Position numbers and translations under genes: made by a program. From the NCBI RefSeq assembly GCF_051622035.1, contig NC_135361.1, positions 22,995,205 to 23,059,204 of the forward strand: 64,000 bases of DNA, given 5' to 3'. A model generated the notes under the pieces. That model was not told the origin of the DNA. It was given only the letters and a program-made list of their open reading frames with translations, and ran no database searches. Source of the DNA: Arctopsyche grandis. Lineage: Eukaryota > Arthropoda > Insecta > Trichoptera > Hydropsychidae. The first letter of the stretch is position 1, and every line of letters starts with the position of its first letter. This document shows positions 1-64,000 of this stretch, piece after piece.

Positions 1-75
1 AAGATCACATTCAAGCACAGCAGTAACTATTTCATTAAGAAGTTGGAGAGCTCTTGGAATAAGAACAGGGCCATG
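1..75 (-). pseudogene. LINE reverse-transcriptase C-terminal remnant (edge of window)
   Basis: On the minus strand this reads PRALQLLNEI...ECDL, which resembles the last residues of insect non-LTR ORF2 proteins (PI-x-RA-I-x-LLNE...CDIF). The same pattern recurs at 732-835 and, better preserved, at 35681-35920. The piece is cut by the window edge and has no intact frame beyond about 25 codons. The family call is inference from a short match. Confidence 0.35.
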
Positions 76-731
76 CTTACCATACATGTGTACAGATGTG
101 TGCAACGCACACAGGCGGCTGAAGTATAAAGGCGGCCGAAAGAAATGAGAGTCGAAAAAATTATATTCCTTAAAAAATACGAAACACGACATCATACTTT
201 TTAAAATGCATTTAGGTTGTCTTGTTGTATACTTGTGGATTGCTGTTGCAAGTTACAATTTGTAACACACCCGAACTAGAATTTGGGGATATATATAACT
301 GGATAGCATGGCTAACCGAATAGTAAAAAATGGGCAGGTATAGCTTCGGTCTGCATAGAGCTGGGTCTTTTATGTTCTACTATCTTTGCGACTGCCAGAA
401 TTATTTCTTATAAGGATGTCGAGTATTGGTTGGTCATCGAAAAAACCATGTTCTAGATGTGGGGTTGGGGGTAAAAACACTATATTTTAATGAATGCACT
501 TGAAAACATTCAGTCTTTCCTGTTCAGAACTAAGCGTTTTGGTTTTTTGTCTGTTTTTGTGGTTAATTTGGACTGTGATTAAAATTTTCAACACTATATT
601 TCCCACAAGGTAAGATTTGTGCACTACTCGCATGCACTTAATTTTTTTTTAATTTTAAATTTATATAGTTTATACAAATGCTGATAAAATTATAGAGCGG
701 CCGATTTATTCGCACACGGGCGGCCGAACTC
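76..731. other. AT-rich non-coding stretch
   Basis: I see no gene. The short motif GGCGGCCGA occurs near 130 and again near 720 (with CGGCCGA at 698), close to the two flanking LINE remnants, so the stretch may be old repeat DNA. Otherwise featureless. Confidence 0.4.
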
Positions 732-835
732 CTAGGCGCGGCCCTGAATAGGAGCCAACCGATAATGGACTGTGCGGGCAGGATGATGTCTACCACGCTC
801 ATAATTATTAGTCCCAAACACCCAACTGTTCCAAT
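732..835 (-). pseudogene. LINE C-terminal remnant, second copy
   Basis: The minus strand reads RGRHHPARTVHYRLAPIQ, nearly the same as RGRYHH...PARTVLYRMAPIQ at about 35800-35895. The shared protein-level pattern on the same strand marks both as copies of one non-LTR element near its 3' end. The reading frame is lost on both sides. Confidence 0.35.
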
Positions 836-1254
836 AATAATTAATAAGAAGTAAAAATACATCATTGTGAGATAAAAAAATACTCCGTGTAATTGTAGAT
901 ATTATAGAATACAGAGGTTGAAAATAAATGATCAGTATTGATATATTCATGTACATATATACTTAGAGGCACATTTTTGAACTACAAAAAAGCGTTTTAC
1001 GAAGAAACACTACATGAATTTTTTATTTCAAAATGTTATTTGAAAATTTGTGTGTACTTGCTAGTTATCTCAGATAGGATTTAATTGTTGAAAATACACA
1101 AAAAAATTAATATGAATTTGAAAATTAATATATATGTAGAAGAAAGATTATAAAATTGTATATACCCCTAGCCATTTTTGAGGATTGGTCTTCCAGATAT
1201 TATTATGACTAGACTGCGGATAGAGACCGTGCTTTTTCCAGGAATCGGGGCAGT

Positions 1255-1345
1255 TTGGCTCTATTTACAAAGCTAGAGTACCAAAAAAAAGGTTGGGCGA
1301 ACCTTTTACAACAATTGAACAATAAACGGCGCACTGTGGATCCGG
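1255..1345. repeat. Half of a hairpin MITE (same family as 26001-26099)
   Basis: The core AAAAGGTT-gggcg-AACCTTTT, followed by ATTGAACAATAAACGGCGC, matches the right arm and loop of the complete hairpin at 26001-26099. The left arm is replaced by unrelated sequence, so this is a truncated copy. Confidence 0.45.
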
Positions 1346-1402
1346 CCATTATGACTTTGTTTTACGTTATGACTTTGTTTTACGTTAAATATGTCCTCAA
1401 AC

Positions 1403-2185
1403 CAGTGCCGGCCTTAGACCCTATGGCGCCCTCGGACATTTTTTTTCTAAGCGCCCCTAGAAAATTATTAAGAAATGGGTTACCATCCTCCTTTTTCTAG
1501 GCTTGGGACCGACAGAAAAGTTGTTAACAAGGTTTCCCAATCCCACTGGTGGAATTAAAAATAAATAAAATTATATTTCGGAAGTGAACTTTTCAAGTCT
1601 TTTTTCTGCAAAATCTTTAATTAAAGCTGAAAAATCAAGATTTTCAGAGTTATCATTTTCAATAGATAGAGTTCCCAAGCTGGAAAGTACATTTTGTGAA
1701 AATTTTAGATCGGGGATAAGTTTTAATTATTTAAGTTTCGAACAGGCAGTGTTAGGAAAATTCGCATGGCAACCCAAATGTTCGGATATAATTCTTGTAA
1801 ATTATGTTGTTTTATGAAATTTAATACAATGAGTGGATTGATTTTACCTTGAATGTTATTTGAATAATAGGCACTAATAAGTTCATCGCAAAGTTCATTA
1901 CTAATGATACAGATTTTGAATTCGCGGTGAGCTAAATTTGAAGATCGGCACAATATTTTTGAAGTTCGTCTCTTTCCGGTAGATTGTTTACAAAATACAA
2001 TTTTTTTTTAAACACTTTTAGAAAAAAATTTCGCCTTTAGCACTCTAATCTAAAATGTTTGGCTTTTGGCGCCAAAAATTTATAATTTTAAATTTTAGAG
2101 CGCCTTTGGCGCTTCGTGTGGCGCCCTAACTTATTTGGCGCCCCCGGGTGCCGCCCGACCCAGCCCCCCCCTAAAACCGGCACTG
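1403..2185 (-). mobile_element. Deleted hAT transposon with transposase C-terminus
   Basis: The ends are inverted: CAGTGCCGGCCTTAG on the left, and CAGTGCCGGTTTTAG when the right end is read inward. On the minus strand 1953-1723 encodes NLQELYPNIWVAMRIFLTLPV, the start of the hAT C-terminal dimerisation region (usually LPVTVASAERSFSKL). The conserved block after LPV is lost. Further down (about 1720-1580) the frame gives SLGTLSIENDNSENLDFS, the usual hAT C-terminal tail. The flanking octamers (CCTCAAAC and GATGTAGG) do not match, so no target duplication is visible. This is a non-coding internal deletion derivative of a TTF-zinc-finger type hAT. Confidence 0.65.
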
Positions 2186-2373
2186 GATGTAGGTCATGTC
2201 AAATAAATTTCATTAATTATATTTTATACTGTTTTATGTCCATTTTATAGTTTAAAGAAGAAGCTCTTCATATCCCTCAACAGATTTGATGTTAACTCAC
2301 CATTGTTGAATCCAATATGTGTCAGCAAAGGGTCCATCCAGATTTTGGTAAATGTATCAAGAGTTTCCTCATG

Positions 2374-2680
2374 TAGCCAGCAGTATAGCTCGGTGGTTGC
2401 GTTAATGCTAACCAACGACAGGTTCCCGAGTTCAAGCCATGGGTTGATCTCGATTTAAAAGAATTTATTCGGAAGTATTTCTGTATAATTGATCACACTT
2501 GGATATTTGTGACCAAGTCGTAGTCCTCGTCAATTTGACAAAACCAGCCTACCCACTATTTGAATATTATTTAAAATTTATGGTCTATAAATGTACGTAC
2601 AAGTTTAGCACCATAGGCGTCGCTCAGGGGCAACCTGTAATGTCATCATGGGAAAAATATATATTTTTTAAATTAAAAAG
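2374..2680 (+). mobile_element. tRNA-headed SINE (head type A)
   Basis: It starts AGCCAGCAGTATAGCTCGG (A-box-like), followed by a B-box-like GTTCAAGCC. The body carries a diverged form of the central segment found in the other SINEs here (GGATATTTGTGAC...), then CGCTCAGGGGCAACCTGTAA. The tail matches, in reverse, the start of the minus-strand SINE at 47275-47560. A Pol III promoter is inferred from box similarity only. Confidence 0.6.
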
Positions 2681-2719
2681 ATTGGGAATCCACTAAGAGG
2701 CAGCATCAGTTGTTTGTAA

Positions 2720-2933
2720 GGGTTTTGTGATTATTCCGCAAAAAGCGATTTCGCGCACGTCACTAAAATCTCGATCACGGAACATCTGGCACCCAAAAAC
2801 TCCATCAATCGAAAGCTTCAAACGCGAAATATTGTACTAACGAGAACTCGAGTGCCAGATATTCCGTATTCGCGATTTTTGTGCCGACGATTGTCGTGCG
2901 CGTGATCGCAATTTACGCAATAATCCGGTTACC
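2720..2933 (+). mobile_element. GGTT...TACC inverted-repeat element, class B
   Basis: The left end is GGGTTTTGTGATTATTCCGC and the right end, read inward, is GGTAACCGGATTATTGCG. The imperfect arms share CACGGAACATCTGGCAC and ACGGAATATCTGGCAC blocks. Flanks GTTTGTAA (2712-2719) and GTTTTTAA (2934-2941) match at 7 of 8 positions and may be an old 8-bp target duplication. No coding capacity. Other members lie at 6523-6711, 7144-7305 and 11508-11717. Confidence 0.6.
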
Positions 2934-3369
2934 GTTTTTAAGTGCAAGCGATTAAAGTTACCTTCACGCAAGTTATTGACTCCAACTGCAGGAAATTTTA
3001 ATTTGGCAACTTTATACTTCTATTAGCCGTCAAATTTATCTTGAAAGATAAAATTATTCTGCATTCGTTTATTCTATGAGAATTGAGTCAGAACTTTGCT
3101 TGGAGTAAATCAAGGTATCATGGATATTATACCTTATTATAACTAATTTGGTGGTACAAGGTTGAAAACTGTAGATTTGTATAGTGGATAAATATACAAA
3201 CCAACATTCGTTGTTTTTATTATATTAGATGTGAATTTTTCTTGGAGTAAGAAATTTAAGACTCAATTATTGTATATAAATATTGTATTTTTTTACATAA
3301 CATTAACAATTACAACTTAACATTAATATCTGAGTTTCACATCTACGAATATTATATTTACATAACAAT
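2934..3369. other. Non-coding; start resembles sequence near 11718 and 12232
   Basis: The stretch just right of the class B element (GTTTTTAAGTGCAAGCGA) also follows the class B copy at 11717. The next piece (CCTTCACGCAAGTTATTGAC) resembles 12242-12262. The rest is AT-rich with no gene seen. Confidence 0.4.
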
Positions 3370-5183
3370 ATATTCAATAATCTGACATATAACTAAAAAC
3401 AATTTTTTGTATATTGAATCGCAGTTTCAATTTGTCGCTTTGTGTCAACAATTTCATTTGTGGTATGAGAGTTTTAAAAAATATCATCATCGCGTTGAAT
3501 GGAAGTGATCATTGACAATTTTGCATTTTCTAATTTCATTAGTTCTTTTTGATAATTACATAGTAAGTCGGCAATCAAAGCTTTATTACCATCGTTTTCT
3601 AAATGCTGCTCTCGATATAACATACTCGATTCCAGTGGATCTACATTGCATTCCATACGTAAATCTTTCGTTAGGTTCAAATCCAATGAACCACATTCAG
3701 TTTTTATGATTGCCGTATCTGAATTAAGTGCATATTCTTCGTTTTCAATCTTAATCTTTTCGGATGTAATTGATTTATTGTGTCGTCTTCGAATTCTGTT
3801 TCCTTTTCGAAATCATTTGAATTTTGTCCATAGGTATTTTCTGGTTTTGTTTCTTGTTGTGTGAGGAATGAAAGTGGGTTGAAAAATTCCCTAGTAATTT
3901 TATTTATTTATTTATTTATTTATTTATTTTATTAATTGAAAAATCAACAGACAGGATGTACAGAGATAGGTATAAAAAACACAAAAAGTAAATAAATAAT
4001 ATATGTAACACCCGAGTCCAATAATAGATTTTTACAAAAATGAAAAAGATAAATATAAGGAAAACAAATTAAAAAGTAAAGAATAAAGGCATGACAAAAT
4101 ATGTAGTACATTGCATAATTAAACTATAGTATTAAAATAATTGGAAAAGGTTATAAGATAGAATATAAGAAGAAATTGAAATTTACAAATATAAAAAACA
4201 AATGAAAAAGGTAAATACAAAATAAACAAATGAAATGGAAAGGAATGAAAGCTATAATATGATTAAATAGCACATTACATAACTAAACTAAAGTATAAAA
4301 ATAATGGAAATATTGGAAAAATAGAATAGAAGAAAAAATGAATCAATCGGTCAAGATTCTCTTGATGTTAGACCTGAATTGATGTAGGGAAATACCAAAC
4401 AGATCAACCTCATTCAGCTCTCCGTTAAACATACGATAAACGCGCTGCAGATAAAAATATTTTTGGGAATTAGTATTGAAAGGATCAAGTGAAAAGAGTG
4501 CAATGCGTCTAGGGTATCGAACTGGGATTCTGAAATTAACCTTATTCAGTAAATCAGAACAATCAAGGAAACCATTTATGAGCTTAAAGAAGAATATAGC
4601 ATCAGAATGTCGTCGCCTGACAGAAAGATTGTTAAAAGAAAGGATTTTTAAAATGTCGGAAACAGTAGAATGGGTATAGGTAGGAAAAAGGTAGCGTAAG
4701 GATTTAATAAATTTAAGTTGAACTTTCTCAATACAATTAATATGGGATAAATAAAAAGGTGACCAGATAATTGAGGCAAATTCAAGGTGAGACCTTACAA
4801 AGGAAAAATAAAGTAATTTTAGTACGTAAGGATCATTAAAGGGTTTTGTTGAGCGGAGTAGGAATCCAAGAGATTTAAATGCTTTGTTGGTAATAAAAGA
4901 AATTTTACGTTCCTTGTCCGTTTTTTGAGACCTTCTCAATTCCCTGAAAAACTTTGCACGTTGCATCATCCAGTGTTTCTTTACAACATCCACTAAAATG
5001 CAAAAGTAAATATTAATTTACAAACAAAATATATCAGAAGGCTAAACAAAGCTATTTACCACTTAGTCCTAAAATACAAGCGATTTTAGTCCATTCTTTA
5101 GATTGTTTTTTATGATATCTGTTCCACAGTCGAGGCCTCTTCCGAATTTCATTAATGATTTTAGAATGATTCGAGTTTTCCAT
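3370..5183 (-). pseudogene. MADF-BESS domain gene split by a LINE fragment
   Basis: Exon 1 (5183-5060) begins ATG and encodes IINEIRKRPRLWNRYHKK and WTKIACILGLS, the first half of a MADF (Myb/SANT-like, Adf-1 type) DNA-binding domain. A GT-AG intron (5059-4993) joins in phase to exon 2 at 4992, reading VDVVKKHWMMQRAKFFREL, the second half of the domain. The frame then runs into LINE sequence near 4905. On the far side of the LINE (below about 3895) REFFNPLSFL, an acidic linker and a C-terminal BESS-like block (DDDIF..KTLIPQMKLL) follow, ending near 3370. Two frame breaks, near 3765 and at a T6 run on the coding strand near 3480, lie in or beside homopolymers and could be assembly errors. MADF-BESS proteins are sequence-specific transcription regulators. 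Disruption is the simplest reading, but a shortened MADF-RT fusion protein is possible. Confidence 0.65.
3895..4905 (-). mobile_element. 5'-truncated LINE with (AAAT)n tail inside the MADF gene
   Basis: Minus-strand codons from about 4905 to 4343 encode the C-terminal part of a non-LTR reverse transcriptase: SFITNKAFKSLGF, LEFASIIWSPF and the terminal YRMFNGELNEVDLF motif. The stop is at 4343. An AT-rich 3' UTR of about 400 bp and a TTTA-repeat tail (3897-3930, plus strand) follow. The last 30 bp before the tail are identical to the 3' end of the tiny insertion at 28677-28795, so both come from one family. The upstream junction is hidden because the LINE frame fuses with MADF exon 2, giving an open stretch of over 200 codons. 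No clear target duplication found. Confidence 0.75.
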
Positions 5184-5450
5184 TAAGTTATATACGTGTA
5201 AGTTTTGACATTAGATAAGGATCTTATCAAAGACCTGGAAAATTTAAATATACGTATAATGAGAATATATTAAAAAATAATAAGGCAAAGTCAAAGGAAA
5301 ATAAATAAAAATAATTACATTAAATTGTGAGAAGCGATCAAGGATATTCTCACCAAAATAAAACATTTAACATCGACAACTGTCAACCAAATGTCAACAC
5401 AGAGAAATGTGGCAACACGTAAAAAGTCGACACGTTTCATATGTAAAATG
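5184..5450. other. Upstream region of the MADF gene
   Basis: AT-rich. No TATA box that I would defend. It ends in GTAAAATG (5443-5450), the first copy of the octamer that separates the three elements to the right. Confidence 0.35.
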
Positions 5451-6220
5451 GGGTAAAGGGACTACTAGTCAAAAGTGAACATGTCACAGGACAACTGGTC
5501 GCTCTAGATCGGTCACTCGTGATCATCCGTCACGCTAAAACTGGTCACGATAAAACTAGTCACACGCTAAAACTGGTCACGAGAAAACTAGTCACACGCT
5601 AAAACTGGTCACGAGAAAACTAGTCACACGCTAAAACTGGTCACGAGAAAACTGGTCACACGTTAAAACTGGTCACGAGAAAATTGGTCACCCGCTAAAA
5701 CTGGTCACGAGAAAACTGGTCACACGCTGAAACTGGTCACGAGAAAACTGGTCACACCCAAAAATTTAAAATTGGTCACACAAACAAAAATATTCTCAAA
5801 TACTTTTTATTTACGAAATTTTTATTATTATCGACTAGAAATATGTTCGAGCCAAAGGCCCTCGTGGCCGTTGTTTGTGGTCTTCGTGAGTTTCAGCGTG
5901 TGACCAGTTTTAGCGGGTGACCAATTTTCTCGTGACCAGTTTTAGCGGGTGACCAATTTTCTCGTGACCAGTTTTAGCGGGTGACCAATTTTCTCGTGAC
6001 CAGTTTTAGCGGGTGACCAATTTTCTCGTGACCAGTTTTAGCGTGTGACCAGTTTTCTCGTGACCAGTTTTAGCGTGTGACCAGTTTTCTCGTGACCAGT
6101 TTTAGCGTGTGACTAGTTTTCTCGTGACCAGTTTTAGCGTGACGGATGATCACGAGTGACCGATCTAGAGCGACCAGTTGTCCTGTGACATGTTCACTTT
6201 TGACTAGTAATCACCGAACC
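5451..6220 (-). mobile_element. Foldback element 1 (class A), 770 bp
   Basis: Two long arms (about 5463-5760 and 5894-6208) are near-perfect reverse complements. Each is built from about seven tandem 32-bp units made of two half-units, AAAACTGGTCACGAG and AAAACTAGTCACACGCT. A loop of about 130 bp lacks an ORF. The outermost 12-13 bp differ between ends: GGGTAAAGGGACT on the left, GGTTCGGTGATT at the right end read inward. Both then continue ACTAGTCAAAAGTG. The octamer GTAAAATG flanks both sides (5443-5450, 6221-6228). It must be mobilised in trans, if at all. Strand is arbitrary: I take the GGTTCGG end as the start. Confidence 0.8.
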
Positions 6221-6228
6221 GTAAAATG

Positions 6229-6514
6229 GGTAATCGGACTACTAGTCATATATGAACCAGTCACAGGACAACCGGTCGCTTTAGATCGGTAACACGTGAT
6301 CACCCGTCACACTAAAACTGGTCACGAGAAAACTTGTCACACCCTAAAATCGGTCAACCAGTTTTCTCGTGATCGATTTTAGGGTGTGACCAGTTTTTAT
6401 GTGTGACCAGTTTTCTCGTGACCAGTTTTAGTGTGACGGGTGATCACGTGTGACCGATATAGAGCGACCGTTTGTTCTGTGACCGGTTCACATTTGACTA
6501 GTAATCACCGAACC
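6229..6514 (-). mobile_element. Foldback element 2 (class A), 286 bp
   Basis: Same ends as element 1 (GGTAATCGGACTACTAGTCA on the left; GGTTCGGTGATTACTAGTCA read inward on the right), but the arms carry only one to two copies of the AAAACTGGTCAC unit. Flanked by GTAAAATG at 6221-6228 and 6515-6522. It has exactly the same length as the opposite-facing copy at 11875-12160. Confidence 0.8.
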
Positions 6515-6522
6515 GTAAAATG

Positions 6523-6711
6523 GTAATTGGATTATTCGTCACATTGCGGTGGTCACAAAGACAATTTTTGTTATTAAAATTGCAAATACGCAATATTTGG
6601 CAGTCAAGTTCTTGTTAGTATGATAGTTATCATTAGTATGGTGGATTTTTCGGCTGCCAGATGTTCCGTTGTTGAGATTTTAGTGACTTTGTAACCAGTA
6701 ATCACCGAACC
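6523..6711 (-). mobile_element. Inverted-repeat element 3 (class B interior)
   Basis: The left end is GTAATTGGATTATTCGTCAC; the right end read inward is GGTTCGGTGATTACTGG. The interior has class B motifs (GGAACATCTGGCAG read from the right, AATATTTGGCAG from the left). Preceded by GTAAAATG and followed by GTATAAAA, a near match. It is the third unit of the head-to-tail array. Confidence 0.65.
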
Positions 6712-6829
6712 GTATAAAATATTTAATTTTATCTTGATATTTGGTTCCAGCTCCAGTCTAATTTAAGCGGTCAACGATTATTGAATTTCTTCCACATCAT
6801 AATAATGTGAGGTTCATGAAAAAAAAAGT

Positions 6830-7015
6830 AAAAAGAACATTGTTCGCACATTGCCATCGCGCGTACTAAAATCGTTGTCACAAAGATCACGAATATGGAA
6901 TATCTGGCACTCGAATTCTCGTTAGTACAATATTTCGCGTATGTGGCTTTCCATTGATGAAGTTTTTGGGTGCCAAATGTTCCGTGGTCGAGATTTTAGC
7001 GTGAGAAACATTACA
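6830..7015. mobile_element. Degenerate class B inverted-repeat element
   Basis: It contains ATCACGAATATGGAATATCTGGCACTCG and, in opposite orientation, the CCAAATGTTCCGTGGTCGAG arm of the class B elements. The outer ends are no longer recognisable, so the limits are approximate. Confidence 0.5.
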
Positions 7016-7143
7016 GTCGTGTATCACGTTTACTAAGTCATTGCCCACTTAAATTTTAATTTAAAATAAGAGCCTTGTGATATTACAAACTATCCTTTGT
7101 GCCCACAGTGGCACTCTTGTTCGCTATTAACTGATAGCAATTT

Positions 7144-7305
7144 GGTTAGGTGTTTATTCCGCAAAAAGTGATCTCACGCATGTTACTAAAATCTCGATCA
7201 CGGAATATTTGACACACAAAAACTCCATCGTACTAACGATAACTCGAGTACCAGATATTTTAGTGACATACGCGAGATCGCTTTTTGCGGAATAATCCAT
7301 TTATC
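7144..7305 (+). mobile_element. Short class B inverted-repeat element
   Basis: Left end GGTTAGGTGTTTATTCCGC; right end read inward GATAAATGGATTATTCCGC. Both continue CAAAAAG(C/T)GATCTC(A/G)CG, so the arms are well conserved. The flanking octamers (AGCAATTT and GTCAAAAT) do not match. It sits about 200 bp upstream of the JTB start codon, so it may lie in or near that promoter. Confidence 0.6.
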
Positions 7306-7500
7306 GTCAAAATTTGGATTGAAATTTTAATTTTGGGTATAGTCGGAAAAACAACTGTTAAGCTGATCAGAACTGTCATTCTGCCAAATGTCAAGTAGAG
7401 ATGTGGTGCTTTTCACGTTCTACTTCTCATTTGGGTGGAAACAAATTACGATAAATACTTTCTTATAATATCCGGTTGTTCTAATAAAATATTGCCAACA

Positions 7501-8201
7501 ATGATTGAAACCTGCCCTAAAAAATGTATGCTCATTGGCACTGTAACTTTAGTATTGTAAGTATGCACACAAATAAGTTCATTATTGGATTACTTTTTCA
7601 ATTTTTTAAACTAATTGTTCTTTTATTTTTTTAGGTTGACAGTATTTGTACTAATTTTGGAATCTCAATTAGCATCAGAAAGTGTATTGCCTTCGAGTGC
7701 TTCACAAAGAAATAAACAGTTTCCCACTGAAAATAATTCAACTTGTTGGCAACATCAAGAATATACACTAGTTTCTGAATGTCATCCTTGTACAGGTTAG
7801 TTGTAATAAATAAAAAAAACTAGTAAAAAAAAATGTTTTATATTAATCATACATATTTTTTTTAGCTTATGAAATTAAAAGTAAAAGTATTGGAGTTTGC
7901 ATTCACACACATTACAAAGAAGTATTAAGATGTAAAAGTGGAGAAATCGTAACGAGGAGGTAATATTAACGTCGACATTATAAAACTTAAATTATTGTAT
8001 CTATTAGTTTTTTATATGTTGTTTTCCATTTTTAGTTGTGATAGGGTTGCATATTTAGAAGAAACGGCATTTTGGAAATTTATGGCATGGTCTTTTATAA
8101 TCGGGGCAATTTCATCGTTGGCTGTAATGTTCAGGATACGCTTTCTCAACCGAAAGGCACTCCATCGAGCTCACTTGCAATTGGCGAACGGAATATCATA
8201 A
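7501..8201 (+). CDS. JTB: JTB-like membrane protein, 4 exons
   Basis: Exons 7501-7556, 7635-7795, 7866-7959 and 8036-8201 join with GT-AG introns and consistent phases (2, 1, 2) into 158 codons plus stop. This is close to the usual length of JTB (jumping translocation breakpoint) proteins. Visible features: an N-terminal hydrophobic segment (about residues 10-27, signal peptide or anchor), a cysteine-rich extracellular part with CWQHQEY...SECHPC and SIGVCIHTHYKEVLRC, and a C-terminal membrane helix in FWKFMAWSFIIGAISSLAVM followed by a basic tail. JTB is a single-pass membrane protein linked in animals to mitochondria and cytokinesis; its biochemical role is poorly defined. The start ATG is the first in frame. 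A polyadenylation signal AATAAA lies at 8245-8250. The call rests on the cysteine pattern and topology; I am fairly sure. Confidence 0.85.
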
Positions 8202-8244
8202 TGCAGATTTTAAAACACCATTATATAATGTTTATGTCATTAAT

Positions 8245-8250
8245 AATAAA
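8245..8250 (+). promoter_or_regulatory. Polyadenylation signal of the JTB gene
   Basis: AATAAA 43 bp after the JTB stop codon, followed by T-rich sequence. Confidence 0.5.
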
Positions 8251-8259
8251 AATATATTT

Positions 8260-9488
8260 ATTACGATGTGCTTAATCTATGTTTCCCTTCTTTTTTATTT
8301 CAATGTTAGACTTCATGATATTCATTGCATGACTTTGCTCATAATAAAATGTAAAAGATTTCTTCACACCTATTATGTATATGTACATATGTTACAGCCA
8401 GTGTTGACTTCGGTTCGTTTATGAACACACTAGTTTGTTGACACGCAAGCTATAGGTTTTAGTCCATGTGCTAAAAGTCAATAGCTATCTTCAAATAGAC
8501 TGATCAGGTGTCGCATGAAACTTTTAGCTGTCAAAATCTTTGAGACGTCGAAACACCAAGTATTTAAAAGAGAAATCAAATAACAACGTTGCTATAATTC
8601 CCGTTCCCGCTAATATTAACCGAGGGTAAGCATATATGTATACATACAGAATGGGACGAACGATTGAGTATACTCAAACTTATGCCTAATAGTTTGCGCA
8701 TGAACAAACTAGTTGGTTTTTCAATTTGTAGTACAATATAACTGGCTAGATTGGTTCATGTATGAACAAACTACATAATACATATGTTCATGAACAAACA
8801 AAATTTACAATTTGACTTACAACAAAAATTAATATCTTAAGACGTTAAACTGGTAAATTTAGCAGTTTAAGAGTGTTTGATGTTACGAATTAGAATGAGA
8901 ATATTTATTTAAAAAAAAATAAATAGTAAAATATATTATAAAAGTAATATTTCTGTTATTTGAAATTACAAACGGTGTAGACAAAGTGAAAACACAACAA
9001 TTGTAAACCAAATACATATATGTACATACATTATAAATTAATAATATCTGATAAATAAATTTAAAAAAACGTCTAAAAAATAAAAGCTTCATAAACGAAA
9101 TTTGATAAAAATATAAATTATATATATAATTAACCTATATTTTACTAAATTAATTAGACTTTGGTTCTATTTACTATATATGTACGAGTATACTTTGCAA
9201 TTGTGTAATATTATACAAAAACAAAGCCAAAATTGAACATACAATATGAAAGGTAAAAAAGATTTGGATTAAAGTTGATTCACTGGTAGATCTTGTACAA
9301 AACTGAGACATAATTGTAAACCAAACTGGATTATAAAGCATAAAATAAACTGGTAATGTTGTTGATGAATATGAATTATATAATAACCCTTAAAAATTGA
9401 TTTTCAGTCTTAATTAATTTTAAAGGAATATAAAGAATTTCAAAATACAATAAACAAACAAAAGATTCAAAATGACCAATAAACGTTG
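8260..9488. other. Convergent intergenic region between JTB and dNK
   Basis: About 1.2 kb of AT-rich DNA with no gene seen. The words GAACAAACTAGTT / AACTAGTTTGTTC-like recur between 8420 and 8800 in both orientations (8421-8446, 8702-8714, 8763-8800) and may be a decayed inverted repeat. The 3' UTR of the kinase gene (minus strand) must lie in the right part. Confidence 0.4.
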
Positions 9489-10593
9489 TCAAGATTCTTG
9501 ATCATTTATTTTTCCACCTAAAATTGCGCTCGAATGATACGTAATTTGTTCAAGAACGTTTTCTAAATCTTTATCAGCGTCTATGGTTATAATTTTGCAT
9601 TTTACCTTTTCAGGTGAATTTAGCCATTGTTCATAGAATGAATGTATCTGCAATAATAATGATTATTAAAAAAATATATGTATATTCATGAATTCGGATA
9701 AATCATTGAATGTTTTACTTCTTTGAGGTAGTCGAGTGGTACAGCATTTTCTTCAGTTCGACCTCGCTTCACCATTCTATGCCAAACAACTTCAGGAGTG
9801 CTTCGAAGATAAACTATAGTTTGGAAACAAGCAATTAAATAAAGTAAAGTATATTCAATTGATAACAAATATCGATAAAAGTGTAGACATTACCGATGAG
9901 GTCAAGTGAAATGTCGACGTTATTTTCAATCCAGTCATACCAAGCCTTCAACACTTCATATTCACAATCTGCGAGGAACTTACTTTTATGTGCATTTTCA
10001 ACGAAACAATATCGGTTATTTTGGACAGATCTAGGGAAATAATATTTTGAACAAATAAGACAAAACAAAAATATTCTATGTTTATCGGTTTAATAACTAA
10101 TCAAATCTTAATGAAAGTGTTATATTTACCATTGGAATGAATTAAAAATCATACCTTTCAAACATTTTTACTTCAGTTTTTTCAGAAGCTGGAGGACTGG
10201 TTTGTATTTGCAACCTGGTCAGTTGCACATAGTGTTGAAATGCAAAATTATATTTGGACAGATCGTTATATACCAATCCAAACAGATTGTGACCGTTTAA
10301 ATTTCTCCATTTATCAATTGGTTCCTTCAATATTCATATAATAGTATCTTTTTAATACCAATTATTTGTATTCATAAATAATTTATAGCATTGTGTATAT
10401 AAAGTAATTTTCTTACTGGATGAATTTCAACTTTGTCCCACTGTTTGAAAAAGTTAAGGCATGTAGATTTACCAGATCCTATGTTTCCTTCAACTGATAC
10501 TCTGAATGGCCTATTTTTGGGAAGCATTTTGTTTTGTAAGAGAACTTTTGACATTCTGTTACAACACGCCACGATTGAAAATCTATTAAACAA
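9489..10593 (-). CDS. dNK: Deoxyribonucleoside kinase, 5 exons
   Basis: Exons 10593-10417, 10324-10155, 10030-9894, 9813-9719 and 9647-9489 splice in phase into 245 codons plus stop, close to the roughly 250 residues of insect dNK. It phosphorylates deoxynucleosides with ATP, the first salvage step to dNTPs; insects usually have one broad-specificity enzyme of this TK2/dCK family. Visible motifs: P-loop EGNIGSGKST (residues 35-44), the ERS motif at 115-117, and the arginine-rich lid RGRTEE (178-183). The C-terminal helix region runs IHSFYEQWL to about ITYHSSAIL. A Met is encoded at 14 (MSKVLL), so the start at 10593 could extend a shorter protein or add a mitochondrial targeting stretch (MFNRFSIVACCNR, basic, no acidic residues). 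No broken frames. Confidence 0.92.
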
Positions 10594-10599
10594 TACAAC

Positions 10600-11229
10600 A
10601 TATCAATTACACAGATAAGATAAAAAAAGATACAAGTGAAGATAATGCGTAAATATGTAGCGTCATATTACGCGACAATAGCACATATGATCGTAGCGAT
10701 TGCACGTCTTGAGATTAGTAATGGATTAATAAGGTAATTAATATGAAAAAAATAATAATAAGCCGTTGAACTCACGGATTTCCCTGCTTGTATTAAGCAG
10801 GCGCAACAAAGATTATTTAGGTTAATAGCTGTCAAAAGAGCGCACTCCCGCCACTATTTTCATTCATGACATTTGAACGTAACTCACTTATTATCTACCA
10901 TGAACAAAGTTTGTTTATTTGGATTTTAAAGAAAAAAATAAGAACCTTACAATATTCCAGAACACCATTTGTGTCTTTGATAGTGCTCCTGTTAAATTTT
11001 AGTTCTCAAAATGTTATTGTATCTAATTTGCGTTGTAATGTATTGTTTGAGTCCAAATAGTCGATAACCAAAAGAAATATTACAAACGTTGGCTTTTTAT
11101 ATACTTACATATATTGGTTATTTTTATTTTATGAGTACGCTTAGCACCGCAATGATAGCGTAAATATCCCATCGGAATTTAATTCGAATACACGAAACTG
11201 ATTTGATCATCATAGTGTAAGGAACATAA
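10600..11229. other. Upstream region of dNK, non-coding
   Basis: No gene seen on either strand. The kinase promoter should lie just right of 10593, but I see no motif I can defend. Confidence 0.4.
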
Positions 11230-11423
11230 AAGTAGAATGCATAGAATCGCTCTCAGCCTCCAAAAATGTTGTTACAAAAACTCTGCGCGGCAGAGTTTGT
11301 TCATTGTTTGTTAAACTTCGTCTCTCTCTCTCTTGTCTCTCTTCTGACTTTCCGTCTCTCTCTTCGATGGCTCGCTTTTAGACGGTACTTTTGTTAACAA
11401 TGACCATTCTATGCATTCTACTT
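11230..11423. mobile_element. MITE with 18-bp perfect inverted ends
   Basis: AAGTAGAATGCATAGAAT at 11230-11247 is repeated as its exact reverse complement at 11406-11423. The interior holds CTCTGCGCGGCAGAG (itself palindromic), TTCATTGTTTGTTAAAC matched inversely by GTTAACAATGA, and a CTCTCT-rich tract. No ORF. The target duplication is unclear. Confidence 0.6.
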
Positions 11424-11507
11424 CTATGGTAAGGAATCATAAATTTCAATCAAGTATGTATGTATATAGATCAAGCGTAACTAGAAACTTGATCCACGTG
11501 TTCATTA
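11424..11507. other. Short spacer between repeats
   Basis: AT-rich spacer with TATGTATG. Nothing else seen. Confidence 0.3.
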
Positions 11508-11717
11508 GGGTTCGGTGATTATTCCGCAAAAAGCGATCTCGCACACGTCACTAAAATCTCGACCACGGAACGTCTGGCACCCAAAAACTCCATCATATTT
11601 ATCACGCGAAATATTGTACTAGTGAGAGATCGAGTGACAGATATTCCGTAGTCGCGATTTTTGCGGCAACAATTGTCGTGCGCGCGCGATCGCAATTTGC
11701 GCAATAATACGTTTACC
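11508..11717 (+). mobile_element. Class B inverted-repeat element
   Basis: Left end GGGTTCGGTGATTATTCCGC; right end read inward GGTAAACGTATTATTGCGC. The interior is clearly the same as 2720-2933 (CACGGAACGTCTGGCAC; GACAGATATTCCG). The sequence right of the element (GTTTTTAAGTGCAAGCGA) is also shared with that copy. This may mean both copies sit in the same host repeat, or that the family extends further. Confidence 0.65.
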
Positions 11718-11866
11718 GTTTTTAAGTGCAAGCGACTTAAATCTTTGCGGTACGAGATTTGAAACAAAAAAATGTCACGTGTTGCACAGAATTTTTTTTT
11801 TTAGTTAGTTAGTGGGACATAATATAAACCTTTGTGCTTTAAATTGTTTTAATTTTTCGAAGTGGT

Positions 11867-12168
11867 ATAAATTAGGTTCGGTGATTACAAGTCAAATGTG
11901 AACCAGTCACAGGACAACCGGTCGCTCTAGATCGGTCACACGTGATTATCCGTCACACTAAAACTGGTAACACCCTAAAACTGGTCACGAGAAAACTGGT
12001 CACACCCTAATATCGGTCAATCAGTTTTCTCGTGACCGATTTTAGGGTGTGACCAGTTTTCTCATGACCAGTTTTAATGTGACGGGTGATCACGTGTGAC
12101 CGATCTAGAGCGACCGGTTGTCCTGTGACTGGTTCACATATGACTAGTAGTCCGTTTACCATAAATTA
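11867..12168 (+). mobile_element. Complete foldback element (class A) with 8-bp target duplication
   Basis: The element proper is 11875-12160 (286 bp). It runs from GGTTCGGTGATTAC to a right end that reads GGTAAACGGACTAC inward, flanked by a perfect duplication ATAAATTA at 11867-11874 and 12161-12168. The arms share GTGAACCAGTCACAGGACAA and CGGTCGCTCTAGATCGG. This copy fixes the true ends of the family and shows that they differ from each other outside the shared arm. Eight-bp duplications are known for hAT and P-type elements, but these ends match neither consensus that I know. Confidence 0.85.
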
Positions 12169-12521
12169 CATCCCACCATGCAGCAAAAGATAAAAAAAAA
12201 GATGGGCCATTTTTGATACCTCTATGCTTCAAAGAGTTAAGTCACCTTCAAGCAAGTTATTAACTCCAACAGAATATTCAACCGGTGGTATTCATTTAGA
12301 CGATTGTGAAAGATTTCAGGAAAATATGGGTGTGTTCTTGTGTAATGAGTGTTTATCGCGATGCAGTTGCCACCTTGGCTGTCTCGGTCAGGTGTTGTTT
12401 GTTGTTTGTTATTGTTATTGTAAGCGGCAATGGATCCGCTCACACTCGGCTCTCACAGGTTTCCTAGAGCGAATCGTCGACATTCATCGACATTTCATTG
12501 AAAATTCATTAATTGCACAAT

Positions 12522-15078
12522 ATGCGTTCTCGTTTCAGGTTGATCCACTTGGACTTGAAAGGTGCTCCACCCAAAATATCGTACATAGAAAAGGTACATA
12601 TTGTCCTTGATTTAAAGACGTATAATGATGGGGATAATAAGGCCGACGAAACTAAACAATAACGTGACGTCATTTTGTGCAGATTTTTATTTATACTTGT
12701 CATGACCATTATATGATTTCGCAATGTTGTTTTCATACCAAGACGAACAATGGGCGTGGTAACGTAATATATTAGATTAATTCACATTGATATTATAACT
12801 CTTGAGTTCGTATATACAACATGCATTTGGTGGTTCTACGCACTATTTTTTTTTTTACAGTTCAAGGTTATATAGAATTCTTGTTCAGGTCTTCAATTAT
12901 GAATGTTTGATTTTTTTTCTTTCACACTGTTGTTATTATGCTCTTTGTGTTAGAGAATGCATACATTCAATTGCAGTTAACAACAATATGTTATTGCTAA
13001 TACTACTAAAATCTATAAGTGAACACATACAAATCTATTTATTTGTATTTATTAAGACATGGCAAATAAAATATATGGTATTTTTAATAAGAAATTTGTG
13101 TTTTTTCAAAATCAATATATCACTTTTCTGTGTGGAAATTCAATAGCCAAAAATTATCATGAAATTATTATTGTGTTTTCAGCTTTTTCCAATATTGAGG
13201 GATTGGGGTGCCACTGGAATACTGTTAGAATGGGAGGACACATTCCCTTATATGAAGGATTTGAAACCTTTGGGTGGTTTGTCGGAGAGTTCATTTGCTA
13301 CAGGTGCACCGTATACTTTTGTAGAAGCCCGGCAAATTCTCGATATCGCTGCTGAATGCGGCTTGTCTGTGGTATATTGCCATAAATTTTGTTTAAATTT
13401 TGATCGTCTTCAACAATATTGTTGTGAGCCGAATCATTTTTTTACAGATTCCACTGGTGCAAACATTGGGTCATATGGAATTCGTGCTGAAGTATCCTGA
13501 ATGGAGTGGGTTACGAGAGTTAGAGAATTTTCCAAGTTCCATGTGTCCGTCGCAACCTGAAGCTCTGCCGCTGGTGAGGAATATGCTGCGTCAAGTTATA
13601 GCGTTGCATCGTCCGTCTGAATTGCAGTATATTCATATCGGAGCTGATGAAGTATGACGTGTGTTATATACGAATGAAACTTATTTTTGTTAATAATGTT
13701 ATTAATGTGTAGGATTAAAATTGCAGGTTTGGCATATGGGACTGTGTGTGAATTGTTCACGTAGAGCGTCCGAAAGTAAATACGGAAAGGCAGTACTCTT
13801 TTTAGAACACATTACAGCTATAGCTCGGTTTTTGAAAGAAACACACCCACATATTAAAGTTATAATGTGGGATGACATGTTGAGAAATCTAGAAACAAAT
13901 ATTTTACAGGGTAAATATGCATCTTTTTAATGACGAAAGTACTGAATTTATACATTGAAAATGTTTTATTAAATAAATTATATATTCATTTTTATTTTAG
14001 AGTATGAAATGGGATCATTAGTTGAACCTATGGTTTGGCATTATAATGCTAGGGAGCATTTCCAATTAGGACCTCCATTATGGGATAAATTTAGTTGTGT
14101 GTTTCCAAGAATTTGGGCAGCGTCAGCGTTTAAAGGAGCAACTGGCAGTTGCCAGGTTATTATTTATTAGCAAAACTATTCAATCATAGCTTAATATGAT
14201 GGTGTAGTCATTGTATTTTAATTTATTTTAGTTGTTGCCTGTAATCAAACATCATGTTAGCAATCATGAAGCTTGGTTAAGTGAAATCGAACAGCATGGA
14301 AGTAAAATTCAAAAATTTGTCGGAATTGCATTCACGGGCTGGTCCAGGTGTTTAAATTTTTGTGTAATTGAATTATTAAAACTTCAACTCGAACTTTACT
14401 TATATATGTTTTATTGTAGATATGATCATTATGCAACATTGTGTGAACTGTTACCGGTAAGTTTGCCGAGTTTGATGGCGTGTTTGAAGGTCTGGTTCGG
14501 TAATGGGCATTACCATGGCTCATCACTAGTGCGACGAAATCATTCAACGCTGATGCAAGAAACCGAATTCCCCGGTTGGCAAATTTTTGGTGGTGTTACG
14601 GCGTTTTTGAATATACGCGATCGTTATCGTTTCATTGCTTTCGGAGATCAGTGAGTCCAGCAGTGTCGATGATCAAATAAATTTGTTTGAGTGGATATTT
14701 TATTGTTGTTGTTTAAATTACAGGGTTCAAACTTGGCTGAATCCGTGGCAGGTCCAAAATAGATATACAAACCCGATGCAAATTCAAAGTCTAATCCCGA
14801 ACGTGAACGAGTATGTATGCTTATTATGAAAATAAACTTAATTTTGAAGTTATGTGTATTAAATTTATTGTTTAATTTGCAGACTGTTAAATGAGCTTCA
14901 TTCTTTGGAACTTTATATGAGGAATAATTTGGATCAAATATTTTTTAAATCAACCGTAGACGAGTGGATTGGTTCTAATATCTCACCGATTAAATGTCAT
15001 CTTCAACAAATCAAATCTGATACTGAATTTCAATTAAGCTTAGGTTGTTGCATTAAGGGTATTAAAAAGTTACAATGA
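12522..15078 (+). CDS. HEXD: Hexosaminidase D-like (GH20) enzyme, 9 exons
   Basis: Exons 12522-12593, 13183-13371, 13448-13651, 13727-13910, 14001-14155, 14232-14347, 14420-14650, 14724-14810 and 14883-15078 join through GT-AG introns with matching phases into 477 codons plus stop, close to vertebrate HEXD (about 486). It should cleave terminal beta-N-acetylhexosamine, with GalNAc preference in known HEXD. These enzymes lack a signal peptide and act in nucleus and cytosol, and no signal peptide is seen here. Markers in order: LIHLDLKGAPPK at the start, LLEWEDTFPY, VQTLGHMEFVLK, the catalytic GH20 pair in HIGADEV (D154-E155), VIMWDDML, WAASAFKGATG, AFTGWSRYDHY. The start MRSRFRLIHLD is the first ATG in frame before the conserved block; an acceptor-like TTTCAG overlaps codons 5-6, so a longer 5' exon cannot be excluded. 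Confidence 0.9.
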
Positions 15079-16150
15079 ATAAATCAAATCGGATATTATT
15101 TATTATATTTTGTTCTTTTGAACAGTGTTTTGTATATTTTTATCAATATGACATTGATTGTATGTACATTTTATGACATTCTCAAAATTATATATGTAAA
15201 TCTGCATAAATTTCCAAATTTAGCCATAAGGAATATTGTGTGTTTCTGTAATTTTGAAGATTTTTTGATAGATGAATTTTTTTTGGTATAATTTATTTTA
15301 ATGATATACATATGTAGTAGTTACACATTATAAAATAATTATTATCTTGTTAAATTTTGATCACGTACAAAAAATCAGATATGAATAGCAATAATGTACA
15401 TTTTTTTAATTTGACAAATGTGATATTATCTTGTAAAGCAATCACTATTTATATCACTAAAGAGTCCAGCTATCAGTCTATCGATGGTAAATTTTCTACT
15501 TCACTATAATTGCTTTAACAGAATCAATAGATTGTGTGCTTATTGTACCTGAGTAAAAATATATATGTATGTTGAACTACAATATTATAATAGTGAATGG
15601 TTGAATTTGTGTAATTTTTATTAATTTTGTAGTACGTTTTAATCCCAGTATTTTTAAAATCACTGTAAAAGATGTATTAAATGGAAAAGTTATTCCAATA
15701 TTCATAATTTTTTTTATTTAGTAACAGTAAATTTCTGGTTTGATGTAAAAATACTTTAATATTTGCGCTGTGGTATGAATTGGCAAGCTAATACATATCT
15801 GTTTCCGTAGCCACGGTGTTAAGAGGTGATATTATATTTTAAATTAATTATATAAATACTCCAAAGTAGAAATTATACTTTTCATTTATTATACATTTAA
15901 TTCGCAAATTATAAATTGGCTTATATGTACTACATATATGTAGATATTTAATAAAATTACTTGAAATAAAATTTTGTGAGCAGGTAATGGCTGTTTATTG
16001 TCAGTTTTTTACATACAAATTTTTATCCCATTTATATGTGAGATAAAAATTCAAATGAAAACAAATGAGTACTGTTTATTTATAATTTAAGTTTCGCTAT
16101 GTGGAATGTTTTAAAATTTCACGTTTCGACATATTTTTTTATTTTATAAC
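15079..16150. other. Intergenic, AT-rich, non-coding
   Basis: Contains the hexosaminidase 3' UTR (AATAAA at 15078-15083 lies very close to the stop; later T-rich signals are likelier). The rest is simple AT-rich sequence with no gene or repeat I can name. Confidence 0.4.
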
Positions 16151-16697
16151 ATGGATTTGGAAAATGAAACAGTTTTGGATGGTGATTACGAAATTTTGAA
16201 ATCATCTGTTAAACATGTCGCACGAACAATCGACAATAATAATAAAAATATATGTTTGAAATGGCTGTCGAGATTGAATGATATGTCAGATAAGTTTGAA
16301 CGGAATAAATGGGTATCCATAATTCATTATCAGCTGATAAATGGAGTTCTTGAATATCCCTTCACATGCTTACCCCCTGAAGGTGATTTGACATTGTTTA
16401 AAATGGTGAGAAATTTCAATTTACATATATTGTGTTGATATTTTTATTTATAAAATACATTTGTATTAAGCTATAGAAAATCAATTTGTTTCAAAATGAC
16501 TTGAATGGTGAAATCAGAGAAATGTAATATTAAATGTAAATGTAATATAACATTTCTTTGGGTGAAATGGTTTAAATTTAATAGGGAATATTATTGTTTT
16601 GCTATATATAGATCTGTAATATTGTAAAAAAATGATTGAAATTTTTAATTCATATTGATTATAGATTATAACGCGGCTGGTAGAAAAAATGAAATAG
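16151..16697 (+). CDS. Small two-exon gene, possible DUF4485-type domain
   Basis: Exon 1 (16151-16405) opens with ATG and encodes 85 residues; a GTGAGA donor follows at 16406. The next in-phase acceptor, TTGATTATAG, leads to exon 2 (16665-16697) with ten codons (IITRLVEKMK) and a stop, giving 95 residues in all. The protein is soluble and helical-looking, with ICLKWLSRLNDM, ERNKWVSIIHYQLINGVL and the motif PFTCLPPEGDL. The W-L-x-x-L, ERN and PF-x-x-x-PPEG-x-L pattern is what I recall of the DUF4485 family, found in several cilia- or centrosome-linked animal proteins; this is from memory. Exon 2 is short, so the real gene may continue into other exons. Confidence 0.55.
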
Positions 16698-17085
16698 GGC
16701 GAGGGGAAGTTTCAATAATTAGCGAAAAATTTTGAATAGAAGAATAAGGAAAAATTAATTTTCATCCTATAATGAATATTGCTAATACATTGAATATTGG
16801 TGGAAAATCCAATGTTTTTGTGGTCAGTTTTATTAAAGTAATTTTTGATGTTTATTATAATATAAATCAAAATGAATACATGGATGCTTAATTTTTTCAA
16901 CTCAATAAAATATGTATGTATTTTTTTAATTATTAACAAAATATAATGCCGTGAGAAAACTGAATGTATAATGTTTTAAAATCGATAACACGAATTCGTA
17001 TGTTTTTTTAAATTTGAAGACAAACAAATTTAATGTAACAAAATTTTGCATCGAAAATATTTATTTCTTTAAAAAGTGAAATTTA
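16698..17085. other. Non-coding AT-rich stretch
   Basis: No gene or named repeat seen. It ends in the TTA that forms the left target duplication of the Harbinger element. Confidence 0.35.
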
Positions 17086-17872
17086 AGGTCTGTTCATACT
17101 TAACAGCACTGCACGACTCCGTTTCAAATATGTCATTTTATTACATTTCTATTCATATCTACCTACACGTCGCGGTCACGTCACGTTTACAGCAATTTGG
17201 CCGAGTGCAAGGCAAAATCGGCTTACTTATACATTAGAGGCCATGACGATACGGCGCAATATTGCTTACGTCGTATTGTCGAGTACTTGCATTCGTAGCT
17301 ACGCGTCAAAATACAAGTCAGCAAAAATGTTTCGACGTTTATCGAACGAAAAATTATGTATAATCGCGTTGTTGTTGGAAGAAGAAGCTCAAGAAGGCAA
17401 TAAAAAAGCACGGAGGCGTTTTGATGTGCATCCCATGTTAAAAAATAGAAAAACCGAAGGAGAGTTTTGGACACTGTATAAGGAGCTTGTGGATGATGGA
17501 CAATTTTTTTTTAAATATTTCTGTAAAAAATTTAATTTTTTTTTTAAATATTTGCGCCAAATCCATGTCAAAAGATTGAACAGCTGTCAACTGTCACTAT
17601 CGATAATTGGTCCAAAACAGCAAAGCGGCAGACTCATGGCACGTAATTCGCGTGTATATTTCCACGATGGCCAAAAAAACGGATACGATACGTTGACGGA
17701 TGTTGCTGTAAGGTATGAACAGGAAATGTCGGGTACTGCTGTAAGCCTGCCGTGGCGTAAACGTGACGGTTGATATGAATATACCCATACAAAATGTACC
17801 AAATAATACTTTTCGTACGGCCGGATACCTGCTGAAGTCGGTACGTGCTGACTAGGTATGAACAGACCTTTA
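17083..17872 (+). mobile_element. PIF/Harbinger-type element with transposase 5' remnant
   Basis: The element 17086-17869 (784 bp) has inverted ends AGGTCTGTTCATAC and a TTA target duplication (17083-17085, 17870-17872), as PIF/Harbinger elements make. Inside, on the plus strand from about 17327, the frame MFRRLSNEKLCIIALLLEEE...RRFDVHPMLKNRKTEGEF..LYKELVDDGQFFF is the typical start of a Harbinger transposase (xxRRxWVHPxxxxRxxxGEFxxLxxEL). It then runs through an unrelated T-rich stretch. The catalytic DDE core and the Myb-like partner protein are absent, so this is a deletion derivative that could move only in trans. Confidence 0.8.
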
Positions 17873-18119
17873 ATTATTATTGAGTAAATATTTTATGGTT
17901 ACGGAAAATTCGAATTAAACAGACATTACATAGCTTTCAGTTTGATACCAGCGATCATAAGTAAGTATGTGTGTTAATAATTTAAAATATATGCACATGA
18001 ACTACAATTACAATTAAAAATATTTCTTAAAGTATTCTTTTGCCTCATATAACTAAGAGATTTTGAGCTGGAGATCACACAACACGCAATCTATAACCTA
18101 AAAATATAACCAAATTATA
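17873..18119. other. Non-coding spacer
   Basis: No gene or repeat recognised. Confidence 0.3.
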
Positions 18120-18410
18120 AAAAAATTCGGATGTGACCAACCCATGACTTTATCCATGTATTCGAGGAATTCAAATTAAAAAAAAATCGATATTACACAC
18201 ATACCGGCAGCATTATGAAATACTAATAGCTATGACAGCATTTTCGATAGAAATTGAGCGCAAATGTTTTAAAACTTGCACGAGACAAAAGTTTTACTTC
18301 TGATTATCGAATCTTGTTCAATTTTTTTATTACTTAAAATCACTATTAGTATTATACACAATAAATATCAAGAAGATTAAAATAACTTAAAAGGTCAAAA
18401 TAAAATAAAA
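18120..18410 (-). repeat. Dispersed copy of the end of the 145-bp-unit repeat
   Basis: Read on the minus strand this matches 38995-39260 over nearly its whole length. Shared words include TTTGACCTTTTAA, TTGATATT..TGTGTATAATA, TTTGCGCTCAATTT and GATAAAGTCATGGGTTGGTC. It shows the repeat at 38.3-39.3 kb is a dispersed family with a defined end. Confidence 0.7.
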
Positions 18411-20013
18411 TGGGTTCAAATAAACCGCCCGAAAGAAAAAACCGGTTTTCGGTTGTTTTTCAAATAAAAAGCCGGTTGACCGGCTTTCACCGGTTTCAGA
18501 AAATTAAGATTTAAATGTTTATATCGAAAAAAAATTGTAAATACACATATTATATTATGCAAAAAAATAATTGCCTATAAATTAAATTGAGTTGTAAACA
18601 TTATGAACTTTCATAAGATCATTATTATAACTTATTTTTACAAATATTACAAATAATAAAATTTGTATTATATATCAAAGCCGTGAAATGGTAGATCCTG
18701 AATACGCACAAACAATTAAATGATTTAAATAATCTACTATCAAGAATATATTAAAAAAATAATGTCTTACCTCGTACAAAAGCTGTGATTGTGGAATTGT
18801 GAATAAAAACACTGCTGAGATGTACTTGTGTCCAAAAACGTAATGAACGATGAAATATTTCCATCTTTCAAAGTTATTTTACACATCTGTTTTAGCTTAA
18901 AAAAGCAACGAATTCTTAACAACTTACGACTACATTTTCTATAACTAAACACACAAAAACTACAAATCATGGAACACCCAATTTGCCGAAATTCTAAAAG
19001 GCCTTGTGTAGGTTATTGAACCTACTTTCAATAATATTTTATTGGCTTAAGACCTGGTCTTCGTTCATTACTAAATCTCAAAGCCACCGCTAAGTGCTAT
19101 ACCTTTTTTTGTTGTTGAAAGAAATATACGCCTATTCCCGAAGAAAGTTTGGATTTACACATTTATTTTGATCTTTCATAGAAATTTGAAATTCATAATT
19201 GTTAGTTTTGAGAACAAAAAGATGAATTAAAGAAAACCTTAAAAAGCCGGCTTTTCGGTTTCGACAGACAAAAAGTGCCCCTTTCGTGTAAAGTGTGTAC
19301 TAGACGTCTGACAACCCTAGGATAAGGGCGAATTTTTAGCACGGATGAAATAAACCACTTTTGATACGATTTCCGTAACAAATTTAACTTCATCGCAATT
19401 TAAAAAGCAGAGAATCCCTGGTTTGCAGTGCACACTTGGGGTGAGGGACGATGATTGGTGATACGTGCTCAGGCGGCTGTCTGACACGTTGCAAAATATG
19501 CTGATTTAATTAAAACGCCGTATGTCGCGATACGTCACAGTTTTCAGATGACGTTGCACGGTGGGCGAAAACGCGCTGAAAACGGAAATCGGCGCTAATC
19601 TGCTTCATCCGGCCAGCAAACACATTAATTAAACCCGCTTTACCGGACCGGGTCGTCAACGCAAAATTTACCCTATTAATTTTAACTACACGCGCTCTAG
19701 TCTCCGACACACGTGAGGCGGTCATTTGCTAATATGCCATTAATTTATGTGTATATTTTTTTGACGCAGAACTTCAGCTAATCGTGAAGCTATATATGTA
19801 TGTACATATATAACATATAAGCATTGCAAAAATTCTGATATCGTCGAATAGAACGATTTCATAATAATAAATAGTTGATCTGGTGATTTACAGACAGTAT
19901 TACATCAAGTTTATGATATTATTTAAGTTACCATGACAGGTAACCTAAATGTAAATTAGTTACCAAAGCGACACCAATGTTTAAACTTATTGTACACAAA
20001 TGTACATAAATTA
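18411..20013. other. Non-coding; CCGGTT-rich patches
   Basis: 18430-18500 holds repeated ACCGGTTTT / AAAAGCCGGTT words, and 19248-19262 has AAAAGCCGGCTTTT. They may be the two ends of an old element, but no inverted ends could be lined up. 19430-19740 is GC-richer with no ORF of note. No gene seen. Confidence 0.35.
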
Positions 20014-20230
20014 ACCAGTAGCGTGGACTAGTGGTTAGCATATAATGTTTCGAGCAGAGTGATCACGGGTTCGAATCCCACTAAATTCCCGCTGCTGGCT
20101 AGACCTTGGTTTGTGACTCAGATCAATCATTTCCTTTCAGAGTTTGCCAATTTTTCCGATTTTCATTGAAACGGTCCTGTAAATTGGCATTTCCTCTCCA
20201 ACCACTCTTTGCAAATCTCAAGTTATTTAG
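20014..20230 (+). mobile_element. tRNA-headed SINE (head type B)
   Basis: Head: CCAGTAGCGTGGACTAGTGG (A-box-like) and GGGTTCGAATCCCACT (good B box). It is followed by the shared central domain TTGTGACTCAGATCAATCAT...CAGAGTTTGCCAATTT...GAAACGGTCCTG. The head differs from the AGCCAGCAG type seen at 2374, 24040 and 43521, while the centre is the same. Confidence 0.7.
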
Positions 20231-20580
20231 CGTCTTGAGGTACGCCAATTTCTATAATAAAATGCTGTAAAAATGTCTCCATAGATGTCACTGTGGATGA
20301 TGTTTGTATGTTGTACATTGTATCTGTGTTTAATTTGGAAAAACTTCTTTCACCACTTGCAACTGATATTGGCAATGTATGTAAACAAAATTCTAAGTTG
20401 ATATTCGGCCAAAAATTTAATGTTGTAATGAATTTTGATACTTCTTTTTTTTTTTTCATTTTATTTTTACATTTTTTTTCTATTAATTAATGTACACAAA
20501 ACTGACAACTCATCTGCAAGGTCCATTGCATTTATATCAGACCATTTCGTCGGCTATTGTTCCATTTATTATTGTTTGGT
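20223..20580 (-). pseudogene. hAT transposase C-terminal fragment
   Basis: Minus strand 20459-20223 encodes FWPNINLEFCLHTLPISVASGERSFSKLNTD, the hAT dimerisation motif (LPxSVASGERSFSKL), and then decays. Upstream (to about 20580) DINAMDLADELSVLCTLI is in the same sense but out of frame after an A-run. The catalytic core is absent and no inverted ends are paired with it. Confidence 0.7.
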
Positions 20581-20595
20581 CTATTCGTTTAAACC

Positions 20596-20841
20596 CAGTG
20601 GTGTCACCCTAATGGTTTCCATGGGTTTCCGGAAACCCGTTGTTAAAAATCAAATGTTTCCGAAAACCAGTCATTTAATATAAAAATTCTTATAATTTTT
20701 GTCAAAAATAGTACAAATCTTTAAAATTTAGTGAAATTTCATGTAATTAGTGCCGTTGGAAGAAAAAAATGTATATTTTCAAAATAATTTATTGAAAAAA
20801 AAATTGGAAACCCGTTGTTCCAAAATTGGGGTAACACCCTG
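20596..20841. mobile_element. Short hAT-like MITE
   Basis: Left end CAGTGGTGTCACCCTAATGG; right end read inward CAGGGTGTTACCCCAATTTT. Both are followed by GGAAACCCGTTG-type words in inverted order. 246 bp, no ORF. The flanking octamers (TTTAAACC, CCTACACC) do not match perfectly. Confidence 0.55.
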
Positions 20842-23800
20842 CCTACACCAATTTTGTTATTGTCATTTTGTCAAACACCCTGTCATTGAAGGGTCGCCCA
20901 ACATCTTAAGTACTTGCGGAGAGTTGACAATGTGAGACACGACACGTTTGTGTTTTATAAATTTTTATTTGTTTACATTAATTTTATTTTTTATGTGCGC
21001 CAATTTTTGCCACCCTTCAAATCCGCCGCCCTAAGGCCATTGCCCAGTTTGACTCCTCCTAGATCTGGATCTGGTTGAAAGAAATTTATTTTAAACAGCA
21101 ACTCGGGTATTATCTGTACGACATTCGATTTCAGGACACGTATGTAGTTTTACGTTTAGATATAGCGGTTGAATCCACATTTTGTTTTATTTTTTTATCG
21201 ATCGTGCAATTTAGGTTGTATGCACTAATGACATTTTTCATTTGTGTGTATGAGTGCGATTTAATTAAAACTTCCGGTGCTCGCCCGCGAAGCAAGACCA
21301 ACTTTACAGATTTATGTGTTGTCGTGGGCGAGTTTTGTTTTCCGATATTCGCCAAATCCCTGGCTCGTTTGTATGCATACAACAGCCATTATTTTGCCGT
21401 TCAGGTCGCACAGGACCTGAAATATCGGCCTGGAAATTGCCCCTCGTTAATAATGCGATCAAACTCCCCCCCCCTTCTAATTTCCTATTCGCCTACAACA
21501 TAAAAAAAATGTAAATTGAGTGTACAATTTCAGTGTCGATATCGGTGTTTCTTTTTTTTTAATTTAGGTGGGTTTATCAGGGGGAGAGTGCTTTTTGTTT
21601 GCTAAAATTTCGATCGTGTGTTGAATTTTTCGAACGAATTTAATGTCAGATTATGGTAATATATTTGAGTTTCATTAAAAAGCTTTGTAATGTTTATATA
21701 TTACGATCACAATATGTCTCAAGTTTATTCATATCTAATGGGGTATGCTACACTTTGAATATTATTGACAGTTTCACGCGTATCAAGACCCGTATTGATA
21801 GTGTAATAGGTTAGTATCGTGGTAATCAGTAGTGTATTTGAGCCGTTTTAAAATCGACGATAATAAGTGGACATAGAATCATAATTCGTATTGACTGTGG
21901 GGAATGTGCCATTGACATAGTCACTGATCCAGTGATCATTATCTAATTCACATCATTTTTATTTATAGTATTATCTTGTTTTAATTTTAATTTATACATA
22001 TACATATGTTACAGTAAGAGTGAAAAGATCGATGATGAATACATTGTCTAGTATACAGGATGTTTGGTAGCTAAGTCCAAAGCCTTAAAGGGTAGATAGC
22101 TCATATCATTTAGAACATTTTGAGCCACACATAACTTACGGTTTGTGTGGTCTTACGGTTTTTTTTTAATTTCATTGTTAAAGATTTTTAGTAAAAACAC
22201 CAAAATCTCACAGTTAATTGCTATACTGCCCAAGTTAAAAGTGCTATGTTAGTCAGTTAATATTTTTTTGTTTGTCTAATGTTTATTCAATCAAATAAAA
22301 ACAAATACAACCATTTGTGTCAACAGAAAAAAAATAATAGAGGCACCTTAAGTTTTCAAATATTTGTCAAGTAGGAAAAATCTGATATTTTTTTGTATTT
22401 AAAAAAATAACAAAAAAAATTTAAGAGGTAAAACCTCTTTGAAAACATGCCTGATTATTGCCCTTTTTTAAGATATCACTCATGCAGATGTCTTGCCAAT
22501 TATCATAATTAAGGTGTAAAACCTAATTGAGGGAGCGCGCCGAACAAAGGCCGTCATTCACAAGCGACTAATTTATCGTTTAATGTCAAATAAAACAAAA
22601 AAAAAAATGATAAAACTATGAATTGAATATGTTCAAATTCCGATTTCAAATGCATACAAGAGTCCTTCGTTTCACTTCCGTTTTGGTAATTTTGGGTTTT
22701 ATCTCTTCTTCAGGGTTTTAAAAGATTTTTATGTTTTTATGATTATCTGTTATTTTGTAATTACTTTTTTTTGTGTAAAAACTCATTTGTTTTAATTTTG
22801 ACGTCAAGATTTTCAAATTTGTTTTTAAACAAAATTATATCAAATGAGTGGAGTTGTTATTTCAGCTGTTGAATACAATAGTATTACCCACATAGAGGAT
22901 TTAGGTAATGTTAAGAATTCAAGATTTTTTTATTGGGATCAAAACATAGAAAGTAGAAAAGTTCATGGTCTGATTTTTATTAATATTTTTTAAATTTTGA
23001 ATTAAGGAGTGATATATTCGAATCACAGTGTACATATATACATATATATTATCGGAATATATATGTACACATGTACATATATATTCCTAGACATGTTCAC
23101 AACAACACTCTCAATTTAGGCGTACAAACGAATTATTCCATTCTCGTGACAACTGTGTTTCGAGTACAACGTACATATGTATGTTACAGTCTGGGAATTT
23201 TGCGAAACGCAAATCGGCCGAAATTCTAGCGAGGAATATATTGCCGTGAAAATACATTCGCACGGGTAAACTTCGGTGATAAACATGGATACTTGTGAGA
23301 GGACGACAACAACAAAAGGTTGTAACCGAGAGGGGACACACCGCAGCCTCTATTTTTCTCCGTGACCCGCCACATTTGTCCCCAAATTCACCCGAGTTTT
23401 GGGGAAACATGGCGGGGCCTAATGAGCAGTGCGGTCCGCAACAACGACATCGCCAACAAAACACGCAAATATCCAATTATTGTACATACTGTGTATCTGT
23501 ATGCACGTTAGGAGGGTATGCGATACCTTGGTACACGCTCGAACCGATGAAAGTGTGAATTTAGTATTTTTTTTTGCTCCATTTCCCTTTATGTGAATGT
23601 AAATACATATGTATTTGTATGCACTGTTTAGATAAATAGGGACAATATATTTTGCACGCTAGAATTGGTAATAGAAAATTGGCGACATTAAAAAATTCGC
23701 CTGACAGAAATCGTATTTGCACGACAAATTTTTTTGTGCTGGCAACATCGACGGCAACCGTTGGCGGCTGAAACAGCTTACAAAATGGCACCGATAGAAA

Positions 23801-23884
23801 AAAGCTTCCTCCACTTGTTCAGAATTTTCATCGTATTCATTTTACCACCCCATTTAAGCCCACTATCCTTCTTCCACCACCATC
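20842..23884. other. Long non-coding stretch
   Basis: No coding region with recognisable product. Simple AT-rich DNA dominates to about 23100. A GC-richer, non-repetitive patch lies at 23130-23560. The open frames there on both strands have no domain and look like chance. ACATATGTACATATGTA-type words occur around 23035-23090. Confidence 0.35.
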
Positions 23885-24020
23885 TCAATATTTCAATAGT
23901 GAGTAGGATGATTTTTGCCAATTTTGATGAGGAACCGTTTTAACAATGAAGTCATATACATTGATAAACTCTGATAAGAAACGGTCGATTTCAGTCGCAA
24001 ATATCCAAGTCTGGATATAT
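23885..24020 (-). mobile_element. Older SINE fragment (central domain)
   Basis: On the minus strand it reads GGATATTTGCGACTGAAATC...CAGAGTTTATCAATG...AAAACGGTTCCTCATC, the SINE central domain. Its head side abuts the AT-rich tail of the next SINE, which seems to have inserted into it. Confidence 0.55.
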
Positions 24021-24029
24021 ATTTTTTAT

Positions 24030-24326
24030 TTTATTTTAAATATGTACCAGTAAGGCCTTACAGGTAACCCTAATGCGCCTTCCTGGCCAATTACAAACAA
24101 TGCAGCATTTACTGAAAACTCGCAAATTAACGAGACATCTATGAATTGTACATAAATCAGAGAAATTGGCAAACTCTGATAGGAAACGATCGACCTGGAG
24201 TCACAAATATCTAAGTCTGACCAGAAGCACTACAGATATAATCTTTTCAATCGAGGTCAGCTCATGGGATTGAACCCGGCGCCTCTCGGTGTTAAGTAGA
24301 AACTTAGCGACCGAGCTATGCTGCTG
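24030..24326 (-). mobile_element. Full-length SINE (head type A)
   Basis: Reading on the minus strand: head AGCCAGCAGCATAGCTCGG, B box GGGTTCAATCCCATG, central domain with GTGACTCCAGGTCGATCG and CAGAGTTTGCCAATTT, 3' part CCAGGAAGGCGCATTAGGG, and tail GGTACATATTTAAAATAAAA. It is the best template in the window for the family at 43521. Confidence 0.75.
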
Positions 24327-24402
24327 GCTATACCTGGAAGCTCAACCCACGGGATCGAACCTTTAGCATTAATAAAACCACCAAGCTATGATCGTGGCTG
24401 AC
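24327..24402 (-). mobile_element. SINE head fragment
   Basis: The minus strand gives CATAGCTTGGTGG and GGTTCGATCCCGTGGG, the A-box and B-box parts of a type A head, directly abutting the full SINE to the left. Only the head survives. Confidence 0.5.
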
Positions 24403-25790
24403 GAAAAATGCAAAAAATATACGGTTCACACAACAGAAAAATAATAAGTTCATCACTTTATTTTTTTTACTATGTCCTATTAAAAAGTTGTATATAGTGC
24501 TATTTGTAAGTTTTACCATGTTTTATTTTGAGTAACATTTATCGCAATAGCCCCCTTCTGCCCACCCTCAAATGACATCTCCGATGTTACATATGTATAT
24601 GTATATTCTTAAATTGAGGTTCATTGCTATGCTAATTTAAGTATAAAGCTTGAAAGTAACATAAACTAAATGAAAAGACTAAAATCCGTTTTTGTAAAGA
24701 GCGAAAGCCAACGACGCTTTTACCCCGAACAGGTCAAAGTGGAGTAATTTTTCATCTGCAAATTAAGTTAATGTGGACTCGGCTGGGCGGCAGGTGTCAT
24801 AATAGTTTCAGATTTTCCGACTAGATTCGCATTTTCTTGTCGTCGCCGGTTTCATTTTAATTAGTCCACGGGATAATGTGCATGCAAATGAAACACTTAT
24901 AGATAACGCTCTAATTAAGCTCGTTGTACCCTCTTCTCCTTCCCTCGCCTTCACCCTCTCACTCGCCTTACAAGCAAGGAGGAGGCTTCGTGGCTCATCC
25001 CTCGGTGGAAAAGCTCACATTATTCGCAGGAATGTACCGCGACCATAACTCAGATCCTGCAAACGCACCGTTATCCCTTATTATAGAGATTATCTCGACC
25101 CGTAAATCATATTTAAGATAATTGCCGAAAAGTTCAAAAGACCACACGCATACACATATTAATATTATCTACATTACCTACCGTTTTTTTAGACTTTAAT
25201 ATTTTAAATTTACCATATAATAGTTGAAGATTGCAATTGAAGCAATATTAAATAAATGGATTTTTATTGCATTCCGATTAAATGAAATTTATTTGGGAAA
25301 GGTTCTTATATCTAGTGGTTTCTTGTTTGCGTTCTGGAGTGGGAATACTCATAGTATGTACTAAAATCAAGTGGAATAAAAAATATGAGCAATAAAAAAT
25401 CTTGTAACTCATAATTCATAAAAATTATATGAGGTTTTATCTTGTAATAAATAAATAAATGCTGGGATAGCTCGAAATTGATGAGGATATCAAATCGTAA
25501 GGGCAGATCAATCATAGATATTTTTACTTATTAATACAGGTGCTTGTTGATATTGAAAGAATTTCCGTAATGATTGCATAATAATCAATATCCTCAATTA
25601 TAAGTAGTATCTTATTATTTAAATTTTTAAAATAAAAGGGCTACATAGGAATGTAAAGCACTGATAGGACTGAATTTTACATTTATTTCAGACACTTGAG
25701 TTTATGTTTACCATTTAATAGTGATTGATCCTTGCAATTTGAGATTAGTTTTGTGGGTTACACTCGAGTCGTAGTTTGGGACCTCTGGTC

Positions 25791-25793
<3 letters not shown>
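24403..25793. other. Non-coding stretch
   Basis: No gene. 24680-25110 is somewhat GC-richer and non-repetitive; the rest is AT-rich. Confidence 0.35.
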
Positions 25794-25887
<94 letters not shown>

Positions 25888-25888
25888 G
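25794..25888. repeat. (TA)n microsatellite
   Basis: About 95 bp of almost pure TA dinucleotide. Confidence 0.95.
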
Positions 25889-26000
25889 TAATACTATAAT
25901 AATGACATAAAATTCATTTTATTTTCGATGCGAAGTACTTCAACGTATTAAAGTAAATATTTATTTATCAGAAGTATTATATGTAAAGAGCGAACCCAGA

Positions 26001-26099
26001 GCGCGCTGTCCATTGTTCACATGTTGTAAATGCATTGTTAAAGGTTTGCCGAACCTTTTTTACAAAGAATTTACAATAATTGAACAATAGACGGCGCGC
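26001..26099. mobile_element. 99-bp hairpin MITE
   Basis: The arms pair almost completely. GCGCGCTGTCCATTGTTCA at the left is the reverse complement, with one mismatch, of TGAACAATAGACGGCGCGC at the right. TTGTAAAT pairs with ATTTACAA, and the apex is AAAGGTT-tgccg-AACCTTT. The whole element is one imperfect palindrome. A half copy is at 1255-1345. Confidence 0.65.
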
Positions 26100-26224
26100 T
26101 TCCTGTCCTACCTCTAATTATATGTATGTATATAAACAAGTGTTATGCCCGTTGAAATTTCAACGGATGGTTTCGGAAACAAATTGATACATGATTTAAA
26201 ATAAAGTTATAATACGTATAGTAA

Positions 26225-26300
26225 TAATTAATCGGAATCGGAACTAAAACAGAAATCAGGAATCGGAACTGAAACAGGGATCGGTATCCGGAACTGAAAA
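26225..26300. repeat. Minisatellite array, left remnant
   Basis: Repeats of the type AATCGGAACTGAAACAGG. The same array continues at 35058-35450 on the other side of the LINE, so the LINE inserted into one array. Confidence 0.75.
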
Positions 26301-28676
26301 TTATTTTATTTTTTTATTTATTTATTTATTCATATACATATATTTACAGGATATAATGTTTATTACAAAGTTGGACATGTATTCCTTATCAGATAAGAGT
26401 AGCTCTTGTGCCTGATAAGGGAGCTACGATTCTATTATAAATTCTTAAAATCTATTATAATATTTTTTATATAAAAATTACATTAAAATTTTTCAGTGCA
26501 AGTTTTTTTTGAAAAAGTGTTTAATTTTTTTTACTTGTTCTGTTTGGTTAACAATACAGCGCAATTCAGAAGGGAGATTATTATAGTTATTTATGGCTTG
26601 GAAAATATAATGGTTTTGCATTTGTGTTGTTTTAAAATTTGGTGTGATAAATCGGTTTCCATTTCTCATTAGTTTATAAAATTCTTGATATTCTTTGTTA
26701 TTTTTTTCTTTACACATTTTTATAATGGAAGCTTGCTTAAATATGTCATCGATATTTGGTACTGGAAATAGTTTAAAAAGCGATTTTGTCGAGAAAGTAG
26801 AGTTTTTTTTAAGTATTACTTTTATAATAATTTTTTGCGAAACTTTTACTGAATTTAGATTGCTTTTGTAGGATCCTCCCCAACCTATAATTCCATAGAT
26901 AAGCAGAGAGTGGACAAGGGCATAATACACATTTTTTATTATTTTCACATTTAAAATATTTCTTAACCTAACAAATATATATATACATTTCCTTATTCTC
27001 TTTACTAGCTCTGTAATATGGCTTGTCCATTTCATGTTTTGATCAATGATAACACCGAGATATTTAATTTCAGAAGAAGAGTTGATTACAGTACAAACAG
27101 GATCATGTAGTTTACAGTTTACATAGTCACATTTTTCATCATGGATTATAATATTAACTTTTTCTATAGGTATTTTTTGTAATGAGAATAATATATATGT
27201 TGTTTTTTTTTGCATTAAGTGTAAGTAGGTTATTATCAAACCATGATTTTAAAGTATTAATATCTTCATTTGCAAGTTTGTTAACTATTTCCCAAGTTTG
27301 GCCTTTTACTAATAATACAGTATCATCTGCATAAGAGATTAAATCACCCTTTATTTTCTGTTGGAAAATGTCATTTACATATATTAGAAAAAGTAATGGT
27401 CCGAGGACCGTGCCTTGAGGAATGCCAAATATACTTGTAAGTGGTGTACTATATGTTTGATTTAATTTTACAATTTGAGGTCTGTCTGTTAAATAGCTTT
27501 CTATCCATTTAAGGGCTATGAGGTCAATGCCATTTTCTTTTAATTTTAATACAAGTTTTTATGGGAAATGCTGTCAAATGCTTTTTTTAAGTCAATGAAA
27601 ATTCCTATACATTTATTTGATTTGTCTAAGGTACTCTGGATAATACATGAAATTTTTGCAATGGCATCTTGGGTACTTTTTCCCTCTGTGAATCCGAATT
27701 GATTTTCATTTATGATCGAGTTATTTTTTATAAACAGAGTTAGTCTTTTTTTAGCAATTTTTTCAAAAATTTTCGATATATTTGATAAGAGTGAAATAGG
27801 TCTATAATTAGAGATATCCTCTGGGTTACCAGATTTAAATATTGGAATAATTATGGTTTTTTTATATGTGATCGGGAAAATTCCCGTTTTAAAGCTATTG
27901 TTTATAATATGAGAGATTGGTGTAGAAACGTAATTTTTAATTATTTTTAGTGTTTTTACGGAGAGACCATCAAAACCCGAAGCAGAGCCACCTCGCATAT
28001 TTGATATAATTTGTACTATTTCAGACGGATTGGTTGGTTCGAAGAGATCTAGTTTAGTTTCTATGTTCGCAGTTTTTTCAATATAATTTTTTTTTTTTTT
28101 TACAGTAATTTTATCAGCTAGATTCTTTCCAACATTTGCAAAGAAATCGTTAAAAGCGTTTGCTCCTTTTTTGGGTTCCTCAGTACAGTTTATTATATTT
28201 TTGTTTTGTATTATATTTTTTATGGTATTACTTTTAGTTTTCTGTTTATTTTCCAGAATTTCATTGATTATTATCCAAACTTTCTTACTGTCGTTTTCAG
28301 AATCATCAAGTTTGTTTTTATAATATTTTTCTTTAGTATTTTTTATGAGAGAAACTAATTTATTTTTGTATCTTCTAAAATGATTAATTAATTTTATATC
28401 TAGTGGTTTTTTTTTTGTTTCTTTGTAAAGCCTTTCTTTATGTCTTATAGATACCACTAGTCCATGTGTTATCCACAGTTTGATTTTACGAAATTTTGTT
28501 GAGTTTCTTATTTGAATAATTTTTTTCGAGTCATTAATATACTTTGTTAATCTATTTTCAAATATTTCACAGCACTCGTTAACGTTATCATTTTGGAGAA
28601 TATCTAACCAAAGTTCATATGACAATTTATTTATCAAAGATACATTATTAATAACAGATATTTCATTATTAGTATT

Positions 28677-28795
28677 TATTTATTTATTTATTTTATTTAT
28701 TTTATTTATTTTATTTATTTTATTTATTTTATTTATTTTATTTATTTTATTTATTTTATTTATTTTATTAATTGAAAAATCAACAGACAGGATGT
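28677..28795 (-). mobile_element. 119-bp LINE 3' end insertion, almost all tail
   Basis: It consists of a 30-bp LINE 3' end, the same as that at 3930-3960, plus about 90 bp of TTTTA/TTTA repeat (plus strand). A six-bp target duplication AGTATT flanks it (28671-28676, 28796-28801). An extreme 5' truncation. Confidence 0.8.
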
Positions 28796-29213
28796 AGTAT
28801 TAGAAGTTTGTTTGTAATGTTGATTTATCGTCTGAGCTGTCATTGAAATATAATGTAGCATAATCATGTAATGGTCGGTAATTGAAGTTTTTATAATTCC
28901 CGAGTTTATATTATTTATATCTTTTATATTTGTGAAAATATGATCGATGCACGATGGACGTTGCCCATTTATGTTTCTAGTGTAAGAGTAAATACATGGT
29001 ACAAAATTTAATTCCGCCATCATGTTTAGGTAGTTATCTTTGTTCTTCGATGTGTAATCGTGCGATATATTTAAATTTATGTCACCTAAAATTATTGCAT
29101 TTGCGTTTTTAAATTTTAATAATATTTGTCTTAGTTCTTCTATAAACAAACAGACAGTAGATGATTGCGTTCTATATATAGGGATAATATCATTTTTTTT
29201 GTTATAATACTTA

Positions 29214-29853
29214 TGTACAGACTCCAGGGATGTTCAACTCGAGAGCACCCCGGAAGTCGTTTTTCTGAGATAGCTAGTGGTAAGCTTGGGCGGGGCTGGT
29301 TTCCTCAAGGTGCCTTCCTTCGTCGTCGGTGGTCTGGTCTCTGCTGATGTCGGCTGCTCTGCTATGTCCCTTTCTCCTTCGTAATGTGCGTGGGATGCGT
29401 GATGTGGAAAAAGGGAGGAAATTGTATAATAATAAAAACAGGTTGTAATTCTGTTTGTATGGTGACTGTATTTTATATATGTATAAATACAGAGAATAAG
29501 CAGGGGGGGGGGGGGAGTCCGTCGTGAAATTAGCGCGCACGTGTTCGAGAGGTTATGATAACTTCACTCCTCACGTGACTACGTGATCTGACTTCGACGA
29601 AGAAAGACCAGGATTTCCTCACTTCTCACCGGACGTATACTGAAGCTGTACTTCCAGTATCGTCTGCCGATCCAGGCTGAGCTGATCGGGACTCGGTGGT
29701 GGGAACAAACTCGGTAGCGAACAGAGATGTTCACTCGACCGAAGCAGAAAACGAATAGGAGGCGGGGACGCGCGCTCGGCGCCGATCTCCCTCCAAAACG
29801 GCTCCTTTGGTCGTAACGCCACGAAAGCTGACCATGAAGACTTGGTCGGAACA
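29214..29853 (-). repeat. BEL 3' LTR (640 bp)
   Basis: Direct repeat of the 5' LTR with a 13-base G run at 29503-29515. The near identity points to a recent insertion or recent gene conversion. Confidence 0.92.
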
Positions 29854-30298
29854 TACTCCCCCCGTTGGAAGTCAGAGGATCGAATTCCAAAACAAACAAG
29901 AATTAATGGTGCACAAGCGACTAATGAAATACACAAAAACCAAGCAAATAAGCAAAAAAATAACAACAAAATAAAAAACAACACAACAAAATAACCCAGT
30001 CAGCAAACAAAATAACATTAGTCCACCGTCAGTTTCCCATCCTACATAAGCAGCTGACTAAGCCGGCAAGAAACAAACAAAAAATAGACAAACAAACAAC
30101 CAAAACACCAACAAATAACCAACACCAATGCTAGGTAACAATATTGTTCAACCGTTATATGTCCCAATCTATCCTGATAGCTCCATTACAAAGCACCAAT
30201 CAAACCAACAAGAGAAGCATAAAAGAAAAGCAACTCAAAAACTTAAGTTAAAACACATAAACTGAATCCACAACACAGATACAAACAACGCGCCAACT

Positions 30299-32599
30299 TT
30301 AATGTGGGACGTTATGAACGTTCGCCACACCGTTGCACAAATTCACTGAGTGCTGCTCGACTGGCAGTCGAGCTACTCGCCGGACTGCTCGCTTGGTGTT
30401 GCTGATGGAGGAGTAGTAGGACCTACTCCTGTGCCCCTGTCTGCCAGGGGCCGCTGCTGCATGTGCTGGTGTGGTAGCACCCTCGCTCCGGGTTGATCGA
30501 CCAGATCCTCCTGCTGTTGCGCAACTAGTGGTGCGCCAACTAGGAACTGGCCAGGAGTTATGGGAGCTGGGTTGGGAAGGTCGAAAGATGTGAGGGTTAA
30601 AGGGCGCGGGTACATTGCGCTTCGGCAAGCGGAATCTTCGTTCCGCGTAAATACGCGATTCGTCCAGGGGACGCGTAACTGTCTTGACTGGACGTCTCGC
30701 GCCAAAACAAGATAACGGATCACGACCCGTTGTGTGATGGCAATTCCGAGAATCGCTTGAAACTGTGGGCGCTTCTAGAGAGCCGCCCAATATCCAGCCG
30801 AAAGCTGTATTCATCATCGCGATGCGTCCTCCTCTGTCACCGCGTGACTTGGAGGGAACTAAAATGGTACGTTTGCCATTGCGTAACATCGCATGATAGG
30901 CGTCGCTGCCTATCACCATATCCACTGTACCGGGAATATCGAATGACGGATCGGCAAGGGGGAGATGAAGCGGCAAATGGCTCCGAATCTCGGACACGTT
31001 GCGCGATGGAAGTTGATTCGCGATCTCGGGCATGATTGCGCAATCGAGATCAACACTGGAGCCCTGATTGGGGATGCGCGGTAGAATTCGAATTACCGCG
31101 CCACTAGTAATGGACGTCCTATTTGAACCTATTCCTACCAGGTTGACGTCCATCCTTTTCGACTTTAAGGCGAGTCGCCTTCTTAAGTCTTCAGAGATGA
31201 GGTTGAGTTCGGAGCCGTTATCTAACAATGCTCGAACCTTGTGCGAACGCCCATCTCCGCCGCGAACTTGTACTTCCACGGTGGATAACAGGAGAGTTCG
31301 GGCGTGAGAAGGCGATACGCGTCTCACCGAGTGTAAAACCAACGATGATTTTACGGGTTTGGCGTTCTCTGATTTCTTGGGGCTCCGATAATGTTTGGCC
31401 TTATTTGAAGGCGAAGTTTGGTATGGAGTTGAGTCATGTAACATGGTGTGATGGGCATGACCGCATTTGAAGCATCTCTGCTTTGTTTGGCACGCGTGAA
31501 CTATGTGCCCTGGCCTCAAGCAGTTGAGACATAGTCGACGTTTTATGGCGTTCGACCTACGCTCATCACCGCTCATTTGGCGGAATGATGGACACGCTAG
31601 CAGAGAATGACTTCCGCTGCAACTGATGCAGGAGGGGCGTTCCCTCCTCACATGCAGAACTGCTGCATTCGGATTCGTAATGGTTCTTGGTCGAGGATTC
31701 GACTCGCCTTTTAAGACGAAGTCGGCATTTTCCATCGATTGGCACTGGCACGTTAGAAAATGCATTATTTTGCTAAACGTGCAGTCTTCATACTTGGGAG
31801 TCTGAAGCTCCCATTGCTGAAGTGTACTCCGGTCGAGTTTTCTGGTGATAAACATCACCAGAATCTCGTTCCAGGTCTCGACCCGGACGCCCAAGTTAAC
31901 GAGCGCACGTACATGCATGTTGGCATCATCTATGAGACGACGCAGACTGACGTGATTGTTGCTCACGACTGGCTCGGCTTCAAGCAATGCCTGAAGGTGA
32001 TACTGAACAACAATTTTTTTGTTGTTATAGCGTTGATCCAAAATGGACCACGCGCTCGTAAATGAATCTGAAGCTAATTCCAAGCCGTCAACTAAACGTT
32101 GGGGCTCTCCTTTTAGGCTTCCTAGTAAGTATTGGAACCGGGCGATTTGCGAACTCTCGCCGGCCATAGCGGCCAAGAAGCGTTGTGAAAAAAGCGGCCA
32201 ATTTTGGACGTTGCCTTCGAAGGTGGGCAACTCCAAACGGGGCAATTTTATTGCCGAATTTGATTGCGGTACAGGTGACATTGTGAGGTTAGCGCCATCT
32301 AACGGTGAAGCGCTCAATTGCGGCTCACGCAAATTGATTGCTACGGTGCATCGCACGAAGGCGGCCATATGCTCCCTATCAAATAGGTCCACGACGGATT
32401 CGGAGGCCTGCGCCTCTTCTTGGTCCAGCTCGTTTATCTGAGCTTGGATCGCTTCGAATTCAGACAGTAATGGTCTGATTGTTTCGAGCCTGATTCTGAG
32501 CTCGAAGATGCTCAGATCGTCCCCCAATTGATTCGCGTTTCTCGTTAACCAAGCGCGAATTCTTTTCCGCGTATTTTTAAGCGTACTCAAAGACGCCAT
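30299..32599 (-). CDS. BEL Gag-protease polyprotein (deleted pol)
   Basis: 766 codons open from ATG at 32599. Residues about 1-110 are a coiled Gag N-terminus (LETIRPLLSEFEAIQAQI). About 115-290 is the DUF1759 Gag core (LPRLELPTFEGNVQNWPLF). About 320-390 are Cys-His knuckles (CLNCLRPGHIVHAC, CFKCGHAHHTMLH). About 430-620 is the DUF1758 aspartic protease with ALLDNGSELNLIS (active site D-N-G, where D-S/T/P-G is usual) and AFGWILGG. Then CHHTTGRDPLS, the usual linker to RT, appears, but RT does not follow. Codons below about 30625 are out of frame with the integrase tail underneath and are probably not native protein. The cleavage enzyme may be weakened by the active-site change; that is inference. 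Confidence 0.8.
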   Translation of the reverse strand: MASLSTLKNTRKRIRAWLTRNANQLGDDLSIFELRIRLETIRPLLSEFEAIQAQINELDQEEAQASESVVDLFDREHMAAFVRCTVAINLREPQLSASPLDGANLTMSPVPQSNSAIKLPRLELPTFEGNVQNWPLFSQRFLAAMAGESSQIARFQYLLGSLKGEPQRLVDGLELASDSFTSAWSILDQRYNNKKIVVQYHLQALLEAEPVVSNNHVSLRRLIDDANMHVRALVNLGVRVETWNEILVMFITRKLDRSTLQQWELQTPKYEDCTFSKIMHFLTCQCQSMENADFVLKGESNPRPRTITNPNAAVLHVRRERPSCISCSGSHSLLACPSFRQMSGDERRSNAIKRRLCLNCLRPGHIVHACQTKQRCFKCGHAHHTMLHDSTPYQTSPSNKAKHYRSPKKSENAKPVKSSLVLHSVRRVSPSHARTLLLSTVEVQVRGGDGRSHKVRALLDNGSELNLISEDLRRRLALKSKRMDVNLVGIGSNRTSITSGAVIRILPRIPNQGSSVDLDCAIMPEIANQLPSRNVSEIRSHLPLHLPLADPSFDIPGTVDMVIGSDAYHAMLRNGKRTILVPSKSRGDRGGRIAMMNTAFGWILGGSLEAPTVSSDSRNCHHTTGRDPLSCFGARRPVKTVTRPLDESRIYAERRFRLPKRNVPAPFNPHIFRPSQPSSHNSWPVPSWRTTSCATAGGSGRSTRSEGATTPAHAAAAPGRQGHRSRSYYSSISNTKRAVRRVARLPVEQHSVNLCNGVANVHNVPH
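30373..30640 (-). pseudogene. BEL integrase C-terminal remnant
   Basis: In a frame different from Gag the minus strand reads RPLTLTSFDLPNPAPITPG followed by QFLVGAPL, the last conserved block of BEL integrase (PLTPGHFLIGRPL). It lies directly after the protease linker, so a single large deletion of about 3 kb is likely, with the joint near 30625. Confidence 0.7.
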
Positions 32600-32773
32600 T
32601 ATTGAAATGCGACGAAATCAAACAAAGGAAAAAATGGACGCGGGAAAAAACAAAATGGACGTTGACGACCAAAAAAAATAGCAACAACAACAGAAAAATG
32701 CTAATTACGACCAACCTGGATTCGACGACGTTGGAAGACCAGCTCTGAAGACATACGGAATCGAAGGACCAAA

Positions 32774-33416
32774 TGTACAGACTCCAGGGATGTTCAACTC
32801 GAGAGCACCCCGGAAGTCGTTTTTCTGAGATAGCTAGTGGTAAGCTTGGGCGGGGCTGGTTTCCTCAAGGTGCCTTCCTTCGTCGTCGGTGGTCTGGTCT
32901 CTGCTGATGTCGGCTGCTCTGCTATGTCCCTTTCTCCTTCGTAATGTGCGTGGGATGCGTGATGTGGAAAAAGGGAGGAAATTGTATAATAATAAAAACA
33001 GGTTGTAATTCTGTTTGTATGGTGACTGTATTTTATATATGTATAAATACAGAGAATAAGCAGGGGGGGGGGGGGGGGAGTCCGTCGTGAAATTAGCGCG
33101 CACGTGTTCGAGAGGTTATGATAACTTCACTCCTCACGTGACTACGTGATCTGACTTCGACGAAGAAAGACCAGGATTTCCTCACTTCTCACCGGACGTA
33201 TACTGAAGCTGTACTTCCAGTATCGTCTGCCGATCCAGGCTGAGCTGATCGGGACTCGGTGGTGGGAACAAACTCGGTAGCGAACAGAGATGTTCACTCG
33301 ACCGAAGCGGAAAACGAATAGGAGGCGGGGACGCGCGCTCGGCGCCGATCTCCCTCCAAAACGGCTCCTTTGGTCGTAACGCCACGAAAGCTGACCATGA
33401 AGACTTGGTCGGAACA
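32774..33416 (-). repeat. BEL 5' LTR (643 bp)
   Basis: Runs from TGTTCCGACC to CTGTACA on the minus strand. It differs from the 3' LTR by one substitution that I could see (GCGGAAAAC versus GCAGAAAAC on the plus strand, near 33308 and 29749) and by G-run length (16 versus 13). It carries the element promoter. Confidence 0.92.
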
Positions 33417-33982
33417 ACTTAATTTGTACATGTAGGCAGTTTGTTCCATTTATATGAATTTCTTCCTCGCATAATATGTCACAATTATTTAATATGAACA
33501 TAGCAATCCCACTGTTTTTATTTATACGGTTAGTAGTTGATACATAAGTATATCCCGGTATGTAGTACGTCACTTCACTATTTGAATGAGTTTCTGTTAA
33601 TACTATGCATGCCGGCTTCTTGAGATCATTATTAATTGTTGTTAAAAATTCATCCATGTTCCGTTCTATGCTTCTAATGTTCATATGAAGAATTAAAGGA
33701 CTGCAGTTGATGTCGTTTTGTTGGATATAGTATTCTTTGTAGCTATTATATATTTTTTCTATAATAATATTTTTTTTATCTAGTTCATTATATATGAAAT
33801 CCGTCATTTTTTATTCGCAGTCAATTCTGACATTTGATAGTATACCCGCTCACATCGACCAAAACCAACCATCGTCATAACCGTCAGAATGGCAACAATA
33901 CTACAATAACTAATTGATTTGCAAATGGTTATCAACCTTTGAAAAATTGATTTGACTAAATGTAAAATTTTAGATGATTGTT

Positions 33983-34930
33983 TCACTGGATATTTATTAG
34001 ATCTCGTTCCGAGTATATAGCTGTGATCGGTGAGGTGTTGTTCTTCCGTACTAAGATTTTTGAGTGTTTCACCCAAACATATAAAAAATGTTTTTCCTTA
34101 GCCAGGGCCTTCACCTTTGTAAGTAGCATTTTGTTCGAAACGGTCAGGTGGTCATTTACAAAAATCCTTTTGTCATCGGAATAACCGAGATCCTTAGACG
34201 AAAGTGACTTTAAACGCCGTGCTGCTAGCATAAATTCTTCTTTAAGATGATAGTTATGAAAAGAGGCGGCAATCGGTTTAGAATTATTATTAATACGGGA
34301 AGGAACCCGCGCAACAAAGTTAATTTGATTAGGGGTTATGGGATAATTAATTTTCTTGCTCAGATTAACAATGGTGTCAATCAGATTTTCACTTTTAAAG
34401 AGTGGTACCCCTTTGATTTCAATATTATTTCTTCTTGACCATTGTTCCTTCTCATTTAATTTCTGTTCAAGGTGATCAATCTTGTTATGGATAGTTGCTG
34501 TCTCAAGGTTTGTTTTTTCTAGAGTATCTAACCTAGACTCTAGTTTATGTATCTTCTGTGTAAAATCATTTATTAAGGAATGGGCCATCTCCAAAGAGTT
34601 CTTCAAATCAGAAACATCAGATTTCAGGGATTTGATGTCATCCGACATTGATCTGAGAGGGGCTAAGTCCATCTTGATGCCTTGTATTTCAGCCAACAGA
34701 AGATCCATCGATACTGGGGTTGGGGAGCTCGACGCTGGGACGCTTCCGGGAGGGGTTGGAATAAAGCCCGTCTTGCATGAAGCACATTTCCACTGGAGCT
34801 GACGATCCCCTCCGAGTTTATTATAGCCCGCTTTGGTAATACCAGAACAAGGGAAATCAAATTTCAATTTACAGCCACTACATAGAACACCGTCTAAGCC
34901 TTCAGAATTACAACGCGCACACTTAAACAT
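33983..34930 (-). CDS. LINE ORF1 protein (PHD-like finger, coiled coil)
   Basis: 315 residues, intact. An N-terminal Cys pattern CARC..GLDGVLCSGC..FPCSG...WKCASC (residues 4-52) forms a PHD-like zinc finger. Residues about 75-150 are a heptad-rich coiled coil (SLEMAHSLINDFTQKIHKLE). Then comes an L1-ORF1-like nucleic-acid-binding part (NNIEIKGVP, QINFVARVPSR, LAARRLKS). Such proteins coat the LINE RNA and act as chaperones. The spacing to ORF2 is about 175 bp. Confidence 0.8.
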   Translation of the reverse strand: MFKCARCNSEGLDGVLCSGCKLKFDFPCSGITKAGYNKLGGDRQLQWKCASCKTGFIPTPPGSVPASSSPTPVSMDLLLAEIQGIKMDLAPLRSMSDDIKSLKSDVSDLKNSLEMAHSLINDFTQKIHKLESRLDTLEKTNLETATIHNKIDHLEQKLNEKEQWSRRNNIEIKGVPLFKSENLIDTIVNLSKKINYPITPNQINFVARVPSRINNNSKPIAASFHNYHLKEEFMLAARRLKSLSSKDLGYSDDKRIFVNDHLTVSNKMLLTKVKALAKEKHFLYVWVKHSKILVRKNNTSPITAIYSERDLINIQ

Positions 34931-35057
34931 TGTGATATTGTGATAAAGCTAATATTCGATAAATAAAATAGAATTTGTAATTAATGGTTAAGAAACACTG
35001 GATTGATTGATTATAAACGAGAGGGCACGTACGCTCATTAGCAAGTCCCGATGAAAT

Positions 35058-35450
35058 GGAGTCCGTATTCGAAATAAAAAGGAATCCAGAACCGGAAATG
35101 AAAAAGGAATCAAGATCTAGAACTGAAAAAGGAATCGGGAAACCGGATTTGATTCAGTAATCAGGATCTGGAACTGAAACACTAATCGGGATCCGGAACT
35201 GAAACAGTAATCGGGATCCGGAACAGAAACTAGATCCGGAATTGAAGCAAAAGTCGGGAACTGATACTGAAACCGGAATCCGGATCCGGAATGAATAAAG
35301 GAATAGGGAACTGGAACTGAAAAAATAATCAGGATCCGGAACTGAAAAAGGGATGGAAAACTGAAACTGAAAAAGGAATCTGGAACACAAAACGGAATCA
35401 GGATTCGGAACTGAAACAGTAATCGGGATCTGGACCTGAAACAGTAATCA
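35058..35450. repeat. Minisatellite array, right part
   Basis: About 390 bp of irregular units such as GGAATCGGGATCCGGAACTG and AAACAGTAATC, same family as 26225-26300. Long open frames with repeated FQFRIP on the minus strand are by-products of the repeat, not genes. Confidence 0.8.
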
Positions 35451-35680
35451 CCCCCTTGGGCTGCCGTACCAAAGGGGTGCCCCACCGGCCCCCTGGCCGC
35501 CACCCCCTCCCGCCCGTTTTATTTTAGTTAAATTTATATGAATATTCATTTGTTTTTCTACGAACCAACAGTAGTTACATACAAAGTCTTTTTCGAAATT
35601 ATATATTAGATGACAAAACATTCCTGCGAGGCCCAAATGTAAGAGAGAAGATCAAAATCCACTCATACATAAACAATCAA
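35451..35680. other. Non-coding, C-rich start
   Basis: CCCCC-rich patch at 35450-35515, then AT-rich. No gene. Confidence 0.3.
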
Positions 35681-35920
35681 TTATGAAAATAATGATGAGC
35701 GCAGGCTACCAGACAAATAGGTTAGAATAATATCCGATAATCTTCGCTCACTGAGGTGGAAAATATCGCATTCAGGCTCAGCAGAAAAGATTTCATTTAA
35801 AAGTCGAATAGCTCTTTGAATAGGAGCCATTCGATAAAGAACTGTGCGAGCAGGAGGTACAACCATCAAATGATGATATCTACCACGCACATTTTTTTTC
35901 ATATACGTACATATGTACAT
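35681..35920 (-). pseudogene. LINE ORF2 C-terminal remnant
   Basis: The minus strand encodes PARTVLYRMAPIQRAIRLLNE and CDIFHLSERRLSDIILTYL, the C-terminal signature of a non-LTR element of the Jockey/I or R1 type. Partial copies at 1-75 and 732-835. The rest of ORF2 is missing. Confidence 0.5.
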
Positions 35921-37659
35921 AGATACGAAGTTTCAAATGTAGGTTGTTTTTCATCATTTACTCAATGATTTGTTCATCGATCACAGCCGACGTAACGGTC
36001 GGCAGTCTCGGTCGTAACGTGTCTATTGCGAGTTTTTTTGCCCCCGGAACAATTTGCAACAAACTGCGGACATGTACATACATACATACATAGGTGAGTT
36101 TAATGAAAATTCGGGGAAAACGGTGAAAATTCCGAGGCAGCTGAAAAACTGAACGGCCGCTGGTCGGATGCGGGAACGACCATTCTGCGAAACGTTTACG
36201 AGCCGAACAAAGAGCGACCATAAATCGCGACTTGATGCCTACGTGTAGTTTAATGAATTATACACATATTGTTCAACATTTTACCGACGAGTGTAATTTA
36301 CAATCGTCCAAAGTGCCCACCTACTCGTTCGCGGCCAAATTGCTGTTTAATATTAAATGTTTTTGCTGAAAATCTGCTCGCGTTATCTTTTTCTCTCACA
36401 CTCTCTCTCGCTCTTCCTACCTCTTGACTGTGTGTTTTGTGTCTGCGTTCACTCTCACACCCGAGACGCGTTTGTTGTGTCAATACAATTTAACTTGTGT
36501 CACTGCTAAATTTACATATCTGTGTATTGTTTTATGTACGAGTATATCTGGCTTTATATGCCTTATACGTAGTGGTTAAAAAATAATTAAAAATATAAAT
36601 GAAGCGCATATTATATATCGTTTAAAATATTTGGTTAAATATGGGCTTCTTCATGTTAGTACTTGTTTTTATATTAAAACTGGAATATGAGTAAAAAATA
36701 TAAGCCGAAGTATGTTTGGAGGTGTAGAATTTTCAACTTTACACTAGGTAAGTTTTGTAAATCTTTCTAGTAGGAAACTAAGGGTCCCAAATATTCGGAA
36801 AAACAATTATTCAAATATCGAATATGAAATTGGTAAAATATTCGTATAATCGAATATTCGAATATATTATGTATGTATATTTACATATTGTATTGTATTT
36901 ACATACATGTAATACATACATAGTTACACAATAAATTTTATTTTATTAAATTTTAAATCTGTTTACTATGTTCAAAAAATAGAAATAAGATGTTTTGGCG
37001 AAATAAAATATTTATATCTGTTAATTTATTGTTTATTGTGATAAAAATATATTTTTTACTCTCAGTCTTCCCGACAACTAGTTTGAAAACAAAAATGCAT
37101 CCAAGATTTGAAATAAGTAATATTTGCAGTAGTGGCGCGTTAAGACAAAATAATGTAAATCAAAATAATAAAACTTTTTTTCAAAACATATGTAATAAAC
37201 ATGTACATATGTGATGAATTTTCCGTTTTATTTTCCAAATTTATAATTATAAAATTAACTTATTGAACTATTACAGATAATTAGCTAAGGATTAACTTTA
37301 CAGTAGGAAAACGTTGATAGATTAATAAAATTTGTCTAATTCGTCACGCATCGTAAACAAAAACATCGAAAATCTTGTTGAATTTCTGAAAGTCGAGTTA
37401 ACAACAAATACGATTTTATTACCAATGAACTTTCTAAATTCCTTAATAAAAAGTATATAACGAATAATATCCGATTAATTTTATAAATACTCGAATTTAT
37501 GAATATTGAAAAAGGGGCGAATATATTCGAATATTCGATTATATTCTATAGAAAACCCATAAAGATAAAATTTCAACTCTTCTTAAATGTGGAAATCGAA
37601 TTTTCTTCGACACATATTCTGTAATGTGTATAGAGTTTTATCAGATTTAAATATATGTA
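35921..37659. other. Non-coding stretch
   Basis: No gene seen. 35970-36240 is GC-richer and non-repetitive. 36390-36460 is CT/GAGA-rich (CTCTCACACTCTCTCTCGC). AT-rich after that, with TATTCGAATAT-type palindromic words at 36830-36870 and 37500-37550. Confidence 0.35.
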
Positions 37660-37815
37660 TAACAGCATAGATCAATGGTTAGCGTGCAAAGCTTTTAAAA
37701 GGCTAGTTGGCTAGTCTTTGAATATGTGATTCCAACGTCGATCTTTTCCTTTTAGAGTTTGCCAATTTATCTGATTTCATTAGAAACGGTTCCAAGAAAT
37801 TGGTAATCCTGTCGT
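37660..37815 (+). mobile_element. Degenerate SINE
   Basis: Weak head (AGCATAGATCAATGGTTAGC) and a recognisable central domain (TAGAGTTTGCCAATTTATCT, GAAACGGTTCC). The B box is decayed. Confidence 0.55.
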
Positions 37816-38116
37816 AATCAAGCAAAACTGTTTTTTTGGCCACTGGAAATATTCACGCATGACGTGACGTCGTAGTAGTAAGTGTACACGTATTAATAAG
37901 TGCGCATGACCATGTGAATATTTTCGGAAATATTGACAATATTGACTCGACGATACGTCGTGTCCTATAATGTAAATGTAAGCTAATTTTTACTTTATCT
38001 ATGTACGTAGTAACAATAGATGAAGTTTTGTGATCATGCGAAAATTCGAACTCGAGATTTTGACTGATTCGAACTCAGAATCGATTACTGATCACGTTTT
38101 CATGATCTAGAAAAAA
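37816..38116. other. Non-coding spacer
   Basis: Includes TGACGTGACGTCG at 37862-37874 (CRE-like). No gene. Confidence 0.3.
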
Positions 38117-38257
38117 TGTGTGTGTGTGTGTCTGTGTGTGTGTGTGTCTGCGTGTGTGTGTCTGTGTGTGTCTGTGTGTGTGTCTGTGTGTGTGTCTGTG
38201 TGTGTCTGTGTGTGTGTCTGTGTGTTTCTCTGTGTGTGGCTGTGTGTGTCTGTGTGT
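38117..38257. repeat. (TG)n-rich microsatellite
   Basis: About 140 bp of TGTGTG interrupted by TC. Cys/Val-rich and Thr/His-rich open frames across it are artefacts. Confidence 0.95.
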
Positions 38258-39265
38258 TTTGGAGATTTTTTCAAGACCGTTAGTCCTATCGAACCGAAAC
38301 TTAGTATTTGTTACTAAAATTCTTATCGACATAACGTAAATTTTTTTCAAAATTTTAAGTTGACCGGAAATGGTACCTCCCCTTATAGGCATCCTCTTTT
38401 TTTAAGACTTTGAATTCAGTTATCTCCCAAACCGCTAACTGAATCGGATTAATTTTTTTTTACATGTAATAGAAAGAATAATATCTATAACCTTATATTT
38501 TTTAAATATTTTTATCTGAACCGAAAGTAGTAGTTTTACTCTAGAGAATCGAGGTTTTTTATGTTTTTCTCAGAAATCTTTTACTTTATTGAACTGAAAT
38601 TTCATATCTAGAAGTTTAAGCGTAATAAAAAGTTATGGTTAAAATTTGGTAAGCATATCTCAACCGGAAGTGGCAGTTTACTCTCGTTCAATTTATATTC
38701 CACTATTTTTTTTGACCCCTTAAACGTATGATCTTCACGAAAAAATTCAAGTATAATTCTTGTAATAATGCGATGAAAATAAAAAAAATCACTAAATTTA
38801 ATAAACCGGAAGTGGGATTTTCTCCTCTTAGAAAGGTCAAAAATGTTGTCGCTTGGATCCTGTCCACACCCCTGAACGTATTAAGCTGAAAATTTATATT
38901 TGTATTTTTTATGTACTAACTTAGATTTGGTAACGTTTTGGTCAGAATTCGTAAGCCGAAAGTAGTATTTTTTTTTAAAACAATATTTCATTATTTTATT
39001 TTGACCTTTTAAATTATTTTTATCCTCTTGATATTAAATGTGTATAATAATTATACTGATTTTAAATAATAAAAAAAATTTGAAAAAAATCCGACAACCA
39101 GAAGTAGAAATTTTGTCTTGTCCAAGTATTTGCATATATTTGCGCTCAATTTGTATCGCTATCATAGTTATTAGTTCAATATCTAATTTTGTTTTGTAAC
39201 CTTCTTATATTCCTCAAATACATAGATAAAGTCATGGGTTGGTCACACCCGATTTTTTTACCTGT
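38258..39265 (+). repeat. Diverged tandem array, about 145-bp unit
   Basis: The core word AACCGGAAGTGG-x-A-TTTnCTC and close variants recur at about 38361, 38520, 38664, 38803, 38955 and 39097, spaced 159, 144, 139, 152 and 142 bp. A second word, AACTGAAATTTCATAT-like, recurs between them. It begins right after the TG microsatellite and ends at GATAAAGTCATGGGTTGGTC. A copy of the right end is at 18120-18410. Confidence 0.7.
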
Positions 39266-40310
39266 GTGCTGCTGTATAGTATGAATATATTTTTTTCCGA
39301 GCACTGCTGTGTCGGGTCATGCAGTATTGTACATATATGTAGGATGAATAGACCCTTAAGCACCATTTTGTGTATGAATGTATCGTGTAATTAATTATAA
39401 ATTTGATGAAAATTCAAGTATAATGAAATTATAATTTGTCACTTACAGTAAAATATACTTTGCAACATCTTTTGATAGAATTTAAATAGAAGTAAAAGGG
39501 TTCTTCTGGAAAACAAATATGTAACACATATAATATAGAAATATTTACTATATACACAGCAAATTGGGCATTCAAATTTCAATTTTAGTTGTTGAAAATG
39601 TAATTACACAAAATATCCCAAATAAACTATTCTTTCCTTATATTTTAATTTTTGTAAAGAATTCTTTGAACATACATATGTACGTACTTTGAATGAAAAA
39701 AATCCATTTAATCTTTATAAATTTCTTATATTGCAGTTGTAGTCATTTTGACGTGACTAGCCTGCAATTGTTATCGTATTGTTAATCGGTAAAAATTGTA
39801 CGTTGAAATTTTTTAAACATTGGTTCATGAATATTGATTCATTTTACGACATACATTATGCTATGAAGATTTTTAGCTCATTGTCCGTGGATGACCGCTA
39901 TTGAAGTCATGCGTGTTAGTAGCGAGAATAGCGTGACTCAAGGCGCTCTTCCACCGAATATGTTGACGCAGACGTATCGTGACTGATGACTACGACAGAA
40001 CATACGTCACCGCGACGTATGGGCATTCGTATGCACAAAAACGGGGTCTACCTCACGGAACCGAAAATGAAACGCCCGAAAACGCAAATATCGGAAGGCA
40101 AAGATCGAAAATCAAAAGATCTTAAGTCGAAAGATAAAAAAAAGTGTCTCTCCCCCGTCGTACATACTCACTTAATTTGCGCGAGCAGGATACAACAGGA
40201 ACAAGAGGAACAGGCTTTTCTTCCTGTATTCTGCGCGCGCACATTAAACAAGGCTGTATGACAAAAAGAGAGATAATTTCACCGCATGTACTATATATAT
40301 TATATATTTA
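39266..40310. other. Non-coding; CGAAA-iterated patch
   Basis: 40010-40260 holds spaced CGAAAA/CGAAAG words (CCGAAAATGAAACGCCCGAA, GATCGAAAATC), then GC-richer DNA ending AAACAAGGCTGTATGACAAA. Part of it resembles 40870-40930 in reverse. Probably repeat-derived; no protein call. Confidence 0.35.
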
Positions 40311-40817
40311 GCCAGCAGTTTGGCTTAGTGGTAGCGTATATATTTAGCACCACTGAAGTCAAAAGGTTCGAGTCCTCGCCATCTGCTGGTTAGATTTGGG
40401 GGTTTTGTGACTCCAAATCGATCGTTTCTCTATCAGAGTTTGCCAATTTTATCTAATCATTGCTGAAACGGTTCCTGAAAATTGGTATTAGATCTATTCC
40501 TTTTGTCACAAAATCTGCCTGTGTATAATTTGTAGTAATTATACACAGTAATCTGAAATCTATAGATATCTCTATAGACATCTCTATAATTTGGTATTTA
40601 TTATATGTATAAAAATTGTACACAAAAAAAATCTAAAAATAATCCATAGATGTCTCTATGATTATTATTTCTGATTAATTGTTATATGCTATATATTCTG
40701 ATTGTATATGTATTACTGTATTTCTGACTGTTTATGTATTCTGTATTTCGTTAACGTACACCCGTCGCATTGGAGCAAATCTGTAATGACGAGTGTATAT
40801 TGATTTGTAACAATAAT

Positions 40818-40832
<15 letters not shown>
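40311..40832 (+). mobile_element. SINE with long 3' part and poly(A)
   Basis: The head AGCCAGCAGTTTGGCTTAGTGG and B box AGGTTCGAGTCCTCGCC are tRNA-like. The central domain GTGACTCCAAATCGATCG / CAGAGTTTGCCAATTT follows. Next comes an AT-rich part and a 3' end TGTAATGACGAGTGTATATT...AACAATAATAAAAAAA that looks LINE-derived. Head sequence differs from types A and B. Confidence 0.6.

Positions 40833-40862
<30 letters not shown>
40833..40862. repeat. (AT)n after the SINE poly(A)
   Basis: Short AT microsatellite grown from the SINE tail. Confidence 0.85.
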
Positions 40863-40864
<2 letters not shown>

Positions 40865-40869
40865 GTACC

Positions 40870-42617
40870 GTTTACCGTGCACCCTTTTTTTTTGATCTTG
40901 CGACCTTTCGATGCCGTGATGTACACCCATATTTTTTAATCAGCACGCATATTCAACTCATATTTGTATAGTTTAGTTAAATTTTTAAAGGCATTAAAAA
41001 TGTTTTGTTTTTTATGAATATAAGGAAAATTTAAATTTCATATTCAATTGTTTTTTTTTTTAGTTCATTTATTATTTTTTCTCTCGATGGGTGATACTTT
41101 CGTGGTGTGTGTTTTTGCTGACTTTGAATAGACTTCTCGTAAGTTTTACGAACAAAACTGAACTTGTCTCCAAAATTACACAAAGATCCCATCGACGACT
41201 GAAAATTCGGAAAAACAGTTCAGCGGCCCCTTCTCACCTGTTAGACCGGAGACGAGGGCATAGCGGGGAGAAAGCGCATTTTGGCGGCGAATCCTTACGC
41301 GCACTTTGTCAAGCGGCCATTATTAATTCTCGTTTTATGTTGGCCCATTTAAAATGGCCGCCCCGTAAAGTTCCCGCCGGAATGGAGGACGGCGGCGCCC
41401 ATAAAAACCCCGGACTCGCCAAAATGGCGACGCGCCGCCGCTCTAAATTAATGAATTACGCTAAGCGGCCGCCGTTTAAGAACTGGGAACGCTCTTACGG
41501 CAAATTTGCAACGGTTGGCCCACCCCCTCACCCTCGCCCTCCCCTTTCTCCTGCCCACGTGCAACCCTCACCTCATCCCCTTGCATTATTTATGTTGAAC
41601 TAGTGTCGTGTCGGGCTCATTTCGCGGCTTCATTACGTCCGCTCTTGCACCAACCACCCCCTCCCCCATCCCCTTTGCCTTCGTATCTCTCCACGACAAT
41701 TTGCACAATAAAGTGCCAGTGTGCTTTTTAACTGTCAAAAGCGCCTTTTTTAAGCCAGCACGCGATTGTTCCAAGTTTCTTTAATTTTAAAACTAATTAA
41801 ACTCTATATTTTCTAATTACATTTTCGTATACAGGTCAATTCATTACTCGGCTTCTTCAACATGATGAATGGTTTCTCCGCTTGTTACGCGGTGAAAAGT
41901 GTGTGTACTCTCTGAGGTATGTATAATATATTGTTTTTTTGGAGCAGATTGTAAAGGTGGCTCTTCACTACGGACAAATCGATTGACTAGTGTCTAGCAA
42001 TATTTCTGTCGCATCGGTTTCTTAGAGAAAATCAACTTGCCTTCCAGAGTAGTACAATTACATATGTAAAGGTTTGTTATTAAAATGGATCAGACCGGAT
42101 ATTTAAAATCATAATTTTTATTTTTAAATGCGTGCTACGATTTTTTCGCGTATTTTTACATGAAAATTTATACATGAGTTTTTTTTTTTTGTGAAAATGG
42201 TTCCTAAATCGTATTTGAAATAAATTGTTTTTCGACTAAAGATTTGTCTGTCGTAGAATTTCTAGGTACGAAAAATTTCGCAGCCAGAAATTCCATGAGA
42301 AATTGTTTGCAGACAAATAAAAAAAAAAAAAATGTACATTTTGGTGGTTAGGTTAATATTATGTGGTGCTGATTTTGTATGATTTTTTAAATTTAGATTT
42401 TACTATCACGCGAACCGTGTCAGTGATGAGTAAATTGAATAAATATTTGTGTTTGTATCATAAAACTTTCACTTGACAGAAGAATGGTCTACATTAAAAT
42501 TTTCAAAAAAATATTACAATAGTCACATTCGAATATGGGTTTGAGTAAAAGTTTGAAATAAAATCAGGGCGAGTTCATTCAATATGATTCCTTACACTGT
42601 TGAAATTTAAATTCTAT
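40870..42617. other. Non-coding with a GC-rich island at 41160-41710
   Basis: The island is non-repetitive, with words such as AAAATGGCCGCC and GCGGCCATTATTAATTC. The 170-codon open frame across it has no domain and ends in low-complexity Pro; I do not accept it as a gene. AT-rich elsewhere. Confidence 0.4.
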
Positions 42618-43138
42618 TAACTCACTATGGGCCGCAAACACATGCGCTGTGTTTTTAAACCCTCCGAAATAGTATTATTGAAAGATTTAGTTTCAAACTA
42701 ACATTCATAACAGCATATCTTTATTCAAAATGACAATAAATAAGAAAGTTGTTATGGTTTAAAGCTTGACTTTTTTTTCGACGGAATTTATCGATAATAT
42801 TCCAAAATATTCAGAAAATATTTAAAGTCTCCAGATATCGAAATTGATAGTTTTTTTTCTTGCGTAGTATACATATTTTTTAAATTGAATGTTTTATTCA
42901 TATAAATAACACAATGACCTTCAAGATAGATATCATTTATTTCGTAAAAATATATTGAAATGTAGAAATATAAATTTTGTATAAAATTTAATACAGCCAT
43001 CACCACAGTTTGTAATATACTGATATGATAATTGATAATTGATAATTAATTTACAAAACCTTTTATTTTTACCGTTATTTTACTACGCAGACTCTCGTGG
43101 AGAGTTTTCAAAAATTTGGGCGGTCCACAATGAGTTAA
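42618..43138. mobile_element. piggyBac-like MITE
   Basis: The body 42622-43134 (513 bp) lies between two TTAA tetramers (42618-42621, 43135-43138). The ends are CTCACTATGGGCCGC and, read inward on the right, CTCATTGTGGACCGC. TTAA target duplication is the mark of piggyBac elements. No transposase. Confidence 0.65.
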
Positions 43139-43520
43139 ATGTAGATATAACTTATGATTTGTTTGGGAAAGTTTTAGCTATTGTAAAAAATATTGTAAAG
43201 GTAGTATAATATATTATATGTATGAATATTTATATTGATATTGATTCGTTTAAAATTCTATAGTATTTCATTGTAACCAGTGACGTCCCTAGACAATATG
43301 CCGCCCTTAGGCAAAGTTCAAAATGCTGCCCCTTTTATGAATATTATTCAAATGATAAATAATATAATAGATAGACATTTTTAAAAAACATTTTATAGCA
43401 TAAGTTTTAATAAAAGTAATGAGGATGCACTCACTCGATGATGGTCTATTCTTGAATGATAAATTATATATTTAAACCACAATATACTTATTTCAATTTA
43501 CAATATTACAATTATTTTAT

Positions 43521-43949
43521 TAGCCAGTAGCATAGCTCGGTCGTCAAGCTTTTGCTTAGCGTCAAGAGGTGCCGGGTTCGATTCCATGAGCTGACCACGA
43601 TTGAAAAGAATTTTTCTGAGTATATCTGTAGTGCTGCTGGTCCGACCTGGATATTTGTGACTCCAAGTCGATCATTTCCTACCAGAGTTCTCTGATTTAA
43701 TTGTTGAAACGGTTCCCGGTAAAATTAGCTAAATATCCTTCCTACCTACTATGTCACCACTATTTGAGTATGATTAATGTACAATTAAATGTATGTACAA
43801 TTCATAGATGTCTCGCTAATTTGCGAGTTTTTCATGGTCTCGTAATTCAGCGACTTAAAAAAATAAGAATAAAAAAAATGCTGCAATGTTTGTAATTAGC
43901 CAGGAAGGCGCATTGGGGTTACCTGGAAGGTCTTTCTGGTATATATGTA
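43521..43949 (+). mobile_element. SINE (head type A), tail split by Tc1
   Basis: Head AGCCAGTAGCATAGCTCGG, B box GGGTTCGATTCCATGAG, central domain GTGACTCCAAGTCGATCA, 3' part CCAGGAAGGCGCATTGGGG. The tail GGTATATATGTA continues after the Tc1 element at 45572 as TATGTACATAATAGG plus AAATAAAT repeats. Confidence 0.75.
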
Positions 43950-45571
43950 CAGTGAGCGACAAAAATAGGTACGCAGTAGCAAAATTTCATTTTATTCGTA
44001 TATATCGCAATATTTTTCATTTAAAAGTTTCTGAAATCATGACTAGGATCATTAAGATAATAAAACAAGACAAATTATTAATTATATTGATGTATTTATT
44101 GAGATATTGGAATTATTTACGAAATGGACAAATTTGGGAAAAAAGTATTGGCAGTTCTTCGGGAGTTTTTAATTTAATTTAAAGCGGTTTTCACGGTATA
44201 CATTTTTTAAATGTTTCCTATTAATAATATATACATAAAACAATAATATATAAATAAAATAAAGCTTAATATTTAGTAATTCCCCCTTTGTTTTTGATTA
44301 CTGCCTCAATTCTTCTGGGCATAGAATAAAACAATTTTTTTATAACATTTGGGGAAATATCCTTTTCCCATGCCTCCGTTATTATGTTTTCCAGCTCTTG
44401 AAGCGTTTTTGGATTGCAGGCTTTTACTTTCCTCTTCAAAATCGCCCATAAATTTTCGATAATGTTCAGGTCTGGACTGTTCCCGGGCCAGGTAAGGGAT
44501 TTAATTCCCAAACTTTCTTTATAATTGGTTATCTAAAACAAGTCGATGATATTTACCACATAAAAAAACAAATTAAAGATAGAAAAACGGTTTGATAACT
44601 TACAGAACGAGCCCGATATCAAGGTGCAGATTCGTCCTGAAATATTGGTTCAGCGACGAATTCTATGAGTGCTTCGATGGTGGGTAAAACACGTTCCCGT
44701 ATCGTGTTTTCGTATTGGATGGCATTCATGGACCTTCGGACGAACTCTAGCGCCCTTATTCCATATCCTGTAATGCACCCCCATATCATGACATACGGGG
44801 AATGCTTCGCGGTCGCGAAACACAACTTGCGTGAAAACATACTCCACTTCTACGGCGAACTGTGGTCTTCCCATCTGATCCAATAAGATTCCAATTAGAT
44901 TCATCTGAAAAAACCACCCTGTACCAGTCCTCTGATATCCAATTCTTCTTGTCCTTGGCCCATTTCAACTGCTTTTTCTTCATTGAAACCGCCAGAAGTG
45001 GCTTTTTCGCGAATTTGATCGCTCTAAACCCTAATTTATTCAGCTTCCTTTGGATCATACGGGTATGTACTGCTGTGGATGATGAAGTGTAAACCTCATC
45101 CCTGATTTTAGAAGCAGTAATAAATTGATCTTGAAGAGCAGCACGTTTTATGACACGATTTTCACGTTCCATCAATTTTTACTTCCTTCCAGATCCTGGA
45201 GCCCTTGTTAATAATCCTGTATCACTGTATTTTTTGATGAATTTTCTCACAGAACCTTCACTGAACCCCACCCGACGAGCAATGTCTCGATACGCGATTC
45301 GCTCTTTCGTAAGAGCCAAAATTACCGCTTTTTCATCGGTCGACATTTGGCGTGCGGACGACATTTTTCCGATGCGATGCTATTGCAACCAAAGTTAACG
45401 CGAAACTAAATAGGGAATTGACCATCAGCTTTGTAAATCTTTGAACCAACGGTTACACAGAGTTGTGTAAAAAAAAAAAGGTTGGGGTCTCATTGTTTAC
45501 GGCAGGTAGAGAGGTTTGTTTCGCGCTGTTTGTCCGAAATCTATGTGCGTACCTATTTTTGTCGCTCACTG
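43950..45571 (-). mobile_element. Tc1-like transposon, 1,622 bp
   Basis: The inverted ends CAGTGAGCGACAAAAATAGG continue into TACGCA on both sides, with a TA duplication (43948-43949, 45572-45573). It carries one transposase reading frame on the minus strand, now broken. Confidence 0.9.
44266..45364 (-). pseudogene. Tc1-like transposase with a likely 71-bp intron
   Basis: Order on the minus strand: N-terminal helix-turn-helix (MSTDEKAVILALTKERIAYRD, RVGFSEGSVRKF), a GRK-type hinge with a TAA stop at about 45180, the second HTH (MIQRKLNKLGFRAIKFAKKP), and the DDE region with SDESNWN (first Asp), VMIWGC, FQDESAP (the expected second catalytic Asp, three before P, is Glu) and SPDLNIIENLW (Glu). 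There is a frameshift near 44840 and a TGA at 44619-44621. A GTAAGT...TTTTAG segment, 44603-44533 on the minus strand, breaks the frame. Its removal joins ARS to ITNYKE in phase 0 and leaves exactly 34 residues between the catalytic positions, as in DD34E Tc1 elements. Dead copy. Confidence 0.8.
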
Positions 45572-45704
45572 TATGTACATAATAGGTAAAAAATAAATAA
45601 ATAAAAAAAAAATATTTTCGACTTCAGTTTAGCGTTCCTAAAAATATGTCGCTTTTAGGCGCCGCCTTATTTGCCTATGCCCATGGGAGGTCCCTGATTG
45701 TAAC

Positions 45705-47274
45705 AGTTTATAGTCAAGTTTATATTATATACGAAAACTTGTTCCAGTGGCGGCTTATACAATTTGCCGGACTAATCAGTTAATATCTGGGAGGATCTCA
45801 AATTAGTATCATTCAATAGCGCGAATGGCACTTTCATTCGATAAGTTAACAAATTGCCGAAAGCTTTTGTCGGAAGTGAATTTCACCTCCCCCAACCCCT
45901 AATCCGCCGCCCACTTTCGCCCACGCTTTCTGTCCGTGTTTAACCATTTAAACGCGGCTCTTCCGAAATAAAATAGACATCTTGAGTGGCGTCCTTCGGT
46001 CGAAATTATAAATGGTTTTCGGAGGGGGTCGGTTGGTTTTCCCAGCCATCAAAACTCGCTTTTGACGATGGAATATGTAATTTCGTTTCGCTTATATTTA
46101 CGAGAAAATTCGCCGAGATTGGCGAAGTTTTACCCCCGCCGCGCCACCGCGAAACGAGTTTTCTCCCGTTTCGCGGATGTTTTCCTCTCCCCTTCTATCG
46201 CCTCTCTTCCACGCTCCGGTTCCAATGAATACTGTTACATTTGCGCCAGTCAATAACAATCTTTTGTTTCCATTACATCGAAAACAATATTTATTCAAGT
46301 GTTCTCTAGACGTCATGATCGCAGGAGTAATTGAGAACGAGTTAATTTCACAATTAAATACACTTTCACTCCCCCCGGAAGGGAAACGTGGCTCAAGTTC
46401 TATATTTTCAAGTGCTCGTTGGAATATAAACAAGGTCGTCATAATATATACGTTGCTCAGTAAAAATACTCATAAATATTTTATGTGTAAACTTGCGACA
46501 GTACATAGTGTATTTATTATTTATTGATCTGGATTCGAAATGTTTCTGATTTACAATTATTTTGTATGAATCGATGAAGTATTTTTCCATGTAAGCAAAC
46601 GTACGTGTGTTTGTCGTGAATTAATTAATGTTTAGCATTAAATTCCGCAAAGAATTGCGTTCAATTTGCGTAAAATATTTAATACATTCTACGGCGAACG
46701 AAGGCGAAGAGCTTGTTTATTATCTTGTCCGTTTATATTTTATTTTATATTATTTCAGTCTGGAAATGTTTGCGCTTAAATACAAATAAAACAACCTTTC
46801 AATAACGTTAAAAGGTCAATTTGATTTTTACCCTACGGCTATACTATGAATATCGACTACGGCACCGACTTGTTTATGCCCTTTTACCTTTTCTCTTCGT
46901 TGTTTTTATTTCTGCTTTTATATTAAACAACGTACTATTATGTGTATTAAACGAGGGGAGATTTGATGAATCGTTATTTGAAATGAACTAATGAAATTCT
47001 TAAGAGAATTATTAAATTTAAATCGCTATTCTGACGGGTGTTGAATTCGTGATTAATTTATACGAATCATAAAATGTGGAGTCGTATTTTAAATAGAATA
47101 TGAATGGATACGTTTCGATTTCCACTCAATTTATAATTTACAATGTAAATGATAAATTTGGTTCAATAATAATATCCAAGGTAGCTAAAAATGTTAGCTA
47201 ATATTTTTCATGATGATTTTTATAAACCATAAAAGTTATTAAAAATAAATATATGACTCTTTTTTTTTAATCAT
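45705..47274. other. Non-coding with a GC-rich island at 45880-46240
   Basis: The island is non-repetitive (GCGAAACGAGTTTTC, CCCCCGCCGCGCCACCGCG). Open frames on both strands lack domains. AT-rich elsewhere. Confidence 0.35.
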
Positions 47275-47560
47275 ATTTTACCGTGATACCATTACGGGTT
47301 TTGCCCTGAGCGACACTTTATCGATTATAAATTTGAAATCATATTCAAATAGTAGGTAGGATGGTTTTGCTGATTTGACGAGGAACCACTTCAACAATGA
47401 AATTGGATTAATTGGCAAACTGATAAATTTGCAGCACTGCAGAAGCACTCCGAATAAATTCTCTTTAATCGAGGTCAACCCAGTGCTTGAACCCGGAACC
47501 TCTCGGTGATTAGCATTAACGCAACCACTGAGAGATACTGTTAGCATATAGCTAGGCCTA
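47275..47560 (-). mobile_element. SINE (head type A)
   Basis: Minus-strand copy related to 2374-2680. Head TAGCTATATGCTAACAG / TCTCTCAGTGG, B box GGGTTCAAGCACTGGG (diverged), central domain lacking GTGACTCC, and 3' end TCGCTCAGGGCAAAACCC. Confidence 0.6.
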
Positions 47561-48256
<696 letters not shown>

Positions 48257-49110
48257 CTATACATACGCATACACAGTTTCAAGCTACCGTGTAGCCCTCT
48301 TAGACGCACTGCAGAATTGCCGTTTCATTGAAATGCAAATTGTATAATGGCCGTCTTATATTTCACGCTTATCTAGTAGTATGGCGGCTAAAGGGTGCCG
48401 GGGACCCAATTGAGACCTAAAGGTACCACACCGAGACGGAGGTTTTCATTGAAAAGACATCGATTTAGACCTCCCTTTGCCTCCACATGGACCCCAAACC
48501 TCCCCTCCCTCTCACCCTCCAATCCTCCACTCGCTTTCTAGCCGCAGTGCCTTGATCGGGTTTATGTAGTATAATGAGGCCCACTTCGGTACCAGCAACC
48601 ATGCATTATTCATGAGCCCTTCGTTCCTCATCTTAACTGCATCGTAAATGGATAGAAGCATTTCACTTGCAATGGCGCGCTTCATAACACCGGGGGATCG
48701 GCAGACATTGACTGGCTCTTTGGAGAGGCGTTATAAAATGAAGTAACTACACGGAATCGATCGCGTGATAACCGAGGCAATATGTAAATCTACTGTCACA
48801 CTTTAAGTGGGTATTTATAGGGTCGATTTGCCAAAGTATTCGTTATTATCGCCTTAAAGTATGTACATATGTATGTATGAATGCAATGGACTGTTTTGAT
48901 GTATTATATGCACATTGAACTACATATGTACAACTATGAACGACACTCGTATTAACGGCATTCATGAATTAATATTTTGTAATAATAATATAATTGGTTG
49001 GCCTCGTCGTTTATAGTCACTTTGAAGTATTGATCTGAAAAACTAGGAAAACTGCTGAATATCATTGATTTGAATTTCACTAACAAGTTCATTGAGTAGT
49101 CTATCATACA
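48257..49110. other. Non-coding with GC-richer island 48360-48760
   Basis: CCTCC-rich and CACCC-rich, non-repetitive. No gene or tRNA recognised. Confidence 0.35.
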
Positions 49111-49117
49111 CAATAGG

Positions 49118-49682
49118 CCGGAGCAAAAAATGCGAATTTTAGATTTTCATCGATGGACCTAGTGGAAAATTTTAGTCCTATCAAGGGAATGTTAAATAAA
49201 AAAATCATTGATTTTAAACAATGTCTTGTGCCTCAAGTTTTTTAATGTCTCCTTTTTAAAAATAGTTTCGATTTTTTACTGTTTTTAAAGAAAATGAACG
49301 CTCAATATTCACTTATTGAAGTCTATTTGTGTCAATTGTGATAAGTTTTGACTGATTAACGAGAATTCAAAGTCGCCGTTTCGCTCGAAAGTCCCCATAC
49401 AAAGCGAGCCGCGCTCACAATGGGTGTTTGTATGGAGAGAACATTATTTTCAGAAAGTCGTCATTTATTTCATGTTTCCGTGATTATTTTGAAAATAAAA
49501 TTCAATTGAGATCTTTTTTCAGTATTAAATTAATTTGTATAATTAAATTAATATTAGATTAATTTAATTTCAACACAAAAATACCCCAAAAATTCATGAA
49601 TTTCATGAAATATGAGGAGGCCAAAATGACCTATCAGGTCCATCGATGAAAATACTAATTTCACGTTTTTCGTTTCGACCGG
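49118..49682. mobile_element. Long-inverted-repeat MITE
   Basis: The left end CCGGAGCAAAAAATGCGAA and the right end read inward CCGGTCGAAACGAAAAACG both lead to TTTTCATCGATGGACCT about 30 bp inside. 565 bp, no ORF. The interior holds AATTAAATTAATATTAG palindromes. The target duplication is not clear. Confidence 0.6.
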
Positions 49683-52600
49683 AAAATAATATGATATAAA
49701 AACAACGGCAATATGTTTTATTTTTACAATACACAATGTTTTCAAAATCAGAGATTTTTTGTAGTGAAATTGTATATTATATAAGCATTTTAATTCCATT
49801 AACAAGCTTTGAAGATCTGGTGTTCTTGTTGTTTTTGTTGGTTCACCTTCATAGTGTACATGATTTGATCATTTAATTTTGTAGTATGTAGTCTTGAACA
49901 TTTAAAACATTCCTGAAAGTATGAAATACAAGTTTTATTAATATTTGTTTTGTTTAGTTATTCTTTTTTAAGAATTTATATATATAAATACAGACATACA
50001 TAAGTATATCAGTGTTTCTCAGAAATTTATCTGTTTCTTGTTCGAAATAGAGACATTTCCATCGCCCGCTACTGATACACTGTACATATGTGCGTGTTTG
50101 TATTTTATTTTTTATATGTGTATAATATATTAATTACATTACAATAATAAATAATAGTCCTCATTTCACGAATCCCGGGAATCCCGGGAATGATTCAGAA
50201 CTGTGAGTCGAGTCGTATACATATAACTGACTGTGTAAATAGAGGGATTATATTGTATATGCTTTATTTATTGTGCGATGAAATTAATATATACATATCT
50301 CATTTCCTAGAAACCTTATTCAAAGCTCTAAGCCTCAGTTGCTGCGGTTTTTCATTGATTGTGAGGTCATATTAAATATTTCACATGTACGTATGTATGT
50401 ATGTAAATATTTGGTATATTTATGCAAATGTATATATGTAAGTTGGCGTACATTGCGGATTAAGTAAATAGGAAAATCGAGATCCGCATTAGAATATTAA
50501 TTCACAAATCAAACAAGTATTATTAGTGCAAACTCGACTCGTGGCGTACCTATTCAATTGAACGACACGAAACCACTAAAAGTACCAAGAGAGCGACCAG
50601 AGGATGGGGCGGGATAACCCAGCCTCGGCGAATTTTCCAAACACAATATCGGCAAGGACTCGGAAGGTCTCTGAGTAAATATTTGACGAGTATCAAAGTC
50701 AACAGGAACCCGGGGCTTTTGCAAAACGAACGAAGCCACTTAATCCCGGGGCACATCAAAAGAAAACTTGGCAGTTCGTCGAACGTTGTAGGGGCCGCGG
50801 CCCTCCTAATGCAAGTATCCTGTTAGGACTTGGCGAATGTTTGTTTCACCTTTGTGGGTCCTCCACGGGTCCTCAGGCTGTGTGAGAGGGTCGCAAAACC
50901 AGCGGTGATCAACTCGCACCCAAGCCACTGCCAACTAGATTTATTGGTCCTTGCGATTTTCGCCTAGGTCGCCTTTGACGTCCAAAGTCCTCGACATGGT
51001 ATGTGTGTGTGTATGTGCGTTTGGTATGAGGGTTCGTGTGGGGTGGTAATAGCACTTATTTAGGGGTACCGAATTTACGACCCTTTGTGCTCAAAATACG
51101 CAGACGCATATTAATATCGAATCTGGTCGCATGAAAGAATCGCAAGTATGTAAAATTATGCTCGAGTACGGTCACCATATCTTTTTGACTTTTTAAAAAG
51201 GACGTATGGAAAAATCCACCTTTTTTAAAAAAATATCGAAATTTATGTAGCTTTAGACCATGTAGTTTTATGATTGCTATGTGAGCTATGTCATATTTTT
51301 ATTGTAGATCTCCAAGCTAAAAGCTTCGGCTGAATATAAAATTTCGGAATTTTATATTCGGAAATAAAAAAAAACCAGTTTATGATATTTAATTACTAGC
51401 ACTTTAAATGAAAGTTTTTATGCAGTTAAATAAATTATGGCAGTCATAAAAAAGCGATATAAGATAAAAAAGTTGAGAAACACTAGACTATTTTTATGAC
51501 TTTAAGTTGATTTAGGTTTAGCTTGTAAATTATGAAGAAATTTGTGTAAACAATGCGTCGCAGATGAATTTTTATTATTTTTACTAGCCTCTTCTATACT
51601 TCACTTCGCAATCGACTCAGTATATTTTCCTACAGTCTTCTGATCGTTTTGATAATTTTGGTGAATAATAATTTATTTATTCATTTATACAAATATACAC
51701 CCATTTTTATACTAATACGACATCTATGGTCAACATTGTACATATTTATTATTCAAGGCCAATTACAAATAAAGATCAACATACGTTATAGTCATTATAG
51801 AGACATACATACATGTACAACTTTTTATAAATGATGAGTTGAGAATCCCTGCACAAATTCATATACATATGTTTGTATGTATATGCATGCAAAAAGGATT
51901 TAAATTATTCGAATAACCACATTTATTAGTGGAAAAGTGTACATATTATGCAAGAATGATAATAAAGTCAAAATAAACTTTAAAAAGTTAACTTCTTAAA
52001 GAGTACGAATGGTAACCCTATAAGCTTGAGAAGCACATCAATTTAATCCAGACTCCATACGTACATGTAAATTTGATAAAAGGTTTGCCGAAATTGTGTT
52101 TATGTGAATTATAAAGAGTGAACGTTCTGAATAAGATGAAAGCTTTCTGTCATAACATAAAAATTTACGACAATAATAATAAATGCAAGTGCATAATGTA
52201 AAAACTTAGCAAGTCCCCGAGATAATGGGCTAACTTTTTCAAAGTTCATAATCGGGTACTACATATGCAAATGGTGTAAGTTGATCTGTTAAGCTCAGGT
52301 AGTGTTTAAAAGTTCAACTTTAATCATCATATCATTAGTTATTAAGACTCTCAGTTTTATTTCTACTACATATATAAAAATAATCATGATCGTTTAATAT
52401 GTACGGATATAATTAATAATAGATTTAAAAGTATAATATTAGTTGATTTTACATACATAAATAGTTCTATTTTAATATACATATATGTACATATTAGGAA
52501 TGTATTCGTGGGGTGTTTGCTTGGCTTTAGTGAGTTTTGTGTGGGTTCGAATGGTTGACATGCTTTTGCTAATAGGTACGACTGAAACCGCGCAAATCTG

Positions 52601-53689
52601 CGCTAAATACACCGGATCAAGTGGATAAGAATAATATTGAAGGGTAGCAAAGGGTTGATCCTCGAAATCCACCCAAAAGGACTCGACAGTTCATCTACAA
52701 TATTGTTACGGACAGTGAGAGTCGTATCAATTCATCGTAACGTATAATATACATAACGTTTCAATATATCTAAAATAAAGATTTTTACAAGGTTTATATT
52801 AGTTACATAAAATTCAGTTTTTTTTAAATTATTTTTATGTTTATTCGCTTGAGATATTATGTGGCTGCAGCTGATAGAGACTCTTCTAATTATATATAAA
52901 TCGATTCTTATTGCATGTGTATATTTCTCTAGTTACTCAATGTGTATATGGGTCGTTATATTTAAAATTGGAATTCACTTTTCTTGATTTCAAGAAATAT
53001 GTCGCAAAATATTAAACATAATATTTTGCGTTTTACAATATTTAAAAATACTGGTGGCCTGTAATACGTTTATTGTGCTTTTCCGAGATTCTGGAAATAT
53101 CGAATTAAACGAAGTGAAGTGAAATTTGCGAATTTAGTCAAACAGAAAAAGTGCTTTTGGAATTGAAAATTGGGCTTCAATCACTTTCGAATATAACGGC
53201 TCGTATGTACATACATACATACATATGTGTAATCCATGAATGATAAAATCGTAAATAAAATATTTTTTAAAATGAACTTTATTATCATCCGTTATATTGA
53301 TGGTCGATGGGTACGCAGGCGATTCTGCAATATTAACTTTTTACGATCATAAAACATTCAACGTCGACAGCTATTTTCAATCAAAAAATAAAAATTCGGT
53401 AAAGTTTTCATGCGAAGTGTAAATATTTGCATCCAAATTAAAAAATGTGTTAAATGATTTAAAAAATACATAATTTTTTTTATTAATTTAAAACTGCACA
53501 TATCTTAACATAAAATTTCTGTTGTTTTACAAATATTTTCCCTGTCAACATCATTGTAATTAACAATTACAATGAATTAACATTAGTTTTGTTCTTATAT
53601 TTTTTGCATAATTTTGACACAATGCTGCGAATCGACTGTAAGTCACCAGTCCAAATATTAATTATAATATATATATATATGTATATAGA
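49683..53689. other. Gene-free stretch with GC-richer island 50540-51060
   Basis: The island holds GGGGCCGCGGCCCTCC and is non-repetitive. Outside it is AT-rich with ACATATGTA words. A minus-strand open frame at 52672-52472 has no family I know. Confidence 0.35.
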
Positions 53690-53990
53690 ACGGACGCGAT
53701 GTGTCTATGTATGTGGCAGACGCGTGCAGACACAGCCAACCAGATTCAAGTAGTATAGGAAACACGAGGAACCGGGGAAAGGGGGGGGTGGAGCGTTTGA
53801 CATGCGACGTCAGGCCGAGCAACGGGTGACGTCAGTGGTGGGAGCGTACACACATACACACATACACGAAGTCACACAGACACTTTAATTCATCATTTCG
53901 AAAGGGTGAACGGTTTGGATCGGTGAGCGGTATTTAACTTTTTAGGATTAATACGTGCGCGCGCGCGTCTAAAACTTTCTTTACATTATA
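53690..53990. promoter_or_regulatory. GC-richer segment with two CRE-like sites
   Basis: GCGACGTCAGG (53802-53812) and GTGACGTCAGTGG (53827-53839) are CRE-type words about 24 bp apart. An ACACATACAC run and TTTAATTC / GATCGGTGAGCGG follow. It could be a promoter or enhancer; no transcript evidence. Confidence 0.25.
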
Positions 53991-54299
53991 TTTACATATA
54001 TATGACATATAACATTATTTTAATTTGTATATCAACGGCAAAACACTGGTCATTACACAGTGGCAGTCTTGACATATCCAATAATATAAATATTATTGCT
54101 TTGCGAGAGATAATCTCATATTTATGTCAATATTTTTTTCGCTTAGCCGCTCCGCTAATATTTTACACCCTCTCGCGTACAAACGTATTTCTATGTACGT
54201 TGAAAATCGCACAACGATGACCGAATCAAAATTTCATCATTTGCATCGAAAAGATCACTTGGGAGAGAGACGAAACATAAAAAAATAAAAAAAAAAAAA

Positions 54300-54960
54300 C
54301 AAAAAAGGTCGGGTCAACACGTACCGCTAAAACAGAAACTCTGTTTCCGCTTCAAAATCCAATAGAGTTGGCGCAAGCCGTCATTTCATTTCGCCGATAC
54401 TTCCCGGAAAATATCCCGAGAGCTGAGCACGCCATTTCCGTAATCCCATTAGAAGTTTTTCCCCGATGCAAAATTGAATATTCCCGTGGGAGGCGTTGGG
54501 CTGGCATGACACGCGGCTAATGTGTATTCATGCGTAGCCCCCGCGGGCCGGGCATAATCTTAATAATATGTATACGGCCTCCAAAGATGGGCTTGCGAGA
54601 TTTGAAAGAAGGTCATAACCCAACCCGAGCCCCGATCCGCCCACCCCCCGAAGCCACCCGCCTTGCCATCCGACCAGATAAGGAGTAATTACCGGGAAGT
54701 TACACGACGGGGTTGCGGACCGTGTCTGACCTCATATGAAGCCGGTTCTCGACCGCGAATCTTCGCTAAATACCTCTGCTGTAACTGTAAGGTGAGGGCG
54801 GGCGAACTTGGTTCTTATTAAAGCCAGTGCTCTACGCCGTAGAGTCTCTCGTATAGGAGACTGGATCATGGCGTTACGACCGCCGAGGAAATGAAAACTG
54901 GACGTGTGTGGACTGTAGCGTGAGAGAACTCTGACCGAGCGACTGTTTAAATTGACCGTC
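54300..54960. other. GC-rich non-repetitive island
   Basis: Long island including CCGCGGGCCGGGCATAATC and GATAAGGAGTAATTACC (homeodomain- and GATA-like words). No convincing ORF. Candidate regulatory DNA by composition only. Confidence 0.3.
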
Positions 54961-55639
54961 GGCTAGTTATTAAAACGGAATTGTAGCGTTAACCCTCGTC
55001 CGGTGTTCGGGAATTTATATTCTAGAATATACGTATGTATGTATGTATGTGCTGGATATATGTATGTAATACGTGTGTGGTAAATTTTCGTATATAATGG
55101 TTGCGATACGATGTTTAGATTATATGTACAATGTATGTGTGTAGCTAGGGAAAGGTTATTAAACCGTGTGCGATACAACTGTTGCATAGCAAACTGTGTA
55201 ACAAACAAAATGATGGTAGGATAAGATGTTTTCTGTAAAATTTTCCGTATGATGTATTTGAGGGCTATATAAGATATTTTCTTTAAGACTGAGAATTTCG
55301 TGTTAATTACAGGGAGCGTATATGAAATGAGGAAAATTTGAATATTTTCATTGTGTTATTTATTTACAATATTTGAAAGTTTTTGATGTTGGATTATTTT
55401 AATAACGTTGGATTATTTTAAGGAATATATGTAGTATGTACATAATTAAAATTTTTGATGATGTACTTTTTTGTTCGAAAAAACTTTTCATGTGTTTATT
55501 TTCAATATCATTTTTTTATTTCATTCTTTTTAGTGTTTCAGAATTTTATTTCATTGAAATTTAAGCATCCTTTCCAATTCAGCTAAAGCGCTATACGTTT
55601 GTTTTTTTTATTCCATTTAGGGCATTCAAATGCACAGTC

Positions 55640-55790
55640 CAACCAGCGGCGTGGACTAGTGGTTAGTATATTATGCTTTCGAGCAGAGTGGTTGCAGGTT
55701 CGAGTCCCACTAGGCCAGACCCGCTGCTCTCGGCAACCTCTCGGTGGTTAACATTAACACGATTACTAAGCTATGCTGCTAGCTTTGTTA
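55640..55790. mobile_element. Head-to-head SINE heads (types B and A)
   Basis: 55642-55710 is a plus-strand type B head (AACCAGCGGCGTGGACTAG; GGTTCGAGTCCCACT). 55728-55785 is a minus-strand type A head (AGCATAGCTTAGTAATCG..CCGAGAGGTTGCCGAGAG). No body remains on either side. Confidence 0.6.
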
Positions 55791-58700
55791 TATGTTTTAT
55801 TTTATTAAAGTTTCACTTACTTACATACATATATACTTAATATGAAGATGATTACATATATTCAATTATTATAGCTTCACATTCTTTCCCAAGTCAGACA
55901 CGTTAACTTTAAACTTTTGATAGTAGTGTACAATTTGATAGGAGATATATTTTTGGCCACAACACACCCGTAGACGCACTGCGAATTTTAAAATTTTTAA
56001 TTAATTTAATCTATTAATATGTATGTGAGAAAGTGTGAAAGCTTACTATATAAAGTTTATATGAAATAGTGTGAAAAAAGTAACTGTTTAACTATGTAAG
56101 TATCTACTAAGATGTGTGGAAGTGGCGATAATGCGCGTCTGGATAGCCGGTTGTCATCACGTCGATTTGACAGACAATTCCGATCTAATTTTTTAATGAA
56201 TTGATTAGATTATTATTTAAGTAGAAAAAAGCAGTTCATGTATAATATAACCATTATACTATACTAGAAAATGGTATCGTCGAACTTTTGTATGTGTAAA
56301 TTTTCAAAATAAGAATTCCCAAAGGAAGTATCCGACGAAGGTTAACATTTTTCGCAACGGTGACTTTTACGCGATTTACAAACTGTACAAGATATTTTCG
56401 CATGTGGCGCAAACCGCCACCGGCGAAGCGAATATTTCGACCCGAAAATAAGGGTAATATGATATTCTTGCGGTACAATTAACATACATTAGTCGATGGT
56501 GAGGTTTGGGAAGGCGAGATCGGGGGGGCGAGGGGGAGGGTCTAGGGATTTCATTGACATTTTCCCGGTACCCAATTACCGAGGGTCTGCACTAATACGA
56601 CTTTTATGGAAATGTCGCCCTCGTAAAATCCCCAACAGAAACAACCTAAAAACGTTAATAAAGCCTTTTGTTTCAGATTTAATATACAATTTTGTGCACG
56701 CACACACACTCACATCGTTGACGGAACGCTTAATTTTTCCAAACGAACGGATTATACAGTTACATATAAAAACATATGTATGTATGTAATTCGAGATATA
56801 CGAATTTTTCGTCCCATTTAACCACTTCATCGCCATAAGCTCACCGGTTCGCGCTCCTTTGTATTTAAGGCTATGACTTATAATTAATTTTGGTTTCTTC
56901 ACAGTGGCATCTAAAAATATCCTGTGATACAAATGAAATTGAAAAAAGTTAATATTTTTCGTTAGTTTGTGTAGTAATATTTTCAAGACGTAGTGTCAAG
57001 GGTTGGAACTAAGCACTTATTATAATATAATCGAATCGGTTTCTACAAACGCGTGGCGATTAAGTGGTTAATAAACATCTTTGTATATATTGTTTTGTAT
57101 CGTTTATTGACTTACAAGTGCGTCTAATTGAGAAAGTATTAATACACATATATGTATAGATATTGAATACATATGTTTGCCAATTATTAAGGGTACATAT
57201 TAGCAATAGCCACGGTACGTACGAACGCGTTGAAAATCTTAAAGCAATAATGCATTGTTTAAATACAGTTTGGTACCGGTATTTTTTTATACATCTCTTT
57301 TTGTGGGCTGTGTATTGATTGTAGTTGCAGATGGTGTACGTATATTAGATACATTGTAGTTAGGGGTGGTTTCTTATCGGACGAGGGGTGCTTGTAAATG
57401 TCTGGTGCGGCTTGCTGGTGCATTTGTTACCAACTCGTTACCACTAATTGTGAACAAGCCAGTCAAGTTGATTTACGCGCTGGCCATGGTTATGCACTCA
57501 AATACCCGTAACGTTTGCACTGTAGTTATTTTCGTCTAAATGGCGTACCGATTCGGGGAAGTGTTGAATAAAAACGTTTTATTTTTTTACTATAGGTACA
57601 TATAATATGTATGTAAATATATAGAAGTATTTCACGGGTGGGTGAAAGTTGAAAAAAAATTCAGAAAATTCTGTATGACCTTTCCCTTCAGGAACTCTTT
57701 TAGAATCTTAAAAATTCTGTAGATTAATGTATTTTTATCATACATACATAAATACATGCATATATTTCATATTTTTATTTATTTTATTTTTTTCATATTT
57801 ATGTATTTTATTTTTCATATTTATTTTATTTTGCACACAGAAGATGATATCCCAATGAGATGACGGTGATTTTAAATTGAAAATACAATATATATCTTGT
57901 GACTTATTTTGTTAGTGTTATATTTTCCCAAGGTTTATATTATTTTCACTTGTTAGTATTTCGGAATGTCAAAAACAGTGGGATGCGAAGTTGAATATAA
58001 TCATATTTTATATAAAATATTATATTGGAATTGTCGTCGGCTTATTTTTTTATGATTGGACGTCAAAAATTACATCAATTTATATTGTTTTATTTATGAT
58101 TGTATTTTTTTGCAAATATGTATGTATAGGGGCTAGGGGTTTTTGGCATTTGAATTTTTTTAATTAAAAATATTATGGTGCAAACTAAATGGTGCGACTA
58201 AAGGTGCAAATACACAGAATGGAACGTGGCACGTGCTCTTTTTAGACATACAAAAAAAAAACCGATAGCGCACCTAATCTATGCCATCTTTGGCAAAACT
58301 CAACCCGTAGAGTGTTTTTAATGGTATTTTATCCTTTGTATTGACAAAGGTTTGACAGTGATTGATAGCATTGATAGAGGTGAAACTTGTTGAAATAATG
58401 AGATAGTACATATTAACAATGACATAGAGACACGACTATCATAGCTCGAGTCGCCTAACATATAATACTTTTAAGAGTGTTCTTACCATAAGTGTATATC
58501 ATACCGAAGATATTATTTTTTGGATGTAACTTAATTATGCTTTAATTACTTTATGTATGTACGTAGTAGAAATAGATTTTTCCGTATATTCGTTTTAAAT
58601 TTTATAAATTTAATAAAGTTCAAGTTACATGTTTTCTATAGTTTTTTTTTTTAGTAATATTTATTTATTGGAATAAATAAATAAATCGCTCGAATAATTT

Positions 58701-60974
58701 GAAGTGAAGAATTTGGTTCGACTCATATCATGTCATATTTGTATTAAAAAACATATGTAATTGATTTTAATACAATTATAGACATTTTTAATCCAATGTA
58801 TTTTATTTCATATACGTACATATGTATATGCGAACATATTTTTAATAAATTTAAAATATATTACAGATCCTTGTTAGAAATTCTTATACGAAATAGTGTA
58901 CACGAATTGACTTGGTAGAAACGAGTTGAAATATTTTCCGTTCTATCGCTAATACCTTGCTATTAATACTGTCTTGAAATTCAATTTATCTTATAAGATA
59001 AATTGAACTTCGAATAAATGCACGTTTTAAGTTAAAAATAATCAATTCTAAAATGCACAGCAGCCAGTTTTAGAATCTTACACATAATACATATTACATT
59101 CTACATACATTTTACAAAAAATATCTTATGATTATTGCATACAATATAATATCAATATTAGTTATTTGGTTTTTTGCAAATCGGATCATATTTTCCTCAG
59201 TGGGTTCGACCGCGAGCGATGACAGACGGAAACCTTTGCTAAATTTTAAAATTTATTTTCACACTGTACTTACACGAGAGCGATTCGATTGGGTCTCTGT
59301 ACCTGACGTAATGCAATCAGCGTTTGTCTTTTCAATTTGCGATCCTCCTCGCTGATTGCGAGCAAATCAGGGGCGTTCTCGCAAATTGGAAATAGCTCGA
59401 GCCGCCCATGACTATGCTTTTCAATCGACCGTTCGCTTTGAAAACCAACAATAATAGACTTCATCCCCCACCCCCCACGATCCACAGCTCGACAACGGAG
59501 CGAATTATTTTAATGCGGCATCCATCGATTGGCTTTGTCCGATCGCGTAAATAAAGGACAGTGTATAAACGTGTAGTCTAATCGAGAAAAGATGAACCGA
59601 TCGTGCTATATTCGAATGACAATGTTCAATTTTTAATATAGCCGATTCACGAGACGCCACATTTATACGAATTACAGAATTAAGTGTACATTTTTGTTAT
59701 TATATTAAACGATACGTAATCTATATATAATGTATGTTTGAAGTTTATATATATATATATACATAGAACCATGTCTATTTGTAAGGGTACATATTTGAAG
59801 CCGCGTCCAGCTAACTTCGACCCCAGTGTTTTTTCAATTCCCCGTATCATTTAATAATCTACAATTAAATGGATTTGAAAATTCGCTTGACAAATTAGTG
59901 TGTCGTTCGTTAGTGAAATATGTTCGGTATTAACGCGGATTAAAATTATGTATGCACCGCAAATTTAGCATATCGACGAGCCGAACGATGTAAAAGTTTG
60001 TCGATGGCAGATAAATTGCGCTTTTACAGAAATATTTTCCGTTTTTATGGCTTTGCAATATTTATTCGGCGAGCGTACAATTTATCCGCTTAAAATTGCC
60101 ACCATTAGTCGTTAATGGTAACGAATCAATCTAGCGAACGAGAGGAATCCGTTTCGTCCATCAAATGGTAAAGTGGCCCGTGCACATATTAAATGATGCT
60201 ATATTTTCCACACAAAAGCTCTCTAGCGCTCATACGGCCACGATTGAAATAGATTTTAGCTTTCATAATGTATTATATGTATGTCTGAATGAAAATAGTA
60301 TTATTTGATAGACAGTATATAAACTTCTCCTTACATATGAATACTTTATTCGGATTATTGTTAGATCAAAGGCTTGAAAAATTAATTGAAATGGAATGGG
60401 CATTTATTTTAGATATTGCGAAATGCGAGGGTTGAAGTCTGATATATGAACTGAAATATTAAAACTGGACATTAAATGGGCTGCTTCAAGTTTATGTTAA
60501 GTGTCATTTTATTTGAAAATATGGAAAGCTTTATATTATCACATTCAAGAATAATATTTTTTGAAAATTAAAATTATTTTAATGGAATTTTTCGTCGCTT
60601 ATTTTTGAAATTGAAGAAACCAGTCGAAATAAATAAATGTACATAGCATAGACGTGAAGCGAAGCTTCCAAGATCTGAGTGAAAGACGCAATGAGTAGTG
60701 GTAGAGGGAGTTTAATGTTGATCCGCCGATCAAAAAACCCACCGAATATTTATACACCGCATGAACTCTCATTATCATGATATCATTGGTCGATGGGTCG
60801 TGAGATCTTATTGGCTGTTGTATACAGCTTGCTAATATGCCGAGGCCTTTTTGGCTCGAGCGCGCGATCAGGCAATCAGTGCTGGTTAACCAGTGGTCAA
60901 CGAATACTGATCGCTTAATCTCTACGTTACAATATTTTTAATAATATCTGTAATATAAATATTTACAACCATTT
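55791..60974. other. Gene-free stretch with several GC-richer islands
   Basis: Islands lie at 56330-56650 (TATTTTCGCATGTGGCGCAA), 59180-59560 and 59900-60250 (TTTTTATGGCTTTGCAATAT, GTCGTTAATGG). Open frames inside lack domains. Otherwise AT-rich with TACATATGTATG words. Confidence 0.35.
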
Positions 60975-61625
60975 TCTTCTTCCTCGTTTGCTGAATGCTG
61001 AGCGTTGTGATCATTCAGATCAGAATTCAGTGGATGATCCACTTCCACTCCGTTTGGTCCTGTGCCAATTTGCAAGCGGTGTTTGGGGATGATCCCAACA
61101 ATTCTTTAATTTAGTCTGACCATATTATGGGAGATTGTGCTCTCGCTCGTCTTCCCTCGAGTGTTCCTGTGACTACCATCTTCTCCAGACTCACATTCAC
61201 TACATTCCACATACCACATTCTTCATGGCAATATGAACATAATAAGTAGGAAATAATTATTTTATTATATGTTGTGGAAAGTCTTTTCTAAAACTGCCAG
61301 ATCTTTGAGGATGGAGATGTTCATGCGTCTTGTGGTATATGCAATGCGCAACATACGCTACCAACACTACATTTCGAAGGCATCTACATAACATGTCCCT
61401 TTCACTGTTTTTAATGTCTCGATTCCATACAATGCAATGAATGAGGAACTAGACGAATTTTAGTTCTTCTAATTATAGTGGGGTTTTTTCATATTTTTTT
61501 CAGACTGATATTTTATATTTTTTCATATGTCTATTCTTCTGCGGATTTCTGATTGGCGTCTACCTTCTCTTGAGATCAAGGCACCTACTAGGTAGATAAA
61601 ATCGTTGACATCGATGAGGGTTTAG
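60975..61625 (-). pseudogene. RTE-like LINE reverse-transcriptase C-terminal remnant
   Basis: On the minus strand, in several frames: DFIYLVGALISREGRRQSEI with RRRIDI (usual YLGSLIS-x-DG...EIRRRI), then RMLRIAYTTRRMNISILKDL, then KELLGSS...AQDQTEWK (usual IK-x-x-AG...AQDRxxW). These are consecutive landmarks of an RTE/craniofacial-type LINE. Stops and shifts throughout. Confidence 0.65.
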
Positions 61626-62550
61626 TTTTTCATAATGTTAAAATGACATTGGATAAAAATTAAAGTAGTTTCAATAATTAAATAATAATATTAATTGTTA
61701 AATCAAAAATTAAACATAATTTTTAAATTTAAATTTTATTTTATGTAGATTTAGTACGATTTTTTTTCAAAAGTTGAGAATTTTATATGTACATGTGTAA
61801 TCTTATCATTTATCTTCTATCATGTGCACACAGTACTTTATATGTACATACATCAAATTGAAATCAAGTTATGGTTCGTCTTCGTTAAAGTGAAATTTAA
61901 TGGAAATTATCCGTCAAATTAGTATTGCCATACATAATGATGTCACACGAGATGATTCAATCGATAGATGTACATATATTTGCAAACACATATATTAATT
62001 AAGGCAGTGGTGGAAAAATAACATTATGTGTTAAAATATTTTGTAACGAGAAGAATTTCCAACATTAATAAATAAACTAAAATTTTTCCTACAAAATAAT
62101 GGGATTAAAAAAATCACTTGCAATGTATTTTAAATAGTGAAAAAATACTTTAATTTCACTTGGGTCGTAATATTTTCTTTATATGCTGAACAATTAGAGG
62201 ATGGAAGTACATACAAATATTAATATAGTTACTAAGAAAAACTCGTCATCTTGGCTTTTAAATATTGAAGACCACTGAAATGGTAAATATGTAAATAATG
62301 ATTTTTGTATGGCATGGAAATGGTTCTTCATGAGGAACCATTTTACACTCAAAATTTAGAAATTTGGGCATGTGGTTCAAATAGGCTAAACATCGCTTAG
62401 TATCACTGTACTTAATATAAAAATAAATACCTAGTGTTTATTGTTGCAAACAATTATCATTATTACATTGAAATAATAGCTCGATACATGGCTCTATATA
62501 TGTATGTACATATACATACATGTCTTAAAGGACGTATTTATGTATATGCA
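61626..62550. other. Non-coding AT-rich stretch
   Basis: No gene or named repeat. Confidence 0.35.
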
Positions 62551-62559
62551 CATGTATGC

Positions 62560-63070
62560 GTATCGCCGGAGAAAAAGTTAAACGATAAAGAAAAACAGCA
62601 CTTTGGAAGGTTGATAACTTTTTTCCAGAGGGGAAATCTTCGGTATTATGTCGTGTGGATCCCACTCGCCAAATTACGCTCGTTAAACGCTTCCACTGCA
62701 TCGCGCGATACCTTTCAAGGAAAATTGCTCGCATTTAAAACTCGCCTCATTCACGAGAGGACACATTCTTTCAAGATGGCACGACCGTGTCTTGAGGGTG
62801 TCGAGCGAAAGGTTTCTTTACGACCCCGCGGTGGCCTATGAAAGTAACGGGTCGCGCCAAGCCGAGCTTTCCGAGCCGCGAGTCCGATTTCCCCGGGAAA
62901 AGCGGCTGACTTTTCCCCCGATTCGAGTCGAACCGTTCGGCCTCTCCGTTCGCGGCATGAATAAATTCGTTCGCATTTGGACCGACCCCGGTACTAATTT
63001 AATATTAAAACGGCATTTTCATTGTTACACGCGTCGTCCCTGTTGCCCGCGCCAGTGACGGTGAGAAAAC
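62560..63070. other. GC-rich non-repetitive island
   Basis: Includes GACCCCGCGGTGG and TTTCCCCGGGAAAAGCGGC. Open frames cross it, but none has a domain. Candidate conserved non-coding DNA by composition. Confidence 0.3.
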
Positions 63071-63177
63071 GACTTGGTTTATTTATCAGGGAATGACGCC
63101 CGATTCAACGTTTTCGCATAAGTTTAATCCCAAGAACACATTTCAGTTTAAGCGCATTTATATATGTACATATACAT

Positions 63178-63179
<2 letters not shown>

Positions 63180-63236
<57 letters not shown>
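63180..63236. repeat. (TA)n followed by poly(T)
   Basis: A TA run then about 18 T; could be the tail of a minus-strand retroposon (poly-A plus TA), but no body is seen to the right. Confidence 0.85.
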
Positions 63237-63237
<1 letters not shown>

Positions 63238-64000
63238 GAACTCAATGAATAGCATTTAATTTAACAAGAAGAAGTTTCAGTGAGACACAATTAATGAGAC
63301 TTCAACTATTCCTTAGATTTATAGACAGATATAAACACTATTAAAACGATAAAGACTTGATACTTAGGCATACATATGTACATATACAAATGTATAAATC
63401 GGTTGAAATTTTTAGATTTCACAATCTTACATATGTAAAGTAAAAAGTGTTTTAAATAAATAAAATCATATTCATTACTGAGGGGCTATTATTTATTAAA
63501 TATGATATATGTATATCCGATTGAGTAATAGCGATAATATTATCGACATTTTTAGATAAACAAAAAATCGCTATGATAATTTTATTTGAGAATAAACGAG
63601 AATGGTATTGGACTTCGCATTGTATTTTATTATAAATACATATGATATATATTATACATTGTTAACCTTGAAAAATAAATTTCATTTATCTTTTATAAGT
63701 CTACGCTAATGTGAATAGAATACGCTACTGTGTTTTGTGTCAACATTACTTTTTTAATTGCTGTTTATATAGTTTCAAAACTGACGTCAGATAATAAAAT
63801 AATAAATCTGATTAAAAATGGATCTGGACTGATTAAATCTGAATTAATACTAAAATAATACCCGAGCTTACGAATAATATATCAAGGCTTGATACCTAAA
63901 AGGCTTTTTGTTTTTAACCTTTGATGTATAATTAAATACTCTGTTAGTTACGTTACTATGGTACTCAAATAATTATAATTTAAATTAGTTTTGATATTTT
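63237..64000. other. AT-rich end of window
   Basis: No gene or named repeat. Confidence 0.35.

Follow-up and report, generated by a model that had tools for sequence, protein, structure and literature searches.

Three MITEs of two classes were found stacked head-to-tail in the window (the whole stretch of 64,000 nucleotides analysed here), and the array was very probably built by serial insertion ("double insertion"), with element 3 arriving before element 2 and element 2 before element 1. Three independent cut-and-paste insertions of non-autonomous elements, one after another, would account for the whole structure, replication, recombination and a special octamer not being needed. Genome-wide, copies of the same elements repeatedly land within about 30 bp of the ends of other copies, in any orientation.

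Structure of the array

The array spans positions 5443–6720, with every element oriented from left end to right end, and the octamer GTAAAATG precedes each of the three (at 5443, 6221 and 6515 on the forward strand). The original prediction of three head-to-tail inverted-repeat elements at one repeated octamer was thus confirmed, as was the class of each element: A, with the inner repeat CTAGTCA..., for the first two, and a class B interior for the third. Of the lengths proposed at that time, 286 bp was retained, whereas 770 bp, which included one G of the duplication, was refined to 769 bp, and 189 bp to 190 bp. The three elements have related left termini (GGTAANNGGANTA) and an identical right terminus (TAATCACCGAACC); element 1 is predicted to fold as a single long hairpin. 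Their limits were set by the solitary class A copy of the window, where the perfect duplication TAATTTAT directly flanks GGTAAACGG...CACCGAACC, and by the 16 copies scored among the loci of the first genome search.

Within the window the octamer itself is no rarity: counted over both strands it occurs 9 times, with about 4.9 expected. The telling feature is its placement at three element junctions. By chance, the whole genome should hold about 0.09 head-to-tail pairs with a spacer of 7–9 bp and about 2e-6 triples.

Table 1. Positions of the elements, of their target duplications and of further copies in the window; the class B consensus derives from the 42 class B copies collected.
Feature	Position	Strand	Details
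Class B copy B1	2721–2933	-	duplication by eye, about TTAAAAAC/TTACAAAC
Target duplication of element 3 (inferred, 9 bp), outer copy ATGTAAAAT	5441–5449	+	7/9 against 6712–6720
Target duplication of element 1 (9 bp), left copy GTAAAATGG	5443–5451	+	perfect against 6221–6229
Element 1, class A foldback MITE, 769 bp	5452–6220	+	arms 94.2% identical over 328 aligned bases
Subterminal array in the left arm of element 1, about 7.3 copies of a 32-bp unit	5531–5764	+	
Mirror array in the right arm of element 1, about 7.5 copies of a 32-bp unit	5900–6139	-	
Target duplication of element 2 (8 bp), left copy GTAAAATG	6221–6228	+	
Element 2, class A MITE, 286 bp	6229–6514	+	
Target duplication of element 2 (8 bp), right copy GTAAAATG	6515–6522	+	final G (6522) doubles as the opening base of element 3
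Element 3, class B MITE, 190 bp	6522–6711	+	17 of 190 aligned bases (8.9%) differ from the class B consensus
Target duplication of element 3 (inferred), right copy GTATAAAAT	6712–6720	+	7/9 against 5441–5449
Class B copy B2	11509–11717	-	157 bp from the solitary class A copy, target not shared
Solitary class A copy	11875–12160	-	perfect 8-bp duplication TAATTTAT at 11867–11874 and 12161–12168

Target duplications and proposed order of insertion

The target duplications of these elements are 8 or 9 bp long. The first genome search gave 20 loci, in which 16 copies were suitable for scoring; 14 of these carry a duplication of either length: 12 are perfect (seven of 9 bp and five of 8 bp) and two, one of each length, have one mismatch, while the remaining two copies have none. 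In the array the duplications measure 9, 8 and 9 bp for elements 1, 2 and 3, respectively; the octamer does recur at three junctions, as originally claimed, but it is not the unit that was duplicated each time.

Read base by base, the left junction of element 1 passes from GTAAAATGG into GGTAAAGGG, that of element 2 from GTAAAATG into GGTAATCGG and that of element 3 from GTAAAAT into GGTAATTGG, whereas on the right GTAAAATGGG follows element 1 and GTAAAATGG follows element 2. The left junctions carry two, three and four Gs, and given duplications of 8 or 9 bp no indel is needed to explain this difference; bases 6221–6228 together with G6229 constitute the right copy of the duplication of element 1.

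According to the proposed order, element 3 would have inserted first, generating the 9-bp duplication ATGTAAAAT/GTATAAAAT. Element 2 would then have entered GTAAAATG at the left junction of element 3, where seven flank bases and the initial G of element 3 formed the target. Element 1 would finally have entered GTAAAATGG at the left junction of element 2, a target of eight bases plus the initial G of element 2. Each insertion duplicates its target, which leaves the resident with its full end and interrupts nothing; hence the array appears stacked at one octamer. The reverse order would require more changes on the right side. Against the serial reading stands the imperfect duplication of element 3, whose two copies agree at 7 of 9 positions with two A/G differences, a match reached by 0.35% of random 9-mer pairs from the window. 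Divergence from the consensus (0.120/0.124 for element 1, 0.130/0.124 for element 2 and 0.089, against the other consensus, for element 3) did not put the three insertions in order.

Genome-wide census of junctions

Exact end patterns were searched over the 475.67 Mb genome, all counts being therefore lower bounds, and retrieved at least 5,065 right ends (ATCACCGAACC; control 136) and 5,766 left ends (GGTAANNGGANTA; control 686). With a spacer of 0–30 bp, head-to-tail junctions were found 47 times (control 0) where 0.95 were expected by chance, head-to-head junctions at 17 places (0.54 expected) and tail-to-tail junctions at 21 places (0.42 expected); adjacent junctions within one array were counted separately, and the inverted types, matched on both strands, were counted once per place. 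The view that random insertion is inadequate was thus borne out. Head-to-tail junctions fell to 10 at 31–61 bp (one of which re-uses an already counted right end) and to 6 at 70–100 bp. As for nested arrangements, the count covered left ends lying in the same direction 10–40 bp inside a left end; eight were found against 1.08 expected, so this interval is only as warm as the wider neighbourhood.

Spacers of 7–11 bp occur in 33 of the 85 junctions (13.7 if uniform, p=4e-7) and those of 7–9 bp in 18 (8.2 if uniform, p=0.001). The 47:17:21 proportion of head-to-tail, head-to-head and tail-to-tail junctions fits the chance expectation of 42:24:19 (p=0.23), and so does the 8:4:6 proportion at spacers of 7–9 bp (p=0.49). 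A fixed orientation rule was therefore rejected, and the meaning originally given to the shared orientation of the three elements was not supported. A special octamer was rejected as well, GTAAAATG, a common word in the window, being present among the 47 head-to-tail junctions only in the spacers of this array. All but one of these spacers (46 of 47) are distinct, a single one occurring twice (loci L165 and L166). The genome search that had been proposed with the original prediction showed that tandem arrays do recur, including two further head-to-tail arrays of three (L175/L176 and L181/L182).

To describe how targets sit at the junctions, 55 of the 85 loci were read (37 of 47 head-to-tail, 8 of 17 head-to-head and 10 of 21 tail-to-tail), 15 of them chosen for spacers of 7–11 bp; removal of one spacer repeat left 54. 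Spacers of 9 bp or less were present at 19 loci, where a perfect duplication was found on at least one member in 10 cases and a duplication with one mismatch in two (L190 and L225), while seven (L185, L216, L224, L226, L228, L229 and L230) showed no duplication. In seven cases the perfect duplication takes in one or two terminal bases of the neighbour, either at a left end (L175, L217, L219 and the two rows of L183 that represent window elements 1 and 2) or at a right end (L198 and L220), in accordance with the suggestion that the transposase re-targets the junction between an element and its duplication. The spacer coincides with a perfect duplication in L178, L223 and L227, which, like the window junctions (L183), are cases of neighbours sharing one duplicated target. 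At longer spacers the two duplications either overlap in part (L173, L180, L187 and L222) or lie side by side (L163 and L189). In the tentative end-directed reading discussed below, a staggered cut of 8 or 9 bp would slide over the junction, often taking terminal Gs; these would be restored by the duplication, which would allow elements to stack without destroying each other.

Alternative explanations

Head-to-tail order and one repeated spacer are the expected product of tandem duplication, unequal exchange or rolling-circle amplification, and the right end of element 1 is marginally nearer element 2 (0.900) than the separate copy (0.889). We nevertheless regard amplification as highly improbable, since the three elements are unlike in length and sequence, one belongs to the other class, and the left junctions differ by single Gs matching 8- and 9-bp duplications. 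Moreover, the solitary copy, which lies 5.4 kb away, resembles element 2 more closely (93.6% at the left end, 90.7% at the right end) than the neighbouring element 1 does (86.4% and 90.0%), element 1 being about equally close to element 2 and to the solitary copy (88.2% and 88.9%). Together with 46 of 47 distinct head-to-tail spacers, this points to independent events rather than local copying and speaks against the replicative or recombination origin that had been considered originally; inverted pairs, too, occur at the expected frequency. The common termini could also allow a transposase to pair outer ends, so that a pair or trio formed elsewhere moved as a macrotransposon. Indeed, elements 1 and 2 taken as one 1,063-bp unit (row L184, which pairs the left end of element 1 with the right end of element 2) are flanked by the perfect 9-bp duplication GTAAAATGG, hence the duplications alone are compatible with a joint arrival of the two, and the one repeated head-to-tail spacer lies on contig C2 in two copies about 3.3 kb apart on opposite strands. 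Such an en bloc move is very unlikely, however: a perfect duplication flanks element 1 and another flanks element 2 (L183), a joint arrival would require a chance identity between their inner spacer and the outer target, and the 1–2 and 2–3 junctions are unique in the exact-pattern listing of the genome. As for an assembly artefact, foldback DNA is difficult to sequence, but three dissimilar elements require neither a collapse nor a false copy, the contig measures 33.7 Mb and comparable junctions are present on 12 other contigs, which makes this explanation scarcely credible.

What brings serial insertions to the same place is a distinct question. Resident ends, or their AT-rich flank, may attract the incoming complex, and the reading in which the ends actively steer incoming copies of their own transposon system into the adjacent 0–30 bp, in either orientation, is put forward tentatively; if true, a eukaryotic DNA transposon, a Merlin-like one, would here be targeting itself. 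To the possibility that the transposase simply prefers short AT-rich or otherwise favourable DNA, resident ends being irrelevant, we give a chance that comes close to even. It is a rival on the cause of the stacking and not on its occurrence: the first insertion would duplicate a good target, which later copies would reach independently. Insertion-site preference was described as the major mechanism of transposable element dimers by McGurk and Barbash 2018, according to the review PMC12628747. In our data, the AT content around 15 copies was 71% in the flanks within 30 bp, 63% at 100–400 bp and 55% inside the elements, and the target duplications are 74% AT. AAAAT is the commonest 5-mer of the head-to-tail spacers, occurring in 10 of the 46 distinct ones (mean best of 7.5 when the letters of the spacers were shuffled, with 32 of 500 shuffles reaching 10). 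Flank AT richness and the slight AAAAT excess favour some site preference. These preferences are weak, however, compared with an approximately 50-fold excess falling within about 30 bp (47, 10 and 6 per 31 bp), and the targets slide across the junction, including the terminal bases of the resident. The system could be used to test the attraction of a transposase to existing ends against that to merely favourable DNA.

Relation to known systems

Serial double insertion is already known from Drosophila and plants, and the array is a readable example of it: a few bases suffice to read the order of events, and a genome-wide count is provided of stacking without nesting, which for short transposons is a proposed first step to satellite DNA. 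In rice, too, MITEs accumulate beside MITEs, those multimers being formed by other superfamilies with short targets, whereas here duplications of 8 or 9 bp make the order readable. Multimers accounted for 11% of rice MITEs (Jiang and Wessler 2001, as cited in PMC10664404). In Drosophila, McGurk and Barbash 2018 are credited with tracing tandem dimers of transposable elements to double insertion at a duplicated target (PMC12628747, PMC7214746); there as here, repeated insertion into one duplicated target leads to tandem copies sharing the duplication. Compared with these dimers as the reviews describe them, the junctions reported here mix two classes, very different lengths and all orientations, and their sliding targets include terminal bases of the resident. 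The SaTar MULE arrays of guayule and rice, which PMC5907723 describes as linear and uninterrupted and as targeting microsatellites, likewise consist of different non-autonomous elements, none interrupting another. Microsatellite targeting of the SaTar type was rejected for our elements, the spacers being short and, in 46 of the 47 head-to-tail cases, distinct.

Superfamily and autonomous partner

The two MITE classes have common termini and were probably moved by a single transposase, probably a Merlin-like one judging from 5'-GG ends and 8- or 9-bp duplications. The termini start with 5'-GG (GGTAANNGG/GGTTCGG) as in Merlin, described in PMC8101967 with 5'-GG ends, duplications of 8 or 9 bp and inverted repeats within 24–462 bp. 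At the loci read, the ends of the present elements did not enclose a DDE_Tnp_IS1595 gene. The genome holds at least 41 matches to the Merlin-type transposase domain PF12762 and at least 60 to the MULE-type PF10551. No autonomous copy with these ends was present at the 16 of the 41 PF12762 matches (L200–L214 and L231) that were read with about 1.5 kb on each side.

Duplications of 8–11 bp and long inverted repeats, often with subterminal repeats, characterise Mutator or foldback elements, and the present elements show these features as well. Aedes MULEs have 8–9 bp duplications, many with subterminal repeats, and Muta1 of Aedes is described with long inverted repeats and subterminal tandem repeats variable in number (PMC5225508), while Tetris of Drosophila virilis has 8–10 bp duplications (PMC4079207). 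Our elements share the duplication size with both Muta1 and Tetris, and with Muta1 also the long inverted repeats with subterminal tandem repeats. Their paired ends were absent from the single MULE locus read (L215), one of the 60 PF10551 matches. In hAT elements the target duplication is 8 bp. The same length is reported for the P element (PMC1562414). Both were disfavoured, 7 of the 16 scored copies having a perfect 9-bp duplication and one more a 9-bp duplication with one mismatch.

A Merlin-derived foldback family, here termed family M, has ends GGTAAAAGTCGGAATTC, with 249 end matches in the genome, and carries a PF12762 transposase fragment (L203–L205 and L207–L214); by eye, its 8-bp duplications are TACATACA in L211 and GGAATATG in L210. 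Its GGTAAA start, as a link to the array elements, is suggestive only. On contig C3 (5002232–5002892) successive family M ends are spaced by 219, 219 and 206 bp, and on C2 a 3,838-bp step is found twice (5143598, 5147436 and 5151274), which suggests tandem amplification. In L214, positions 1169–1944 contain a class B-like element with a right end on both sides and a Merlin-derived foldback mid-element. Two Merlin-type ORFs of 400 and 424 aa (L200 and L202; C6:7927711–7935952) share a strand, are separated by about 5 kb and are embedded in DNA that is 81–89% identical.

Other observations

The window corresponds to C7:22995205–23059204 of the genome searched; no Rfam match at the gathering threshold and, by tRNA scan, no tRNA was found in it. 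When relatives were sought outside, three of four pattern searches of viral contigs and one phage search gave no matches; a short pattern matched 19 stretches in viral contigs and at least 120 in genome contigs, and blastn at E 1e-3 retrieved no match between the window elements and those 139 stretches. Five of ten window ORFs were matched in the Pfam scan, to reverse transcriptase, Exo_endo_phos_2, DUF1759, Baculo_FP_2nd and a Tc3-type HTH, DUF1759 being a domain seen in BEL-type elements.

Fragments related to class B lie directly right of the array (6845–6999 and 7144–7297), and an inverted pair is formed by 7154–7195 and 7254–7295. Outside their left ends, B1 and B2, both of class B, have the same sequence for at least 18 bp (GTTTTTAAGTGCAAGCGA, forward strand; 2934–2951 and 11718–11735) and may lie in, or prefer, a repeated target. 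A short repeat, 90.6% identical and apparently belonging to another repeat family, is found beside B1 (2955–2986) and near the solitary class A copy (12239–12270). Elsewhere, two right ends face each other 898 bp apart (L142/L143; C1:1462237–1463134) with no left end recognised between them, possibly a right-right foldback or two truncated copies. Finally, 21 of the 42 collected class B copies, whose median distance from the consensus is 2.0%, are exactly 204 bp long; this subfamily looks young, and a 204-bp member occurs in 14 of the 54 junction rows (L163, L193 and L223 being class B examples).
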